From assembly GCA_000620545.1 (NCBI GenBank), contig KK211150.1:353423-417422 (forward strand): a stretch of DNA of 64,000 nt, written 5' to 3'. The translations under genes were made by a program, and so were the position numbers. How positions within the stretch are numbered: the stretch's first letter is position 1; each line of letters opens with the position of its first letter. Source of the DNA: Intrasporangiaceae bacterium URHB0013 (GTDB lineage: Bacteria > Actinomycetota > Actinomycetes > Actinomycetales > Dermatophilaceae). Positions 1-64,000 of this stretch are shown here, piece by piece. The notes beneath the pieces were generated by a model that did no database searches, had not been told where the DNA came from, and was given only the letters and a program-made list of their open reading frames with translations.

Positions 1-365
1 AGGACAGGCCAGAACTCTACGTCGCCGGGCCTGAGGATGGGAACTACTCTTACACGCGCATTGTCTGCTGGTTTCATACACCACCGTCCCCGTCCGTGGG
101 TCGTTACGTTTGCACGGTGCGACTCCAGGGCCCGCGAGGTTTATACCCGGATACAATCGTGCGGTGCAGCCTGAATGACTCGCCGATCGGGGAACCGTTC
201 GTAGTCCCGTCCGAGGAAGCGACCCTCTGGCCATTCCCCATGACTCTCGAAGGGGGATGGGACTGGGGCTTCGCCATCCACGTCCCCGTAGGGCCCGGAG
301 GGTTACGGTTCTTCGGCCTCACCGTCATGAGGCTTCCCGAAGCGGCTGAACTAGCTCCGGTCTGA
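1..365 (+). CDS. Hypothetical protein, 5'-truncated by window edge
   Basis: An open frame runs from the first bases of the window (codons begin at base 3) to TGA at 363-365, giving about 120 residues. An internal GTG at 96 could serve as a start, but the upstream part reads as ordinary protein (…YVAGPEDGNYSYTRIVCW…), so I treat the gene as entering from the left. It is rich in Gly, Pro and aromatic residues and has no motif I recognise. The frame continuing upstream of any start codon is the main reason to call it real. Confidence 0.55.
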   Translation, partial: DRPELYVAGPEDGNYSYTRIVCWFHTPPSPSVGRYVCTVRLQGPRGLYPDTIVRCSLNDSPIGEPFVVPSEEATLWPFPMTLEGGWDWGFAIHVPVGPGGLRFFGLTVMRLPEAAELAPV

Positions 366-518
366 GCGACTCATTCGACAGCCCGAGCATCGCAGCGGCA
401 GAAAGGGGCATGGAGCGGCTGGCGCGCTGATGCGCTTCGAGCGACCGTCAGCTTGGCGACGCCGCTTTTCGCTCGCTGCCTGAGTCGCGGGGAAGTGACG
501 CGCCTCGCGCGTACGCCT

Positions 519-1151
519 TCAGTTCGAGAGGTGCTCGACTTTGATGGCTATGTCGAGAACGTCAGGAACGGCATCCAAGACGGTGACCTCCGCGAGCGCT
601 CCGCTACGGCCGTAGCGGCTCCGGTACTCCTCATACGGGAAGTGCCGAATCGGTATCCATGACTCTCTGCTCCGCATCGGATGGTTGCGTTGCGTGATCG
701 CTCCACTGTTGAACCGACAAAGCTGTATCTGCTGCTCGTACCGCTCCACTAGGAGGCGAGTATCAACGTGTATGACCACCTGGGCCTGGTTGCGGTACTC
801 GCGGGCGTTCCGCAGACGCTCGAGGCGTTCGCGGGTCGGCCAGAAGAACACCCGAGAATTGATGGCCGTCAAGAATTCGCTCACCGAATGACCGGGCTCG
901 ATCTTCTCGGCTAGGAACTTCATTGGCTTCTGGTCTCGGATCACCGCAGGCTCCAGTCCCTGCCTCCTCAGGGCTGTGGAGCGTAGACGTGGATGCGCCA
1001 AGAGTGCCTGTTGACGCTTGGTATCGACGTCGAAGACCTCGAGGAGTCGTGCCGTCGAGAGCAGGCCGAGGCGTTCGATCGAGGGCCAGGCGAGAGCCGA
1101 GGAAGCGTGGTAGACGCGAGGGCATGTAGCAATGAACTGGGCGAGCTCCAT
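519..1151 (-). CDS. DUF7002-like protein
   Basis: 210 residues. The N-terminus (…CPRVYHASSALAWPSIERLGLLST…) resembles the 'fHh…..np.SI..hGLlS' opening of DUF7002 and related ADP-ribosyltransferase-like folds. It is followed by a conserved-looking LAEKIEPG…SEFLTAINSRVFFW segment and HVDTRLL. ATG at 1151 has AGGAT about 9 bases upstream. Function is unknown. Family assignment is by eye from motif order and could be wrong in detail. It is convergent with nothing obvious and divergent from the GIY-YIG gene to its right. Confidence 0.7.
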   Translation of the reverse strand: MELAQFIATCPRVYHASSALAWPSIERLGLLSTARLLEVFDVDTKRQQALLAHPRLRSTALRRQGLEPAVIRDQKPMKFLAEKIEPGHSVSEFLTAINSRVFFWPTRERLERLRNAREYRNQAQVVIHVDTRLLVERYEQQIQLCRFNSGAITQRNHPMRSRESWIPIRHFPYEEYRSRYGRSGALAEVTVLDAVPDVLDIAIKVEHLSN

Positions 1152-1293
1152 GTCCGGATCCTGTCACCAGGGAGGTCGAACCGGCCCCGGGAGCGTTGGC
1201 CAGTGAAGGAGCCTCAACTGGGGCGGCTGAGGGCGGCTACGTCAGTATGGAGCGCGACTAAATGACGCCGTTGTCGTCGCAGCGCTCGAATCG

Positions 1294-1854
1294 TTGGCTG
1301 GCGCAAGACACGACCACGCGACGGCCGTTGCGCTTGTGCCGGCACGTCCGGGCCTCTATGCGTTCTATGGTGACGAGCTCGCGTGGTCCTCCCTTGGGCT
1401 GAGTCCCGCGTTCGACGATCAGCCTCTGTATGTCGGGAAGGCCGAGAGAAGCCTCAATGGCCGGGACGTGCGCACACACTTCGCCCAGGGGAAGACGGGA
1501 TCATCGACAGTCCGGCGGAGTCTCGCAGCTTTGCTCGCAGAAGAACTCGGACTGGTGGCCGTGCCGCGAAGCATGGCGAGACCTGACGGAAGCGCAAACT
1601 TCGGTCTGGACCCCGCGAGCGAGGCGCGTTTGAGCGCATGGATGGTGCAACGGCTTTCACTGGCGACGTGGACCAAGGATGGGGCCGAGACTCTGGACGA
1701 CATCGAGACGGTCATCGTCGGCCGCCTGCGCCCGCCGCTGAATCTCGCGAAGTCGGTGAGCCCAGAGAGCGGCTCCGGGGGCTTGAAGGCGCATGGCAGA
1801 TCTAGCTCGGGCCTGGCACCCTGGCGCTACCGAAGGCTAATGGCGTTCAGGTAA
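1294..1854 (+). CDS. GIY-YIG nuclease-like protein
   Basis: 186 residues from a TTG start. The GIY-YIG hallmark is visible as GLYAFYG (about residues 20-26) and PLYVGKAE.SLNGRD (about 44-58), then HF, an Asp/Glu-rich helix and a C-terminal RPPLNLAKS segment matching the usual family end (…rPplN). The family cuts one DNA strand using the Tyr, Arg and a later Glu. No ATG lies upstream before the in-frame stop at 1228, so TTG is the only reasonable start. The last 30 residues are low complexity. Confidence 0.7.
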   Translation: MAGARHDHATAVALVPARPGLYAFYGDELAWSSLGLSPAFDDQPLYVGKAERSLNGRDVRTHFAQGKTGSSTVRRSLAALLAEELGLVAVPRSMARPDGSANFGLDPASEARLSAWMVQRLSLATWTKDGAETLDDIETVIVGRLRPPLNLAKSVSPESGSGGLKAHGRSSSGLAPWRYRRLMAFR

Positions 1855-2090
1855 AGGTCACCCCGGGCCAGCGCGATGTCGTGGCGAAAAGACGTACTGC
1901 AATGGGAGTCCTGACACCGATCACCCGTCGAACCATGCGACTTGTGACTGGGGTCGCTTGAGTGGATGGCGAGGCATTGCAGACTTCACCTCGGAGCAAC
2001 AATCGCTTCGTGGGCCGAACCCGCGCTCTCAGAGGCGCGGGCTCGGCCCTGCCTTCATGTCCGATCCGGCGGCGTGGAGGTCGCAAGTGA

Positions 2091-2765
2091 TCACGCGTGG
2101 CCTCCGTTCATAGCCCTATCAAGGTTGTGCCGCGAAAGCACGTCTCTCATCCACTCGTCCGCCATCAGCCCCACCCAAAAGGCACCAAAGAGCAGAGCGC
2201 AGGAGGCTAAGACAGCCGTAAAAACCTTGACGAAGTCCAGAAGGGCGTGGACGTCAGAAGTCGCCGTGGGCCACAACAGCACCCAATCACCAAGCACTAT
2301 GACGCCGGCAACAACCCAGAAGACACTCAGAACGAGCAGGGTTTGAAAAGGTCGAAGATCCGCCGCCTCCGGCTCGAGCCGGCGTCGAAACCCTTCATCG
2401 AGAACAGACCAGAAGTCCTCGCGGGGGGTCCACGACCTCCGCTTTGCCATCGGGTGCTGTTCCGCGGCCGACTGCAGCGCGGCGTCCGCGGTCTCAAACC
2501 GTTGGTCCTCCACCCACCGCGGGTGGCTCGGGTCACCCGCGCACGCGGCGACTTGCGGATCCAGCTCGAACAGGAAGAGGTGGGGAATCACATCGACGCC
2601 GGCGCAGCGGACTCTCCGGTGCGTGTAGGTGCCGTCAAGCCTCTCCATCAGCACGGCGATCTCCACCGTGGCCGGCTCCAAGCGGCTGCGGCGCACAGCG
2701 ACTACCTGGGCTCTGTCCACCCACGGTTGCCGTGGCCTGTCCTCCGGCCTCCGCCTCGACACCAT
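2091..2765 (-). CDS. Hypothetical membrane protein, two TM helices
   Basis: 224 residues from ATG 2765; a longer GTG start at 2813 is possible. The N-terminal half is soluble and acidic/basic mixed. Two hydrophobic segments follow in the C-terminal half: TLLVLSVFWVVAGVIVLGDW and, after a short loop, VFTAVLASCALLFGAFWVGL. This suggests a hairpin in the cytoplasmic membrane with a large soluble domain. I do not recognise a family. It lies alone between the GIY-YIG gene and the lipoprotein gene. Confidence 0.55.
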   Translation of the reverse strand: MVSRRRPEDRPRQPWVDRAQVVAVRRSRLEPATVEIAVLMERLDGTYTHRRVRCAGVDVIPHLFLFELDPQVAACAGDPSHPRWVEDQRFETADAALQSAAEQHPMAKRRSWTPREDFWSVLDEGFRRRLEPEAADLRPFQTLLVLSVFWVVAGVIVLGDWVLLWPTATSDVHALLDFVKVFTAVLASCALLFGAFWVGLMADEWMRDVLSRHNLDRAMNGGHA

Positions 2766-3050
2766 CCCTTCAGGATGGCACCGCGAGTCAGCAACGCGAT
2801 GGGAATCGCGCACAGCGCCTTGTCCGGCGACATGCGGGGGCGAATCTCATGGAGATCCGCGGGCTTCCTACGGCTGAACCGATTCGGGAGCGCTTGGCGT
2901 GACCGAGTCGGTCCCAAGGAGTTGGTTCAACCCTGACGTAAACACGCACCACGGCGCCGACAGATATTTGAGCCTTACTCGCGGCGGTGTGACGCTGTCC
3001 CGCGGGCGTCTTGATGCGAGGGGCCCACGGTTCACCGAGGTCGACGCTAC

Positions 3051-3515
3051 TTATCCTCCGACGAGTGACTTGAACTTGGGACAGTCCGAAAGAATTGCGA
3101 CCACGGCCACCTTGGCGGCGACGTCACCCTTGAGGTGAAAGGCGTCCTTCATCCAAGGGCCTACGGTGCTCGCCTTACCCGACTCGATACGGTCACAGAT
3201 GCCCCGGGCCAACTCGTCCATCTTGGTGCTGTCATCCATCCCGGCTGCCTTGGCGGCGGCATAGAACGCGATTTTTCCGCCCAACTTCTCGCCCACGGCC
3301 TTCGCGCCGTTCGAGTCAGAAGACGTCGCAGTTGTCATGTCGGGGGTAGGTGAGCTGGCGGAGGACGAAGCTGGAACTCTAGACGGTGTCGGCTTCGCGC
3401 TCGGAGCCTCAGTGGTAGCCACCTGCGTGGGGGCGGCTGTGGACGCCGTGACCGAATTGGACGAGCAGCCAGTAGCGGCGGCGACGACGAGAGCGGCGAC
3501 CACAAGATGTTTCAT
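3051..3515 (-). CDS. Putative lipoprotein (DUF732-like C-terminus)
   Basis: 154 residues. ATG 3515 begins a lipoprotein signal peptide (MKHLVVAALVVAAATGCSS) with lipobox ATGC; Cys17 would be lipidated. A Ser/Thr/Pro/Ala-rich linker of about 60 residues follows. The compact C-terminal domain contains ARGICDRIESG and a terminal SDCP, where two Cys could form a disulfide, reminiscent of the DUF732 fold of secreted actinobacterial proteins. The frame is open upstream to 3683, but the lipobox fixes the start. Surface-exposed; function unknown. Confidence 0.7.
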   Translation of the reverse strand: MKHLVVAALVVAAATGCSSNSVTASTAAPTQVATTEAPSAKPTPSRVPASSSASSPTPDMTTATSSDSNGAKAVGEKLGGKIAFYAAAKAAGMDDSTKMDELARGICDRIESGKASTVGPWMKDAFHLKGDVAAKVAVVAILSDCPKFKSLVGG

Positions 3516-4012
3516 GCTCGAAGTGTTATACATTGCACTGCTTGTCCGAAGGCGGCAGGCCGTTGTTCTGGCCTTTTCGACGAATCCCGGTGCACTACCT
3601 TGGCGCCCGGCGGGCTGCATGCGGGCGGCGGCGAAATCCCGGAACCGCTCGACGGCTTCGACCCGACCTGGCCGCTTGCGCATCAGGCAAGGACGCTGGC
3701 CGCAGAGGGCGGGGCTGGGTCGACCGTGCTTGCCGCCTTAGCGCGTACGCGTGCGCCGGCACGCGGCGGAAAGACGCGCCCGCTGGGCCGACAGGAGCGG
3801 AGGGCCGCCGCCGGTGGCTCGGACCCCCTTAAGCACCAATACACAAGCAGGCCGTGAAAGGCCCACCTCCGAACTGGCCGAGGGAGGGGCACCCGCCATC
3901 TGAGCATTGTTAGCGCTGGCTGACATTAGTGCCCCGCATGAATCGGGTCCCGAATGCGCCGACGTCGATGCCTGGTCGCTGAACGTGCGATGTCCCGTGA
4001 CGAGCAGCAGAG
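3516..4012. other. Intergenic stretch without convincing gene
   Basis: About 500 bases between two minus-strand genes. Several short open frames exist on both strands, but their translations are Arg/Pro-rich and look like read-through of GC-rich DNA. A GTG overlapping the stop of the gene at 4013 (GTGA) opens a 92-codon frame that I do not believe. No hairpin or repeat stood out. Confidence 0.4.
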
Positions 4013-5209
4013 TCACACGCCGAGGGTCAGTTGTCTGGAAAGCTGTTCGAGGGCCCGCTGGAGCCTGTCGAGTATCTCCTGCAAGCCGTCGTAGCTGTCC
4101 GCGAACTCAATCCAGTCACGGATTTCGACCAAACTTCGAGAAGCGGCCCTCCCGGCCATATGTGAAGGGTCAACGCGGACCATTTGGGGCATTGCGGCAC
4201 GGGCTCGCTCGAGCCGGAACCACCAGCGCATCGCTTCGATTACCGACGCCCGCATGAGCGGGTCGACATGCTCGGGTTGATCCTGGAGCATGAGTTCGGT
4301 CACCGCGTCCGCGGCCAAGGCCGCCTTGAAGAACGCGCGCTCGGTGGCAGCGAGCACCAAGAAGGGATCCGCCTTCGCATCCTGCTCACCCAGACGTTCC
4401 GCTATGAGCGCTGCGCTGGCGACTTGAACGCCGGTCTCGGCTGCCTTCTTGCCGGCCACTGTCATGCTGGCAGTGAGCGCAGCGCTCCCGGCAGCGCCGA
4501 CCCCACCGACGGGGAAAAGCACGGCACCCACCCCTGCGGCGATGGTCGCCGGGATAATGGCCCGGGCCCCGGTGCGGGCCATGGTCAGCAGACGGTCACG
4601 CAGACGTTTCCCTTCCGGGGTCTCAGAGTCGGCGCCTTCGACAGCGTCGATCAGCCGCCGTAGCCGGAACACGTAGACCAGCATCCGGTGGGACGCCTCC
4701 GCGCTCAGCTCGCCGCGGCTCGCAGCATCTGGCGCGGTAATCGCTTCGGACAGCGCGATCTGCATCTCGCGGGCCGTCTGCGCACTTGAAGGCGGCGGGA
4801 TGTACCCCATCAGATCTAGCAGTCCAGTGAGGTCGGACTCGAGGACCTCCATCACCCGGGCGCGCTGCTCGGGCGTGGCCAGCCCCAGTCCCTGCTCCGC
4901 CGCCGAGAGGTCAGACCAAAACGCTGCGTCGAGAGCCAGATCGGACAGCACCTTCGCGATCTGCCGGGCCGCGTCGCGTAAGTACCGCGCCCAGTCCTCG
5001 CTGAGCTCCACGGCGTCGCGGGCCTCAATCAGATCTGCGGTGGCGGCCCGACAGTCTGCTAAACGAGCGGCGAGGGTAGAGGCGGCCGCTGCCTCGGCGT
5101 CCGCATCCGACTGGTCGCCCTGGCGTTCCCGACCGGCCTTCGGTGTCGCCTTCGAGGTCTCCCTGAAGTGCTGGCTGCCTTGTCTAGCGCGCTGGCTCGC
5201 TCTGCTCAT
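4013..5209 (-). CDS. Hypothetical protein with central hydrophobic segment
   Basis: 398 residues from ATG 5209, preceded by a G-rich Shine-Dalgarno-like run. The N-terminus is polar and charged (about 40 residues), followed by a long helical region. A hydrophobic, Gly/Ala-rich stretch (IIPATIAAGVGAVLFPVGG and onward) at about residues 217-250 could be one or two membrane segments or a pore-like helix. The C-terminus is helical with heptad-like Leu (LQEILDRLQRALEQLSRQL). No known family recognised. Such a helix-hydrophobic-helix layout occurs in effector-type membrane proteins, but that is speculation. Confidence 0.65.
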   Translation of the reverse strand: MSRASQRARQGSQHFRETSKATPKAGRERQGDQSDADAEAAAASTLAARLADCRAATADLIEARDAVELSEDWARYLRDAARQIAKVLSDLALDAAFWSDLSAAEQGLGLATPEQRARVMEVLESDLTGLLDLMGYIPPPSSAQTAREMQIALSEAITAPDAASRGELSAEASHRMLVYVFRLRRLIDAVEGADSETPEGKRLRDRLLTMARTGARAIIPATIAAGVGAVLFPVGGVGAAGSAALTASMTVAGKKAAETGVQVASAALIAERLGEQDAKADPFLVLAATERAFFKAALAADAVTELMLQDQPEHVDPLMRASVIEAMRWWFRLERARAAMPQMVRVDPSHMAGRAASRSLVEIRDWIEFADSYDGLQEILDRLQRALEQLSRQLTLGV

Positions 5210-5480
5210 GACGACCCCCTGTTGTCAGCGGCTGCTCACCACTTGGACACACGTTGGGCTACGGGCCCGCTTGCCGTCAAGACGCCCGGCGCCCTCGGGT
5301 CAGTGGCGACCAAGCTCCGGCAACCGCGGCTGTGCCACCGCGCGAGGTCACGCACTGCCCGGAACCTACGATTCGCGACGCGAGGCGGTCTCGACACCTC
5401 AATGATCGGTAGTTCCGATGACAAGCACAGAGGACCTTCAATGGAGCCTGCTGGCCCGTTCAAACGCCCTTGCTCCGGAA

Positions 5481-5493
5481 TAGGGTGCGGAGC
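5481..5493 (+). promoter_or_regulatory. -10 box for leaderless start
   Basis: TAGGGT at 5481-5486 lies 7 bases before ATG 5494, which fits a TANNNT -10 box with transcription starting at or beside the start codon. Confidence 0.4.
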
Positions 5494-5967
5494 ATGTCGG
5501 CTGAAGCCGCAGACCTTGGCCACGCTACAAACCGTCGGCGTTACGAGTTGCTTCATGCCGGCTTGGAGGCGAGCCTCATCTCGCGCCCCGGGGAAGATAT
5601 GGTCGCTATGTGCCTCCGGAAGCCCGAGGCGGAAGCCACCGACGCGCTCCGCGGTTCCTTGAACCGGCTCGGCGCTGGCGACGAGTATCTGGCGCGACGC
5701 AAGGCCTCCGTCGGGGTGGCGGGAACTGACCTCACCCTTCAGGACCTCCCAAGCGGACAGCTTCTCGTCGCGCTGGAAGCCAAGGCCATAACGGCTACAG
5801 ACGCTCACGCCCCAGGGTTTGATGCGTGGTTTGATCCGCAAGTCGGCGCCGACGTTTCGAAGCTCGAGCGAAGTCAAGCAAATTTGCGGCTGTTTCTGGT
5901 GTACAAAAACCATTGGCGCTGGATGGCAAAATCCGAAATGCGGGCGATGGATTCGTGCGACATCTGA
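5494..5967 (+). CDS. Small PD-(D/E)XK nuclease-like protein
   Basis: 157 residues from ATG 5494. A candidate nuclease core is visible: GTDLTL (Asp79) followed by a strand ending in ALEAKAI (Glu95-Ala-Lys97), the D…ExK spacing of PD-(D/E)XK enzymes. After this come FDPQVGADVSKLERSQANL and a strand LFLVYKN, as in restriction-type endonucleases. It is short for a stand-alone restriction enzyme. There is no methyltransferase nearby. Assignment is by motif only; substrate unknown. Confidence 0.55.
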   Translation: MSAEAADLGHATNRRRYELLHAGLEASLISRPGEDMVAMCLRKPEAEATDALRGSLNRLGAGDEYLARRKASVGVAGTDLTLQDLPSGQLLVALEAKAITATDAHAPGFDAWFDPQVGADVSKLERSQANLRLFLVYKNHWRWMAKSEMRAMDSCDI

Positions 5968-6154
5968 GCATCAGGTCGCGCCGGCGTTGCCGTGAGGAGT
6001 CGAGGATAGGCGTTTGAATGCGCACGTACCTTGGGTGACCACTCGGGCAGCTAGACCATCGCGCCGGTCTGGCCATCACGCGACGTGGCCGCCAACATGG
6101 GGTGAAGCGTCGCGCGGCGGTCAGGGAGCGTGGCCCTGCGGGTGGGGGAAGCCG

Positions 6155-7480
6155 ATGGTGGAAGGGCTCAGCTTTATCGAGGCGCTGACCGAGCGTCTGG
6201 GGAGTCGAGAAGCGGCCGAGGCCGTTTCCCGCGCGTTCGGGGAGGTGGTCCGTGAGGAGGTCGCCCGCGGTGGCCGGGTCGCGGTTCCAGGATTCGGGGT
6301 TTTCGACGCTGGCACCTCCGGGGAATCGGATGGCGGCCCCGCCAGACTGCGATTCCGCCCTGGGAGGGTATTCCGGGAAATGGTCAACGAGGGGCCTGCC
6401 TCCCTGCCAAGTCAGAGCGGGGTCGCATCCCTGCTGCCGGGCCATCCACCGCCCGAGGAGGGTGCTTCACGAGCGGCTCGGCCCGGAGCGCGAGCCCGCG
6501 CTGAGCAGGCCCGTGACGCCCGGCTCGGGACGGTTCTGGCGTTCCGGCACTACGACGTGCCAGCGGGGGTGTCCTTGTCCGCGGTGCTGCCGGACGACTC
6601 TCCACGGTGCGGCATCTACGTTCTTTACTTTCAAGACGGCCACCGCTACGTCGGACAGGCCCGGAATGTCTTGGCCAGATTCGGGTCGCACCGGCGGCGC
6701 TGGGCTGGACAAATCATCGGACTGGACTTCGCGCCCGCGGCCCTAAGCGAGCTTGACGACCTTGAGCGGCGCACCATTCAACAGCTTGAGCAAAGCGGCA
6801 TGGGACTGTACAACTCGGCGCTGGTCGGGCTGCCCATGGGCGAGAGCCCCTTGGACCTGGTGGTCGACCGCGTGGAGCAGGAGCGGTGGCTCGATGGCTC
6901 TACCCGTACCGCCTACGACTTCGGCGACCGGCTTGCGACTGCGGATCAGCGGTCGCGTGCGAGCAGCAAATTGGACGCCCTTCGAGCCCGTGAGGACTAC
7001 CAAGAGCTGCGCTTCGCGCTGCTGCGGTATCTGGCGAGCGTGGTTCCTTGGCCGCAGGAAACGGAACGCCGCTTCTGGTCGATCACCTCGATGCCGAGCA
7101 CCAACCAATCGCGCACGCAGCGCCGGCTCACTGCCATCAGCGTCAACAACGTCGAAACCCTCGTCGTGGCGGAGCTCTTGGAGGCGGGCGAGTGGGTGAC
7201 GGGTGGTTTCATCAATGTCTCGCCCGGGCTGGTGCGACGTCACGGGCTTAGATGGCCAGTCATCGGGCGTCGGTATCGGACGGTGGGCGAAGTCGATGCG
7301 ATCTACTTCGTTGGGGCCGAGGGACTCAGTGACCTCTTGGAGCGTGCTGACGTTGTCGATGCCGCACGCCGGCTGGCCCTCGGCCTGATGCGCAAAGGGC
7401 GGGGGATGATGGCGAAGTACCACGATGAGAGCTTGGCCGATGACGTCTTTGCGTCGTTCGCGGAACACGATGCTGGCTAG
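6155..7480 (+). CDS. HU/IHF-type DNA-binding domain fused to GIY-YIG nuclease
   Basis: 441 residues from ATG 6155, with GTGGGGGAAG upstream as ribosome-binding site; a longer frame from 6014 has an unconvincing N-terminus. Residues 1-80 match the histone-like HU fold: FIEALTERLGSREAAEAV helices, GRVAVPGFGVF, and LRFRPGRVFREMVN, equivalent to HU's 'kFkPGk.lkd.vN'. The DNA-embracing arm is shortened. After a linker, residues 152-225 hold a GIY-YIG module: CGIYVLYF, HRYVGQARNVLARFGSH, DLERRTIQQLE and LYNSALVG. The remaining 200 residues form an unrecognised C-terminal domain. Likely a DNA-targeted endonuclease; role unknown. Confidence 0.8.
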   Translation: MVEGLSFIEALTERLGSREAAEAVSRAFGEVVREEVARGGRVAVPGFGVFDAGTSGESDGGPARLRFRPGRVFREMVNEGPASLPSQSGVASLLPGHPPPEEGASRAARPGARARAEQARDARLGTVLAFRHYDVPAGVSLSAVLPDDSPRCGIYVLYFQDGHRYVGQARNVLARFGSHRRRWAGQIIGLDFAPAALSELDDLERRTIQQLEQSGMGLYNSALVGLPMGESPLDLVVDRVEQERWLDGSTRTAYDFGDRLATADQRSRASSKLDALRAREDYQELRFALLRYLASVVPWPQETERRFWSITSMPSTNQSRTQRRLTAISVNNVETLVVAELLEAGEWVTGGFINVSPGLVRRHGLRWPVIGRRYRTVGEVDAIYFVGAEGLSDLLERADVVDAARRLALGLMRKGRGMMAKYHDESLADDVFASFAEHDAG

Positions 7481-7963
7481 TCCTGCAGGAAGAAAGCTTC
7501 CAGACTCGGGCACGGCACAATCCGGAGAGCGCGCCCTCGCGTTCTGAGCGGGCCAGTTCATCACGTGGAGAAGGCCCCACGGCAGGCCTTCGCCATCGTT
7601 CGCGGAATGACCCCGATAGGGGGACGAAGCCACTGTCGATTCCCCGACGGGGGGCTTGCCTGGGCCGCCGGCTAGCTCTAGTGGGCCCCGGTGAGCAGGT
7701 GGGCTGGGACGCTAGGTCGGTGCATCGCCCTGGCTGAGCCGCATGCGGGGACGCCGGCGCCGGCACAGCTGTGGTCCGGGCTTCCTGGGGCGTTGGGAGC
7801 ATCTGCGCCAGCCTTGTGCACGAGTGCGCCACAGTCGGGATTGCGCCGGCGCATCCTGTCCTTCACCGACCAGCCCAGGGGTCCGGTAGAAAACCTGCCT
7901 CCGGCGGCTGCACCGTCCGCGCCCGACCTCGACAGCTAGTGCCCTGCGGCCGGATCTCCCCTC
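7481..7963. other. Intergenic stretch, no supported gene
   Basis: About 480 bases between two plus-strand nuclease-like genes. Open frames on both strands give Pro/Arg/Ala-rich translations without domains. I see no repeat or clear hairpin. The downstream end contains the -10 box of the next gene. Confidence 0.4.
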
Positions 7964-7975
7964 TAGAATCCAGAC
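7964..7975 (+). promoter_or_regulatory. -10 box for leaderless start
   Basis: TAGAAT at 7964-7969, 6 bases before the GTG at 7976. This fits a leaderless promoter and supports the chosen start. Confidence 0.45.
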
Positions 7976-9232
7976 GTGCGGCTACTTCGGCCAGACATAC
8001 CCTCCGGCGTCAGCGTCTGGCGCGATGTACCAGGCGGTCACGTTGTCGAGGCCGCATACGTCTGGGACGCGGGATTCGTGTGGTGCGGGCTCGAGTCGAG
8101 ACTGCCCCCGGCGGACGTCGCAGTGCTAGGCGTCCGTCCCGGACGCCAACAGTTCTGGGTTCATGACGACGAGAAGGGCGACCTCGTGGGCGGCGCGGCT
8201 CCCGACTTCCTGCGCTCACTCGTTTCATCGGGGCTCTCGGAGCCGGCGCAACTCACGATGTTCTACGGCCCGAGCGGGCAGTCCAAGAGGTTGCTGTCCG
8301 GTGACCCGATCGACCTCGACCGACCGGAGGACCTCGGCGTCGTTCCTCGCTGGGATGACCCTGCCCTCTTCCCTGCGAAGGAGCCGGGCCGGATCGCCAA
8401 GTATCGCCGGCATCAGTCCTGGTATCGCGAGAACGTTCTTCAGACCGCGCCAGGGGCGTACATGAGGTATCCGGCGCTGGGCAGTTACCTCGATGCGGAC
8501 ATCGTTGAGGCCGACCCGTCCCTGAACTTTTTGAGCGCGGGAGCTGAGGCGCACGCCCGTGAACGTTCAGCGGTGGTCAAGACGGAGGGCGGGGCACTCG
8601 ACCCTGTCCGTCTGCGACGCAACATGTTGTCGAGCATGCCGCTCTGCTTCAACCTGTTCGGCTCCATGCGGAGCGAAGCCACGGCCTTCCTCCCACTGTT
8701 CCAGAACCTGTTCGACCCGAATGCCACCGCGATCCGGGATGTGATCTGCGAGTACGCGCCACAGCCCCCTGCTCAGTTTCTCGGTGACCGCACGGCCTTC
8801 GATGCGATCGTGCTCTACGAGACTGCCCAGGGTCCTCGATTCATCGGTATCGAAACAAAGTACACGGAGGCGTTCAGCGCCACTGAGTACGACTCCGATC
8901 GCTACCAAGAGATAACGGCTAAATCGGGCTGGTTCAGAAACCCGCAGTCTGTGCGCGAGACGCTGAAGGGCCGCACGTCCAACCAACTTTGGCGCAACCT
9001 GATGCTGGCGGCCGCGCTCGAACAACGTGGGACGCATGGCTCCGGAGGCGTCGCAGTTGTGGCGCTCGAGCACGACCCAGGCGCTACTCAAGCGATCCAG
9101 ATACTTCGTCCCGCCCTCACCGACCAAAGCCGGCTTATGTTCGTGTCTCTGGAGTCCATCGTGGCGGTGGCAGGTAAGGTTCCGGAGCTGGTTGCGTGGT
9201 CATCGGCTTTCCGGGTCCGTTACCTTCCGTAG
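7976..9232 (+). CDS. PGN_0703 family putative restriction endonuclease
   Basis: 418 residues from GTG 7976. The C-terminal two thirds carry the features I associate with PGN_0703-type putative restriction endonucleases: RHQSWYRE, LSSMPLCFNLFG (about 218-229), DRTAFDAIVLY (about 271-281), FIGIETKYTEAFS (289-301), then an SNQLWRNLMLA helix. D276 and E293-x-K295 form a PD-(D/E)XK active site. The first 130 residues are an additional N-terminal domain that I do not recognise. No cognate methylase lies nearby, so classical restriction-modification is not shown. Confidence 0.8.
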   Translation: MRLLRPDIPSGVSVWRDVPGGHVVEAAYVWDAGFVWCGLESRLPPADVAVLGVRPGRQQFWVHDDEKGDLVGGAAPDFLRSLVSSGLSEPAQLTMFYGPSGQSKRLLSGDPIDLDRPEDLGVVPRWDDPALFPAKEPGRIAKYRRHQSWYRENVLQTAPGAYMRYPALGSYLDADIVEADPSLNFLSAGAEAHARERSAVVKTEGGALDPVRLRRNMLSSMPLCFNLFGSMRSEATAFLPLFQNLFDPNATAIRDVICEYAPQPPAQFLGDRTAFDAIVLYETAQGPRFIGIETKYTEAFSATEYDSDRYQEITAKSGWFRNPQSVRETLKGRTSNQLWRNLMLAAALEQRGTHGSGGVAVVALEHDPGATQAIQILRPALTDQSRLMFVSLESIVAVAGKVPELVAWSSAFRVRYLP

Positions 9233-9774
9233 CTCACTCGCCGCTCGGCAGAGCAGGGTCGTGGGTAGTCCGACCAGCGACCGTCGACTGCAGCCTGTCT
9301 CCGAGAGGTTGATGCAATCCCGAGAGTGCCGTCGCGACGGGCGTCTGCCAACTCAATGCACTTGGCGACCTCTGAACGAGAGATCACTTCGAAGTTCTTC
9401 ATGAGACCCCGGCGGGCCAGCTGAGACCCGTCCTGGTCATGAATGAGAGCCATACACCCAGCCTTGCCAGCGCAATAGGTGCCACGACGTTTGACGGACG
9501 CACATCAACGCCCGGGTCGCCTCTGGCCCTGTGCTGGTCCGCGCGATGCTGCGCCTGGTGCGAAGCCCGGAAACCGCGAAGGTACGTCGGCGGATGGAGC
9601 GTTCGCGGCGATGTGACGCGGCCGCCTCGGCATTCACGGACCTTCTAGACGGGACCCTCCTTGGTCGAGTGGGCGATGTCACGTCCCCCGTTGAACCGTG
9701 CATCGGCGCGGTGCGTCGTCACGTGTGGGGCCGACCCTAAAAAGTTGGCGCCCGATGGGAGAGAGGTGATCAGG
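9233..9774. other. Intergenic stretch, no supported gene
   Basis: About 540 bases. A 69-codon plus-strand frame (9531-9740) and an 88-codon minus-strand frame (9437-9703) overlap here; both are Arg-rich and lack recognisable start signals. This may be a decayed region. Just before 9775 there is a purine-rich GAGAGAGG ribosome-binding site for the microprotein. Confidence 0.35.
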
Positions 9775-9897
9775 GTGCTAACCAAGCGATGGGTGATCGC
9801 AGGACTTGTTGCAGTCGCTGTCGTGGTGGTCGTTCTCGTGGTCGTCTACGGCGGTGGCGGTGGCGGTGGCGGCAACGGCGGGGGCGGCGGCTACTAG
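9775..9897 (+). CDS. Gly-tailed single-TM microprotein
   Basis: A 40-residue product from GTG 9775 (GTG 9766 is an alternative). GAGAGAGG lies about 8 bases upstream, which favours 9775. The sequence is a short basic start (LTKRW), one strongly hydrophobic helix (IAGLVAVAVVVVVLVVVY) and a tail of almost pure glycine (eight Gly, Asn, five Gly, Tyr) before TAG. The clear ribosome-binding site, the helix and the clean tail argue for a real small membrane peptide. Function unknown. Confidence 0.45.
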   Translation: MLTKRWVIAGLVAVAVVVVVLVVVYGGGGGGGGNGGGGGY

Positions 9898-10074
9898 GCC
9901 GCCGCACTAGTTCTCCTACGCCGTCAGCCCAGGATCAATACCGTCCTTAGTGCCTATGGAGCCCGACGTGGGGGCGATCGCGGCGGATAGACGCATCGCG
10001 TCGTTGGACATCGCGCCACGAGCATTAAACTCCGCGGCCGCGAGTCTGGGATGGCTGTCGGCCACGACTGGCGA

Positions 10075-10350
10075 TCATGTGCTGAGTCGGTCTAGTGCCC
10101 GGACGGCTGCGTCGATCTGCGGGAGAGTCGAATCTTGGATCCCCTCGAGGTAGGCGGTCTTCTGCTCCTTGTTCTCAGTGAACTTCCGGGCCAGAAGGGC
10201 TGCCCTCCGCCCGGCGAAGCCCGACGCGTCGTCGGTCCCGGCTGCTGATCCGACCCGTAGGTCCGCACCACTAGCAAGAACCGTCGTTCTTTCGCCTTCG
10301 AACCACTGGAGCATGGCGACATCGGTCTCGATGCTGGAATAGGCGACCAT
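10075..10350 (-). CDS. Small hypothetical protein, third gene of ATPase-HEPN operon
   Basis: 91 residues from ATG 10350 (a TTG four codons upstream is possible). Sequence is soluble and mixed charge, with FAGRRAALLARKF, KTAYLEGIQDS and a C-terminal helix AAVRALDRL. It follows the HEPN gene on the same strand after about 80 bases, so cotranscription is likely. I do not recognise a family. It could be an accessory or immunity component, but nothing in the sequence shows that. Confidence 0.5.
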   Translation of the reverse strand: MVAYSSIETDVAMLQWFEGERTTVLASGADLRVGSAAGTDDASGFAGRRAALLARKFTENKEQKTAYLEGIQDSTLPQIDAAVRALDRLST

Positions 10351-10431
10351 TACGGGGTCCAAGGATCGCTGATGATACGACTACCAAGAACGCTGGCGCC
10401 CCCTCCGGCCCTCGACACAATCCCGGACGTC

Positions 10432-11670
10432 TCACGACCTCAAGCTTTTGAGGGCAACCCGCACGATAGCGGCGTCCCGCGGTTGAGGGATGCGCATGTG
10501 TGCAAATCTGTTACGAATGGGGATTAGTTGGTTCTTGACAAGACGCCAACGCGCCGAACCGAGGCCAAGCAGTGGGGCCGATGTGCTCCTTTCACATGCC
10601 AACTCGAGTAAGTCATCGAGCAGCAAATAGTCCAGAGGGTTGGCGACGTCATTCGCGTTTTCGACCGCGACAAAGCCGTCGGCAAGAGCCAGGTTGAGGA
10701 TGGATTCGGCCTTGGGACCTAGACCCGCCGTGCACCACTCCGACCCGAACTCGTCCTGCAGGTTGATTCCGACCGCCCGCCTGATCGTGCGCTCGATGCT
10801 GAAGAGATCCGCCGCAATTTGGGTCCACTCTCGTGGTGGAACTGCGACGGCCGAAATTGCATCTTCTAGCGCAAATCGTGCTTCAATGCGCCAAGCCACA
10901 TCGAATATGCGAACGCAGCTCCCCGAGTGGTCCGGATCGCAAAGCCCGGAATCCAAGAGGGCCTGCATCATGGCATCCGGGGCCAATGCGTCCTCGAGAA
11001 CCTCCTGCCGCAGCCGCAGCGCGACCTCCTCGAGAATTGCTAGGCAACCGTTGTCGAGTTCTGTCAAAGCAGTCCCGAGTCGCGTCTTGGTCAGACCGCT
11101 CGCGTGGCGCAACTTCTCACTATTTGAAGCCTCCATACGGTTCACAACTAGGAAGTCCTCCAAGAGGCCCGGGGCGCCTCCGGATTTGGCTATCGCGACA
11201 GCCAGGTGCTTGTCATCGAGATCGGCCGATACTTGAGAGAGTTGTTCCGCATCTAGTCTGTGGAATCGCACAATTGCCGAATCGGCAAGAAGTGACGATC
11301 CCAGAGGTGCGCGGAACCACGTAAGCGGCCTCATGGACGTCATCAACACTCTAGTCCCGGTAGCGGCTATTGCGCTCAACTGGGGACGCATCGTCTCGAT
11401 TAGGGGTATAGCCCCGTCCTGAGATGCGCCGTTCTCAAGGCCAGCAACGACGATAACATCGACATCTGAATCCTCACGCAGGCTGAAGTCAGAGCCGCCA
11501 ACCTTCTGCAGACTTACAGACATGCCCATTGCTTCGAAGGATGAGCAGAGGTCGAGTTCGTATTCGCGAGTTCGTCGAAGTGCCCCGGCATGCATGAATG
11601 AGATCTGCTTCGATGCCACGGACTGCGCTTCGGTGGCATACCAGCCCGGGCTTCGAAAACCCCCAGTCAC
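10432..11670 (-). CDS. HEPN-domain protein (Swt1-like C-terminus) coupled to ATPase
   Basis: 412 residues from GTG 11670, which overlaps the stop of the upstream ATPase gene (GTGA); an ATG at 11709 is an alternative. The N-terminal 130 residues contain strand-like DVDVIVVAGL and RVLMTSMRPL. A helical middle follows. The C-terminus (PLDYLLLDDLLELA … LIPIRNRFAHMR) matches Swt1-type HEPN domains. RNRFAH (about residues 386-391) is the Rx4H motif that forms the RNase site in catalytic HEPN proteins. Overlap with the ATPase implies coupled translation and stoichiometric partners. Confidence 0.65.
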   Translation of the reverse strand: MTGGFRSPGWYATEAQSVASKQISFMHAGALRRTREYELDLCSSFEAMGMSVSLQKVGGSDFSLREDSDVDVIVVAGLENGASQDGAIPLIETMRPQLSAIAATGTRVLMTSMRPLTWFRAPLGSSLLADSAIVRFHRLDAEQLSQVSADLDDKHLAVAIAKSGGAPGLLEDFLVVNRMEASNSEKLRHASGLTKTRLGTALTELDNGCLAILEEVALRLRQEVLEDALAPDAMMQALLDSGLCDPDHSGSCVRIFDVAWRIEARFALEDAISAVAVPPREWTQIAADLFSIERTIRRAVGINLQDEFGSEWCTAGLGPKAESILNLALADGFVAVENANDVANPLDYLLLDDLLELACERSTSAPLLGLGSARWRLVKNQLIPIRNRFAHMRIPQPRDAAIVRVALKSLRS

Positions 11671-13454
11671 GGCTGAGCCACCAGACGGGCAAGAGGAGTA
11701 GGAGCCCATTCTGAATCGTGCTCCGCGATCAAACCGAGGCGCTCCAATACCAGAGACTGATCAAGATAGTCAGTTTCGATTTCAAAACTCTCGATCAGGT
11801 TCTGCGATACGAGCAGCAGGAGGATACAGGCATCCGGGTAGTACCTCTCAAAACTCTGGTACATCTGTCGAATCTGTTGTGCCACGGATCGCTGCCATGC
11901 CCGCAACGAGGCTTGCACATCGGCGAGGACTATCACGCGGTACTCGACGTCCAAGGGCAATTGGTCAACGCAGAACGCACATAGCGACCGCAGGAGGAAT
12001 GCATGACCGCCTGTCGCGTCATACATCGCCGCCATGGCTTCTGGTGTCCATTCCAGAGCCATCCGCCGTCCAATTGCTCGGATCAGCTCGCTTGCCTCGT
12101 CAGAACGGAGGGGCGGCAAATAGTAGGCGGTCGCCCAGGCAAGCAGTGGATTTTCCCGGCCGGACAGCTGTCCCTCCGTTAGTATGGAATCTGTGATTCC
12201 GCTCAGGAGTACGTTAAAGTTCCGATTCTCCTGAACCAATGCCCTCAGGACGCCGAAGAACTCTGGCAAGTAGGATCTTTCGGGGTCTTTGCCCGGATCC
12301 AGGCCAAGCAACGATTCGACTTCATCAAGCGCAAGAATTATTTGATGCTCAGCCGCGGACGCGTGCCCTAGAGAGGCGCTTACTGCGCGTCGAAAATCGG
12401 ACCAGGTCGATGATGTTGAGAGTTCGGAGAGTTCGTGTGTCCGAATGTTGTGTTGGCGAAAGCTGACAAGCAGCGCCCCAGTGAGGTCGGATAGGAGTAC
12501 CTCAGAGTGCGTAGATGCATCGGAGGGCAGCGTTTCGAGATCCCTGAGAATGAAAAGTCGGTGAGCCGTGTCCGCCTTGACGAACTGTCTCCCTAGCTCG
12601 AGGATGAGAGAGGTCTTTCCCGTCTTCCTCATTCCGAAGACGCCGCAGACGCGGCCCTCGCGTAGGCGCTGTGATAGTGAGATAAGCAGTTCCTGACGAC
12701 CAAAAAAGTCTGCACCCCGCACTGGCAGGGTTTCACTATAGAGATTTCGTGAGGCACGGACGGTAAGGATCTGAGACACGAAGGACTTCGCGTCAGCCAC
12801 ATGGTCGGCGGATGGCTTGGCGACGGCCACGGCCGTGAACGGCTCGCGTATTGACCACTCGGTCAACTTTCGCTTTGCTCGAAGATCTCGCGAGGAGACA
12901 AGGTATATGTCGTCTTGTGTGGCACGCGGTAGGTTCTCCGCGAGCGATGGAAGCCGCTCGAAGTCCCTGCGCTGCAGGTCGTGGTGCAAGCTGTACAACA
13001 GAAGCACCTCCTGGCTAAACCCAAAGATTGCTTCCATTCTCCTGCCGAACCGGACAGTGGCAATCCAGTCCTTCGGCTGCCGGGCGCTCCGTCGGAGAGC
13101 GACAATCTCCGAGCCTAGGATGCGGAAGGCCTCGGCGTGACCTCGAATTTCAGGAAAATCGAATGCCGCCTCTCGCCAGCGCTTCCTAAACTCGTCGCTG
13201 GTCACCGGCTTGATCGCCCCGAATCTGAAGCCTTTTAGGTCGAGATCATGCGTTGGCCTGGGGCGCCCCGTCTCAGTCACGACCGACAACCTAGTGCCCC
13301 TCCGGTGCGCGAGGCCGTAGCCGCGCGGGATATAAGCCACGATCCGGTCATCGCCAAATGTTGTGGGCGCAGGTCGCGCATGAAGCACTTCGCGTTGCGC
13401 TCGTGAGGGCCGACGAGGCCGCCTGACTGCACCTATGCAGGCCGATGGCGACAT
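11667..13454 (-). CDS. AAA/STAND-like ATPase
   Basis: 595 residues from ATG 13454; GTG 13388 is a plausible alternative, and the open frame upstream to 13733 overlaps the next gene and looks non-coding. Residues 100-245 form a conserved-looking N-terminal domain (MEAIFGFSQEVLLLYS.HHDLQ, LVSSRDLRAK). Residues 247-500 form a P-loop module: FFGRQELL box, Walker A GMRKTGKTS (274-282), Walker B IILALDEVE (372-380), and GHAFLLRSLC as the sensor-2/winged-helix junction. A winged-helix-like C-terminus follows. Layout resembles STAND/ORC-like ATPases of bacterial conflict systems. Confidence 0.75.
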   Translation of the reverse strand: MSPSACIGAVRRPRRPSRAQREVLHARPAPTTFGDDRIVAYIPRGYGLAHRRGTRLSVVTETGRPRPTHDLDLKGFRFGAIKPVTSDEFRKRWREAAFDFPEIRGHAEAFRILGSEIVALRRSARQPKDWIATVRFGRRMEAIFGFSQEVLLLYSLHHDLQRRDFERLPSLAENLPRATQDDIYLVSSRDLRAKRKLTEWSIREPFTAVAVAKPSADHVADAKSFVSQILTVRASRNLYSETLPVRGADFFGRQELLISLSQRLREGRVCGVFGMRKTGKTSLILELGRQFVKADTAHRLFILRDLETLPSDASTHSEVLLSDLTGALLVSFRQHNIRTHELSELSTSSTWSDFRRAVSASLGHASAAEHQIILALDEVESLLGLDPGKDPERSYLPEFFGVLRALVQENRNFNVLLSGITDSILTEGQLSGRENPLLAWATAYYLPPLRSDEASELIRAIGRRMALEWTPEAMAAMYDATGGHAFLLRSLCAFCVDQLPLDVEYRVIVLADVQASLRAWQRSVAQQIRQMYQSFERYYPDACILLLLVSQNLIESFEIETDYLDQSLVLERLGLIAEHDSEWAPTPLARLVAQP

Positions 13455-13690
13455 CACCGCTTGCCAGCAGCTCCCCACCTCGTCCTGAAGATGTGCGTTC
13501 GCGGGGGTACGACGAACGCTCTTTGACGTTGCCGAAGCGGTTGCGGGCCGCGCGCGCTGTCTGGCGATGAAGCATGACTGTCGAGCCGAGACCTGGCGCT
13601 GTGGCACACGCCCATCTGGGCGAGATGAGACGTCTTCTGCTCCTGCCTGCCGCACGGAGAGTCGAAGGCCCAGCCAGAGCCGCGACAAGA

Positions 13691-15454
13691 ATGAGCTACA
13701 TGACCCCCACTCGACCGAGTACCCCATGGTCAATCGTTCCCGCGAACTCGGCGGCGCCCGACGGCACGGCGTTGGCTATCGCGCGCCTGCCATTCGCGTT
13801 CACACAGGACGAGCTCCTGACGGCCGATGCCTTCCTCAAGCAAGCCGAACGCCGTGGCCACCAGATCTCGCTCGCTGTCCTTTCAGACCTTCACGACCTT
13901 GGCATCCTCAAGCCACTGTTCCGCGTCGGCGACGTGGCTGCCGTCGGACGCCGGATCGACGTGCCGGATTCGGCCGACATGAACCCCCGCGGATGGTTCT
14001 TGCAGGCCGCCGCCGCCGGGCGGCTGCGCGATGTCGCCTCCGAAGGCCGAACCATCTCTGAGCCGTATCAACGTCCGGCGGACGAAACCGACCGCCGATG
14101 GTGGAACGGCTTCCTGTACTCCAGCTGGCAACTCATAACAGTCGGAAGCGCACTGACCGAGTACGAGCTCCACCAGCGAGGGTGGGGCTCACCCGCGAGC
14201 CGCACCCTCTCGGACCGTGCACGGCCCGGCATTCTCGCGCTGTGCACCTTGTCCACCCGGCACTTACCGTCAATCCTCGGCACGTACTCAATCCCCGCCG
14301 GCTACGACGGCGAGGGACTCTGGCGATCTCGGTTCGACATTGACGACCGGGAACGTCTGTCTCTCGTCAGTTTCAACGCGGCGGGCCTGCGCAGCCATGC
14401 CGAGGATCTACTCATGCGCGCGCACGATACCGACCCGATGATCGACTGGTTACCACTCCTTCGGCATGCGAGCCACAAGGCCTGGCAGAAGCTGAAGGAG
14501 AAGCCCCTCGAGGCGCACGAAAAGCGCGTAGCCGCAGAGATTCTGCTCCGCGCCCACGAAGAACTCGCCGAAGACGGCCTCCTTGAACCCCTCCCGGAGT
14601 TGGGCCGCCAAGGCTGGTGGACACCGCTCCATGATCGGCTCACCGCCGGCGCGGCGGCCGATTCGCTAGACCACGCTCTCGGCACGTTCGGCTTGTCGCC
14701 ATACCCGCGCGTGCTGATGCTTCTAGAAGGCGACACCGAGATGGTTCACGTACCAAAGCTTCTCGCACTGTACGGGCTCGACCGCCCCGATCGCGTGCGC
14801 GTGCAGAACGTTGGCGGCTCCAGGGTCAACCCCCAGCTCATAGCGCGATACGCCGTTAGCCCGCGCATCGGACCGGCTCGGGGTGGGGAGCAATTCCTCG
14901 ATGCCACCCCCACGGCCCTAGTGGTCGCCATGGACCCGGAGAACAAATGGGCGACCGAAGCCGACCGGACTGCCCAGCGTGAGAAGCTCCAGGCAGCGAT
15001 CCGGGAAGAGGTCCAACGGCAAGGTGCCGACATCACAGACAAGGATCTCGACTTCCTCGTTCGAGTGTTCGTCTGGGGCGATCAAACCTACGAGTTCGCC
15101 AACTTCACGGACTTGGAGCTCACCGATGCGTTGGTGGAGCTTGCGACGGAGCAGAAGACCGCCGGATCTGACACTGCCGACTGGCGACGGCAGGCGGAGG
15201 CGGAGTTTGCGGCCGCGCGAGGCAGCCGCCAAGACGCTGGAGTCGCGATCGGGAGAATGCGCGTCCGAACCAACAAACCTCGACTTGCTGAACTGTTATG
15301 GCCGACGCTGCTCCAGGAAGTCGAAGCAGCGGAATCCGATGCCACTATGGGACGCCCGGTGCACGAGCTAGTTCGCATGGTCAGAGAGGTCGTATCGCGG
15401 TTGTCTGCTTCCGGATACACGCTAGATCAGCCGAGCGTAAGTCCGGAAACCTGA
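13691..15454 (+). CDS. TOPRIM-like domain protein, divergent from ATPase-HEPN operon
   Basis: 587 residues from ATG 13691 (ATG 13700 or the distal ATG 13574 are alternatives; conserved-looking sequence begins near residue 12). The long N-terminal region is helical with no motif I know. Near residues 340-420 there is a TOPRIM-like pattern: VLMLLEGDTEMVHVPKLL (E346-G-D-T-E350), then VQNVGGSRVN, then ALVVAMDPENKW (D415, E417). This is the acidic triad layout of OLD-type nucleases, but no ABC ATPase domain is attached. The C-terminal 170 residues are helical. Confidence 0.6.
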   Translation: MSYMTPTRPSTPWSIVPANSAAPDGTALAIARLPFAFTQDELLTADAFLKQAERRGHQISLAVLSDLHDLGILKPLFRVGDVAAVGRRIDVPDSADMNPRGWFLQAAAAGRLRDVASEGRTISEPYQRPADETDRRWWNGFLYSSWQLITVGSALTEYELHQRGWGSPASRTLSDRARPGILALCTLSTRHLPSILGTYSIPAGYDGEGLWRSRFDIDDRERLSLVSFNAAGLRSHAEDLLMRAHDTDPMIDWLPLLRHASHKAWQKLKEKPLEAHEKRVAAEILLRAHEELAEDGLLEPLPELGRQGWWTPLHDRLTAGAAADSLDHALGTFGLSPYPRVLMLLEGDTEMVHVPKLLALYGLDRPDRVRVQNVGGSRVNPQLIARYAVSPRIGPARGGEQFLDATPTALVVAMDPENKWATEADRTAQREKLQAAIREEVQRQGADITDKDLDFLVRVFVWGDQTYEFANFTDLELTDALVELATEQKTAGSDTADWRRQAEAEFAAARGSRQDAGVAIGRMRVRTNKPRLAELLWPTLLQEVEAAESDATMGRPVHELVRMVREVVSRLSASGYTLDQPSVSPET

Positions 15455-15535
15455 TGCGCTCAGAGCTGGCCCAACGATCCCCACTCCTGGCAGGGCGCAT
15501 TGGACATGGCTCGGCGACGTCGCGTCATTCTGCGC

Positions 15536-15571
15536 GGGATGGGCGCCCTTAGTGGGCGGGATGGGCGCCCT
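15536..15571. repeat. 14-bp direct repeat
   Basis: GGGATGGGCGCCCT occurs at 15536-15549 and again at 15558-15571, in the gap between the TOPRIM-like gene and the split-barrel gene. Each copy contains the palindrome GGGCGCCC. It could be a regulator site or the remnant of an element end. Confidence 0.5.
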
Positions 15572-15655
15572 CAAGTGGCAGCTTGTTTCGCTGATGAGCC
15601 GTCTGTGCGTGCGCGAGGACGAGACGAGATCCGGGACCGCGGCTGACATGGCGCG

Positions 15656-15667
15656 CATACTCAGACC
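15656..15667 (+). promoter_or_regulatory. -10 box for leaderless start
   Basis: CATACT at 15656-15661, 6 bases before ATG 15668; no Shine-Dalgarno sequence is present. Confidence 0.4.
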
Positions 15668-16174
15668 ATGTCTGTGACGGCATCGGAGTTGCCTGAGAAC
15701 GTCGTCGAGCGTGTGCAGACCGCAAAGGAGTTGCTGAGGAGCATTCGCTATCTGACTCTGGCCACCGCGGGCACCGACGGCCGGCCGTGGGCATCGACCG
15801 TCTGGTACTGCGCCTTTCTCCGCTCAGCATCGAGGGAGCGCCTCGACCTGGAGCTCGTTTGGCTCTCGAGACCTGAGGCGCAGCACTCGATCAATCTTTT
15901 CGAGCGCCCCGAGGTGGGCATCAGCGTCTTCGACAGCAGCCAGCCGGCGGACACCGGTGTCGGGTTGCAGTTCGCTGCTCGCGCCGAGCGGGTGCCGCCG
16001 GATGATCTGGAAGCCGCTGTCGCCATCTTCTCGAGGGCATCCGTGACAGCGGGTGGCAACGCTTGGTCTGCCGGCCAAGTCGAAGAGCCGGCACCTCTGC
16101 GCGTCTACAGGGCCCGGCCCGATCGAGCACTGCTCCTCGTCGACGGCTCCAGGGGCGAACTGCCGCTGGGCTGA
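15668..16174 (+). CDS. Pyridoxamine 5'-phosphate oxidase family (FMN split-barrel) protein
   Basis: 168 residues. The start of the split barrel is clear: RYLTLATAGTDGRPWASTVWYC, then LELVWLSRPEAQHSINL and PEVGISVFDSSQP, the usual order in PNPOx-like flavin or F420 proteins. The C-terminus LRVYRARPDRALLLVDG is also typical. Probably binds FMN (or F420) and acts on a small substrate; the true substrate cannot be read. It is the last gene of the accessory region before codon use shifts to strongly GC-rich. Confidence 0.8.
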   Translation: MSVTASELPENVVERVQTAKELLRSIRYLTLATAGTDGRPWASTVWYCAFLRSASRERLDLELVWLSRPEAQHSINLFERPEVGISVFDSSQPADTGVGLQFAARAERVPPDDLEAAVAIFSRASVTAGGNAWSAGQVEEPAPLRVYRARPDRALLLVDGSRGELPLG

Positions 16175-16665
16175 GCCACGCCTGCGATTGCGACGTAAGC
16201 GTGTCGACGTGATCTGAGCCGTGAACCGCGAGACGCGGTCGCCCGCGGCGAGGTCACCTCACGATCCGCCGGTGGGACCGTCGCAGGTCAGCGTCGGCGG
16301 TCGCTACGGGACTGCGGGAGTCGTCGTTGAGGTCCATTCCATGGAGGTCCTCCCCTTCTCTGCCGTCGCCGACGAGGACCGCGCGCCTCCGGCAAGACAG
16401 GCCTTGAGGCACTCCTGCCCGGGCGGCCACTGTGACCCATCCGGGATGACACCTTGATCTGCCGGATCGAGTTCCTCGTCGTGTGACGGCGACACGTCAA
16501 GACCGCAAGGTGACGTGAGCCAACACTGCCGCCGCCAGCAGAGTCACCGGTTCTCGCCTGCCGTGCCACGTCCCGATCGGTGGTGTCGCCGTGCGCACAG
16601 ACACCGCTCGGCCGGCGTCCCACAGTGAGGGATCGGACGTTTTCGAGCACTGGAGGTGGACTCCG
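16175..16665. other. Intergenic boundary between island and core
   Basis: About 490 bases. No tRNA, integrase fragment or clear attachment repeat is visible. Small open frames (for example 63 codons on the minus strand, 16304-16495) are not supported by ribosome-binding sites. A GGAGG near 16653 belongs to the next gene. Composition becomes strongly GC-rich across this stretch, so I place the island edge here. Confidence 0.35.
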
Positions 16666-16992
16666 ATGACGACCAAGGTCCCGACCCAAAACCGAAGCGT
16701 CGCAGAGCTGCTCACCGATCCCAGCCACCGTGCAGCGGACCGGCAACACGCCCGGACGTGGCGCGGCCACGCCTCTGCGGCACTCCTCGTCGTCGTCGCG
16801 ACCCTGGCCGCGCCGCACCCGGCCGCCGCCCTGATGCCCATCCCCCCGGCGCCGGTCCGCTTCCCGATCGCGGACCTCGGCCACACCATCCTGACGCTGG
16901 CTGAGCAGTACACGCAGTCGCCCATGCCCGAGAGGCAACGTCTCCATCACGAGACGGTGCTCCTCCTCAACACCGCGCACGCAGCTCTCTGA
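16666..16992 (+). CDS. Small membrane or exported hypothetical protein
   Basis: 108 residues from ATG 16666, with GGAGG about 9 bases upstream. A basic N-terminal region is followed by one hydrophobic segment (ASAALLVVVATLAAPHPAAA), which may be a late signal peptide or anchor. The C-terminal half (HTILTLAEQYTQSPMPERQRLHHE in outline) is helical. No family recognised. It precedes the molybdenum cofactor gene at 17041. Confidence 0.55.
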   Translation: MTTKVPTQNRSVAELLTDPSHRAADRQHARTWRGHASAALLVVVATLAAPHPAAALMPIPPAPVRFPIADLGHTILTLAEQYTQSPMPERQRLHHETVLLLNTAHAAL

Positions 16993-17040
16993 CGAGCCGC
17001 GCTGCAACGGCTATGCTCCCCGGAGGGGTACGTTCCCGAT

Positions 17041-17838
17041 GTGACCGAGAGTGACACCGCACCGCACGCAGCCGCCGTGCACGGACGCGCCGCCCACGTC
17101 CGCGGGCTCGTCCTTGCAGCGGGAGCCGGGCGACGGATGGGTGGGCCGAAGGCCCTCCTGCGCCGCCATCCTGACGAGCCGACGCTCGTCGAACGCGCCG
17201 TCTCCCTCCTGCACGCCGGCGGGTGCGCCGGCGTCACGGTCGTCGTCGGCGCCGCCGGCGAGGAGGTGGCCACCCTCGTGGGCCACCTGGGCCGCGACGT
17301 CGACGTCGTCCGGTGCCCCGACTGGGACGACGGCATGGGCGCCTCTCTGCGCGCCGGCCTCACGGCACTTGCTCGGTCCACCCACGAGGGAGAGGGCTGC
17401 GTGGACGCGGTGCTTGTGACCCTCGTCGACCTCCCCGACCTGACGCCGGAGGTGGTGGCTCGCGTGCTCGACGTGCCGGGTCACGTCGACAACACCCATT
17501 CCGCTCACGTCGACGCGAGCGGTCGCCCGCACGACCTCGACCAGCCGCAAAGCCCTCAGGACGAGGAGGCCGACGTGGACACACACCACGCCCTCGACCT
17601 GCGTACCGTCATCGACCCCGAGCTTCGAGCGACACTGCGGCGGGCGGCATACCAAGGCGTGCCCGGGCACCCGGCGCTCCTCGGGCGCGACCACTGGGAG
17701 CAGGTCATCGCCTCGGCGAGCGGCGACCACGGCGCCCGCCACTACTTCCGCACCACCGCGCACGAGCTCGTCGAGTGCGGCGACCTCGCCACCGGCCGCG
17801 ACACCGACACCCGCGAGGAGCTCGACGCGTCCCGCTGA
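17041..17838 (+). CDS. Molybdenum cofactor nucleotidyltransferase, MocA-like
   Basis: 265 residues from GTG 17041. The N-terminus LVLAAGAGRRMGGPKALL is the nucleotide-binding signature of MobA/MocA enzymes, and GHPALLGRDHWEQV near the C-terminus is the conserved MocA-type 'GHP.l' motif. Between them is an Asp/His-rich insertion of about 50 residues. Position beside coxDEF-type genes suggests it makes the cytidine dinucleotide form of the cofactor used by xanthine-oxidase-family enzymes. CTP versus GTP specificity is inferred from context. Confidence 0.8.
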   Translation: MTESDTAPHAAAVHGRAAHVRGLVLAAGAGRRMGGPKALLRRHPDEPTLVERAVSLLHAGGCAGVTVVVGAAGEEVATLVGHLGRDVDVVRCPDWDDGMGASLRAGLTALARSTHEGEGCVDAVLVTLVDLPDLTPEVVARVLDVPGHVDNTHSAHVDASGRPHDLDQPQSPQDEEADVDTHHALDLRTVIDPELRATLRRAAYQGVPGHPALLGRDHWEQVIASASGDHGARHYFRTTAHELVECGDLATGRDTDTREELDASR

Positions 17839-17887
17839 CCGGGCGCCACTCCTTCCCCAAGCCCCGCCGATCAGCGATGCTCAGGAC

Positions 17888-18790
17888 ATGGAGCACCTGT
17901 TCGCCAGCGCCGACGACGTCACGACCGCCCTGGGCGGCACGGGCTACCTCGCCGACGAGGCGCTCGCGACGGTGACCTTCCTCGCGACCCGGCTGAACCG
18001 CCCGATCCTGCTCGAGGGCGAGCCCGGCACCGGCAAGACCGCCCTCGCCGAGGCGCTCGCCGCCTCCCTCGACCTCAAGCTCATCCGCCTCCAGTGCTAC
18101 GAGGGCATCGACGCGACGCAGGCCCTCTACGACTGGGACTTCCCGCGCCAGATCCTGCACCTGCGCACCGTCGAGGCCCTCTCCCGCGACGCACACCACG
18201 ACGCCAACCCCACCAACACCGCGGCCCTCGAGGCCGAGCTCTTCGACGAGCGCTTCCTCCTGGCCCGCCCCGTGCTGCAGGCCCTGCGCGAAGCCCCCTG
18301 CGTCCTGCTCATCGACGAGATCGACCGCGCCGACGACGAGTTCGAGGCCTTCCTCCTCGAGGTCCTGAGCACGTGGCAGGTGACGATCCCCGAGCTCGGC
18401 ACCGTCAGCGCCGCCACCCCGCCGGTCGTCGTCCTCACCTCCAACCGGACCCGCGAGCTGCACGACGCGCTCAAGCGCCGCTGCCTCTACCACTGGATCG
18501 ACCACCCCGGCCTGGCCCGCGAGCTCGAGATCGTCCGCACCCGCCTCCCCGACGTCAGCGCCGCGCTCGCCGAGCAGGTCGTCACGCTCGTCCAGCGCCT
18601 CCGCTCCTCGGGGGACCTCATCAAGCCCCCCGGTGTCGCCGAGACGCTCGACTGGGCGCGCGCCCTCGAGACCGTCGGCGCCACCCGCCTCGACGCCGAG
18701 GTCGCCGCCGCCACCCTCGGCGCCGCCCTGAAGTACCGCGAGGACTCCGAGAGGATCCGCGCCTCGCTCGACAAGCTGCTCACCGCATGA
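17888..18790 (+). CDS. MoxR-type AAA ATPase (CoxD-like)
   Basis: 300 residues. Walker A GEPGTGKTALAEALA (about 44-58) and Walker B CVLLIDEIDRADDEFE (about 138-153) are intact, with the sensor Asn in VVLTSNRTRELHDALKRRC. MoxR ATPases pair with VWA proteins to remodel or activate metalloenzymes; CoxD/CoxE act in sulfuration and copper insertion in CO dehydrogenase. Here it overlaps the VWA gene by 4 bases (ATGA), as in cox loci. Confidence 0.88.
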   Translation: MEHLFASADDVTTALGGTGYLADEALATVTFLATRLNRPILLEGEPGTGKTALAEALAASLDLKLIRLQCYEGIDATQALYDWDFPRQILHLRTVEALSRDAHHDANPTNTAALEAELFDERFLLARPVLQALREAPCVLLIDEIDRADDEFEAFLLEVLSTWQVTIPELGTVSAATPPVVVLTSNRTRELHDALKRRCLYHWIDHPGLARELEIVRTRLPDVSAALAEQVVTLVQRLRSSGDLIKPPGVAETLDWARALETVGATRLDAEVAAATLGAALKYREDSERIRASLDKLLTA

Positions 18791-19912
18791 CCCCGACCGC
18801 CCCAGCCCCCGCCCAGACCACCAGCCAGCCCGACGTCGACGAGCTGCTCCTCGGCTTCGCCCGCGCCCTGCGCGCCGCCGGGCTCGGCGTCACCGCCGAC
18901 CGCGAGCGCACCTTCCTCATCGCCGCGGCCACCGTCGGCATGGCCGAGCGCACCGGCGTCTACTGGGCCGGCCGCGCGACGCTCACGTCGACGCCCGCGG
19001 ACTTCCCGGCATACGACGAGCTCTTCGAGCGCTGGTTCGGCGGCGAGTCGATCCCGAAGGGACGCCGCGCCGACATCCACCGCCCGCCTGTGCGCCAGGC
19101 GCCGCTCGATGGCGGCGAGGGCGAGGCCGGTGACTCCGACGCCGACACCCTCGAGGCCCGCGCCAGCGCCCAGGAGGTGCTGCGCCACCGCGACGTGGCC
19201 ACCCTGGGTGCCGCCGATCGAGCGGCTGCCGCGCGCCTCTTCGCCGGCCTCGCCCCCCGCGCGCCGCTGCGTCGCGCCCGCCGCCACGTGCGCGCGACGA
19301 GCGGCACCGTCGACGGCCCCGCCACGCTGCGCGAGCAGTTGCGCCGCATGGGCGAGCCCGGCCGCATCCACCACCGTCGCCGCGGTGTCCGCCCCCGACG
19401 CATCGTGCTGCTCGTCGACGTCTCCGGGTCGATGAGCCCGTATGCCGACAGCCTCTTGCGCCTCTGCCACGTCTTCGTGCGCACGGTGCCCCACGTCGAG
19501 GTCTTCACCATGGGCACCCGCCTGACCCACGTGACCCGGGCGCTCGCCGAACGCGACCCCGATCGGGCGCTCGCCGCCGCCGGACGCGTCGTTCCCGACT
19601 GGTCGGGAGGCACCCGTCTCGGCGAGGCGATCGGCGCCTTCCTCGACCGCTGGGGACGGCGGGGTATGGCGCGGGGCTCTGTCGTCGTTGTCTTCTCCGA
19701 CGGCTGGGAACGTGAGGGTCCGGAGGTGCTCGGCGAGCAGATGCGCCGGCTCGCCGCCCTCTCGCACCGGGTCGTGTGGGCCAACCCGCACCGCGGGAAG
19801 GTCGGCTACGAGCCGGTGCAGCAGGGGATCGTCGCGGCCCTGCCGCACATCGACGACTTCGTCGCGGGGCACTCGCTCGCGGCGTTCGAGGAGCTGATCG
19901 AGGTGGTGGCCC

Positions 19913-19920
<8 letters not shown>
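18787..19920 (+). CDS. VWA domain protein (CoxE-like)
   Basis: 377 residues. ATG 18787 overlaps the stop of the MoxR gene. The N-terminal half is helical and ends in an Arg-rich segment. The C-terminal von Willebrand A domain begins at RRIVLLVDVSGSMSPYADSLL, with the MIDAS DxSxS motif, continues with WSGGTRLGEAI (MIDAS Thr region) and VVVVFSDGWEREGPE. This matches CoxE-type partners of MoxR ATPases. Likely cytoplasmic and part of the maturation machinery for the molybdenum hydroxylase downstream. Confidence 0.88.
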
Positions 19921-21085
<1,165 letters not shown>

Positions 21086-21125
21086 CGCCCACTCGGGCGT
21101 GGCCGGGCCCTGCGCCGGACGGTTC

Positions 21126-22088
21126 TCAGTTGATCCGGATCCACGTGTCGGTCGTCGCGCTGCCGAGCCATTTACAGCTCCCGGTCGCCACCTTGGCGTC
21201 CATGGTCGAGTTGCGTGAGGTGACGGTCTCGTAGCGAGCGGCGCACGCGGGGTGGTCCCGAGGAGTGAAGACCAGGGATCCAGCACCCGGAACGGACGCC
21301 CTCCCGATCTCCGGCTGGTAAAGGGCGCCGAATGTGCGGACTGCGTAGAGACCTGCGTCGTCGATGCTGAGGATCGTGTCCGTGCCGCGGAGCAGCCAAG
21401 TGCCGTGGACGCTCGCCAGATTGCGCACCGGCTTGGGCGCGACCGTCGGCCACAGCAGGGCGAGGTTGGCCCCCGCGACCGAGACCGGCGACACCCGCGT
21501 GAACTCCAACGTCTCGCTTGGAGCGCCGGGGTCGACCGGTGAGGACGGTTCGCAGCCCGCGCCACTCTCCTTCGTCGGGGTCGCGCGGAGGCGACCCTCG
21601 GGCAATATCGTCGCGGCCCAGGTGATGTCGCAGGCTGTCGCGCCGGTCCCCTGGTGCTCGACGAAGCCGCCAGGAGCAGGGCCGAAGGCGGACGCTTCCC
21701 CCGAGTAATGCGTGTCGGGGTCGTACGGCGCCTGCGTCTGCGTCAGCGTGCCGTCCGTGTGGAAGGTCCACAGCCAGCTGTCGTACGACCAGATACCGGC
21801 GAGGTCCGCTCTGGTCAGGGCTGGTGCGTCGGCCGGCACGTTCGGCGGGACAGGGTCGCCGCGCAGGGCCAGCACGGCGAGCACGACGCCCGTCACCGCG
21901 CACGCGGCCACGGCTCCCTGGAAGATCCGGCCACGACGCCTGGCACGTGCCTCCTGCCTCTCGCCGTGCTCCTTCGCCTGCTTCTGCTCGAGCTCCTGCT
22001 CGAGCCGGTTGATGTCCTGGGTGGTCATCTCGAGTCCTTCCCCATACGCGCGCAGCAGGTCGCCGACCTTGCGCTCGGGCGTGTTCAT
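21126..22088 (-). CDS. Membrane protein, probable anti-sigma partner
   Basis: 320 residues. ATG 22088 overlaps the stop of the sigma factor gene (ATGA), so translation is coupled. The cytoplasmic N-terminus of about 60 residues contains a charged helix (INRLEQELEQKQAKEHGER). One transmembrane helix (AVAACAVTGVVLAVLAL) follows, then a Cys-containing extracytoplasmic domain of about 230 residues with repeated 'GTW' and 'W.f..dGtl' strands. Gene order and topology suggest an anti-sigma factor, though no zinc-binding anti-sigma motif is present. Confidence 0.65.
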   Translation of the reverse strand: MNTPERKVGDLLRAYGEGLEMTTQDINRLEQELEQKQAKEHGERQEARARRRGRIFQGAVAACAVTGVVLAVLALRGDPVPPNVPADAPALTRADLAGIWSYDSWLWTFHTDGTLTQTQAPYDPDTHYSGEASAFGPAPGGFVEHQGTGATACDITWAATILPEGRLRATPTKESGAGCEPSSPVDPGAPSETLEFTRVSPVSVAGANLALLWPTVAPKPVRNLASVHGTWLLRGTDTILSIDDAGLYAVRTFGALYQPEIGRASVPGAGSLVFTPRDHPACAARYETVTSRNSTMDAKVATGSCKWLGSATTDTWIRIN

Positions 22089-22612
22089 CGTGATTCCTCC
22101 AGACGTGCCTGCAGGGCGGCCAGACCTCGGTGCGCATGACGTTTGACGGAGCCGATCCCGATCTCGAGGAGTTCGGCGGTCTCCCTCTCGCTCAGCTGGA
22201 GGTAGTAGCGGCAGGTGATGACCTCCCGCTGGCGGCGGGGCAGGCTGCGGACGTGCTCCGCGAGGCGGCTCGCCTCGTCCCGTGCGAGGACGTCGGTTGC
22301 CGCGTCGGCGCCGGCCTGTGCGCCGAGGGCGCTGATCTTGAGCAGTGGCTCGCCGCGCCGAGCGCTGTAGATCCGGCGCTGGTCCGAGCGGCACCGGTTG
22401 ATCACCCCTGAGCGGAGGTAGGCCAGTGCCGACCTCTCGTCACGTGGCGGCCAGTGTCGGAACAGCGACAGGTAGACGTCCTGGACGGCCTCCTCCGCGC
22501 GCTCGCGGTCACCCAGAAGGCAGTAGGCGAGCCGGACCAGCTCGACGCAGTGCGACCGGAAGAGCCCGGTGAGGACCTGCTCCCTCGTCCCCTGCCATTC
22601 GGATGAACCCAT
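22085..22612 (-). CDS. ECF RNA polymerase sigma factor
   Basis: 175 residues from ATG 22612 with GGGAG 8 bases upstream; an upstream start at 22663 is less likely. Region 2 is visible as AYCLLGDRERAEEAVQDVYL and region 4 as LPRRQREVITCRYYLQLSER followed by the helix-turn-helix ETAELLEIGIGSVKRHAHRG. It directs RNA polymerase to a specific promoter set, probably under control of the coupled membrane protein. It lies in the minus-strand block that splits the molybdenum hydroxylase locus. Confidence 0.88.
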   Translation of the reverse strand: MGSSEWQGTREQVLTGLFRSHCVELVRLAYCLLGDRERAEEAVQDVYLSLFRHWPPRDERSALAYLRSGVINRCRSDQRRIYSARRGEPLLKISALGAQAGADAATDVLARDEASRLAEHVRSLPRRQREVITCRYYLQLSERETAELLEIGIGSVKRHAHRGLAALQARLEESR

Positions 22613-22897
22613 GTGGATCGCTCCCGTGGCCACTTCGTCACCTCCGACCGACCGCCGTGTCACAGGAGAAGTCGCTCGTCCTCCTCGAAGGTTGACACGC
22701 CTGCTCGACGTCTTTCGCAGGTCCGGGGAAGGTGCAGGTCGCCTCCCGCACGGCAGGAACGGTCAGCACCCTTCGATGGGAGCCGCAGCGTGCGTGCGGA
22801 ACCAGCCCGAATGCCGCCGGCGATCGAGGCGGGTCAGGTCTGCTCGCGAGGGGGTATGGACCTCGAGTCCGCACTCCAGACCCTCGAGGAGAACATC

Positions 22898-23092
22898 ATG
22901 CAGATCGACAAGCAGCAGATTCTCGACCTCCTGCGCAGCCGCGGAGACCAGCAGCAGGCAGACCAGGCGCAGTCGGAGCTGCCCGACCAGGTCGACACCG
23001 ACCAGCACAGCGACCTGCTCGCCAAGTTCGGCATTGACCCCCAGGAGCTGCTCGGCGGGCTCGGCGGGATCGGCGGGAAGCTCGGGCTCTAG
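22898..23092 (+). CDS. Small conserved-type hypothetical protein
   Basis: 64 residues from ATG 22898, with GAGGAG 6 bases upstream; an ATG at 22856 in the same frame is less well placed. Begins MQIDKQQILDLLRSRGD, continues with QADQAQSELPDQVDTDQHSD, and ends in a Gly/Leu-rich tail (LLGGLGGIGGKLGL). I have the impression of similar short actinobacterial proteins but know no function. Soluble, acidic. Confidence 0.65.
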   Translation: MQIDKQQILDLLRSRGDQQQADQAQSELPDQVDTDQHSDLLAKFGIDPQELLGGLGGIGGKLGL

Positions 23093-23104
23093 GACGTCAG
23101 GGGA

Positions 23105-23137
23105 CGGGCGAGGGACGCGCACCGCGTCCCTCGCCCG
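23105..23137. terminator. Strong hairpin between convergent genes
   Basis: A perfect 15-bp stem (arms 23105-23119 and 23123-23137) with a 3-base loop lies 13 bases past the stop of the small gene and before the end of the convergent aldo/keto reductase gene. There is no T-run, so it is a GC-type or bidirectional terminator candidate. Confidence 0.55.
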
Positions 23138-23201
23138 GCTGCTGCCGCGGGCCGGTCTAGGCCCTCGATCGTGAGGTCACGGCCGGCCGTGGACGCGGCC
23201 C

Positions 23202-23258
23202 CACGGCATACGCCACGGCCACGGCATACGCCATACGCCATGGCCACGGCATACGCCA
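23202..23258. repeat. Three copies of CACGGCATACGCCA
   Basis: Copies begin at about 23202, 23220 and 23245, just past the 3' end of the aldo/keto reductase gene. A partial copy (CATACGCCA) sits between the second and third. Each copy contains the heptamer GGCATAC that is frequent across the core of this window. Confidence 0.6.
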
Positions 23259-23262
23259 TCGG

Positions 23263-24306
23263 TCAGTGGGCGCTGGAGCGCTTCCACAGGTTGATGCCGC
23301 CCTCGACGGCGTGGTTGTCGATCTCGTCGAGCTCCTCGGTCGAGAAGTCGAGGTTGTCGAGCGAGCCGAGGCTGTCCTCGAGCTGGGCGACCGACGAGGC
23401 ACCGATGAGCACCGACGTGATGCGCTGGTCGCGCAGGATCCACGCGAGGGCCATCTGTGCGAGCGACTGGCCCCGCGCCTCCGCCATCCGGTTGAGGGCA
23501 CGGATGTGCTCTAGGTTCTGCTCGGTCAGCAGGTCGGGCGACAGCGACTTGCCCTGCGACGCGCGGGAGCCCTCCGGGACCCCGTCGAGGTACTTGTTCG
23601 TGAGCATGCCCTGCGCGAGCGGCGAGAAGGCGATGCAGCCGACACCCTCGTTGCCGAGCACGTCGAGCAGGTCCTCCTCGACCCAGCGGTTGAGCATCGA
23701 GTAGCTCGGCTGGTGGATGAGCAGCGGCGTGCCCATGGCCCGCAGGATCTCGACGGCCTCCTGGGTGCGGGGACCGGAGTAGCTCGAGATGCCGGCATAC
23801 AGCGCTTTGCCCTGACGGACGGCGGTGTCGAGCGCGCCCATCGTCTCCTCGAGCGGCGTCGTCTCGTCGAAACGGTGGGAGTAGAAGATGTCGACGTAGT
23901 CGACACCCATGCGCGCGAGCGACTGGTCGAGCGAGGACAGGACGTACTTGCGGCTGCCGCCGCCCTGGCCGTACGGGCCCGGCCACATGTCGTAGCCGGC
24001 CTTGGTCGAGAGGATCAGCTCGTCGCGATAGCGCTTGAAGTCCTGCGCGTAGATCGTGCCGAAGTTGCGCTCGGCGCTGCCGTAGGGCGGGCCGTAGTTG
24101 TTGGCGAGGTCGAAGTGCGTGACGCCGAGGTCGAACGCGCGGCGCAGGGTCGCGCGCTGCCGGTCGAGCGGCACGTCGTCGCCGAAGTTGTGCCACATCC
24201 CGAGCGAGACGGCCGGGAGGTCGAGCCCCGAACGGCCCGTGCGGCGGTAGGTCATGGAGTCGTAGCGGCTGCTGCTGGCCTGGTAGTCGTCGGCGTGAAG
24301 AGTCAT
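23263..24306 (-). CDS. Aldo/keto reductase (YghZ/GpR-like)
   Basis: 347 residues from ATG 24306. The TIM-barrel signatures are present: HFDLANNYGPPYGSAE (catalytic Asp and Tyr), ELILSTKAGYDMWPGPYGQG (catalytic Lys), VDIFYSHRFD (catalytic His) and the NADPH site SVLIGASSVAQLEDSLG. The MWPGPYG..GSRKY loop is typical of YghZ/L-glyceraldehyde-3-phosphate reductase relatives and Kv-beta-like enzymes. Probably an NADPH-dependent aldehyde reductase. Physiological substrate unknown. Confidence 0.9.
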   Translation of the reverse strand: MTLHADDYQASSSRYDSMTYRRTGRSGLDLPAVSLGMWHNFGDDVPLDRQRATLRRAFDLGVTHFDLANNYGPPYGSAERNFGTIYAQDFKRYRDELILSTKAGYDMWPGPYGQGGGSRKYVLSSLDQSLARMGVDYVDIFYSHRFDETTPLEETMGALDTAVRQGKALYAGISSYSGPRTQEAVEILRAMGTPLLIHQPSYSMLNRWVEEDLLDVLGNEGVGCIAFSPLAQGMLTNKYLDGVPEGSRASQGKSLSPDLLTEQNLEHIRALNRMAEARGQSLAQMALAWILRDQRITSVLIGASSVAQLEDSLGSLDNLDFSTEELDEIDNHAVEGGINLWKRSSAH

Positions 24307-24437
24307 GCCGACAGTCTCGTCCGTCGCCGGGTGTGGGGCCAAAGTCGGGACCGCACCGTGGATTCCCCGGGGATGCAGCGGGTTCGCGCATTGCCCTTGT
24401 GGAGTAGTTGAAGGCGAGTAAGACTCAGCCTGGGGAA

Positions 24438-24452
24438 GTCAACGATGTCAAC
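24438..24452. promoter_or_regulatory. GTCAAC direct repeat upstream of hydroxylase operon
   Basis: GTCAAC-GAT-GTCAAC (9-base period) lies about 27 bases before the small-subunit start codon. It may be a regulator half-site pair. It is short, so chance is possible. Confidence 0.25.
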
Positions 24453-24478
24453 TGCAGCGTGGCAGGAGGACCGACAGC

Positions 24479-24957
<479 letters not shown>

Positions 24958-24961
<4 letters not shown>

Positions 24962-27489
24962 CGATCACCGACGACCGCGCCGACGCCAGCGCTCCCGAGC
25001 TGGAGATCGGCAAGGCCCGCGCCCGCAAGGAGGACCAGCGCCTCATCACGGGTCGCACCCGCTGGACCGACAACATCCAGCTGCCCGGCATGCTGCACCT
25101 CGCGATGGTGCGCAGCCCCTTCGCGCACGCGCGGATCACCTCGATCAACACCGACGAGGCCCGGCAGTCACCCGGTGTCGTCGGTGTCGTGACGGGCGAG
25201 GACATCAAGGACGGCCAGGGCCTCGTCATGACCGCCTGGCCCCTCAACAACGAGCAGAAGTCACCCGACCACCTGCCCGTCGTCATTGACCACGTCGCCT
25301 GCGCCGGCGAGATCGTCGCCGTCGTCGCGGCCCGCACGGCCGCCGAGGCGAGGGACGCAGCAGAACTCGTCGACGTCGACTACGAGGAGCTGCCGGCCGT
25401 CCTCGACCTCAAGGAGGCCGTCAAGGACGAGGTGCTCGCGCACCCCGACCTCGGCACCAACACCTCGGCCGTCTGGACCCTCGACTCCGCGGCCCAGGGA
25501 TCGGGCACCGACGTCGAGGACGAGATCGCGAAGGCCCGTGAGGACGGCATCGTCCTCGAGCGCGAGTTCCGCCAGCAGCGGCTCATCCCCTCCTTCATGG
25601 AGCCGCGCTCGACCGTCTGCGACCCGACCGGCGAGCAGATGACCGTGTGGTCCTCGACCCAGGTGCCGCACATCCTGCGCTTCTTCGTCGCAGCCACCAC
25701 CGGCATACCGGAGTCCAAGGTGCGCGTCATCGCACCGGACGTGGGCGGCGGTTTCGGCGGCAAGCTGCAGACGACGCCCGAGGAGTTCGCGACCATCGCC
25801 GTGGCCCGCCGGCTCGGCAAGCCGTGCAAGTACACCGAGACCCGCTCGGAGTCGCTGCTCTCGGGCCACCACGGCCGTGACCAGTGGCAGAAGCTGACGC
25901 TGAGCGCCCGCAAGGACGGCACCGTCACCGGGCTCAAGGTCGAGCTGCTCGCCGACCTCGGCGCGTACGTCGGTGTCGTCGGCGGCGGCACCCCGGTGCT
26001 CGGCGCGTGGATGTTCAACTCGATCTACAAGTTCGCCGCCTACCACTTCACCGTGCGCACGCTGCTGACCAACAAGACGTGGGTCGACGCCTACCGCGGG
26101 GCCGGTCGGCCGGAGGCGACCTTCGCCATCGAGCGCATGATGGACGAGCTCGCGGCGGAGCTGGGTCGCGACCCGCTCGAGGTCCGCGAGCAGAACTGGA
26201 TCACCCACGACGAGTTCCCCTTCACCTCCGTCGCCGGCATGACGTACGACTCCGGCAACTACGAGGCCGCGACCGCCAAGGCCACGGAGCTCTTCGGCTA
26301 CGACGAGCTGCGCGACGAGCAGCGCCGCCGCCGCGAGAGCAACGACCCGGTCCAGCTCGGCATCGGCATCTCGACGTTCACCGAGATGTGCGGGCTCGCG
26401 CCGTCGCGCATCCTCGGCGCGCTCAACTACGGCGCCGGCGGCTGGGAGAGCGCGACGATCCGGATGCTCGCCACGGGCAAGGTCGAGGTCATCACGGGCA
26501 CCTCCCCGCACGGCCAGGGCCACATCACGTCGTGGAGCCAGATCGTCGCCGACCGCCTCGGCGTCCCGTTCGAGGACGTCGAGGTGCTGCACGGCGACAC
26601 GCAGATCGCCTCCAAGGGCATGGACACCTACGGCTCGCGGTCGCTCGTCGTCGGGGCCGAGGCCGTCGTGCGCGCCGCGGACAAGGTGATCGAGAAGGCG
26701 AAGCCGATCGCGGCCCACCTGCTCGAGGCCAGCGTCGACGACATCGAGTTCACGGCCGGCCGCTTCGGCGTCAAGGGCACCGACAAGGGCCTGGGCATGG
26801 CCGAGGTGGCGCTCGCGGCGTGGACCGGGCACAACCTGCCCGACGGCATCGAGCCGAACATCGACGGTGAGGCGACCTTCGACCCGGACAACTTCTCCTT
26901 CCCGCACGGCACCCACCTGTGCGCGATGGAGGTCGACACCGAGACGGGCGCGACGACGATGCGCAAGTACGTCTGCGTCGACGACATCGGCACCATCATC
27001 AACCCGCTCATCGTCGAGGGCCAGGTCCACGGCGGCCTCGTCCAGGGCATCGCCCAGGCGCTCTGGGAGGGTGCGGAGTACGACGACCAGGGCACGCTCG
27101 TGACGGGCTCCTTCGTCGACTACACGCTGCCGACGTCCGCCGACACGATCAGCTTCGTCACCGACCACACGACCTCGCCGTCGACGTACACGACCTTGGG
27201 CACCAAGGGTGTCGGCGAGGCGGGCGCGATCGCGTCCACGCCGGCCGTGGTCAACGCCATCGTCGACGCGGTGCGCCCGCTCGGGGTGGACGACGTCGTC
27301 ATGCCGTGCACCCCCGAGCGGGTGTGGCGGGCCATCCAGGCCGGCCGGGCCGTCTCGACCGAGGGTGAGCGGGACGCGCAGCCGCACTTCGACGAGGACA
27401 CCCCCAACCAGGACCCCGGAGCTAGCAGTCCCGGCAGTGCCGGCAGTGCCGGCAGTTCCGGCACCACGAGCGACGGGAGCCAGTCGTGA
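24958..27489 (+). CDS. Molybdopterin-binding large subunit, xanthine dehydrogenase family (form II CoxL-like)
   Basis: 843 residues. Hallmarks: [15 protein letters not shown] cofactor loop, [16 protein letters not shown], and the catalytic Glu in [13 protein letters not shown]. The active-site loop reads [10 protein letters not shown], the form II signature; form I CO dehydrogenases have AYxCSFR. So the true substrate is probably not CO. The last 25 residues are a Gly/Ser tail encoded by a 9-bp repeat. Forms the LMS heterotrimer with its neighbours. Confidence 0.92.
27431..27463 (+). repeat. 9-bp tandem repeat in 3' end of large-subunit gene
   Basis: CCGGCAGTG-type units are repeated three times and more, encoding the [10 protein letters not shown] tail of the large subunit. 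Confidence 0.5.
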
Positions 27490-28343
27490 TCCCCGCCCAG
27501 TTCGACTACGTCGCCCCCTCGTCGGTCGAGGAGGCCGTCGCGGCGCTCGCCGAGCACGGCGACGAGGCCAAGGTGCTCGCCGGTGGCCAGTCGCTGCTGC
27601 CGATCCTGCGCATGCGGCTCAACGCCCCGTCGGTCGTCATCGACCTCGGGCGCATCGCCGAGCTGCAGGGAGTCTCCGAGGAGGGTGACCACCTCGTCAT
27701 CGGCGCGATGACGACGTATGCCGCGTTGCTGGACTCCGAGGCCGTGAACACCCATGCGGCGGTGCTCAACAAGGCGATCCACACGGTGGCCGACCCACAG
27801 ATCCGCCACCGCGGCACGATCGGCGGAGCACTCGTGCACGCCGACCCCGCCGGAGACGTCGGAGCGCCGGCGCTCGCGCTCGGGGCCGAGCTCGTCATCG
27901 CGGGCCCGGGCGGCTCGACCCGCACCGTGGCCGCGGAGGACTTCTTCGAGGACCTCTTCACGACGGCCGTCGGCGAGGGTGAGCTGCTCACGCAGATCCG
28001 AATCCCGAAGCACACGGGCTGGGGAGCGCACTACGAGAAGTTCGTCCGCGTCAGCCACCAGTGGTCCATCGTCGGCGTCGCGGCCACGGTCCGAAGCGAG
28101 GGCGGCTCGATCGCCGAGGCACGGGTCGGGCTGACCAACATGGGCTCGACCCCGTTGCGCGCCAAGGCGGTCGAGGTGGCGCTCGTCGGCAAGCCGGCGA
28201 CCGACGAGGCGGTCCGCGAGGCCGTCGCGTCCGTGGCCGACGGCACCAACCCACCCTCCGATCTCAACGGCGACTCCGACTACCGCAAGCACCTCGCCAC
28301 GGTGCTGACGCGGCGCGCGGTCCTCGCCGCGGCCGGAGCGTGA
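27486..28343 (+). CDS. FAD-binding medium subunit of molybdenum hydroxylase (CoxM-like)
   Basis: 285 residues from GTG 27486, overlapping the large-subunit stop. FAD-binding signatures of the family are intact: KVLAGGQSLLPILRMRL (about 30-46) and RHRGTIGGALVHADPAGD (about 100-117). The C-terminal CO dehydrogenase flavoprotein domain runs from about residue 175 to near the end. It passes electrons from the Fe-S subunit to an external acceptor. Confidence 0.92.
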   Translation: MIPAQFDYVAPSSVEEAVAALAEHGDEAKVLAGGQSLLPILRMRLNAPSVVIDLGRIAELQGVSEEGDHLVIGAMTTYAALLDSEAVNTHAAVLNKAIHTVADPQIRHRGTIGGALVHADPAGDVGAPALALGAELVIAGPGGSTRTVAAEDFFEDLFTTAVGEGELLTQIRIPKHTGWGAHYEKFVRVSHQWSIVGVAATVRSEGGSIAEARVGLTNMGSTPLRAKAVEVALVGKPATDEAVREAVASVADGTNPPSDLNGDSDYRKHLATVLTRRAVLAAAGA

Positions 28344-28350
28344 GCGCCGG

Positions 28351-29172
28351 ATGGACCTGACGCACTCGTTCACCGTGCCGACGGCGGTCGATGACGCGTG
28401 GGACCTGTTCATGGACCTCGAGCGCGTCGGCAGCTGCTTCCCCGGCGCGACGGTGACCGAGGTGACCGACGACGGCTTCTCGGGCACGGTCAAGGTCAAG
28501 CTGGGACCGATTGCGCTCGTCTACTCCGGGTCCGGCTCGTTCGTCGCCCGTGATGACATGGCACACCATGCCGTCATCGAGGCCAAGGGCAAGGACAAGC
28601 GCGGCAACGGCACGGCGGGGGCCAAGGTCACCATCACGCTGCATCCCGACGGTGAGGGCACCCGCGCCGACGTCGTCACCGACCTCGCGGTCACCGGCAA
28701 GCCGGCGCAGTTCGGCCGCGGCGTCATGCAGGACGTGTCCGACAAGCTGCTCCAGGCGTTCGTCGCCTGCATCGAGAAGCAGCTGGGCAGCCAGCCAGCG
28801 GAGTCAGCCGAGTCAACCGCGTCGGCTGCATCGGAGACGGGCGCGGCGGAGACGGGCGCCGAAGGGCCCGGTGCGAGCGGCGGGTCGGAGACCGGGACCG
28901 ACTCGCTCGCCGCCGACACGGGGTCCGCGGCGAGCGACGGATCACCGGTACCGGCCGCTGTGGCGGCCGGGACGGTCGGGGTGACCCCTGCGGTGATGCC
29001 CAAGACCGTGCCGCCCTCGCGCCGCGTCGGTGCCGACATCGAGCAGGACGCAGCGCTCGACCTCGGCTCGACCGTCCTGCCGGTGCTGATGCGGCGGTAT
29101 GCCGGCTACGCAGCGGCAGCCGCCATCGGCGTCGTCATCGGCTGGGTCATCGGCCGCGGCGGACGCGCCTGA
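28351..29172 (+). CDS. CoxG-like SRPBCC protein with C-terminal membrane anchor
   Basis: 273 residues. The N-terminal 150 residues are a START/SRPBCC domain of the CoxG type: MDLTHSFTVPTAVDDAWDLF, CFPGATVTEVTDDGFSGTVK and QFGRGVMQDVSDKLLQ. A long Ser/Glu/Gly/Thr linker follows. The C-terminus has one membrane helix (YAAAAAIGVVIGWVIGRG). CoxG is thought to help anchor the hydroxylase at the membrane. It closes the operon. Confidence 0.88.
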   Translation: MDLTHSFTVPTAVDDAWDLFMDLERVGSCFPGATVTEVTDDGFSGTVKVKLGPIALVYSGSGSFVARDDMAHHAVIEAKGKDKRGNGTAGAKVTITLHPDGEGTRADVVTDLAVTGKPAQFGRGVMQDVSDKLLQAFVACIEKQLGSQPAESAESTASAASETGAAETGAEGPGASGGSETGTDSLAADTGSAASDGSPVPAAVAAGTVGVTPAVMPKTVPPSRRVGADIEQDAALDLGSTVLPVLMRRYAGYAAAAAIGVVIGWVIGRGGRA

Positions 29173-29185
29173 CCCCGCTCTGCAG

Positions 29186-29215
29186 CAGGCCCGGTCGCGT
29201 TCGCGCCCGGGCCTG
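29186..29215. terminator. GC-rich hairpin after coxG-like gene
   Basis: CAGGCCCGG (29186-29194) and CCGGGCCTG (29207-29215) form a perfect 9-bp stem with a 12-base loop, 14 bases past the stop codon. There is no T-run. Confidence 0.45.
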
Positions 29216-29305
29216 AGGCACGCCCAAGGGGGCGTCCGGGGAAGAGGCGGGCCGGGCGGTGGCGTTTGACCTCACGTCACCTCGTCCCCGAACTGCAGGA
29301 GAGTC

Positions 29306-29959
29306 ATGTCACGCGTCATCATCGTCGGCGGCCACGGCAAGGTCGCCCTGCTCGCCGCCCCGCTGCTCGTCTCCGACGGTCACGAGGTCACCTCCGTCGT
29401 TCGCAACCCGGAGCACGTGGCCGACGTCGAGGCGACGGGTGCGACTGCGGCCGTGCTCGACGTCGAGCACGCGTCGACGGAGGAGATCGCCGAGCTGGTG
29501 CGCGGGAGGGACGTCGTCGTGTGGTCGGCCGGAGCCGGCGGCGGCAACCCGCAGCGGACGTATGCCGTCGACCGCGACGCCGCGATCCGCTCGATGGACG
29601 CCGCCGCGCAGGCAGGCGTCGGGCGCTACGTCATGGTGTCGTACTTCGGCGCCGGACCCGACCACGGCGTCCCCGAGGACAGCTCCTTCCACGCATACGC
29701 GGACGCCAAGACCGCGGCCGACGAGCACCTCCAGGGCACGGACCTCGCGTGGACCATCCTGCGCCCGAGCGGACTGACGCTCGACGCCGCGACCGGCCAC
29801 ATCGAGACGGGCGACGGCGTCGTCGCCGGGCGGGTGTCGCGCGACAACGTCGCCCACGTCATCAGGTCCGTCGTCGCCCACCCGGAGCAGGCGGCCGGCC
29901 GCATCATCGCCTTCAACGACGGGCGCCTCCCGATCGACGACGTCGTCACCAACGCCTGA
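29306..29959 (+). CDS. NAD(P)H-binding SDR-family protein
   Basis: 217 residues; GCAGGAGAGTC precedes ATG 29306. The Rossmann motif VIIVGGHGKVALLAAPLL gives the atypical-SDR GxxGxxA-like loop. A conserved YADAKTAADEHLQGTDLAWTI-type segment and RPSGLTLD follow, as in NAD(P)H-binding NmrA/SDR5-type proteins. Probably an NAD(P)-dependent epimerase/reductase-like or sensor protein; substrate unknown. Confidence 0.88.
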   Translation: MSRVIIVGGHGKVALLAAPLLVSDGHEVTSVVRNPEHVADVEATGATAAVLDVEHASTEEIAELVRGRDVVVWSAGAGGGNPQRTYAVDRDAAIRSMDAAAQAGVGRYVMVSYFGAGPDHGVPEDSSFHAYADAKTAADEHLQGTDLAWTILRPSGLTLDAATGHIETGDGVVAGRVSRDNVAHVIRSVVAHPEQAAGRIIAFNDGRLPIDDVVTNA

Positions 29960-29980
29960 CCCACGCGCCCGGTCCCGGGC

Positions 29981-30937
29981 TCACTCGGGCCCGGGCCGGC
30001 CGACGTGCTCGGCGATGACGAGGTCCTGCCAGGCCATGCCGACGCTCTTGAAGACGTTGGGCCGGTCCGTCGCCCGCACGACCCGGCCGAGCACGAGGTC
30101 CTGGAGCGTGTGCACGTCGGCCCAGTCGAGGGCGCCCTGGGCGGCGGCGAGGATGACGTCGCCGGCCTCCCGGCGAGCGGCCCCGATCTCCTCGACGACG
30201 ACGAGCGAGCGTCCGAGCAGGCCCGACCCGAGCTCGCGCCGGTGTGGCTCGTGCGACCCGATGGCGACGACGCACGCACCGTCGGCGACCCAGTCGTCGC
30301 CGAGCACGGGCGTGGCCGCGGACGTCGCGGTCACGACGACCTGCGCAGCCCGGACCGCCTCCTCGACCTGCGGGTCCTCGATCGTCAGTCCGCGGGCCGT
30401 GAGCCCGTGGGTCGTCGCGAGCCCCGAGATCCGGTGGGCGGCCCCGCGGGCCGCGTCGCCGCGGCGTCCGACGACCGTCACCGACGAGGTGTGACGGATC
30501 GCGAGCAGCGCCTCGGCGTGACCGAGCGCCTGCGGCCCGCTGCCGAAGATCACGGCGGACTCGACCTCGGCCGGGGCGAGGACGTCCATCGCGACGGCGG
30601 ACACCGCAGGGGTGCGCAGGGAGGTCACCGCCGTGCCGTCGACGAGCACCGAGGGAGTCAGCGTGTCGGCGTCCATGAGCACGTAGACGGCCTGGATGCG
30701 GTCGAGCCCGCGGGCCGGGTTCCCCGGTGCGACGGACAGCACCTTGACGCCCGCCGAGCGGCGGGTCGCCGACGGCATGACGAGGAGCTGGCCGTCGCCG
30801 ACACCAGCGGCCAGGCGAGCGGGGTCCGCCGTCGGGTCGAAACCGTCCGCGAGCTCGTGGCGGATGAGTCGTCGGGCGCGGTCCGGCGAGAGGGTCCGGC
30901 GCACCGTGGCGGCGTCGACCCAGCGAGGCTGCTGCAC
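29981..30937 (-). CDS. Ornithine cyclodeaminase/mu-crystallin family protein
   Basis: 318 residues from GTG 30937, which has GAGGG 5 bases upstream. ATG 31027 would add a low-complexity Pro/Ser tail. Family features: VKVLSVAPGNPARGL (substrate Lys region), RTPAVSAVAMDVLA, the Rossmann motif VIFGSGPQALGHAEAL, VVGRRGDAAR, and DDWVADGACVVAIGSHEPHRREL. Members deaminate ornithine, reduce ketimines or oxidise N-substituted amino acids; the sequence does not decide which. It is convergent with the SDR gene, 21 bases apart. Confidence 0.85.
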   Translation of the reverse strand: MQQPRWVDAATVRRTLSPDRARRLIRHELADGFDPTADPARLAAGVGDGQLLVMPSATRRSAGVKVLSVAPGNPARGLDRIQAVYVLMDADTLTPSVLVDGTAVTSLRTPAVSAVAMDVLAPAEVESAVIFGSGPQALGHAEALLAIRHTSSVTVVGRRGDAARGAAHRISGLATTHGLTARGLTIEDPQVEEAVRAAQVVVTATSAATPVLGDDWVADGACVVAIGSHEPHRRELGSGLLGRSLVVVEEIGAARREAGDVILAAAQGALDWADVHTLQDLVLGRVVRATDRPNVFKSVGMAWQDLVIAEHVGRPGPE

Positions 30938-31207
30938 CTCAGCCCTCGCCGGCGCTCGACCGGGCGCGCTCGACCCGCTCGGGGTCGGAGCCCCGGGCGA
31001 CGGACGGCGGGAGCGGGACGTGGACATCGGCACTGACCTGGGGCACTCCCCGACTGTAGGTGTCGGCACTGCGGGTCGCCCGCCCGCCCCGGGCGTCCGA
31101 CCCTCTCCCACGCATGTGCGTGCGGTAGCCCTCGCGACGTACGCTCGGACGGTTCGCCCACCACCCCCGGGCGGCAGCCGTCAACGACGACACGAAGTCA
31201 GGACATC

Positions 31208-32581
31208 ATGGCGCTCAGCGTTTTCGACCTCTTCTCGATCGGGATCGGGCCCTCGAGCTCGCACACCGTCGGACCGATGCGTGCCGCGGTGCTCTTCGCG
31301 GAACGCCTGCGCGACGAGGGCCACCTCGGCCAGGTCGCGCGGGTGCGCTCGGAGCTCTTCGGGTCCCTCGGCGCGACCGGCCACGGGCACGGCAGCGACA
31401 AGGCGGTGCTCCTGGGCCTGACCGGTGAGCGTCCCGAGCTGTGCGACCCGCGTGCGGTCGAGGGGCGACTGGCCGAGATCCGGTCGACCCGCCGACTGGC
31501 GATCCTCGGCGAGCACGAGATCGACTTCAACGAGGACGAGGACCTCGTGATGCACCGGCGCAAGACCCTGCCGGTGCACCCGAACGGCATGACCTTCACC
31601 GCACTCGATGCCACGGGAGCGACGGTCGCCGCCCACACGTACTACTCGGTCGGCGGCGGGTTCGTCGTCGGCGAGGACGCCGACGGCTCGACGATGGTCG
31701 TGCAGGACACGACGCCCGTGGCCCACCCCTACCAGACCGGCGACCAGCTGCTCGCCCACTGCCGGGAGACGGGCAAGTCCATCGCGCAGATCATGCTCGA
31801 GAACGAGCTGTCCTGGCGCACGGAGGCCGAGGTCCGCGAGGGGCTGCTCCAGATCTGGGAGGTCATGAAGGAGTGCGTCCAGAACGGCATCCGCAACGAG
31901 GGCGTGCTGCCCGGCGGCCTCCGGGTGCGTCGCCGCGCCCCCGAGCTGGCCCGGCGCCTGCGCGTCGAGGGCATGAGCGACGACCCGCTGCGGGGCATGG
32001 ACTGGATCACGCTCTACGCCCTCGCCGTCAACGAGGAGAACGCGTCGGGTGGTCGCGTCGTCACCGCCCCGACCAACGGTGCGGCGGGAATCATCCCGGC
32101 CGTGCTGCACTACTACGCGAACTTCGTGCCCGGGGCCAACCGCGACGGCATCGTCCGCTTCCTGCTGACCGCGGGGGCCATCGGCGTCATCTACCTGGAG
32201 ACCGCCTCGGTGTCGGGTGCGGAGGTCGGCTGCCAGGGCGAGGTCGGGTCGGCCTGCTCGATGGCGGCCGGCGCGATGGCCGCCGTCATGGGGGGCACCC
32301 CCGAGCAGGTCGAGAACGCCGCCGAGATCGGCATGGAGCACAACCTCGGGCTCACGTGCGACCCGGTCGGCGGGCTCGTGCAGATCCCGTGCATCGAACG
32401 CAATGCCATCGCGTCGGTCAAGGCGATCACGGCAGCGCGCACGGCCCTGCGCGGCGACGGCTCGCACGTCGTCTCGCTCGACAAGGTCATCAAGACGATG
32501 CGCGAGACCGGTCGCGACATGAAGGTGAAGTACAAGGAGACCGCACGCGGCGGGCTCGCCGTCAACGTCATCGAGTGCTGA
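31208..32581 (+). CDS. sdaA: L-serine ammonia-lyase
   Basis: 457 residues, normal length for the single-chain iron-sulfur enzyme. It converts L-serine to pyruvate and ammonia. [17 protein letters not shown] at the N-terminus, the Cys-containing [20 protein letters not shown] and [20 protein letters not shown] supply the substrate loop and the [4Fe-4S] ligands. [20 protein letters not shown] is the alpha-domain signature. Cytoplasmic. It is transcribed away from the ornithine cyclodeaminase family gene. Confidence 0.95.
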
Positions 32582-32594
32582 CGCCCAGCGAGGC

Positions 32595-33047
32595 TCAGGC
32601 GCCGGGCCCGGGCAGCGGCAGCTCGGGCAGCGGCAGCTCGGGCAGCGGGAGCTCGACCTCGCACTCGTAGTAGCGCATGGCCAGCCGGCCGTGCTCGACG
32701 TCGATGCTGCCCTCACCGACGGCGATGACGTCGTTGAGCCACAGGTGCGACGGCGCCGCCGTCTGGAAGGTGAGCACGTGCACGCCGCGGCCGTCGGTCA
32801 GCGACGACAGCCCGGACAGGGCGAAGAGCACCACACCGTCGGCGACGTCGATGACGCCGCGGGCGTCCGGCGAGGCGTACCCCTCCCGGATCCGCGGGAA
32901 GTTCGACCACGTGACCGTGCCGGCCAGCCGGCCGGTGAACGTGGCCGTGCCCTGGCCGTAGACGCGTCCGTCGCGACCGGGCGAGGGCTCGACCTCGTGG
33001 ATCAGGTCGTAGCTCCATCTCGCGTCGCACAGCGGTTTGAGCTGCAT
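32595..33047 (-). CDS. DUF3237 family protein
   Basis: 150 residues. The beta-rich core (GRVYGQGTATFTGRLAGTV, NFPRIREGYASPDARGVID, PSHLWLNDVIAVGEG) resembles DUF3237 lipocalin-like proteins. The final 16 residues are a repeated ELPLP tail, encoded by a 15-bp DNA repeat. Function unknown. It ends 13 bases from the convergent serine dehydratase gene. Confidence 0.7.
   Translation of the reverse strand: MQLKPLCDARWSYDLIHEVEPSPGRDGRVYGQGTATFTGRLAGTVTWSNFPRIREGYASPDARGVIDVADGVVLFALSGLSSLTDGRGVHVLTFQTAAPSHLWLNDVIAVGEGSIDVEHGRLAMRYYECEVELPLPELPLPELPLPGPGA
32610..32654. repeat. Three 15-bp tandem repeats at gene 3' end
   Basis: GGGCAGCGGCAGCTC at 32610, 32625 and 32640 (last copy with one change), in frame with the DUF3237-like gene, giving the ELPLP repeats. 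Confidence 0.8.
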
Positions 33048-33130
33048 GGCAGCCTCCTCGGGAAGGTCCGGACCCGTCGACGCTACTCCGGCGTCGTCGT
33101 GCCGTGGCTGCGAGCGCCCGACGGACCCTC

Positions 33131-34468
33131 TCAGCGGCGGTAGCCCTCCGCGGTGCTGACCGGATACTGCTGCCCCGCAACGAATCGTGCGTGCATGGCT
33201 GCCGTCGCCCCGTTCTCGCGGATGACCTCGGCGAAGAAACGAGCCGAGTCGCGAACCGTCCGCTCCTGCGTGTCATAGTCGAGGGCGACGAGGCCGAACC
33301 GTGGCCCCTCACCCTCGTTCCACTCCCAGTTGTCGACGAAGCACCAGTGGTAGTAGCGGTCGACCGGAACTCCTTGGCTCCGAACGGCGGCCAGCACCTC
33401 GAGGTGCTCCCAGAGGTAGCGCGACCGGAACGCGTCAGCCGCGTCGCACGTGCCGTTCTCAGTGACCCAGACCGGCAGCCCGTACGTCTCCCACGCCCAC
33501 CGGGCCGTCTCACCCAGCCCCGCGGCATACACCTCCCAGCCGAGGTCGTTGACCGGCACGCCGGGCGGGGTGCCGTCGTCGAAACGCGTCACCGTCGTGC
33601 GCGAGTAGTAGTTGAGTCCGAAGAAGTCGGCATAGCGCCCGGGGCCTCCGTCCTGCGCCGGTAGGCCGGGCGGCCGACGGAGCGGCGGCGTGAACTCCCC
33701 GGTCGTCATCGCCCGCACGATCGCGTCCTGGAAGAGGTGGCGCATGACGCGAGTGAGCGTCCGGTGCCACGGGTTGCGGGGGTTGCCCGGGCGGAACGGC
33801 CGCAGGTGGTGGGCGACGCCGACCAGGGTGTCGGGAGCAGGTCGCAGGGCGTGGATGAGGGCATACGCCCGGAGGTGGGCCGCCGCGAGCACGCTGTAGA
33901 CGCGCATCCCCTCACGCAGGCTCCGGTGGCCCGGCGGGAAGTCACCGAAGACGTGCGCGCCGGTGACGTAGACATTGGGTTCGTTGATCGTCACCCACTC
34001 TGCGACGAGGTCACCGAGGCGCGTCACCACCTCGCTGACGAACCGCTCCCACACCCAGAGCGCCCCCGGCGCCAGCCACCCGCCGTCGCGCTCGAACCAG
34101 AGCGGGTGGCTGAAGTGGTGCAGCGTCACGAGCGGGCGGATCCCCTTGTCGCGCAGGAGCTCCAGCTCCTGGCGGTAGCGTGCGAACACGGCCTCGTCCC
34201 AGCTGCCGGGGCGTGGCTCGAGACGCGCCCACTCGACGCTCATCCGGTGCACCTGCACGCCGAGCGAGGCCATCAGCTCAGTGTCCTCGCGCCAGCGCCG
34301 CCAGTGGTCGGTCGCGCGCGCCGGCGTGGAGCCGTCCGAGATCCTGCCCGGCCGGGCGGCCCAGTCGCTCCAGTTGCTGGCGACGTCGCCGCCCTCGACC
34401 TGGGTCGCGGCCGTGGCGACCCCGAGGAGCATCCCCTCGAGCCGGAAGCCGTCCGTCGCCTGCGCCAT
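33131..34468 (-). CDS. Glycoside hydrolase family 1 beta-glucosidase
   Basis: 445 residues from ATG 34468; a TTG three codons upstream is less likely. The (beta/alpha)8 signatures are intact: LLGVATAATQVEGG at the N-terminus, the acid/base Glu in WVTINEPNVYV and the nucleophile Glu in PVWVTENGTCD, plus FGLNYYSR and HWCFVDNWEWNEG…RFGL. No signal peptide, so it is cytoplasmic and acts on imported beta-glucosides or similar. The aglycone cannot be read. Confidence 0.93.
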   Translation of the reverse strand: MAQATDGFRLEGMLLGVATAATQVEGGDVASNWSDWAARPGRISDGSTPARATDHWRRWREDTELMASLGVQVHRMSVEWARLEPRPGSWDEAVFARYRQELELLRDKGIRPLVTLHHFSHPLWFERDGGWLAPGALWVWERFVSEVVTRLGDLVAEWVTINEPNVYVTGAHVFGDFPPGHRSLREGMRVYSVLAAAHLRAYALIHALRPAPDTLVGVAHHLRPFRPGNPRNPWHRTLTRVMRHLFQDAIVRAMTTGEFTPPLRRPPGLPAQDGGPGRYADFFGLNYYSRTTVTRFDDGTPPGVPVNDLGWEVYAAGLGETARWAWETYGLPVWVTENGTCDAADAFRSRYLWEHLEVLAAVRSQGVPVDRYYHWCFVDNWEWNEGEGPRFGLVALDYDTQERTVRDSARFFAEVIRENGATAAMHARFVAGQQYPVSTAEGYRR

Positions 34469-34482
34469 GGCCGTCAAACGTA
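34469..34482 (-). promoter_or_regulatory. -10 box for leaderless GH1 start
   Basis: On the minus strand TACGTT (34482-34477) lies 8 bases before ATG 34468. No ribosome-binding site is present. Confidence 0.35.
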
Positions 34483-34529
34483 CCGGCGGCGGGCGGCGGG
34501 CGTGGCCTCACCGACGAGACGGGATGCGA

Positions 34530-34542
34530 CAGACTGGCGCCC
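34530..34542 (+). promoter_or_regulatory. -10 box for leaderless moeA start
   Basis: CAGACT at 34530-34535, 7 bases before GTG 34543. Confidence 0.4.
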
Positions 34543-35736
34543 GTGGGTCACGTGTCGGTCGCAGATCACCGAGCCGCCGTCGAGCGGCTCCTCGGCGACG
34601 GGTCCGTCGAACGGGTCGCGCTGGACCGGCACGCCGCCGGTCGCCGCCTGGCCGCCGACCTCGTCGCCGCCGACGACCTGCCGCGCTTCGACGCCTCCGC
34701 CATGGACGGGTATGCCGTATGCCCGGGTCCGGCGGACCAGCGCACCTACCCCGTGGTCGGCGACGTGCCTGCGGGCTCGGCGCCCGGCTTCGCGCTCGCT
34801 GCCGGCGAGGCGGCCCGGGTCATGACCGGCGCGCGTGTGCCCGAGGGCACGGTCGCGGTCGTCGCGGTCGAGCACACCGACGCGAGCCCGACCGGCCCGG
34901 CACCACCGAGCGTCACCGTCGACCTCGACCCGGTCCCGGGCCAGCACGTGCGGCGTCGGGCGGAGGACGTCAGCGCGGGGGCCGTCATCGCCACGGGCGG
35001 GTCCGCGGTCACCCCGGCGCTCATCGCGCTCGGTCGCTCGGCCGGCTGCACGACGGTCGAGGTGCACGTGCCGACACGCCTGGCCGTGATCGCCACCGGT
35101 GCCGAGCTCGCGCCGCCCGAGGCAGACCCGGGCGCCGGTGGCATCCACGAGTCCAACTCCGACATGGTCGCCGCCCTCGCCCAGGCCGCGGGCTGCGACG
35201 TGCGCCGGGTCGAGGTCTGCTCCGACGAGCCGGACGACCTGCGGACCCTGCTCGACGTGCTCGACGCGGACCCGGACGTCGACCTCGTCGTCACGACCGG
35301 TGGGGTGAGCGCCGGCGCCTACGAGGTCGTCCGCCAGGTGTGCTCGCCGCTGCCGACCTTCGACTTCGTCCACCTCGCGATGCAGCCCGGCGGCCCGCAG
35401 GGTCTCGGCCGCTACGGCTCCACGCCGGTCGTGTGCCTGTCCGGGACGCCGGTCGGCGCCTTCGTGGCCTTCCACGTGCTCGTGCGCCCGGCCCTCGACC
35501 GGCGGCACGGGGTGCCCGCGACGCCCCCCGGCCTCGCGGCATACCGCGGCGGGACCCGGCGCACCCGCACGGGACGGGTCCAGTTCGTCACGAGCGTGCT
35601 CCACGAGGACGGCACGGTCACCGCGCCTGATGCCCGTCACCTGACGGCGCTCTCGGCCGCGAACTGCCTGGTCGAGGTGCCCGAGGGGGTGGACCAGCTC
35701 ATCGACGGCGACCTCGTCGTCGTCCACCGCGTGTGA
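34543..35736 (+). CDS. moeA: Molybdopterin molybdotransferase MoeA
   Basis: 397 residues from GTG 34543. Inserts molybdate into adenylylated molybdopterin. The family motifs are present: LPRFDASAMDGYAV, RVMTGARVPEGTVAVVAVEH, RRRAEDVSAGAVI, GGIHESNSDMVAALA, VDLVVTTGGVSAGAYEVVRQ and CLSGTPVGAFVAFHVLVRP. Length fits single-domain MoeA. Together with MobA, FdhD and the MocA-like gene it serves the molybdoenzymes of this window. Confidence 0.93.
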   Translation: MGHVSVADHRAAVERLLGDGSVERVALDRHAAGRRLAADLVAADDLPRFDASAMDGYAVCPGPADQRTYPVVGDVPAGSAPGFALAAGEAARVMTGARVPEGTVAVVAVEHTDASPTGPAPPSVTVDLDPVPGQHVRRRAEDVSAGAVIATGGSAVTPALIALGRSAGCTTVEVHVPTRLAVIATGAELAPPEADPGAGGIHESNSDMVAALAQAAGCDVRRVEVCSDEPDDLRTLLDVLDADPDVDLVVTTGGVSAGAYEVVRQVCSPLPTFDFVHLAMQPGGPQGLGRYGSTPVVCLSGTPVGAFVAFHVLVRPALDRRHGVPATPPGLAAYRGGTRRTRTGRVQFVTSVLHEDGTVTAPDARHLTALSAANCLVEVPEGVDQLIDGDLVVVHRV

Positions 35737-35759
35737 ACCGGACACCTCCGCACCGCCCC

Positions 35760-35772
35760 TAGGCTGGAGGGT
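35760..35772 (+). promoter_or_regulatory. -10 box for leaderless ABC-F start
   Basis: TAGGCT at 35760-35765, 7 bases before GTG 35773. The spacer GGAGGGT could also act as a Shine-Dalgarno sequence. Confidence 0.4.
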
Positions 35773-37410
35773 GTGAGCGCGACCCTCGTGGCCAAGGACC
35801 TCGCCGGGGGGCACGCCCACCGGACCCTCTTCGAACACCTCGACCTGACGGTCGCCCCGGGTGACGTCGTCGGGGTCGTCGGCGCCAACGGCGCGGGCAA
35901 GTCGACGCTGCTGCGCCTCCTTGCGGGCGAGGACCTACCCCTCGAGGGCACGGTGACGACGGCGCCCTCCGACGCGTTCATCGGGTGGCTGCCGCAAGAG
36001 CATGAACGCGTGCCCGGCGAGTCGGTGGCCGACCACATCGGTCGCCGGACGGGGGCCACCGGTGCCACGGTGGCGATGGAGGAGGCTGCCGCGGCGCTGG
36101 GCGGCGACGACCCGAAGGCGGACGAGGCGTATGCCGTGGCGCTCGAGCACTGGCTCGTGAGCGGAGCCCCCGACCTCGACGAGCGGATCCCGCCGATGCT
36201 GGCCGAGCTCGGCCTCGATGTCGGTGCCGACGCCCTCATGACGTCGCTCTCCGGTGGGCAGGCGGCACGCGCCGCGCTCGCAGCGCTGCTGCTCAGCCGC
36301 TTCGACCTCGTGCTCCTCGACGAGCCGACCAACGACCTCGACCTCGCCGGACTCGACCGGCTGGAGGCCTTCGTGCACGGCCAGCGCGGCGGGGTCGTGC
36401 TCGTCTCCCACGACCGCGAGTTCCTCGCCCGCTGCGTCACCCGCATCGTCGAGCTCGACCTGGCCCAGAACTCCGTCGCGGTCCACGACGGGGGCTACGA
36501 GTCCTACCTCGAGGAACGCGAGATCGCCCGCCGGCACGCGAGAGAGGCTTACGAGGCGTATGCCGGGACCCGGTCCGACCTCGAGGCCCGGGCGCGCACC
36601 CAGCGGGAGTGGTCGTCCAAGGGCGTGCGCAACGCGATGCGGAAGAGCCCGGACAACGACAAGATCCGGCGGTCGGCCCAGCAGGACTCGGCCGAGAAGC
36701 AGGCGCGCAAGGTGCGCCAGATGGAGTCGCGGATCGCGCGGCTCGACGAGGTCGCCGAGCCGCGCAAGGAGTGGGTGCTCCAGTTCAGCATCGCCGCCGC
36801 ACCGCGGTCGAGCTCCGTCGTCGCGACGCTCAACGAGGCCGTCGTCCATCGCGGGGACTGGGTCTTCGGGCCGGCGTCGCTGCAGGTGGAGGCCCGTCGC
36901 CGTATCGGCATCACGGGGCCCAACGGCGCAGGCAAGACGACCCTGCTCTCGCTCCTGCTCGGTCGGCTCGCCCCCGACGAGGGAAGCGCCTCGCTCGGCG
37001 CGAGCGTGGCCGTCGGCGAGATCGACCAGTCGCGGACGGGGCTGCGCGACGACCTGTCGCTGGCTGATGCCTTCGGCGAGGCCGTGCCCGAGCTCGACCC
37101 GGCCGACCGCCGCACGCTGCTCGCGAAGTTCGGGCTCAAGGCCGACCAGGTCTCGAGCGCCGTCGGGCGGCTGTCGCCGGGTGAGCGCACCCGCGCGGCG
37201 ATGGCGCTGCTGCAGGCCCGTGGGGTCAACCTCCTCGTCCTCGACGAGCCGACGAACCACCTCGACCTGCCCGCCATCGAGCAGCTCGAGGAGGCGCTCG
37301 ACTCCTACGACGGGGCGCTCCTGTTGGTCTCGCACGACCGGCGGCTGCTCGAGAACGTCCGGCTCGACGAGCGCTGGCACGTCGAGGACGGCACCGTCAC
37401 CCGCTCCTGA
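35773..37410 (+). CDS. ABC-F family ATP-binding protein
   Basis: 545 residues with two ABC domains and no membrane part. Walker A: GANGAGKSTLLRLLAG and GPNGAGKTTLLSLLLG. Signatures: SLSGGQAARAALAALLLS and RLSPGERTRAAMALLQ. Walker B: LVLLDEPTNDLD and LLVLDEPTNHLD. A charged linker between them (KVRQMESRIARLDEVAEP) is the P-site-tRNA-interacting region of ABC-F proteins. It acts on ribosomes. Whether it protects against antibiotics or is a housekeeping translation factor cannot be told. Confidence 0.93.
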   Translation: MSATLVAKDLAGGHAHRTLFEHLDLTVAPGDVVGVVGANGAGKSTLLRLLAGEDLPLEGTVTTAPSDAFIGWLPQEHERVPGESVADHIGRRTGATGATVAMEEAAAALGGDDPKADEAYAVALEHWLVSGAPDLDERIPPMLAELGLDVGADALMTSLSGGQAARAALAALLLSRFDLVLLDEPTNDLDLAGLDRLEAFVHGQRGGVVLVSHDREFLARCVTRIVELDLAQNSVAVHDGGYESYLEEREIARRHAREAYEAYAGTRSDLEARARTQREWSSKGVRNAMRKSPDNDKIRRSAQQDSAEKQARKVRQMESRIARLDEVAEPRKEWVLQFSIAAAPRSSSVVATLNEAVVHRGDWVFGPASLQVEARRRIGITGPNGAGKTTLLSLLLGRLAPDEGSASLGASVAVGEIDQSRTGLRDDLSLADAFGEAVPELDPADRRTLLAKFGLKADQVSSAVGRLSPGERTRAAMALLQARGVNLLVLDEPTNHLDLPAIEQLEEALDSYDGALLLVSHDRRLLENVRLDERWHVEDGTVTRS

Positions 37411-37497
37411 ACCGGGCACGTGTCGATTTCCGGACCGCTCGTTCGTCATGGGGGTGTGCGGTCACCGGCCGGCGGCCGACAAGCAACGGAGGTCATC

Positions 37498-37848
37498 ATG
37501 AGCCACCCCATCGTCCACGCCGAAATCCGCTCCAGCGACCCGGACGCGACCAGCGCCTTCTTCGGCGGCCTGTTCGGATGGACCTACCCCACCGAGGGCG
37601 CCCTTCCCGGCTACACCTTCGTCGAGACCGGCGTCCCGGGCGCGCTGTACACGGCCATCAGCCCGCTGCAGGGCGACGCCGACGTCGTCACCTTCTTCGT
37701 CGGCGTCGACGACATGTCCGACGCCATCGCGAACGTGACCCGGCTCGGCGGGCGGGTCGTGCAGGACCCGGTCACCGTCCCGGGCGTCTCGTTCGCGCTG
37801 ATCGCCGATCCCCAGGGTCACGTCGTGGGTCTGGCCCAGCAGCTCTGA
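37498..37848 (+). CDS. VOC (glyoxalase/bleomycin resistance) family protein
   Basis: 116 residues; GGAGG precedes ATG 37498. One vicinal-oxygen-chelate module pair: HAEIRSSDPDATSAFFGGLFGWTY, then VGVDDMSDAIANVTRLGGRVVQDP and FALIADPQGHVVGLAQ. Metal-binding residues are at His and Glu/Gln positions typical of the fold. Substrate unknown. Confidence 0.9.
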   Translation: MSHPIVHAEIRSSDPDATSAFFGGLFGWTYPTEGALPGYTFVETGVPGALYTAISPLQGDADVVTFFVGVDDMSDAIANVTRLGGRVVQDPVTVPGVSFALIADPQGHVVGLAQQL

Positions 37849-37855
37849 CCCGCAG

Positions 37856-37918
37856 CACACCGTGCAGGACACGACACACCCGGCTCCGATCCCGGTGTGT
37901 CGTCTCCTGCGCGGTGTG
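37856..37918. terminator. Long hairpin between convergent genes
   Basis: Arms 37856-37880 and 37894-37918 pair over 25 positions with one mismatch and one G-T pair, around a 13-base loop. It lies between two genes that point towards each other and could stop transcription from both sides. Confidence 0.6.
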
Positions 37919-37953
37919 TTGCCCCCGGGGGCCGCGGGGTCGGGCTCGGTGTG

Positions 37954-38292
37954 TCAGCCGGGGGAGTTGGTCGGATCGGCGACCCACGGTCCGAGCTGCG
38001 GGTCCCACCGGCGCACGACACGTCGCAGGATGTAGCCACCCACCCAGTAGGGGTCCTGGTCGAACGTCGCCGTCACGGACTCCACGGACTCGCCCGAGCA
38101 GACGATGAGCGCGGCGTTGCGGGCCTCCTGGTCGGTCGGCTCGCCCTCGCTCACCTCGTCGATGCCCTCCTGGTACATCCCTGCCACGAGCAGGCCGGAG
38201 ATCCCGCTCAACCACTCGCGGTGCTCCGGCCGGACCGTCAGCATCTCGGTCGCATCGTCGGGGTAGGTGTAGTGGATCGCAAAGATCGCCAC
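37954..38292 (-). CDS. YciI family protein
   Basis: 112 residues from GTG 38292, with GGAGG 8 bases upstream. YCII-type ferredoxin-like fold: VAIFAIHYTYPDD, RPEHREWLSGI, GMYQEGIDEVSEG and FDQDPYWVGGYILRRVVRRW. The conserved His (in PEHREWL) and Asp (in FDQDPY) of the family are present. Function of the family is largely unknown; some are dehydrochlorinase-like. Confidence 0.88.
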   Translation of the reverse strand: MAIFAIHYTYPDDATEMLTVRPEHREWLSGISGLLVAGMYQEGIDEVSEGEPTDQEARNAALIVCSGESVESVTATFDQDPYWVGGYILRRVVRRWDPQLGPWVADPTNSPG

Positions 38293-38353
38293 GGGGTGGG
38301 CCTCCAGTCGCTCGGGTGGACGTCGGTGTCGTGGGCGGCTGGGGCCGCCATGG

Positions 38354-39202
38354 TCAGGCGGTGGTGATCCGGTGCGCGCCGGCATACACGTTGAGGCGGG
38401 TGCCGCGGACGAAGCCGAGAAGGCTCATCCCGGCGTCCTCAGCGCACTCGACGGCCAGAGATGATGGCGCGGAAACGGCTGCCAGACAGGGGATTCCAGC
38501 CATGATCGCCTTCTGGGTCAGCTCGAACGACGCGCGGCCCGAGACGACGAGCACGCACCCCACCCCAGGGACGCGGCCGCTCTGGAGCGCCCACCCGACG
38601 ACCTTGTCGACGGCGTTGTGCCGACCGACGTCCTCCCGGACGACGAGCAGCTCGCCGTCGGCGGTGAAGAGGCCCGCCGCGTGCAACCCGCCCGTCTTGT
38701 CGAACGACCGCTGCTCGCGCCGGAGGGCGTCGGGCAGCTCCGCGACGATCTTGGCCGCGAACTCCGTCGTGTCGGCCCGGACGTCGAAGGCCGACTGCGC
38801 CCGGAGCTGCTCGATGCTCGCCTTGCCGCAGACCCCGCACGAGGAGTTGGTGAAGAAGGCGCGGGTCGCCGTCGCGTCCGGTGGTGCGACGCCGAGGGCC
38901 AGCGTCACGTCGATGACGTTGTAGGTGTTCTCGTCGAAGCCGCTCTCACCGGACACGACGGCGCCCTCGCAGTAGCGCGCCAGCGCGATGTCGTCGGCCG
39001 AGCGGATGAGGCCCTCCGACATGAGGAAGCCGTGGACGAGCTCGATGTCGTGCCCGGGAGTGCGCATCGTCACCGTCAGCGGGGTGCCGTTGACGCGCAG
39101 CTCGAGCGGCTCCTCGACGGTGAGGGTGTCGGGGCGGGTGGTCGTCGACGGCGTCGCGAGATCGATCGTCGTGACCTTGCGCCGTACCGTCACCCGTCCC
39201 AT
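38354..39202 (-). CDS. fdhD: Formate dehydrogenase accessory sulfurtransferase FdhD
   Basis: 282 residues. FdhD passes sulfur from IscS to the molybdenum cofactor of formate dehydrogenase. Seen here: HDIELVHGFLMSEGLI, the catalytic Cys loop FFTNSSCGVCGKASIEQL (CxxC), GGLHAAGLF, VREDVGRHNAVDKVVG and VVSGRASFELTQKA. Length is standard. No formate dehydrogenase gene is in this window. Divergent from mobA, whose start is 38 bases away. Confidence 0.94.
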   Translation of the reverse strand: MGRVTVRRKVTTIDLATPSTTTRPDTLTVEEPLELRVNGTPLTVTMRTPGHDIELVHGFLMSEGLIRSADDIALARYCEGAVVSGESGFDENTYNVIDVTLALGVAPPDATATRAFFTNSSCGVCGKASIEQLRAQSAFDVRADTTEFAAKIVAELPDALRREQRSFDKTGGLHAAGLFTADGELLVVREDVGRHNAVDKVVGWALQSGRVPGVGCVLVVSGRASFELTQKAIMAGIPCLAAVSAPSSLAVECAEDAGMSLLGFVRGTRLNVYAGAHRITTA

Positions 39203-39214
39203 GGGTCAAGCCTG
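39203..39214 (-). promoter_or_regulatory. -10 box for leaderless fdhD start
   Basis: On the minus strand CAGGCT (39214-39209) lies 6 bases before ATG 39202. Confidence 0.35.
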
Positions 39215-39227
39215 CCAGACTCCGTGC

Positions 39228-39239
39228 CAGACTCCGAGG
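39228..39239 (+). promoter_or_regulatory. -10 box for leaderless mobA start
   Basis: CAGACT at 39228-39233, 6 bases before GTG 39240. GCCAGACTCCG is duplicated just upstream. Confidence 0.35.
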
Positions 39240-39926
39240 GTGCCGTCGAGCCCTCCGTCAGCGGACCCCGCCGTCGTCGTGCTGACGGGCGGCGCCTCGC
39301 GGCGCATGGGCTCGCACAAGCCCCTGCTCGAGGTGGGCGGTCGCACGCTGGTGGCGCGTGTCCTCGACGCGGCCGGTGCACGCCCCGTGCTCGTCGTCGG
39401 GCCCGGTCAGGGCGTCCCCGCCGGCGTACGCGTCGTGCGGGAGCGGGTCCCGGGTGGCGGACCCGTGGCCGGCGTGGCCACGGCCGTCGAGACACTCACG
39501 GCCGACCCCGAGGTGTCCCCTCCGTATGCCGTCGTGCTCCTCGCGGCGGACCTGCCCTTCGTCTCGTCCGCCCATGTGGGCCGCCTCCTCGAGGCCCTGG
39601 AGTCGGCAGACCTCGCGGTCACGGTGGACCGCGATGGGCGCACGAACTGGCTCTGCGCAGCCTGGCGTCTCCCCGCCCTGCGCGCGCGCCTCGACGAGGT
39701 CGGCGACGCATACGGGCGGAGCATGCGTGAGCTCGCCAGCGGCGTGCGCACGCAGTCGGTCGACGACCCGGGGGGTGTGGCCCTCGACGTGGACACGCCT
39801 GCCGACCTGGCTCGGGCGCGACACCGCGCCGAGGGCGCTGTCGAGGGCGCTGTCGAGCGCAGTGCCGAGGGCGGTGCTGAGCCTCGCGCTGACGGCTCCG
39901 AGTGCGGCGTCCCGACCGTCGACTGA
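39240..39926 (+). CDS. mobA: Molybdenum cofactor guanylyltransferase MobA
   Basis: 228 residues from GTG 39240; ATG 39201 is an alternative that would add 13 residues. VVLTGGASRRMGSHKPLLEVGG is the GTP-binding signature. VRERVPGGGPVAGVATAVE and AVVLLAADLPFVSSAHV carry the conserved GP…G and DxP motifs, and LDVDTPADLARAR is the typical end. It converts Mo-molybdopterin to the guanine dinucleotide form used by formate-dehydrogenase-like enzymes. The C-terminal tail is low complexity. Confidence 0.9.
   Translation: MPSSPPSADPAVVVLTGGASRRMGSHKPLLEVGGRTLVARVLDAAGARPVLVVGPGQGVPAGVRVVRERVPGGGPVAGVATAVETLTADPEVSPPYAVVLLAADLPFVSSAHVGRLLEALESADLAVTVDRDGRTNWLCAAWRLPALRARLDEVGDAYGRSMRELASGVRTQSVDDPGGVALDVDTPADLARARHRAEGAVEGAVERSAEGGAEPRADGSECGVPTVD
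39831..39878 (+). repeat. Four 12-bp units at 3' end of mobA
   Basis: GAGGGCGCTGTC at 39831 and 39843, followed by two diverged copies at 39855 and 39867, encoding EGAV-EGAV-ERSA-EGGA. Confidence 0.6.
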
Positions 39927-40160
39927 CGGCATCTCCGGGCGACTCTGGGAGATCGCCCAAGTCGGGCCCTGTAGCGAATCCCTCTGCCGCCAAGCGGCAC
40001 TCAGAAGTTGGACCGCATTTGGCAAAGACTTGGTAAGCCCCGTTGACCGCTGTTCTCGGCTGCTGCGAACGTCGCGCTCGTTCCGGCCCGATCTCATGTC
40101 GTGAGATGGCGGAACTCCCTCCAGGCGGCCCACGAGCCGCATCTCGACAAGGAGCATCCA

Positions 40161-42218
40161 GTGAATCGACTGAAGTCCGGGCTGGCGACCGGAGGGCTGC
40201 TCGCCCTCGCTCTCGCCATCTCGCCGGCGATCCCGGCGGGCGCAGCGGCAGGTGCAGGACGCGACAAGGCGCCCGCACCCGAGTCGCAGAGCCTCAAGGC
40301 GACCGAGCAGTCCCGAGCAGCATCCTCCGCGAGCGCCCTCGGTCTCGCCTCGGGCGAGAAGCTCACCGTGAGGTCCGTCATCTCGGATCCCGACGGTGCG
40401 ACCCACGTGCGTTACGAACGCACCCTCGACGGCCTCCGGGTCGTCGGCGGCGACTTCGTCACCCACAAGGACTCCTCGGGCGCCGTCAAGAGCGTCACAT
40501 GGAACGGCCGCAAGAACGTCACACCGTCGACCATGAGCCCCACCATCGCCAGGAGCCAGGCCCAGCAGGCCGGACTCGCCGCGTCGAAGGCCAACCAGGA
40601 GAAGGCTTCTCCCGGTGAGCTCGTCGTCTTCCAGTCGGCGAACGGTCCCACCCTCGCCTACGAGGTCGTCACCGAGGGCATCAAGGCCGACCAGACCCCG
40701 ACCCGCCTTCACACGATCGTCGACGCCACCACGGGCAAGACCCTGACGAGCTGGGACGACATCAAGCACGGCACGGGCAACGGCATCTTCGTCGGCTCCG
40801 TGACCCTCGGCACCACGGCCGGCACGACGTACACGATGAAGGACTCGCACGGGAACTACGCGACCGACCTCAACCAGGCCACGAGCGGCACGGGCACGAC
40901 GTTCACCGACGCCGACGACGTCTGGGGCAACGGCTCGCAGAGCAACCGCCAGTCGGCTGCGGTCGACGCGCACTACGGCGCCGGCAAGACGTACGACTAC
41001 TACAACACCCAGCTCGGCCGCGCCGGCATCTGGAACAACGGCACCGGTGCCCGCAGCCGCGTCCACTACGGCCAGAGCTACGGCAACGCCTTCTGGGACG
41101 GCACCCAGATGACGTACGGCGACGGCTCCGGCAACGCGGCCCCGCTCGTCGAGCTCGACGTCGCCGGCCACGAGATGAGCCACGGCGTAACCGAGAACAC
41201 CGCCAACCTCAACTACTCCGGCGACGCGGGTGGCCTCAACGAGTCGACCTCCGACATCTTCGGCACCGCCGTCGAGTGGTACGCGAACAACGCGAGCGAC
41301 AGCCCCGACTACCTCATCGGCGAAGAGATCAACATCAACGGCAACGGCACGCCGCTGCGCTACATGGACAAGCCGAGCAAGGACGGCGGCTCCAAGGACT
41401 GCTGGAGCAGCTCCCTCGGCAGCCTCGACCCGCACTACTCGTCCGGGCCGCTGAACCACTGGTACTACCTGGCCTCCGAGGGCTCGGGCGCCAAGACGAT
41501 CAACGGCGTCAGCTACAACAGCCCGACCTGCAACGCGTCGACGGTGACCGGCATCGGCCACCTCAAGGTCGAGAAGATCTGGTACCGCACCCTGTCGACG
41601 TACCTCACCTCGGGCAGCAACTACGCGGCAGCCCGCACGGGCGTCATCAAGGCGGCCAAGGACCTCTACGGCGCCGGCTCCGCCGAGTGCACGGCGGTGG
41701 ACAAGGCCATGGCCGCCATCTCCGCCCCGGCCAGCACCGAGACCTGCGGCGGCACGACGCCCCCGCCCACGGGTGGCTCGCTGACCAACGGTGGCTTCGA
41801 GTCCGGCCAGACCGGCTGGACCGGCACCGCAGGCCCCATCACGAACAACACGGGCCGTCCGGCCCACAGCGGTTCGTACAAGCTGTGGCTCGGTGGCAAC
41901 GGCTCCACGGCCTCCGAGAGCGAGTCGCAGACGTTCGCCGTCCCGTCCACGGCCACCGCGCCGACCCTGACCTACTGGATCCGGATCGACACGGCCGAGA
42001 CGACGACCACGACCGCGTACGACACGGCGACGGTGCAGATCAACGGCGTCACGAAGCAGAGCTACTCGAACGTGTCCACGCCGAAGGCGTCGTACGTCCA
42101 GAAGACGATCGACCTCACGTCCTACAAGGGCACGAACGTCACCCTGAAGTTCGCCGCCACCGAGGACTCCTCGCTCCAGACGAGCTTCGTCATCGACGAC
42201 GTCGCGACGAACTTCTGA
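40161..42218 (+). CDS. Secreted M4 (thermolysin-type) metallopeptidase
   Basis: 685 residues from GTG 40161 with AAGGAG upstream. A signal peptide (LKSGLATGGLLALALAISPA) ends near an AGA-type cleavage site. The propeptide has FTP- and PepSY-like parts. The catalytic domain has HEMSH (residues 337-341) with the third zinc ligand Glu in GGLNESTSDIFG, and the C-terminal M4 helix domain includes the catalytic His in SGPLNHWYY. After a Pro-Thr linker, a C-terminal beta-sandwich (NGGFESGQTGW…FVIDDV) of about 145 residues is likely a carbohydrate- or protein-binding module. Confidence 0.93.
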   Translation: MNRLKSGLATGGLLALALAISPAIPAGAAAGAGRDKAPAPESQSLKATEQSRAASSASALGLASGEKLTVRSVISDPDGATHVRYERTLDGLRVVGGDFVTHKDSSGAVKSVTWNGRKNVTPSTMSPTIARSQAQQAGLAASKANQEKASPGELVVFQSANGPTLAYEVVTEGIKADQTPTRLHTIVDATTGKTLTSWDDIKHGTGNGIFVGSVTLGTTAGTTYTMKDSHGNYATDLNQATSGTGTTFTDADDVWGNGSQSNRQSAAVDAHYGAGKTYDYYNTQLGRAGIWNNGTGARSRVHYGQSYGNAFWDGTQMTYGDGSGNAAPLVELDVAGHEMSHGVTENTANLNYSGDAGGLNESTSDIFGTAVEWYANNASDSPDYLIGEEININGNGTPLRYMDKPSKDGGSKDCWSSSLGSLDPHYSSGPLNHWYYLASEGSGAKTINGVSYNSPTCNASTVTGIGHLKVEKIWYRTLSTYLTSGSNYAAARTGVIKAAKDLYGAGSAECTAVDKAMAAISAPASTETCGGTTPPPTGGSLTNGGFESGQTGWTGTAGPITNNTGRPAHSGSYKLWLGGNGSTASESESQTFAVPSTATAPTLTYWIRIDTAETTTTTAYDTATVQINGVTKQSYSNVSTPKASYVQKTIDLTSYKGTNVTLKFAATEDSSLQTSFVIDDVATNF

Positions 42219-42270
42219 GCGACCGGGGACCACGGGCTGCGTGAGCAGCCCTGAACCACCCGCACCACCA

Positions 42271-42314
42271 GAGGTCGGTATGCCGCCGGGTCAGCCCCGC
42301 GGCATACCGACCTC
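42271..42314. terminator. Perfect 16-bp hairpin between convergent genes
   Basis: GAGGTCGGTATGCCGC (42271-42286) pairs perfectly with 42299-42314 around a 12-base loop. It lies between the ends of the protease gene and the lipoprotein gene, so it likely ends both transcripts. Each arm contains the heptamer GTATGCC/GGCATAC. Confidence 0.65.
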
Positions 42315-42354
42315 GCGCGTCGGGCTCGAAGACTCAGGGCTCGGGGGCGGGGAC

Positions 42355-42984
42355 TCAGGGGGCGAGGGCAACCGGCGGCGTCGTCGTCGGTGTCGTGCAG
42401 CGAGTCATGGCGGGCACCGAGAGCGTGACGTCGCTGACGAGGATCCCGACGAGGCCGGCGATCTCGCCGAGCGACGGGTCGCTGAGGTCGATCCGGCGGG
42501 CCTGGTCGTCCGTGACGGAGATCGTGATCGGCTCGGTCACGGCGTCGGGGTCGGATCCCGGGTCGACCGTGGTGGAGCCGTCGGTCGGCAGGTCCGTCTC
42601 GGAGGCGCCCAGGCGCAGCGTGGCGAGGAGCGTGACGAGCTGGCGCTGCTGGGGGACTGCGAGTGTGCAGACGCGGCCGTGCACCGATCGCGTCTCGACC
42701 CGGACCCGGCCGTTGACCTCGAGCACGATGCGGTCGTCGAAGCCCGCGATGCCGCCCGTGCGGCGCAGCGTCAACGGGAAGGCAGGACCGTAGGACGGCG
42801 AGAGCGAGTCGTCGCCGCCGGAGCCCAGGCGTTGTGGCGAGACCCTCGTCGAGGTGGCCGGCGAGGGGGTCGAGGCCCCGCCACCCGGCGATCGCTCGTC
42901 AGGCGTGGCGGCGCCGCACCCCCCGACGGAGAGTGCTGCGATCGCCAACACCACGCACACGCCTGCGCGCCGCATGAAGACCAT
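42355..42984 (-). CDS. Putative lipoprotein
   Basis: 209 residues from ATG 42984, with GGGAGGG 6 bases upstream. The signal MVFMRRAGVCVVLAIAALSVGGCG ends in lipobox VGGC. A Ser/Pro/Gly linker follows, then a beta-rich domain (FPLTLRRTGGIAGFDDRIVLEVNG) with two Cys (RVCTLAV, MTRCTTP). It resembles other small actinobacterial surface lipoproteins with no assigned role. Confidence 0.75.
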   Translation of the reverse strand: MVFMRRAGVCVVLAIAALSVGGCGAATPDERSPGGGASTPSPATSTRVSPQRLGSGGDDSLSPSYGPAFPLTLRRTGGIAGFDDRIVLEVNGRVRVETRSVHGRVCTLAVPQQRQLVTLLATLRLGASETDLPTDGSTTVDPGSDPDAVTEPITISVTDDQARRIDLSDPSLGEIAGLVGILVSDVTLSVPAMTRCTTPTTTPPVALAP

Positions 42985-43218
42985 GGTGGGCCCTCCCGGG
43001 CGGCGATGCACGTGAGACGCGAGGGATTCGGGACAACGCTTGGATGACGGTTTCAAGTGGCGGGCCTCGGGATACGCAGGAATGCTCGGAGTCAGAGGTG
43101 TGTCGCGGCCCGGGGGCCGGCGCACGCCCGCACCCCACCCGCACGCCGTCCGACGCCGATGGACCCATGTCGGCGCGGAGCGTCGTGCGATCTACAGGGA
43201 TACGAAAGGGACGATCGA

Positions 43219-45186
43219 GTGATACCCATCTCCACACCACATCGAACTCCGGGGACCCGCAGGATGCGGCAGTCCGTGGCGGCACTCGGTGCCGTCGCTG
43301 CCGTCGCGGCCGGGATGGCCCTGACCAGCCCGGCCGCGCAGGCCGCGGACCCGACGGCCTCGGCCACGGGCAGCGACCCGGCGAGCCGTGAGCGCGCCTT
43401 CGCGGCGGCCTCGGCCGAGTACGGCGTGCCACGCACGGTGCTCGAGGCGGTGTCCTACGCCCAGACCCGCTGGGACTTCAACCCGGGCCACAGCTCGTCG
43501 GGCGGCTACGGGCCGATGCACCTCGTCGACGCCGACCTCGGGTCGGCCACCGAGGGCAAGGGCCTCGGCGACGCAACCGCGCCGGCTGCGTCGGCGCCCG
43601 TCGCCGACACGCTGGGTCGAGCGGCCGCGCTGACCGGGCTCGACGAGGGGACGCTGCGCACCGACGAGCTCGCCAACATCCGTGGTGGCGCCGCACTGCT
43701 CGCCGCGACGCAGCAGCGCCTCGGCCTGCCCACGGGCGCCGGCACCGACTCCGGTGACTGGTACGCCGCGGTCGCCGACGCCTCCGGCTCGGCCCAGGAG
43801 GACGTCGCCGGGGCGTTCGCCGACGACACCTACTCCGTCATCGCCGCCGGCGCCTCTCGTCGCACGGTCGACGGCAAGGAGGTGTCGCTGCAGCCCTCGG
43901 CCGCGACGCCCGCTAAGGCGCAGATCACCCGGCTGGGGCTGCTGAAGCGGGCGAACAACTCGCAGGTCGATTGCCCGCCCGGGCTCGAGTGCGACTGGGT
44001 GCCGGCGCCGTACGCCAAGACCGGCCCGGGCGCCGGCGACTACGGCAACCACGACCTCGCATCGCGACCGGCCTCGCCGAAGATCACGAACATCGTCATC
44101 CACAACACGGAGGCGAGCTACGACACCACCCTCAAGCTCGTCACCGACCCGGACTACCTGGCCTGGAACTACTCGCTGCGCTCGAGCGACGGGCTGATCG
44201 CCCAGCACCTCGAGCCGAAGGACGTCGGCTGGCACGCCGGCAACTGGTACGTCAACAGCCACTCGATCGGCCTCGAGCACGAGGGCTTCGCGGCGACCGG
44301 GGCCCAGTGGTTCAGCGAGCCGATGTACCGCTCGTCGGCCCGGCTCGTGCGCTACCTCGCCAAGAAGTACGACATCCCGCTCGACATGCAGCACGTCTTC
44401 GGCCACGACCAGATCCCGGGCGTCGCGCCGGCGAACGTCGCGGGCATGCACTGGGACCCGGGCCCCTACTGGAACTGGGAGCACTACTTCCAGCTGCTGG
44501 GGGCGCCGCTGCAGTCGCACGGCGTCGACGGTGCTCAGGACCTGGTCCGCATCCTGCCCGGCTTCGACGACAACATCCAGACCCTCACCTCCTGCACGAC
44601 GGCGGGGGTGGCCTGCGAGCCGCAGGGCACGAACTTCGTCTACCTGCACAACGCTCCCTCGGAGTCGGCCCCGCTCGTCAACGACATCGGCCGCAAGCCC
44701 AACGGGGCCGCCTCGACGACGTCGGTCTCCGACATCGGGGCTCGCGCTCAGGCGGGGCTCACCTTCGCCGTCGCGGAGCGCCAGGGTGACTGGACGGCCA
44801 TCTGGTTCAACGGCGTCAAGGCCTGGTTCCACAACCCGGCCTCGGACCCGACGGCCATCGCGGTGGGCGGCCAGTACGTCGTGCCCAAGCCCGGTCGCAC
44901 GTCGGTGCCGGTGTACGGCAGGGCCTATCCCGAGGCGTCGGCCTACCCGGCCGGAATCCCGGTGCAGGCGCTCGCTCCGCTGCAGTACAGGTTCACGGCG
45001 GGCCAGCGGTATGCCGTCGGCGACCTCACCATCCCGACGAACTACTACCGCGCGACGACGTTCTCGGCCGACACCCCGAACGACCACGTCGACGTCGTCG
45101 GTCAGGACACCTACTACCAGGTCTCGCTCGGCCACCGCTTCGCCTACGTGCGCGCTGCGGACGTCGACGTCGTCCCGGCCCAGTAA
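43219..45186 (+). CDS. N-acetylmuramoyl-L-alanine amidase (secreted)
   Basis: 655 residues from GTG 43219; AAAGGGA lies upstream. Signal peptide RQSVAALGAVAAVAAGMALT…AQAA. An N-terminal region with YGVPRTVLEAVSYAQTRWDF and SGGYGPMHLVD looks like a goose-lysozyme/SLT-type transglycosylase relic or binding module. The amidase_2/PGRP domain follows: IVIHNTEASYDTT (His295 zinc ligand), SIGLEHEGFA, HVFGHDQIPG (His396) and MHWDPGPYWNW (Asp413). The C-terminal third contains SH3-like beta modules. It cleaves the peptide from peptidoglycan glycan strands. Confidence 0.9.
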   Translation: MIPISTPHRTPGTRRMRQSVAALGAVAAVAAGMALTSPAAQAADPTASATGSDPASRERAFAAASAEYGVPRTVLEAVSYAQTRWDFNPGHSSSGGYGPMHLVDADLGSATEGKGLGDATAPAASAPVADTLGRAAALTGLDEGTLRTDELANIRGGAALLAATQQRLGLPTGAGTDSGDWYAAVADASGSAQEDVAGAFADDTYSVIAAGASRRTVDGKEVSLQPSAATPAKAQITRLGLLKRANNSQVDCPPGLECDWVPAPYAKTGPGAGDYGNHDLASRPASPKITNIVIHNTEASYDTTLKLVTDPDYLAWNYSLRSSDGLIAQHLEPKDVGWHAGNWYVNSHSIGLEHEGFAATGAQWFSEPMYRSSARLVRYLAKKYDIPLDMQHVFGHDQIPGVAPANVAGMHWDPGPYWNWEHYFQLLGAPLQSHGVDGAQDLVRILPGFDDNIQTLTSCTTAGVACEPQGTNFVYLHNAPSESAPLVNDIGRKPNGAASTTSVSDIGARAQAGLTFAVAERQGDWTAIWFNGVKAWFHNPASDPTAIAVGGQYVVPKPGRTSVPVYGRAYPEASAYPAGIPVQALAPLQYRFTAGQRYAVGDLTIPTNYYRATTFSADTPNDHVDVVGQDTYYQVSLGHRFAYVRAADVDVVPAQ

Positions 45187-45220
45187 CCACCCCACCCCCA
45201 GCGCCCCACCCCACCCCCAA

Positions 45221-45424
45221 CCGTCGAAAGGCCAAAGTTTGCGGCCTGGCTGACGTCGAAAGGCCACTTCTCGTCGCGAGAAGTGGCCTTTCGACTGCCT
45301 TGACCTCGCAGACTTTGGCCTTTCGACGGTTGCAATCCCGCAGAGTTTGGCCTCTCGACGGTTGGGGTGCCGCAGAGTTTGGCCTTTCGACGGGGTCTAC
45401 GCCGCAGAGTTTGGCCTTTCGACG
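45221..45424. repeat. Intergenic array of CGCAGA(G/C)TTTGGCCTTTCGACG repeats
   Basis: Four direct copies of a 22-23 bp unit start at 45307, 45339, 45371 and 45403, exactly 32 bp apart, separated by 9-base spacers of different sequence. An inverted copy lies at 45221-45244. Between them is a 41-bp palindrome built from the same core (GGCCTTTCGAC). The array fills the gap between the convergent amidase and penicillin-binding protein genes. Confidence 0.85.
45255..45295. terminator. 19-bp perfect hairpin within the repeat array
   Basis: Arms 45255-45273 and 45277-45295 with a TCG loop. It sits 69 bases past the amidase stop and may end transcription in both directions. Its outer 11 bases match the surrounding repeat units. 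Confidence 0.6.
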
Positions 45425-45427
45425 TGG

Positions 45428-47353
45428 TCAGCGGAGGTCGTAGGCCTTGAGGAAGCTGACGATGAAGGGCGCGGCCCCGGTGACGCCGTTGTCGCCGACC
45501 TCGTTGTAGGCGGCGATCGCGATGTCGCCGCGGCCGGCGACCATCCAGACGTGCGTGTCGGGCGGGCTCTTCGTGCCGAACTCCGCGGTCCCGGTCTTGG
45601 CGTACTCCACGCCGAGGGGCTTCAGCACCGCGCCGGAGCCCTCGTCGACGACGGCGCGCATCGCCTGGCGCAGCACGCCGGCCTCGGTGGGGTCCAGGGG
45701 CGTGGCCGGCTTGGGCAGCGCCGGGGCACCGGCGACGAGCTGCGGACGCACGGTCTGGCCCTTCATCACCGAGGCGACCACGAGGGCCATCGTCAGGGGT
45801 GAGGCCTCGACGCGACCCTGCCCGATGAACGCCGCCGCGTGCTCGACCTCGTCGTCGGTCGTCGGCACGGACCCGAGGGAGCCGGTGAAGGGCAGGTCGA
45901 GCTTCTCGCCCATGCCGAGCGACTGCGCTGCGCTGACGAGGTCGTCCTGGCTCACCTTCTCGTACTGGCTGATGAAGGCCGTGTTGCACGAGTAGGCCAG
46001 GGCGGTCCGCATCGGGATGTCGCCCAGCTTGTCCTGGGGGTAGTTCGTGTAGTTGCTGAACCGGCGACCGTTGACGTTCAGGCTCTCGGTGCACGGCAGC
46101 TTCGTGTCGGCCGTCGCGCCCTTGCGCACGTTGGCGAGGGAGCTGACGATCTTGAACGTCGAGCCGGGAGCCTGCTTGCCGGCGAGGGCCAGGGTCGACC
46201 CGTTCGCCGCGGGCCCGACGGCCGCGGCGAGGATCTCGCCGGTGGACACGCGGACGGCGACGAGCGCCGTCGGGTAGCGGGTCTGCTGGGCGAGGGCAGC
46301 CTCGGCCGCGCTCTGGGCCTTCGGGTCGAGGGTGACCGTCAGCGGCTGGCCCTCGGTCGACAGCTCGGCGAAGAGCTCGCGCTTGTCGAGGGCGCTGCCG
46401 TCGGCGCCGCGCTTGACGGCGTGCACGGCCAGGCCGGGCGTGCCCCGCAGCTGCTTGTCGTAGCGATACTGCAGGCCGTTCTTGCCCACGGTGTCGCCGG
46501 CCTCGAGGGTGTCCTTCGAGGCCTTGATCTGCTCGGCCGTGGCTTCGCCGACGGCGCCGAGGATCGGGGCGGCCCACGTGCGGCTCGGACCGAGCACCTG
46601 CATCGACGGCACGGTGAGCGCGCCCTCGACCTGCTCGATCGCGGCACCCCGCTGCTCGATGATCGGGTCGGTCGCCCGCAGAGTGACGCCCTCGACGAAG
46701 GCCTTGGAGCCGGCGGCCTCCACCTTCGCCGCGAACCGGGTCGGGTCGATGTCGATGAGCGCCGCGAGCCGCTTCGCCGAGGCGGTGGCCTCGGCCCCCG
46801 CCACCTGGGTCTTGTCGATGCCGACGGTGGCGACCTCGCGCTCGGTCATGAGCTTGGCGCCGGCCGGGTCGACGATGTCGGCGCGCCGGGGCCACTTGCG
46901 GGCGAGGTCGAGGGTCTCGTCGGAGGCGAGCTGGGGCGCCACGACGCCCGGGGTCCATGACACCTGCCACCGGCCGTCGACGAGGGTCATGCCGACCTGG
47001 GTCTCGTAGGTCCAGTCGGTGGCGGACGACGAGACGTCCCAGCGGCTGAAGAGCGTGGCGGTGGCGCGGTCGGAGCCCTCGGTGTGGGTCAGCTCGCTGA
47101 GCGACACCTGGGGCCGGAGCGTGCCGAGGTCCTCGTAGGCCGCCTTGACGAAGGCGGTCGCCTTCGCCGGCGTCGTGCCCGTGAAGGTGACCGCACCGAG
47201 GTCGCCCGTGGACAGGCCGGACGCGAGGGCCCGTGCGGCGTCGTCGGGCTCGGGCGGCGACTCGAAGAGCGAGCAGCCGGCGCCGAGCGTTCCGACGAGG
47301 ACACCCGAGAGCGAGACGGCGACGAGAGTCCTGGCACGAGATCCCCTGAGCAT
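45428..47353 (-). CDS. Penicillin-binding protein (class B type transpeptidase, lipoprotein-like)
   Basis: 641 residues from ATG 47353. N-terminal signal with lipobox GTLGAGC. An NTF2-like (MecA-N) domain of about 110 residues follows, then the dimerisation domain. The transpeptidase domain has S398-TFK (SxxK), SCN (SxN motif, in YSCNTAFIS) and K586-TGTAE. No transglycosylase domain. It cross-links peptidoglycan outside the membrane. The MecA-N-like layout resembles low-affinity PBPs and the actinobacterial PbpA-like group; resistance is not implied. Confidence 0.92.
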   Translation of the reverse strand: MLRGSRARTLVAVSLSGVLVGTLGAGCSLFESPPEPDDAARALASGLSTGDLGAVTFTGTTPAKATAFVKAAYEDLGTLRPQVSLSELTHTEGSDRATATLFSRWDVSSSATDWTYETQVGMTLVDGRWQVSWTPGVVAPQLASDETLDLARKWPRRADIVDPAGAKLMTEREVATVGIDKTQVAGAEATASAKRLAALIDIDPTRFAAKVEAAGSKAFVEGVTLRATDPIIEQRGAAIEQVEGALTVPSMQVLGPSRTWAAPILGAVGEATAEQIKASKDTLEAGDTVGKNGLQYRYDKQLRGTPGLAVHAVKRGADGSALDKRELFAELSTEGQPLTVTLDPKAQSAAEAALAQQTRYPTALVAVRVSTGEILAAAVGPAANGSTLALAGKQAPGSTFKIVSSLANVRKGATADTKLPCTESLNVNGRRFSNYTNYPQDKLGDIPMRTALAYSCNTAFISQYEKVSQDDLVSAAQSLGMGEKLDLPFTGSLGSVPTTDDEVEHAAAFIGQGRVEASPLTMALVVASVMKGQTVRPQLVAGAPALPKPATPLDPTEAGVLRQAMRAVVDEGSGAVLKPLGVEYAKTGTAEFGTKSPPDTHVWMVAGRGDIAIAAYNEVGDNGVTGAAPFIVSFLKAYDLR

Positions 47354-47365
47354 GGCCCCACGGTA
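47354..47365 (-). promoter_or_regulatory. -10 box for leaderless PBP start
   Basis: On the minus strand TACCGT (47365-47360) lies 6 bases before ATG 47353. Confidence 0.3.
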
Positions 47366-47388
47366 CGTGCCGTCGCCCGACACGCCCG

Positions 47389-48504
47389 TCACCGGACCTG
47401 GGCGTCGGCAGCAGCGTCCGCGGCGTCGGCCCGGGCGACCACCGCACCGTCGGCCGCACCTTGGGCCGAGGCGTCGCCGGCACCATCGGCCCGGGCAGCG
47501 GCGACGGCACGCGGCCCGGGCGTACGCGGAGGGAGGGCCTCGGCGGCGGGCCCGGACCGGGGCGGGCGGCCCGGGCGACGCGACAGCACGAGCGACCCGA
47601 GGAGCCCGACGACGATCGCGATGACGTAGGCGCCCCAGGGCTGGTGGTCAGGTCCCAGCGCCGCGACGAAGACGTCCCGGCTGGCCTCGACGTGGTCACG
47701 CAGCCCGTTGGGCAGGCCGGAGCGGGGACGCAGCAGGGAGGCGAGGTAGGTCAAGGAGGTCTGACCGGCCTTGCAGACGGCCACGATGACCAGCACCGCC
47801 ACCCAGACCAGCAGGCGCCGGGCGGGCCGCACCCCGAGCCAGGCGAGGGCGAGACCCACGGTGACGCCCACGACGACGGGCGCCCACTGCAGCAGGCCCG
47901 ACGCGCGCTCGACCCCGAGCAGGGCGACGACGACGGCGCTGACCCAGCTGCCGAGGGCAACGGCGAGCGGGGCGGCGGCGAGCGCGCGCAGCACGGGCCC
48001 GGCGAGGGCGACGAACAGGCCGAGCACGAGGCCGAGGACCGTGCCGATCACCGCCACCGCGAGGACACCGAGGATGACGCGGTCGTCACGGTCGAAGTCG
48101 CTGCCGAGCTGTCGGGTGGCACCCGCGGACTGGGCGATCGTGTAGGCGCCGGCCGTGAGGGCGCCGAGCCCCGCAGCGGCCGCGACACGGAGGCGTCGGC
48201 CGCTGCGCGACCGCACCCAGAGGGTCGCGAGGGCAGCCAGCCCGCCGCCCACGAGCGTGATCGTCAGGAGCAGCCCGAGGCGGGCCGTCGTGAAGGGGAG
48301 CAGGCTGATGTAGCCGTCCGTCGCTGAGCCGGTGGCGGCGTCGTCGGGCCAGCTGCGCGGTGACGGCGCGCCCAGCCCGTCGATCGTCCACGGCAGCGCG
48401 CCGCCGACCCACCAGGCGCAAGCCGCGAGCGGCAGGACCGGCCAGAGCTGGTCCCGGGCGCGACGACGAGGTGCCGCAGTGCCCACGCCAACGCCGTCGT
48501 CCAC
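47389..48504 (-). CDS. Multi-pass membrane protein, unknown function
   Basis: 371 residues from GTG 48504. About eight hydrophobic segments, for example LGLLLTITLVGGGLAALATL, VAVIGTVLGLVLGLFVALAG, VVVGVTVGLALAWLGV and GAYVIAIVVGLLGSLVL. The C-terminal 60 residues are Ala/Asp/Arg-rich and cytoplasmic or disordered. No family recognised. It lies 35 bases upstream of the penicillin-binding protein on the same strand, so a shared transcript in envelope biology is possible. Confidence 0.65.
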   Translation of the reverse strand: MDDGVGVGTAAPRRRARDQLWPVLPLAACAWWVGGALPWTIDGLGAPSPRSWPDDAATGSATDGYISLLPFTTARLGLLLTITLVGGGLAALATLWVRSRSGRRLRVAAAAGLGALTAGAYTIAQSAGATRQLGSDFDRDDRVILGVLAVAVIGTVLGLVLGLFVALAGPVLRALAAAPLAVALGSWVSAVVVALLGVERASGLLQWAPVVVGVTVGLALAWLGVRPARRLLVWVAVLVIVAVCKAGQTSLTYLASLLRPRSGLPNGLRDHVEASRDVFVAALGPDHQPWGAYVIAIVVGLLGSLVLSRRPGRPPRSGPAAEALPPRTPGPRAVAAARADGAGDASAQGAADGAVVARADAADAAADAQVR

Positions 48505-48550
48505 GCACAGATCCGATCATGCCCGGGCGACATCCGCCAATCGTCGGCGT

Positions 48551-48609
48551 GCTCGGGACGAGCTAGCGCTCGGGACGAGCTAGCGCTCGGGACGGGCTAG
48601 CGCTCGGGC
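48551..48609. repeat. 17-bp tandem repeat overlapping a stop codon
   Basis: GCTCGGGACGAGCTAGC at 48551, 48568 and 48585 (third copy with one change) and a partial fourth copy at 48602. The first stop codon of the upstream minus-strand gene (TAG, 48599-48597) lies in the third copy, and each of the others carries the same TAG. Confidence 0.8.
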
Positions 48610-49238
48610 CGCCAGAGCTGCACGGAGGCCACCGGTTCGAAGCCGGCGGCGAGGAAGGCGCGCAGGGCCCGGGCGTTGCCGGGAGCGCAGGCCGCGACGA
48701 CGACGTCGCCCTCCGGGATGAGCGTCAGCGCGTCGCGGACGACCTCCGTGCCCACGTGGTCCTTGGAGGGGTCGGTCTCGAGTCCCACCTCGGGCAGTCC
48801 ACCCAGCCCGCTCGAGAGCGTCACGAGCGTGTGGTCGCCCGGCGCGGCATACCCGAACGTCCTGACCTCGCTGCGCACCGCGGTGGCGTGCTGGGCCCGG
48901 GGGTGGTTGCGCAGGTCGCTGCGCGGCACGAGGGCGGGCTCGCCGCCCGTGCCGCGCGCCACGAGGACGATGTCGAGGGCGTCGATCCAGCCGGTCCCCG
49001 CGAGTCGCGAGACGAGGCGCGGGTTGCTCGCGCCGCCGAACCCGTTCGGGCCCAGCGACTCGAGCGTGCCGTCGGACACGTCGTCGACGACGGCGAGGTA
49101 GGCGTGGCCGGTGAAGGCCAGGACCCCCTCGACGCCGGGCCGCCACGGCTCGACGCGTTGCCAGGCGCCGTCCACGGCAGGGAAGTCGCCGCCCGCGGCC
49201 TTGCTGAGGACTTCGGCAATGGGGTGCACGGCGTCCAT
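48597..49238 (-). CDS. GNAT-like acetyltransferase family protein
   Basis: 213 residues from ATG 49238 (GTG 49250 possible). The N-terminal two thirds have no clear motif, although GPNGFGGASNPR is Gly-rich. The C-terminus resembles the end of a GNAT domain: DALTLIPEGDVVVAACAPGN, ARALRAFLAAGFEPVASVQLW. The usual Q/RxxGxG/A acetyl-CoA loop is not obvious. So it may be a degenerate or divergent family member. Confidence 0.6.
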   Translation of the reverse strand: MDAVHPIAEVLSKAAGGDFPAVDGAWQRVEPWRPGVEGVLAFTGHAYLAVVDDVSDGTLESLGPNGFGGASNPRLVSRLAGTGWIDALDIVLVARGTGGEPALVPRSDLRNHPRAQHATAVRSEVRTFGYAAPGDHTLVTLSSGLGGLPEVGLETDPSKDHVGTEVVRDALTLIPEGDVVVAACAPGNARALRAFLAAGFEPVASVQLWRPER

Positions 49239-49307
49239 CAAACCCGCCACCTGACCGGCGCGCCCGACGTGGTCCACCTGTTGGCACCCTGTCGCGGTCC
49301 TGCCGGG

Positions 49308-49319
49308 TAGGTTGTGGCC
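49308..49319 (+). promoter_or_regulatory. -10 box for leaderless start
   Basis: TAGGTT at 49308-49313, 6 bases before ATG 49320. Confidence 0.45.
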
Positions 49320-50432
49320 ATGTCCCGACCGCACGCGGCCGCCATCGTGGAGGACGCCGTCCACGAACAGGTCGAACGTGTGCTCCGCAGCCGTGGCTGG
49401 GGCAACCGGATCATCACCCACGTCGGCTACGGCTCGTCGTCCTTCGTCCGCGTCTACGCGCGGGTCCTGCTGGGGCGCAAGGGCCGTGAGGACGTCGAGG
49501 GACCCGAGGCCCGCCAGGACGCGACCGGTGCGCTCAGCCCCGCCCACTACGACCGGGGCTGGCGCGCCTTCCTCACCTCTCCGGCCACGGGTGTCCCGGT
49601 CAAGGTCACCGCCGGCGACCGCGAGGTCTACGGCCGGTCCGACCGTGGCGGCCACGTCGACATCGTGGCCCGCGACCACGGACTCGCCCCCGGCTGGCAG
49701 CAGGTCGTGGTCGAGGTGCAGGGGACCGATCCCGTCGCGGCAGACGTCTTCATCGTCGCCGACGGCGTGACGCACGGCATCGTCAGCGACATCGACGACA
49801 CGGTCATCACGACGATGCTGCCCCGCCCGATGATCGCGGCGTTCAACACCTTCGTGCGGCGCGCCAAGGCGCGGCACGCCGTGTCGGGCATGGCCCCGAT
49901 GTACCGCCGCATCCTCGCGGCGCACCCGGGTGCCCCCATCGTCTACGTGTCGACGGGCGCCTGGAACGTCGCGGCGACCCTCAACCGCTTCCTCGTCGAG
50001 AACGGCTTCCCGCTCGGCCCGCTCATGCTCACCGACTGGGGTCCCACCAACACGGGCTGGTTCCGCAGCGGTCAGGCGCACAAGCGGACCTCCCTCGACC
50101 GGCTGGCCCGCGACTTCCCCGAGATCCGGTGGCTGCTCGTCGGCGACGACGGCCAGCACGACCCCCAGATCTACGCCGACTTCGCCGAGGCGCGCCCCGA
50201 CCGCGTCGACGCCATCTGCATCCGGCACCTGTCGCCGACCGAGCAGGTGCTGTCCAACCCGATGAAGATGGACTCGCCGATCCGGACCTGGGCGGCGCAC
50301 TCGGTGCCGACCTTCTCGGCGCCCGACGGGCACGGGATGCTCCGGGTCCTCGAGGGCGCCGGCAAGGTGGGCGAGGCCGTCGCCGCCGCCGAACAACCCT
50401 CGCGACCGGGCCGTTCCGTCGGCGCCGAATGA
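49320..50432 (+). CDS. App1-like phosphatidate phosphatase (DUF2183)
   Basis: 370 residues from ATG 49320. The catalytic HAD-like motif is HGIVSDIDDTVITT (DxDxT), about residues 151-164. IVYVSTGAWNVAATLNRFLVENGFPLGPLMLTDWG matches the App1 motif II region (quoted here in outline), and IRWLLVGDDGQHDPQIYADF is the typical motif IV. The N-terminal 130 residues are a beta-rich domain seen in this family. Likely dephosphorylates phosphatidic acid or a related phosphoester. Confidence 0.88.
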   Translation: MSRPHAAAIVEDAVHEQVERVLRSRGWGNRIITHVGYGSSSFVRVYARVLLGRKGREDVEGPEARQDATGALSPAHYDRGWRAFLTSPATGVPVKVTAGDREVYGRSDRGGHVDIVARDHGLAPGWQQVVVEVQGTDPVAADVFIVADGVTHGIVSDIDDTVITTMLPRPMIAAFNTFVRRAKARHAVSGMAPMYRRILAAHPGAPIVYVSTGAWNVAATLNRFLVENGFPLGPLMLTDWGPTNTGWFRSGQAHKRTSLDRLARDFPEIRWLLVGDDGQHDPQIYADFAEARPDRVDAICIRHLSPTEQVLSNPMKMDSPIRTWAAHSVPTFSAPDGHGMLRVLEGAGKVGEAVAAAEQPSRPGRSVGAE

Positions 50433-50444
50433 CAGACTGGGCCC
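50433..50444 (+). promoter_or_regulatory. -10 box for leaderless start
   Basis: CAGACT at 50433-50438, 6 bases before ATG 50445, overlapping the stop of the upstream gene. Confidence 0.4.
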
Positions 50445-51305
50445 ATGCCTGAGCTGCCGGAGGTGCAGGCGCTCGTCGACTTCCTCGCCGAGCGGACGGA
50501 CGGCCTTGCGGTCACGAAGGTCGAGCTCGCGTCGTTCAGCGTCCTCAAGACGTTCACCCCCCCGCCGCAGGCCCTCGAGGGCGCACCCATCGACGGGGTC
50601 CACCGCCACGGCAAGTTCCTCGACATCGACGCCGACGGCACCCACCTCGTCTTCCACCTCGCGCGCGCCGGCTGGCTGCGGTGGTCCGACCAGCTGCCGG
50701 CCACCGTGCTCCGTCCCGGCAAGTCGCCGATCGCCCTGCGGGTGCGCCTGTCCGACGGCTCGGGCTTCGACCTGACCGAGGCGGGCACGAAGAAGTCGCT
50801 GGCGGCCTACATCGTCACCGACCCCGCGCAGGTGCCCGGCATCGCGCGGCTCGGACCCGACCCGATGGCCGACGACTTCACGCTCGAGCAGTTCCGGTCG
50901 ATGCTCGAGGGGCGGCGAACGCAGATCAAGGGCCTGCTGCGCGACCAGGAGTTCATCGCGGGCGTCGGCAACGCCTACTCCGACGAGATCCTCCACGTCG
51001 CGAAGATCAGCCCTTTCGCCATCGCCGGCACGCTCGCCCCCGAGGTGGTCGACCGGTTGTATGCAGCCCTGCGCGACACGCTCGAGGGCGCGGTCACGAC
51101 GGCCTCCGGCAAACCGGCCAAGGAGCTCAAGGACGCCAAGCGCGCCGGCATGCGGGTCCACGCGCGCACCGGGGAGCTGTGCCCGGAGTGCGGCGACATC
51201 GTGCGCGAGGTGTCCTTCGCCGACACGTCGCTGCAGTACTGCGCCACCTGCCAGACCGGCGGCAAACCGCTGGCCGACCGGCGGATGTCCAAGCTGCTCA
51301 AGTGA
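50445..51305 (+). CDS. Fpg/Nei family DNA glycosylase
   Basis: 286 residues. It starts MPELPEVQ, where Pro2 and Glu3 are the catalytic residues after Met removal. The helix-two-turn-helix region includes LLRDQEFIAGVGNAYSDEIL, and the C-terminal zinc finger has CPECG and CATCQ. It removes oxidised bases and cuts the abasic site. The N-terminal domain and sequence context (KTFTPPPQALEG) fit the actinobacterial Fpg/Nei group lacking the usual Lys loop; exact lesion preference is not readable. Confidence 0.93.
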   Translation: MPELPEVQALVDFLAERTDGLAVTKVELASFSVLKTFTPPPQALEGAPIDGVHRHGKFLDIDADGTHLVFHLARAGWLRWSDQLPATVLRPGKSPIALRVRLSDGSGFDLTEAGTKKSLAAYIVTDPAQVPGIARLGPDPMADDFTLEQFRSMLEGRRTQIKGLLRDQEFIAGVGNAYSDEILHVAKISPFAIAGTLAPEVVDRLYAALRDTLEGAVTTASGKPAKELKDAKRAGMRVHARTGELCPECGDIVREVSFADTSLQYCATCQTGGKPLADRRMSKLLK

Positions 51306-51369
51306 GGAGCATCCCCACGGGACCCGTCCGAAATGCAACGTTCCCGCTGTCGTGGTTGTCTTCCCGGTC

Positions 51370-52155
51370 ATGAAGCCGTTGACGCGCCGCGCCCTGCGCG
51401 GCTCCTCCCACCCGGCCGGTCCGGTCGTCGCACTCACCCTCGGAGCCGTGCTGGTCACGAGTGCCTGCGGGCAGGCGACACCGTCACCCGGAGCGGCCAC
51501 ACCCGCCGGAGGCGCGGGGACGTCCACCTCCTCGCCGACGCCGCCGACCTCGGACGTGGCTGCAGGCTCCGGGGCGCAGACGGAGACGTCGGGCGGCGTG
51601 CGCCTCGAGGCCACCCTGGCGCCCGGCGGCCCGAAGGCCGCTACGACGGGGACCGGCATCGCGGCGAGCCCGGGTCTGGTCGTGGACTACACCGTGACCA
51701 ACACCGGCGCGGCGCCGGTCCTCGCCTACGACGTCGTCCCAGCCGAGCTCGGCAGTGCCGTGCTCCCTCCCGATGTGGACCCCGAGCACGTCTGGGTCTA
51801 CGCGGACTCCGGCGTCCTGCGCCTCAGCAAGCAGGGCTTCGCGCCGGGCCCGAACGTCCGCTTCGCCGCCGCGCCCGCCATGGGCGGCCACACCATCGCC
51901 CCCGGTGCCAGCATCACCGGGAGGGCGTATGCCCTGTCGCCGCCGAGGCTGGACGTGCCGGGTGAGTCGTTCGAGGCCCCGCGCACGCCCGTCGACCCGG
52001 CCGTGAGCCAATGGCAGTTCTGCGTGCAGGTGGACGACCGCGTCGCGCAGGCCCGGCCGGCCGCGGGCGGGGGCGGTGTCGTCCAGGCCGCGTCGATGGC
52101 TCCCCAGGGCGACGACCTGGTCTGCACCGGCCCGGCGCCCATCCCGGTCACCTGA
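51370..52155 (+). CDS. Putative lipoprotein
   Basis: 261 residues from ATG 51370. Signal segment PVVALTLGAVLVTSACGQ with lipobox TSAC. A Ser/Thr/Pro/Gly linker precedes a beta-sandwich-like domain with GLVVDYTVTNTGAAPVLAYD, HVWVYADSGVLRLSKQGF and ITGRAYALSPP. A pair of Cys (FCVQV, LVCTG) may be linked. No ribosome-binding site is obvious. Function unknown. Confidence 0.75.
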   Translation: MKPLTRRALRGSSHPAGPVVALTLGAVLVTSACGQATPSPGAATPAGGAGTSTSSPTPPTSDVAAGSGAQTETSGGVRLEATLAPGGPKAATTGTGIAASPGLVVDYTVTNTGAAPVLAYDVVPAELGSAVLPPDVDPEHVWVYADSGVLRLSKQGFAPGPNVRFAAAPAMGGHTIAPGASITGRAYALSPPRLDVPGESFEAPRTPVDPAVSQWQFCVQVDDRVAQARPAAGGGGVVQAASMAPQGDDLVCTGPAPIPVT

Positions 52156-52176
52156 CCTGGTCCTCGGTCTGAGGGC

Positions 52177-52644
52177 TCACAGGTTTGTCGAGAGGTGGCC
52201 GCCGTTCATCATCGCCAGGCAGCCGAGGAGCAGGAACGAGCCGGGCCAGGCCATGGCGGCGAGCAGGCACCACGTCTTGGCCGAACGTGACGCACTCCGG
52301 GCGCCCTCCCAGTCGCCCAGCGCCCACTTCGTCTTCACCTGGGTCGACTTGAGGATCGCGACGATGCCCAACGGGGTGAAGCAGAAGATGGTGCAGAAGA
52401 TCGCCCAGCCGAGACGGGCCGGAGGTGGCGGCGCCTGCCCGCTTCGGGGACCGATCCACTCAGGGATGGGGGCGGCGGCATACGGCACCGGTGCGACCCG
52501 GTTCGCGGGTGGCGGCAGGGGAAGCTGCGGCGCAGGCGTGCCACCCGTTCCGGTCGCCGCGGGAGGCGTGCCGTCCGGGGACTCGAGGTCGGGAAGCCAT
52601 CCCGCCCAGGTGTCCTGCGTGGGATCGGGTCGGCGGTCGTCCAT
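52177..52644 (-). CDS. CD225/dispanin family membrane protein
   Basis: 155 residues from ATG 52644, with AGGAG about 10 bases upstream; ATG 52653 is an alternative. A Pro-rich N-terminus (LPLPPPANRVAPVPYAAAP) precedes the CD225 domain: LGWAIFCTIFCFTPLGIVAI, then KTKWALGDWEGARSASRSAK and LLAAMAWPGSFLLLG. These are the intramembrane helix, the loop and the transmembrane helix of dispanins. Role in bacteria is unknown. Confidence 0.85.
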   Translation of the reverse strand: MDDRRPDPTQDTWAGWLPDLESPDGTPPAATGTGGTPAPQLPLPPPANRVAPVPYAAAPIPEWIGPRSGQAPPPPARLGWAIFCTIFCFTPLGIVAILKSTQVKTKWALGDWEGARSASRSAKTWCLLAAMAWPGSFLLLGCLAMMNGGHLSTNL

Positions 52645-52754
52645 GGTGAGCATGCTCCTGGCTCGGCGGGTCGGTCCCTGGTGAGACCCGTCAGGAGCCA
52701 CAGCGTTCCATGCAGGCGGTGGGTCCGGGCGCGAACCGGACGAATCGGCGCTGC

Positions 52755-53078
52755 TCAGATGATGCTGGGGTCGCCGTCGCCGGCGAGCTGCTTGCCGGCG
52801 CGCTGCCACTCGAGCATCCCGCCCTCCACGTTGGCGACGTCGTAGCCCTGGTGCACGAGCCACTGGACGGCCCGTGCCGACCGGCCGCCCATGCGGCAGA
52901 CGATGGCGACGGTGTCGTCGGTCTCGGGCAGCTCCTCGATCCGGGCCGGGAGCTCCCCGAGCGGGATGTGGATGGCGTTGGGGGCGTGACCCGCAGCCCA
53001 CTCGTCGTCCTCGCGGACGTCGACGAGGACTGCGTCGTCGGGCAGCTCGGACACGGTCGTCGTGGGGATGATGCTCAT
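52755..53078 (-). CDS. Rhodanese-like domain protein
   Basis: 107 residues, a single rhodanese domain. VLVDVREDDEWAAGHAPNAI at the N-terminal side and the active-site Cys in AIVCRMGGRSARAV. GYDVANVEGGMLEWQRAGK closes the fold. Transfers or carries sulfane sulfur. Divergent from pdxY with 51 bases between starts. Confidence 0.93.
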   Translation of the reverse strand: MSIIPTTTVSELPDDAVLVDVREDDEWAAGHAPNAIHIPLGELPARIEELPETDDTVAIVCRMGGRSARAVQWLVHQGYDVANVEGGMLEWQRAGKQLAGDGDPSII

Positions 53079-53090
53079 GGCACCATCCTG
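53079..53090 (-). promoter_or_regulatory. -10 box for leaderless rhodanese start
   Basis: On the minus strand CAGGAT (53090-53085) lies 6 bases before ATG 53078. Confidence 0.3.
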
Positions 53091-53117
53091 ACACGCGGTG
53101 GCTCGGGGCCCACGGGC

Positions 53118-53129
53118 TAGGTTGGGCCC
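53118..53129 (+). promoter_or_regulatory. -10 box for leaderless pdxY start
   Basis: TAGGTT at 53118-53123, 6 bases before GTG 53130; identical in layout to the App1-like gene. Confidence 0.45.
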
Positions 53130-53978
53130 GTGAAGATCCTGTCGATCCAGTCCCACGTCGCCTACGGTCACGCCGGCAACTCGGCCGCGGTCTTCCCGCT
53201 CCAGCGGCTCGGCCACGAGGTCTATCCCGTGCTCACGGTGACCTTCTCCAACCACACCGGCTACGGCTCGACGCGCGGCCCGCTCATCGCGCCCGCCGAC
53301 GTCGCGGCCGTCATCGACGGGGTCGAGGAGCGTGGCGCCTTCCCGGCCATCGATGCGGTGCTCTCCGGCTACCAGGGTGCCGAGGCGGTCGGCGAGGTCG
53401 TGCTCGACGCCGTCGCGCGGGTCAAGGCGGCCAACCCCTCGGCCGTCTACTGCTGCGACCCGGTCATGGGAGACGTCGGCCGGGGCTTCTTCGTGCGCGA
53501 GGGCATCCCCGAGTACATGCGCGACCACGTCGTCCCGAAGGCCGACATCGTCACCCCCAACCAGTTCGAGCTCGAGTTCCTCGTCGGGCGCGAGGTCTCC
53601 ACGCAGGCCGACCTCCTCGAGGCGGCCCGCGAGCTCGTCGCGCAGGGGCCCACCGTCGTGCTCGTCACGAGTGCGCTGACGTCCGACACCCCCGAGAGCT
53701 CGATCCAGATGGCGTGCGTCACGGCCGACGAGGCGTGGGTCGTGACGACCCCGATGCTGCCGATGACGGTGCGCGGTGGCGGCGACGTGACCGCGGCGGT
53801 CTTCCTCGCCCACCACCTCACCGACGGTCCGCAGGTGGCTCTGCGCCGCACGGCAGCGACGATGTATGCCGTGCTGGAACGCACGCACGCGAGCGGCTCG
53901 GAGGAGATGCTCCTCGTCGCCGAACAGGACGCGATCGCGCGGCCCGACGAGGTCTTCGAAATCTCGCCGATGGCTTGA
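53130..53978 (+). CDS. pdxY: Pyridoxal kinase PdxY
   Basis: 282 residues from GTG 53130. Phosphorylates pyridoxal to pyridoxal 5'-phosphate. Ribokinase-fold features: MKILSIQSHVAYGHAGNSAA, SGYQGA, CCDPVMGDVGRGFFV, ADIVTPNQFELEFLVG and RGGGDVTAAVFLAHHL, where GGGD stands for the usual GTGD catalytic loop. Length is standard. Followed by an intrinsic terminator. Confidence 0.93.
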   Translation: MKILSIQSHVAYGHAGNSAAVFPLQRLGHEVYPVLTVTFSNHTGYGSTRGPLIAPADVAAVIDGVEERGAFPAIDAVLSGYQGAEAVGEVVLDAVARVKAANPSAVYCCDPVMGDVGRGFFVREGIPEYMRDHVVPKADIVTPNQFELEFLVGREVSTQADLLEAARELVAQGPTVVLVTSALTSDTPESSIQMACVTADEAWVVTTPMLPMTVRGGGDVTAAVFLAHHLTDGPQVALRRTAATMYAVLERTHASGSEEMLLVAEQDAIARPDEVFEISPMA

Positions 53979-54005
53979 CCGTTTCGCCCCGCGGCGCGTT
54001 ATAGT
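53975..54005 (+). promoter_or_regulatory. Sigma-70-like promoter after pdxY
   Basis: TTGACC at 53975-53980 and TATAGT at 54000-54005, spaced 19 bases. The predicted start of transcription (about 54011-54013) coincides with the first base of the terminator hairpin. The -35 overlaps the pdxY stop codon. Confidence 0.4.
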
Positions 54006-54011
54006 CGCAAG

Positions 54012-54058
54012 GCGCCGTTCCGCATGACCACCCCTGACCGTGCGGAACGGCGCTTTTT
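54012..54058 (+). terminator. Intrinsic terminator, possibly a very short RNA
   Basis: GCGCCGTTCCGCA (54012-54024) pairs perfectly with TGCGGAACGGCGC (54041-54053), followed by TTTTT. It is a classical terminator for pdxY. If the promoter just upstream is active, the same bases would form a transcript of about 45 nt. Confidence 0.8.
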
Positions 54059-54197
54059 CATGCCCGCCCGCCAAGGGAATCCGCGGGTCCGGGCGTCGGC
54101 TGTCATCGCGTCGGTCCGTGTGTCGGTGGGGCTGAGACTCGCCGCGACGCGCCGATCGGGCCTTCTGGGGATGTCTCAGGTTTTCGGTAGAGACGCG

Positions 54198-54211
54198 TAT
54201 AGCCTCCGAGC
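54198..54211 (+). promoter_or_regulatory. -10 box for leaderless ATPase start
   Basis: TATAGC at 54198-54203, 8 bases before GTG 54212; no Shine-Dalgarno sequence. Confidence 0.4.
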
Positions 54212-55480
54212 GTGGACCCGATCACGAACCCGTACGCCCCGGGCGCGGGGCAGCGCCCGCCAGAGCTCGCCGGCCGTGACGAGCAGCTGCGCACCTTCGA
54301 CGTCGTGCTCGAGCGGGTCGCCCGCGGTCGTGCGGAGCGTTCCATCGTGCTGACCGGCCTGCGCGGTGTCGGCAAGACCGTCCTGCTCAACGCGCTGCGC
54401 AGCTCCGCCGTGCGTGCTGACTGGGGCACCGGGAAGTTCGAGGCGCGGCCCGACCAGCGGCTGCGCCGACCCCTCGCGGCCGCCGCCCACCAGGCCGTGC
54501 GCGAACTCGGCCACCCCAGGGGTGAGGACGTCGACCAGGTGCTCGGCATCATCAAGGCCTTCGCGCTGCGCGACGCGCCGACGGGGGCGAAGCTGCGTGA
54601 CAAGTGGCAGCCCGGCATCGACGTCCCAGCCGTCACGGGGCGGGCCGACTCCGGCGACATCGAGATCGACCTCGTCGAGCTGTTCACCGACATCGGTGGT
54701 CTGGCCGCAGACGTCGGCAAGGGTGTCGCCTTCTTCATCGACGAGATGCAGGACCTCGACCCCGAGGACGTGTCGGCTCTCTGCGCGGCGTGCCACGAGA
54801 TCTCGCAGTCGGGCCTGCCCGTGATCGTCGTCGGCGCCGGCCTGCCGCACCTGCCGGCCGTGCTCTCGGCCTCGAAGTCGTACTCCGAGCGGCTCTTCCG
54901 CTACTCGCGCATCGACCGGCTGCCCCGCGACTCCGCCGACAGGGCCCTCGTGGGACCGGCAACGGAGGAGGGGTGCGAGTTCACGTCCGAGGCGCTCGAC
55001 GAGATGTACGCCGTCACCGCCGGCTATCCGTACTTCATCCAGGCCTACGGCAAGGTCGTGTGGGACGTCGCGCCGTCGTCACCCGTCACCGCCCAGGACA
55101 TCCGGGTCGCCGTGCCCGAGGCCGAGTCGGAGCTCGCCGTCGGCTTCTTCGGCTCGCGCTTCGAGCGGGCGACGCCGGCCGAGCGCGAGTACCTCCGGGC
55201 GATGGCCGACGCCGCCCTCGTGAATTCCGCTGGCAGCGATGAGGATCCGGAAGGCGAGTCCGCACACGATGGCGATGGTGCGGCACACGTCCGCGATGGG
55301 GTGACCGAGCGCGAGGCGGTGCCGACGTCTGCGGTGGCAGACGTGCTGGGGCGCAAACCGCAGTCGCTCTCGCCGGCACGCGACGCCCTCATCAAGAAGG
55401 GCCTCATCTACTCCGGCGAGCGTGGCCTCATCGCCTTCACCGTGCCGCACTTCGGCCGGTACCTGCGCACCCAGTCCTGA
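54212..55480 (+). CDS. AAA-family ATP-binding protein
   Basis: 422 residues from GTG 54212. Walker A IVLTGLRGVGKTVLLNAL (about 45-62), Walker B VAFFIDEMQDLD (about 172-183), then VIVVGAGLPHLP, RYSRIDRLPRD and a lid with AGYPYFIQAYGKVVW. A C-terminal winged-helix (VADVLGRKPQSLSPARDALI, LIAFTVPHFG) completes an ORC/Cdc6-like or STAND-like layout. A short acidic insertion (DEDPEGESAHDGDG) interrupts it. Partner unknown. Confidence 0.85.
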   Translation: MDPITNPYAPGAGQRPPELAGRDEQLRTFDVVLERVARGRAERSIVLTGLRGVGKTVLLNALRSSAVRADWGTGKFEARPDQRLRRPLAAAAHQAVRELGHPRGEDVDQVLGIIKAFALRDAPTGAKLRDKWQPGIDVPAVTGRADSGDIEIDLVELFTDIGGLAADVGKGVAFFIDEMQDLDPEDVSALCAACHEISQSGLPVIVVGAGLPHLPAVLSASKSYSERLFRYSRIDRLPRDSADRALVGPATEEGCEFTSEALDEMYAVTAGYPYFIQAYGKVVWDVAPSSPVTAQDIRVAVPEAESELAVGFFGSRFERATPAEREYLRAMADAALVNSAGSDEDPEGESAHDGDGAAHVRDGVTEREAVPTSAVADVLGRKPQSLSPARDALIKKGLIYSGERGLIAFTVPHFGRYLRTQS

Positions 55481-55481
55481 A

Positions 55482-56297
55482 GTGGTCGTAGCGCTGACCG
55501 GGCACGGGCCGGAACGGCGGGCAGCTCTTGCCCTGGTGCGCAGAGGGCTGCTCGTCGCCGCGACGGTGACCATGCTCGCCGGGTGCGGGCTGCCGCTACC
55601 GTCGCCGGGAGCCGGTGCTCCGCACGCCTCGACGATCATCGAGCAGCGGGTCACGTCGGCGGGTGCCACCCCGAGCCCGGGTCGGTCCAGCATCCCGACC
55701 CTGACCGCGGTGCAGGTGCGTGCTGCGCTCACGATGCTCGGCGCTCTCCCGGTCAAGGGGCGGGCCCCTCGGACCGGCTACGACCGCGATGCCTTCGGGC
55801 CGGCCTGGACCGACGACGTCGACGTCAGCGGCGGCCACAACGGCTGCGACACCCGCAACGACGTGCTGCGGCGCGACCTCAGCGGAGAGACGATCAAGCC
55901 GGGCACCCGTGGCTGCGTCGTGCTGTCGGGCACGCTCGCCGACCCCTACACCGGGCGCACCATCGCCTTCACGCGGGGACGGTCCACGTCGTCCCGGGTC
56001 CAGATCGACCACGTCGTGGCGCTCGGCGATGCCTGGGTCACCGGGGCCCAGCAGCTGACGACGACGCGGCGCGCGACGCTGGCCAACGACCCGCTCAACC
56101 TGCTCGCCGTCGACGGACCGACCAACAGTGCCAAGCGCGACGCCGACGCCGCGTCGTGGCTGCCACCGAACAAGGCCTACCGCTGCACCTACGTGGCGCG
56201 CCAGGTCGCGGTGAAGACGCGCTACCGGCTGTGGGTCACCGTGGCCGAGAAGGCGCAGATCACCCGCGTTCTCGCCGGCTGCCTCTCCTCCCGGTGA
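55482..56297 (+). CDS. Exported HNH-family nuclease-like lipoprotein (GmrSD C-terminal/DUF1524-like)
   Basis: 271 residues from GTG 55482; GTG 55536 would give a tidy lipoprotein signal (RRGLLVAATVTMLAGCG) and may be the true start. The C-terminal half matches secreted GmrSD/DUF1524-type HNH proteins: SRVQIDHVVALGDAWVTGAQ (DH of the HNH core), TLANDPLNLLAVDGPTN (Asn) and AKRDADAASWLPPNK (final N/K motif). A lipidated, extracytoplasmic nuclease is expected. The role is unknown; extracellular DNA use or competition are options. Confidence 0.85.
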   Translation: MVVALTGHGPERRAALALVRRGLLVAATVTMLAGCGLPLPSPGAGAPHASTIIEQRVTSAGATPSPGRSSIPTLTAVQVRAALTMLGALPVKGRAPRTGYDRDAFGPAWTDDVDVSGGHNGCDTRNDVLRRDLSGETIKPGTRGCVVLSGTLADPYTGRTIAFTRGRSTSSRVQIDHVVALGDAWVTGAQQLTTTRRATLANDPLNLLAVDGPTNSAKRDADAASWLPPNKAYRCTYVARQVAVKTRYRLWVTVAEKAQITRVLAGCLSSR

Positions 56298-56341
56298 GCC
56301 TCGGTGTCGGCGGGCGGCACGTCCCCACGTCGTCGATGCGA

Positions 56342-57739
56342 TCACACCGTTCGGGACCGCTCGCCCCGTGAGCGGGCCCGCTGCTGCGCCATCTGCTCGT
56401 CGAACTCCTCGCGCCAGGTCTCGCTCACCGACATGCCCTGCGTCCGCGCCACCTCCGTCGACAGCTCGACGGGGAACCCGTACGTGTCGTGGAGCACGAA
56501 GAGGTCGGCTCCCGTCACGCCGGTGGCCCGGTGGCTCTCCAGTCGTTCGAGCCCTCGGCGCAGGGTGCGGCGGAACGCGTGCTCCTCACGCGACAGCACC
56601 GCGACGACCTCGTCGGCCGACGCGGCCACCTCGGGGTAGGCGGTGGCGTAGGCCGCGGCGACGGTGGGGACGACGTGAGGGAAGAAGTTGTCGTCGATGC
56701 CCAGGTCGACGGCGAACCGGACCGCCCGGCGCACGAGCCGGCGCATGACGTAGCCCTGTGCCCGATTGCTCGGCCGCACGCCGTCGACGGCGAGGAAGGT
56801 CGCGCCGCGCAGGTGGTCGGCGATGACGCGCATCGCGAGCGTCTCGTCGTCGTAGCTGCGTCCGGACAGCTCCTCGAGCCGCTCGACGATCGGCCAGAGC
56901 ACGCTGATCCGGAAGACGTCGGCGGAGTCCATCGCCGCCGCAGCGATGCGCTCGAGCCCGCCGCCGTAGTCGACGTTGCGGCGCGGCAGCGGTTCGAAGC
57001 CGGTCGCCGTTCGGCGATACTCCATGAAAACGGAGTTGCCCAGCTCGATGAACCGGCCGCAGTCGCAGTTCTGGTGGCAGTGCGCGCCGTAGGCCGGGTC
57101 GTGCTCGACGTGCGGGAAGAGGTAGAAGACCTCCGTGTCCGGCCCCCCGGGCTCGCCGATCGGCATGTCCATGGCGCTGCCCTCGCGGCACCACCAGTTC
57201 TTCTTGCCGTAGAAGGCGATTCGCGCGCCACCCGTGCCGGCCCGGGCGGCGTGCTCCTCGGTGTCCACCTCGACCTCGTCGACGGTGACCCCGGCGGCGG
57301 CGAAGAGCCGTGTCCACACCGAAGCCGACTCCTCGTCCTTGGGTATGCCGTGCGCCGCGTCACCGATGAAGCACGACACGTAGAGCCGGCTGGGGTCCAG
57401 GCCCACGGTGTCGGTGAGGAAGCTCCAGAATTGGGGGAGCTGCACGTCCTTGAAGTAGTCACCGAGGCTCCAGTTGCCGAGCATCTCGAAGAAGGTCGTG
57501 TGCCGGTTGTCGCCGACCTCCTCGATGTCCTGCACGCGCAGGCAGGTCTGGCTGTCGACGAGCCGGCGCCCGGCAGGGTGCTCCGCGCCCAGCAGGTAGG
57601 GGAGCAGCGGCTGCATCCCGCTCCCGGTGAAGAGGGTCGTCGGGTCGTCGTCCGGGACGAGCGGCGCACGGGGGATGACCGCATGGCCGTGCTGGGCCAG
57701 GTGGTCGAGGAACGCGCTGCGGATCTGGTCTGCGTCCAT
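56342..57739 (-). CDS. Alanine--tRNA ligase-related protein lacking editing domain
   Basis: 465 residues from ATG 57739 (GTG 57754 possible), about half the length of AlaRS. Class II catalytic motifs are clear: QTCLRVQDIEEVGDNRHTTF, FEMLGNWSLGDYFKD (motif 2 region), NVDYGGGLERIAAA (motif 3), and the helical AlaRS tRNA-binding domain with NRAQGYVMRRLVRRAVRFAV. It ends at LHDTYGFPVELSTEVA, just where normal AlaRS enters the editing domain. There is an unusual Cys/His insert, CHQNCDCGRF. May activate alanine for a non-canonical use. Confidence 0.85.
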   Translation of the reverse strand: MDADQIRSAFLDHLAQHGHAVIPRAPLVPDDDPTTLFTGSGMQPLLPYLLGAEHPAGRRLVDSQTCLRVQDIEEVGDNRHTTFFEMLGNWSLGDYFKDVQLPQFWSFLTDTVGLDPSRLYVSCFIGDAAHGIPKDEESASVWTRLFAAAGVTVDEVEVDTEEHAARAGTGGARIAFYGKKNWWCREGSAMDMPIGEPGGPDTEVFYLFPHVEHDPAYGAHCHQNCDCGRFIELGNSVFMEYRRTATGFEPLPRRNVDYGGGLERIAAAAMDSADVFRISVLWPIVERLEELSGRSYDDETLAMRVIADHLRGATFLAVDGVRPSNRAQGYVMRRLVRRAVRFAVDLGIDDNFFPHVVPTVAAAYATAYPEVAASADEVVAVLSREEHAFRRTLRRGLERLESHRATGVTGADLFVLHDTYGFPVELSTEVARTQGMSVSETWREEFDEQMAQQRARSRGERSRTV

Positions 57740-57817
57740 CTCCTGATTCGACACCCCGGGCCGCTGCGCCCACCACCCGGTTTCGCCCCCGGGTGCCGGG
57801 AACGGCATGCTCGTCGC

Positions 57818-58798
57818 ATGCGCCCGCTCGTCGACCTCGTCCTCACCGTGGCGCTACTGGGGCTTGCGGTCCGTGCCGCGCGCACCGAGCCGCGCCGGTG
57901 GCTGGTCGGTGTCCTCCTACTCGGTGCCCTCTGGGCGGCGCTCTCGGCGGCCGGGGTGGAGCCGCTCGTGCTGCCGTGGGTGGCGTCGGTGGCGCTGGGG
58001 CTCCTCTTCGTGGGCAACGGCCTGCGCCTCCTTCGCCCCGAGGGTCGCAGCCTCGTCAACCTCCTCGCGCTGGCCCTCGGCGTCGCGGTGCTCGTGGCGA
58101 CGGTCGTCAGCATCGCAGTGTTCCGGTCGGGCCAGACCGGCCCGCCGGTCGTCGGCGCCGTGGTCCTGCTCCTGCCCGGCTACCCTGCGCTCGCTCTCGT
58201 CAGCTACGCCCTCTACTGCCTGACCTACCGGCGTCTCCGGCCGCGCCCCGAGCCCGCGGCGATCATCGTGCTCGGATCGGGTCTCGTCGACGGCACCGTG
58301 CCGCAGCTGCTCGCCCACCGGCTCGACGCCGCCGCCGACGCGTGGCGCACGGAGCGCGACGGGGGCCAGGACCCGCTCCTCGTCCCGAGCGGAGGTCAGG
58401 GCGATGACGAGCCGATGGCTGAGGGCGTGGCCATGGCGGCCTACCTCGTGGCGCACGGCATACCCCCGGAGGCCGTCGCGACGGAGGACCGCGCGACCAC
58501 GACGGAGGAGAACCTCCTGCTCGCAAGCGAGATCCTCCGCTCCCGCGGGCTCGGCGAGGACGCCCACCTGCGGGTCGTGACGAGCAACTTCCACGTCGGC
58601 CGGGCGGCGCTGCTGACCCGCCGCCTCGGTGTCGACGCCGACGTGACCGGCGGGCCGACGGCGTGGTACTTCCTGCCGAGCGCCTTCCTTCGCGAGTTCC
58701 TCGCGGCGCTGACGCTGCACCCGCGCACCAACCTCACCGGCCTCGGTCTGTGGGCAGCTGGGACGGCCTACCTCGCGTATGCCGTCCCCCTCGCCTGA
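57818..58798 (+). CDS. YdcF family (DUF218) membrane protein
   Basis: 326 residues from ATG 57818. The first 130 residues have about four membrane helices (LVDLVLTVALLGLAV, WLVGVLLLGALWAAL, VVGAVVLLLPGYPALAL and others). The C-terminal DUF218 domain starts at AAIIVLGSGLVDGTVPQLLA and includes LVPSGGQGDDEPMAEGVAMA, EDRATTTEENL and VVTSNFHVGRAALLTRRLGV. Family members bind nucleotides or act in envelope metabolism. The true function is unknown. Confidence 0.88.
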   Translation: MRPLVDLVLTVALLGLAVRAARTEPRRWLVGVLLLGALWAALSAAGVEPLVLPWVASVALGLLFVGNGLRLLRPEGRSLVNLLALALGVAVLVATVVSIAVFRSGQTGPPVVGAVVLLLPGYPALALVSYALYCLTYRRLRPRPEPAAIIVLGSGLVDGTVPQLLAHRLDAAADAWRTERDGGQDPLLVPSGGQGDDEPMAEGVAMAAYLVAHGIPPEAVATEDRATTTEENLLLASEILRSRGLGEDAHLRVVTSNFHVGRAALLTRRLGVDADVTGGPTAWYFLPSAFLREFLAALTLHPRTNLTGLGLWAAGTAYLAYAVPLA

Positions 58799-58858
58799 CG
58801 CGGCGCCCCGATGGGGAGAAGCTGGTCGGCACCCGTCGTGGGATGGCGCGACGAGCCG

Positions 58859-58872
58859 TACAGTGGCTGGGC
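58859..58872 (+). promoter_or_regulatory. -10 box for leaderless start
   Basis: TACAGT at 58859-58864, 8 bases before ATG 58873. Confidence 0.35.
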
Positions 58873-59472
58873 ATGGACTTCGTCACGCGAGGCTTCCAGG
58901 GCCGCCCCAGGGGTCGCGATGAGCGGCTGCCCCCGGGGCAGTACCTCACCGACGACTTCCCGGTGCTCTCGGCGGGCCCGACGCCGCCCGTCGACCACGA
59001 CGGCTGGGAGCTGTGGGTCGCAACCGAGGACGGCGCCCGTCACACGTGGTCATGGCCGGAGCTCATGGCGCTACCCGCCGAGACGGTCACCGTCGACATC
59101 CACTGCGTCACGAGCTGGTCGAAGCTCGACACGGAGTGGCGCGGCGTCTCGCTCGACACCCTGCTCGCCGATGTCGAGACCGCTGCCGACTTCGCCCTGG
59201 TGCACAGCTACGGCGGCTACACGACGAACCTGCCGCTGGAGGACCTGCTCGACGGTCAGGCGTTGCTGGCCTTCGCCTACGACGGCGACGACCTGCGGCC
59301 CGAGCACGGCGGACCCGCAAGGCTCCTCGTGCCGCACCTCTACTTCTGGAAGTCTGCCAAGTGGGTGCGCGGCATCGAGCTGCTGCTAGCGGACTCACCC
59401 GGCTTCTGGGAGCAGCTCGGCTACCACGACTACGGGGACCCATGGCGCGAGCAGCGGTACCAGGGGGACTGA
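58873..59472 (+). CDS. Sulfite oxidase-like molybdopterin-dependent oxidoreductase
   Basis: 199 residues from ATG 58873. A single sulfite-oxidase-type molybdopterin domain. The molybdenum-binding Cys is Cys78 in VDIHCVTSWSKLDTEW, and the conserved GVSLDTLL, LVHSYGGYTTNLPLEDLLDG and HGGPARLLVPHLYFWKSAKW segments follow. There is no signal peptide or haem domain. It overlaps the reductase gene by 31 bases, so the two likely form one electron-transfer pair. Confidence 0.9.
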   Translation: MDFVTRGFQGRPRGRDERLPPGQYLTDDFPVLSAGPTPPVDHDGWELWVATEDGARHTWSWPELMALPAETVTVDIHCVTSWSKLDTEWRGVSLDTLLADVETAADFALVHSYGGYTTNLPLEDLLDGQALLAFAYDGDDLRPEHGGPARLLVPHLYFWKSAKWVRGIELLLADSPGFWEQLGYHDYGDPWREQRYQGD

Positions 59473-60200
59473 GCGCGCGGCGCGCGTGGCGGGACGCGAC
59501 GCTCGTCGAGCGCCGGCCCGAGACCGACAGCGCCGTGACCCTCGTCCTCGACGTCGACGGATGGCCCGGTCACCTTCCCGGGCAGCACGTCGACGTGCGG
59601 CTGACGGCGCCCGACGGCTACACGGCGACGCGGAGCTACTCCGTCTCGGCGCCCGAGCACGGGGACCGCGTCGAGCTGACGATCCAGCGGGTCCCGGACG
59701 GCGAGGTCTCGACGTTCCTCGCCGACGGGCTGGCGGTCGGTGACGCAGTGCGGCTGCGCGGCCCCGTCGGCGGCTGGTTCGTCTGGCGCCCCGGGCAGGC
59801 CGGGCCGGTTCTGCTCGTCGCCGGCGGCTCGGGGATCGTGCCGCTGATGGCGATGCTCCGGGCCCGCGTCGCCGGCTCGCCACCCTTCCGGCTCGTCTAC
59901 TCGGTCCGCGAGCCCGACGACGTCATCTACCGCGACGAGCTCGCCGCGATCGCCGCCACGGACGACGTCGAGGTCCGCCTCGTCCACACCCGCCGGGCAC
60001 CGGAGGGTGCCGCGAGACCGGCGGGGCGCCTGCAGGGGACGGACCTCCTGACGGCGACCGGCTGGGACGGTGGGGACCCGCCCACCTGCTACGTCTGCGG
60101 GCCGACCGGCTTCGTCGAGAGCGCGGCCGACCTGCTCGTCGGGCTCGGCCACGCCGCCGACCGCATCAGGACAGAGAGATTCGGGCCCAGCGGCCCGTGA
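59442..60200 (+). CDS. FAD/NAD-binding oxidoreductase (ferredoxin reductase-like)
   Basis: 252 residues from ATG 59442, inside the 3' end of the molybdoenzyme gene. FAD-binding barrel: GHLPGQHVDVRL, YTATRSYSVSAPEHG (RxYS flavin motif). NAD domain: PVLLVAGGSGIVPLMAML, VYSVREPDDVIYRDEL and TCYVCGPTGFVESAADLL. No [2Fe-2S] domain. Probably feeds or takes electrons from the partner molybdoenzyme. Confidence 0.9.
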   Translation: MARAAVPGGLSARRAWRDATLVERRPETDSAVTLVLDVDGWPGHLPGQHVDVRLTAPDGYTATRSYSVSAPEHGDRVELTIQRVPDGEVSTFLADGLAVGDAVRLRGPVGGWFVWRPGQAGPVLLVAGGSGIVPLMAMLRARVAGSPPFRLVYSVREPDDVIYRDELAAIAATDDVEVRLVHTRRAPEGAARPAGRLQGTDLLTATGWDGGDPPTCYVCGPTGFVESAADLLVGLGHAADRIRTERFGPSGP

Positions 60201-60213
60201 AGGAGGACCTCCC

Positions 60214-60540
60214 ATGACGATCCCGGGGCACCCAGGCGCGGAGGCGGCATACGACGGCAACCTCATGGCCGGCCCGCTGTCCGAGCTCTTCGCGCTCGAC
60301 GTCACCGTGGCCGTGGTCCGGTGCCGCGGCTGCGGCGCGTCGAGCGAGGTCGCCACCCTGCGCGTCTACGGGCCGGAGCCCGGTCTCGTGGGCCGCTGTC
60401 CCGGTTGCGACGACGTGCTGCTCCGCGTCGTCCGCACCCCCGACGCGGTGTGGCTCGACCTCGGGGGCGTGACCTCCCTCCGCGTACCGGCTCCGCGCGT
60501 GCCACTCGAGGAAGACGTGGACAGGTCCGCCCAGACCTGA
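60214..60540 (+). CDS. DUF6510 family zinc-ribbon protein
   Basis: 108 residues; AAGGAGG precedes ATG 60214. Two CxxC pairs, VVRCRGCGAS and GRCPGCDDV, form a zinc-ribbon. N-terminus AYDGNLMAGPLSELFALDVT is typical of DUF6510. It follows the molybdoenzyme/reductase pair after 13 bases, so it is likely part of that unit. Function unknown. Confidence 0.85.
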   Translation: MTIPGHPGAEAAYDGNLMAGPLSELFALDVTVAVVRCRGCGASSEVATLRVYGPEPGLVGRCPGCDDVLLRVVRTPDAVWLDLGGVTSLRVPAPRVPLEEDVDRSAQT

Positions 60541-60579
60541 CATCTCGACGAAACCGACTCACCGGCAGCCGGCGCGGGC

Positions 60580-60591
60580 CACACTGATGCC
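60580..60591 (+). promoter_or_regulatory. -10 box for leaderless sigma factor start
   Basis: CACACT at 60580-60585, 6 bases before GTG 60592. Weaker match than the others. Confidence 0.25.
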
Positions 60592-61161
60592 GTGATCGGC
60601 GCGGAGTTCGAGACCGTCCTCGCCGGCGCACGGAACGGTGACGAGGACGCGTTCGCACGGTTGTGGCGCGACCTCAACCCGCCGTTGCTGCGCTACCTGA
60701 GTCTTGGGGGAGACACCGCTGACGAGGTGGCCGCGGAGACGTGGCTGACCGTGGTCAGGGGGCTCAACACCTTCACGGGTGATGAGCTGGGTTGGCGTGC
60801 ATGGGTCTTCACGACCGCACGCCGCAGGGCGGTCGACGCTGCCCGCAGACGGGGACGCGAGGCCCGCCTCAGGTGGCACGCATCCAGCTGGGTCGCGACG
60901 GTCCACGACTGCGCTGACGACGTCATCGACACCCTGTCGACGCAGGAGGCCGTGGCCCTCGTGCGCCGGCTGCCGCCCCTTCAGGCGGAGGTGGTGCTGC
61001 TGCGGGTCGTGGCCGGCCTGCCCGTGAGTGAGGTGGCGGACGTGCTGGGTCGCACGCCCGGGGCCGTCCGGGTCGCCGCCCACCGGGGTCTGCACGCGCT
61101 CGCGGACCTCGTCGATCCCGCTGGTGTAACGCCGGCCGAAGCGGCAGCGCTTCGGGAGTGA
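60592..61161 (+). CDS. ECF RNA polymerase sigma factor
   Basis: 189 residues from GTG 60592. Region 2: AFARLWRDLNPPLLRYL, TADEVAAETWLTVVRGLNTF, FTTARRRAVDAARR. Region 4: LPPLQAEVVLLRVVAGLPVS and EVADVLGRTPGAVRVAAHRG (helix-turn-helix). It is followed 1 base later by a membrane protein gene, a typical sigma/anti-sigma pair. Confidence 0.9.
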   Translation: MIGAEFETVLAGARNGDEDAFARLWRDLNPPLLRYLSLGGDTADEVAAETWLTVVRGLNTFTGDELGWRAWVFTTARRRAVDAARRRGREARLRWHASSWVATVHDCADDVIDTLSTQEAVALVRRLPPLQAEVVLLRVVAGLPVSEVADVLGRTPGAVRVAAHRGLHALADLVDPAGVTPAEAAALRE

Positions 61162-61162
61162 C

Positions 61163-62107
61163 ATGGGCACGTACTGGCAGGACGAGAGGAACCGAGGGCG
61201 CTCCGACGGCGCTCTCGGGTCCGCGTCCAGCTCGCGACGGAGCGAGCGGGACCGAGACCCGGCGGGCGCCGCTGCGCTCGCTCCGGTGATCCGGGCGCTG
61301 TCGGCCGAGCCGACCGACCGCGAGCTCGACGGCATGGGGCCGGCGCTCGCCGCCTTCCGAGCCCGTGTCAGGCAGCAGGCCACCGGCTCGAGGAGGCACC
61401 GGGTGTTCGCGACGCTCTTGGGCGCCAAGGTCGGCGCCACCCTGGCTGGGGTGGCGGCAGGCCTGGTCGGCGTCAGCACGGTGGTGCTCGTCTCCACCCA
61501 CGTGCCGGGCGGCGCCCAGCCGCCGGGCGGCCCCGCTGCCCCCGCACAGGCTCGGCCGGCAGCAGTCAGCACGACGGCGACCCCGCACGGACCCGACGCG
61601 AACGGACCTGCCAAGCACGGCCTGTGCACGGCCTGGCGGGCCCGGTCCCAGAACCCGGGCGCCCAGGGCCACGCCGACCAGTCGGTCGCCTTCACCAACC
61701 TCGTCAAGGCTGCCGGCGGCGCGAACAAGGTCGCGGCGTTCTGCGCCGATGTCCTGGCGCCGGGAGCCGCGGGGAACCAGGGCGGTGGAAAGGGTTCGGG
61801 CAAGCCCACGGGCAAGGGGAGCGGCAAGCCGACGAAGCAACCGGGCCACCAGGCCAAGGACGACGACAAGGCCACCGGCAAGCCGGGCGACGTTCCGAAC
61901 GGCCAGCGCACCGACACGCCGACCGACGAGCCGACCGACGAGCCAACCAGCACGCCGACCACGGAACCGACCGACGAGCCGACGACCACGTCGACCGCAG
62001 AACCGACGGACGAGCCGACGACCACTGCGATCCCGACGGCACCCACGGGCACGCCCGTGCCGCAGACCTCGGGAACCGTGGAGCCGAGCCAGACCGTCGT
62101 GCCCTGA
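61163..62107 (+). CDS. Membrane protein with Thr/Pro-rich tail, sigma-factor partner candidate
   Basis: 314 residues. The N-terminal cytoplasmic part has a short helical segment (TDRELDGMGPALAAFRARVR). One transmembrane helix (GAKVGATLAGVAAGLVGVSTVVL) follows. The extracytoplasmic part has two Cys (HGLCTAW, AFCADVL), a Lys/Gly stretch and a long Thr-Pro-Asp-Glu repeat (TDEPTDEPTSTPTTEPTDEP). Coupling to the sigma gene suggests an anti-sigma or regulatory role; no anti-sigma zinc motif is visible. Confidence 0.65.
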   Translation: MGTYWQDERNRGRSDGALGSASSSRRSERDRDPAGAAALAPVIRALSAEPTDRELDGMGPALAAFRARVRQQATGSRRHRVFATLLGAKVGATLAGVAAGLVGVSTVVLVSTHVPGGAQPPGGPAAPAQARPAAVSTTATPHGPDANGPAKHGLCTAWRARSQNPGAQGHADQSVAFTNLVKAAGGANKVAAFCADVLAPGAAGNQGGGKGSGKPTGKGSGKPTKQPGHQAKDDDKATGKPGDVPNGQRTDTPTDEPTDEPTSTPTTEPTDEPTTTSTAEPTDEPTTTAIPTAPTGTPVPQTSGTVEPSQTVVP

Positions 62108-62124
62108 CACCGGGGAGGGTGTGC

Positions 62125-62151
62125 GCGTGTGCCGAGGGTCTCGGCACACGC
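62125..62151. terminator. Hairpin between convergent genes
   Basis: A perfect 12-bp stem (62125-62136 with 62140-62151) and GGT loop lies between the ends of two converging genes. No T-run. Confidence 0.6.
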
Positions 62152-62158
62152 CCACGGG

Positions 62159-64000
62159 TCACCCCTGCAGGCCCGCCTCGATGGCGGCGATGATGCGTGG
62201 ACGCAGGTCGCGGGCTTCGATGACGGCGTCGACCGAGCCCACCGAGACCGCACGGTGGATGCTGTGCACCGCGTCGAACTCGGAGGCGACCTGGCCGAGC
62301 TTCTCGGCGCGCACCGAGGTGCGCAGCTCGGCGAGCTCGGTGGCGAGCCGCGCGCGCTCGACGCCCGAGGCGGCCGCCACCTGGCTCTCGAGCTCCGTGA
62401 CGCGCGGGTCGGACGCCGTGCGGGCGTCGACGTCGCGGGAGAAGACGACGGCCGCAGCAGGTGCACCGCCGAGGACCGACGCGAACGACCCCTCGACGGC
62501 GAGCACCGTCATGCGCGGGTTGAGCGTCTTGGAGAAGACGACGAAGGCGCCACCGTGGTAGCGGGAGACGACGGTGAAGACGATCGGCCCGTCGAAGTTG
62601 ACGATGGCCCGGCCGATCTCGGCGCCGTACTCGAGCTGGAGGCTGCGCATCGACTCGGGCGACCCGTCGAAGCCGGACAGGTTCGCCAGGACGACGACCG
62701 GGCGGTTGCCGCTCGCCGCGTTGAGGGCGCGCGCCACCTTCTTGCTCGACCGTGGGAAGAGCGTGCCGGCCGTGTAGGCATCGGGGCCGTCGGTGGGCGG
62801 GAACCCGCGGCGCGGCACCGACTTCGACTCGATCCCGATGAGGCACACGGGGATACCACCGACGTGAGCATCCTGCACGACGGCCGTCTCGGCGTCGGCC
62901 ATGCCGGCCCAGCGCTCGAGCGGCTCGTGATCCTGGTCGGACACCGCGCGCATCACCGTGCGGATGTCGAACGCCTTCTTGCGGTCCGGGTTGGTCAGGG
63001 CCGAGAAGATGTCGCCGACCGTCGTGAAGCCGGAGTCGGCGGGGTCGTGCGGGTAGAGCGCCACGTCGCGGTCCGTCGGGTCGCTCGTCGCGACGCGGCG
63101 CGGACCGGGCTCGCCCGGGCTGACGTACGCGTGGTCGTAGTGCGCCATGAGGATGTCCCGGGCGCCCGCGAGGTCCTTGGCCCAGTACTGCGCCTGCCCG
63201 TTCGGGCCCATGACGCGGTCGTAGCCACCGATGCCGAAGTTGTCCTCGGCCGAGACGCCCCCGGAGAAGTCGAGGGACTGCTTGCCGGTGAGGACCATGG
63301 CGCTGTCGGGCGTCATGACGAGGATGCCCTTGGTGTGCATGAGCATCGTGGCCTCCGCGTTCCAGTAGGGCTGGGCGCCGACGTTGATGCCCGCGACGAC
63401 GATGTTGATCTCACCGCCCGCCTGGGTGAACTCGATGATCCGCTTGAGCGCGCGGGCCACCCAGTCCATGTTCTCGGTGCCGGAGTCCATCGAGATGCGG
63501 GCGCCGGCCGAGAGGGAGTACCACTCGAGCGGCACCTGCATGCGTTCCGCGAGGTCGATGGCGGCGATGATGCGTGCGCATTCCGCCTCGGCCACGGATC
63601 CCAACGAACGCAGCGGGTCGCCCGAGAGGACGACCCGCGTGACGCCCTCCGGGTGGCGCGCCGTCGGCGAGCTGACGACGGCGACGATGATGCCGGCCTT
63701 GTTGAGGCCCTGCGGACGGTCGACGGCCACGAGGGCGCCCGTGTCGTCGAGGTCGTGCTCGACGACGGTGCCTCCGTCGCCGGCGATCATGGACTGCAGC
63801 TCGTAGGGGTAGACGAGACCACGGCGACGGGCTCGGACGACCTTGGAGGTGTAGTCGTCGAGCGGCTTGAGCGGCTCGGTGGGCGGTGCTCCGAGGGTGC
63901 TGGTGACCCCCGCTCCCGGCTGGTAGAAGAAGCGGCCGGCGATCGGCAGCGGGGCCTCACCGCGGGCGCCGGCCACCTTGGCCTGGACGAGCACCTCCTC
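62159..64000 (-). CDS. Acyl-CoA carboxylase, fused carboxyltransferase region (5' end beyond window)
   Basis: At least 613 residues; the frame is open to the window edge (codons EE precede the GTG at 63994), so the protein continues upstream. Carboxyltransferase features: SAGARISMDSGTENMDW, ALKRIIEFTQAGGEINIVVAG, DSAMVLTGKQSLDFSGGVSAE, GGIPVCLIGIESKSVPRRGFP, VVLANLSGFDGSPESM and AIVNFDGPIVFTVV. This is the C-terminal part of the long actinobacterial fused carboxylase (biotin carboxylase, biotin carrier, carboxyltransferase). Makes malonyl-CoA or methylmalonyl-CoA. The upstream domains are inferred. Confidence 0.85.
   Translation of the reverse strand, partial: EEVLVQAKVAGARGEAPLPIAGRFFYQPGAGVTSTLGAPPTEPLKPLDDYTSKVVRARRRGLVYPYELQSMIAGDGGTVVEHDLDDTGALVAVDRPQGLNKAGIIVAVVSSPTARHPEGVTRVVLSGDPLRSLGSVAEAECARIIAAIDLAERMQVPLEWYSLSAGARISMDSGTENMDWVARALKRIIEFTQAGGEINIVVAGINVGAQPYWNAEATMLMHTKGILVMTPDSAMVLTGKQSLDFSGGVSAEDNFGIGGYDRVMGPNGQAQYWAKDLAGARDILMAHYDHAYVSPGEPGPRRVATSDPTDRDVALYPHDPADSGFTTVGDIFSALTNPDRKKAFDIRTVMRAVSDQDHEPLERWAGMADAETAVVQDAHVGGIPVCLIGIESKSVPRRGFPPTDGPDAYTAGTLFPRSSKKVARALNAASGNRPVVVLANLSGFDGSPESMRSLQLEYGAEIGRAIVNFDGPIVFTVVSRYHGGAFVVFSKTLNPRMTVLAVEGSFASVLGGAPAAAVVFSRDVDARTASDPRVTELESQVAAASGVERARLATELAELRTSVRAEKLGQVASEFDAVHSIHRAVSVGSVDAVIEARDLRPRIIAAIEAGLQG

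Follow-up and report, generated by a model that had tools for sequence, protein, structure and literature searches.

An HU domain without its DNA-binding arms fused to a GIY-YIG nuclease in Terrabacter and a second genus

In a 64,000-nucleotide stretch of the genome of Intrasporangiaceae bacterium URHB0013 (contig KK211150.1, positions 353,423 to 417,422; hereafter the window), a gene was analyzed whose 441-amino acid product (P0001) consists, in this order, of an HU domain, a divergent linker, a GIY-YIG domain and a C-terminal region that is conserved. HU, which packs DNA in bacteria and is widely conserved, is mostly free-standing and possesses arms. In P0001 and two homologous fusions, the HU domain is disarmed while its dimer-forming body is intact, and is therefore best read as a pairing module. 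Our favored explanation, which is still tentative, is a restriction or defense-type GIY-YIG nuclease in which the disarmed HU domain would pair two subunits for double-strand cutting. The kind of nuclease is known, the architecture appears to be new.

Results

The gene is located at positions 6155-7480 of the forward strand (ATG at 6155, stop codon at 7478-7480). Mechanically, its reading frame extends in 5' direction to a TTG at 6014. Since the homologue of Terrabacter sp. Ter38 (G007) likewise begins with MVE and similarity of the DNA is only weak further upstream, the ATG at 6155 was assigned as the start. The window genome belongs to the same genus as Ter38, Terrabacter (Actinomycetota, Micrococcales, Intrasporangiaceae). 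The fusion is rare and its carriers are soil actinobacteria; it was found in three genomes of two genera, namely in the window, in Ter38 (68% identity) and in a genome of a second genus (G126). Because of this recurrence in two further genomes, an artefact of the frame or the assembly is very unlikely. The preliminary description had read the gene as an HU/IHF-like domain with a shortened arm, followed by a linker, a GIY-YIG module and a C-terminus. Both the frame and this domain reading hold, as judged by the homologues of the same domain order in Ter38 and G126, Pfam, a profile match and the alignment.

The HU/IHF fold predicted for the N-terminus (residues 1-80; 6155-6394, forward strand) was recovered by several methods. 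Pfam revealed a match to PF00216 (Bac_DNA_binding) at residues 7-52 (E 8.2e-5; 23.2 bits compared to the curated cutoff of 22.4). This family matched three of the seven members of set A2 and three of the 16 members of set A6; the first match of each set was named, the other two were taken as the two further fusions. By hhalign, a profile of the three fusion HU domains aligned to 11 ordinary HU proteins of relatives, used from 16 loci, with a probability of 98.5% (E 3.3e-15, 39% identity over 77 columns). The AF2 model of residues 1-82, made with the Ter38 homologue, reached a mean pLDDT of 70 and a pTM of 0.50 and has the HU order of elements. Foldseek returned 88 matches to this model at E 10 or better, and the 50 listed were by title all HU, IHF or their complexes (best E 3.7e-4, six at E 0.001 or better, TM about 0.5-0.6). 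A PDB sequence search also matched the HU part to HU and IHF chains. The domain shares with HU/IHF proteins such as HupB of actinobacteria (PF00216) the alpha-alpha-beta-beta-beta-alpha order and the GFGxF and FRxG motifs. Within the three fusions, GFGVF and RLRFRPGxxFR of the HU body are invariant. It differs from HU/IHF in being joined to a nuclease, in its nearly neutral charge and in its arm.

Between the phenylalanine of GFGxF and that of FRxG, ordinary HU proteins possess 30 residues, the three fusions only 18, 18 and 14. In P0001, this stretch comprises residues 50-67 (6302-6355, forward strand). The beta arm is thus shorter by 12, 12 and 16 residues, as the alignment demonstrated for all three fusions, and the GRNPxTG tip is missing. 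The net charge of the HU domain is -2 (window), +1 (Ter38) and 0 (G126), compared to +3 to +9 in the 11 ordinary HU proteins, in which the arm alone contributes +3 to +8. Beta arms with a proline tip and a basic saddle, the marks of a functional DNA-bending HU, were not found in the fusion HU. A shortening as large as this one is unusual for HU: according to PMC5683647, a single residue is deleted in about 3.4% of the HU proteins, larger deletions occur only rarely, and most are located in the loop between helices 1 and 2. A search of 184 genomes of the family with the HU part separated the three fusions, all with E values of at most 4.3e-33, from the remaining matches, the best of which had 2.2e-16. 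No further armless HU emerged among the matches listed, of which those spanning the arm mostly covered about 258-270 bases, like ordinary HU, and the others stopped before the arm.

These data bear on the suggestion of the preliminary description that HU would bring the nicking domain to DNA that is bent or damaged, which is not supported by an arm lacking 12-16 residues and the GRNPxTG tip and by the charges given above. The idea is weakened further because the DNA-binding arms were lost while the helical body was kept; according to PMC5683647, the arms of HU bind DNA and helices 1 and 2 stabilize the dimer. In favor of the idea, nicks, junctions and bulges are bound by HU proteins (PMC5683647), the homology of the domain to HU is clear, and its FRPGxxFR segment retains basic residues. 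However, with short arms in three of three fusions and net charges close to zero, it is unlikely that the domain acts as a DNA-binding module which guides the nuclease to DNA with bends, nicks or branches. Rather improbable, too, is a pairing of the fusion HU with HupB of the host, by which the nuclease would be tethered to the nucleoid or held off as long as HU is abundant, while unpaired copies would cut HU-poor incoming DNA. Heterodimers are formed by the HU subunits of Escherichia coli (PMC5683647), the fusion HU has retained the dimer-forming body and not the DNA arms, and the host genome encodes a full-length HupB. On the other hand, a homodimer and a heterodimer look alike on the present sequence evidence.

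The GIY-YIG domain (residues 127-232; 6533-6850, forward strand) was identified by Pfam, by alignment and by comparison with the positions of I-BmoI and Eco29kI (PMC3161791). In P0001, PF01541 matched residues 152-180 with E 0.0024 and 18.5 bits, which is under the curated cutoff of 22.6; at E 0.01 or better the family was detected in 11 of 16 members including the window protein (best E 5.9e-5). The active-site positions Y155, Y165, R175, H179, E204 and N220 were assigned by their order (Y, Y, R, H, E, N), so that the module read by the preliminary description is present with all six. Y155 and N220 are kept in all 17 aligned members, Y165, R175, H179 and E204 in 16 of the 17. All four losses fall in a single protein (G124, L030:1474-2508, reverse strand), which is probably inactive. 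The full-length AF2 model (mean pLDDT 38.5) is unreliable, even though its order of strands and helices fits GIY-YIG; its poor quality is probably due to the lack of a deep alignment. With the family profile, a search of PDB sequences gave one weak match on the GIY-YIG part (1zg2, E 0.19). Apart from HU, the PDB sequences yielded nothing besides this and one weak unrelated match.

The C-terminal region (residues 233-441; 6851-7477, forward strand) had been described as 200 residues of unknown sequence. It indeed lacks a Pfam match but is conserved across the family, including members without HU. Relatives of this region were also encountered elsewhere. A 254-aa frame without GIY-YIG motif (G000:C9:332631-333140; L002, L034) is located on the same contig about 20 kb to the left of the window start (profile E 1.2e-13), and a similar frame (L033, E 4.9e-12) exists in G116, which has the C-terminal part only.

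A profile of four members (A1) applied at E 1e-9 matched 10 of 186 genomes of the family and 12 of 248 genomes of the order, while the single protein, used as query at E 1e-8, matched two of 296 genomes of the class; each count includes the window's own genome. Eight of the 10 family genomes have a readable GIY-YIG frame, three of them with HU (window, Ter38, G126). In the 11 other genomes of the order, seven readable frames were found, none with HU. The GIY-YIG frames of G202, G290, G402 and G053 were left out due to contig edges or partial or broken frames; G342 was covered solely by the HU-profile search of 23 loci. Overall, HU is present in three of the 17 aligned full-length members, and because the other 14 do without it, HU appears to be dispensable for the basic activity. 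An HU domain hidden upstream of the HU-less relatives was considered and rejected. In the six frames of the 23 loci (3,067 stretches of at least 30 codons; 16 loci shorter than 4 kb), an HU profile built partly from the three fusions matched only these at E 1 or better, and the HU parts gave a best E of 0.19 by tblastn against L048, L049 and L050. In the tree, a branch with support 79/64 sets the three fusions apart, inside an enclosing group (99/96) that includes the HU-less member of G163. The tree is compatible with a single gain of HU, but also with two gains or one loss. A phage origin was rejected as well: a search of 50,697 phage records did not return any match, and the 55 pattern matches on viral contigs did not include a relative. 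Among plasmid records, 16 gave partial matches, none of them spanning 80% of the query.

Regarding its genomic surroundings, the window gene is located in a variable stretch that is missing at the corresponding flank in four other Terrabacter genomes. The DNA on the left side of a boundary at 15.65 kb, or no further than 17.07 kb, did not give any blastn match at E 1e-20 to the flanks of G006 and G003; to those of G004 and G001, three scattered pieces matched, all from the left of the window. Positions 17888-19920, by contrast, are present in all nine genomes of the genus. At the corresponding flank, G003 contains SIR2- and AAA/OLD-like genes and G006 metabolic and regulatory genes, both by reading. 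Within the window, a PDDEXK_13/REase-ARP gene (7976-9232; Pfam) lies about 0.5 kb from the fusion gene, and a second GIY-YIG protein (GIY_YIG_2, 1294-1854, forward strand; Pfam E 9.6e-15) about 4.3 kb away. A STAND-like NTPase (nSTAND1, 11667-13733, reverse strand; Pfam E 5.4e-7) is adjacent to a 626-aa frame (13574-15454, forward strand) that has no Pfam match and is TOPRIM-like by reading (LLEGDTE); the two are possibly a defense pair. A DUF7002 gene (Pfam) also belongs to this stretch. To the left of the window, two closely similar frames resembling tyrosine recombinases (by reading) were noted about 26 kb apart (L051:1857-2396, 179 aa; L052:8328-9200, 290 aa), the latter ending about 2.2 kb from the window start. 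This pair may bound an island. The Pfam scan of eight neighbors at 519-15454 did not detect a methyltransferase; neighbors in other loci were mostly assessed by reading.

Across the family, restriction or defense-type genes occur in five of the eight neighborhoods examined (window, L047, L048, L050, L055; not in L046, L049 and L056), a count for which part of the genes was scanned and which has no control set. A GmrSD_N gene in G062 (L050:10147-13275, reverse strand), whose RAMA-like C-terminus is below the cutoff, is located 18 bp upstream of an HU-less member, and a two-gene operon is possible. In Ter38, GmrSD_N and HEPN genes lie at least about 1.7 kb away from the fusion gene, and in G163 the family member is separated by about 6 kb from a SIR2-STAND gene. 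A Rhodococcus opacus plasmid with a distant member has DUF262, DUF3883 and restriction-endonuclease genes nearby. No defense-type neighbors were recognized in G126 (DedA- and chemotaxis-receptor-like genes by reading), in G014 (Fic) and in Deinococcus. In two genomes of the genus of G126, the DedA flank matches but no DNA match was obtained for the HU-GIY-YIG gene, a pattern consistent with a single gene that is mobile.

The variable location and the patchy distribution also bear on the question of whether the fusion is a repair enzyme of the UvrC/Cho or Slx1 type instead of a defense nuclease. According to a survey of the superfamily from 2006 (PMC1564403), the domains most often fused to GIY-YIG are those of DNA repair. 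Nevertheless, as Pfam does not find a repair domain in P0001 and relatives are as scattered as described, a repair function has only a small chance of being correct.

To assess which parts of the protein are maintained, dN/dS values between the window protein and its Ter38 homologue were compared. They amounted to 0.26 for HU, 0.82 for the linker, 0.11 for GIY-YIG, 0.19 for residues 233-300 and 0.27 for residues 301-441; for HU against G126, where synonymous change is near-saturated, the value was 0.24. Thus, purifying selection acts on the HU part and keeps it, while the linker is much freer. The linker (residues 81-126; 6395-6532, forward strand) consists to 71% of Pro, Ala, Gly, Arg and Ser across residues 82-126 and is 27% identical to that of Ter38 over 41 columns; merely nine columns could be aligned with G126. 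The absence of HU in 14 of the 17 full-length members and the free divergence of the linker would suit a neutral passenger that came in by recombination and has no function of its own. However, HU has a low dN/dS and has been retained in a second genus, where it is 49% identical, which makes such a passenger improbable.

Discussion

The six active-site residues connect P0001 with GIY-YIG restriction enzymes. R.Eco29kI has the same order Y, Y, R, H, E, N (PMC3161791), while in R.Hpy188I two of the six positions are occupied by K and Q (PMC2630997). What separates P0001 from these enzymes and Cfr42I is its HU domain and the lack of a recognized partner methyltransferase. PMC3161791 further states that Eco29kI and Hpy188I cut as dimers with one strand nicked per monomer, that Cfr42I is a tetramer and that homing enzymes are monomers cutting by two nicks; GIY-YIG domains have acquired extra units for oligomerization or DNA binding. 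Similar to P0001, the type IV enzymes Ahi29725I and Apa233I combine an N-terminal DNA-related domain with GIY-YIG, but in their case this domain is a winged helix reading N6-methyladenine (PMC11037411). A section heading of that paper indicates that methyltransferase neighbors are rare for the wH fusions.

PADLOC, applied to 16 family members, did not list any match to the GIY-YIG proteins PD-T4-3 and PD-lambda-1, which act as single genes. It gave only weak matches, to PDC-S14 in three of the 16 (best E 7.5e-4) and to UzuA in one. The GIY-YIG stretch that the candidate PDC-S14 shares with the window protein is limited to 34 residues (E 0.0097). New HU/IHF clades in biological conflicts were reportedly described in 2017. 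PD-T4-3 and PD-lambda-1 are phage-defense proteins for which the table row in PMC10952713 does not name HU. The preliminary description had regarded the architecture as lacking a described counterpart; in open-licence PubMed Central, no paper joining HU and GIY-YIG was found, and the words "histone" and "IHF" are absent from the text of PMC1564403.

One further reading makes the disarmed HU a kind of chromatin plug: pairing with HupB would hold or silence the nuclease on the HU-coated chromosome and leave it active on uncoated incoming DNA, which, if true, would be a test of self and non-self by nucleoid packing without base modification, but we consider this very improbable.

According to the favored explanation, the pairing of two subunits by HU, a GIY-YIG nuclease in an ancestor within the Intrasporangiaceae would have gained an N-terminal HU domain, whose arms were then lost. 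The product would be a single-gene endonuclease, most likely of the restriction or defense type, carried in variable regions. Two subunits may pair via the HU body, which retains the dimer-forming part, and the paired HU domains could bring two GIY-YIG active sites to opposite strands, resulting in a double-strand cut. The C-terminal region, also existing in HU-less members, probably provides target recognition or regulation.

An armless, nearly neutral HU on a nuclease suggests that the body of HU has been reused minus its grip on DNA. The fusion is thus a natural test of what the HU body does by itself, and the GIY-YIG family with its unnamed C-terminal region deserves testing as a defense nuclease.
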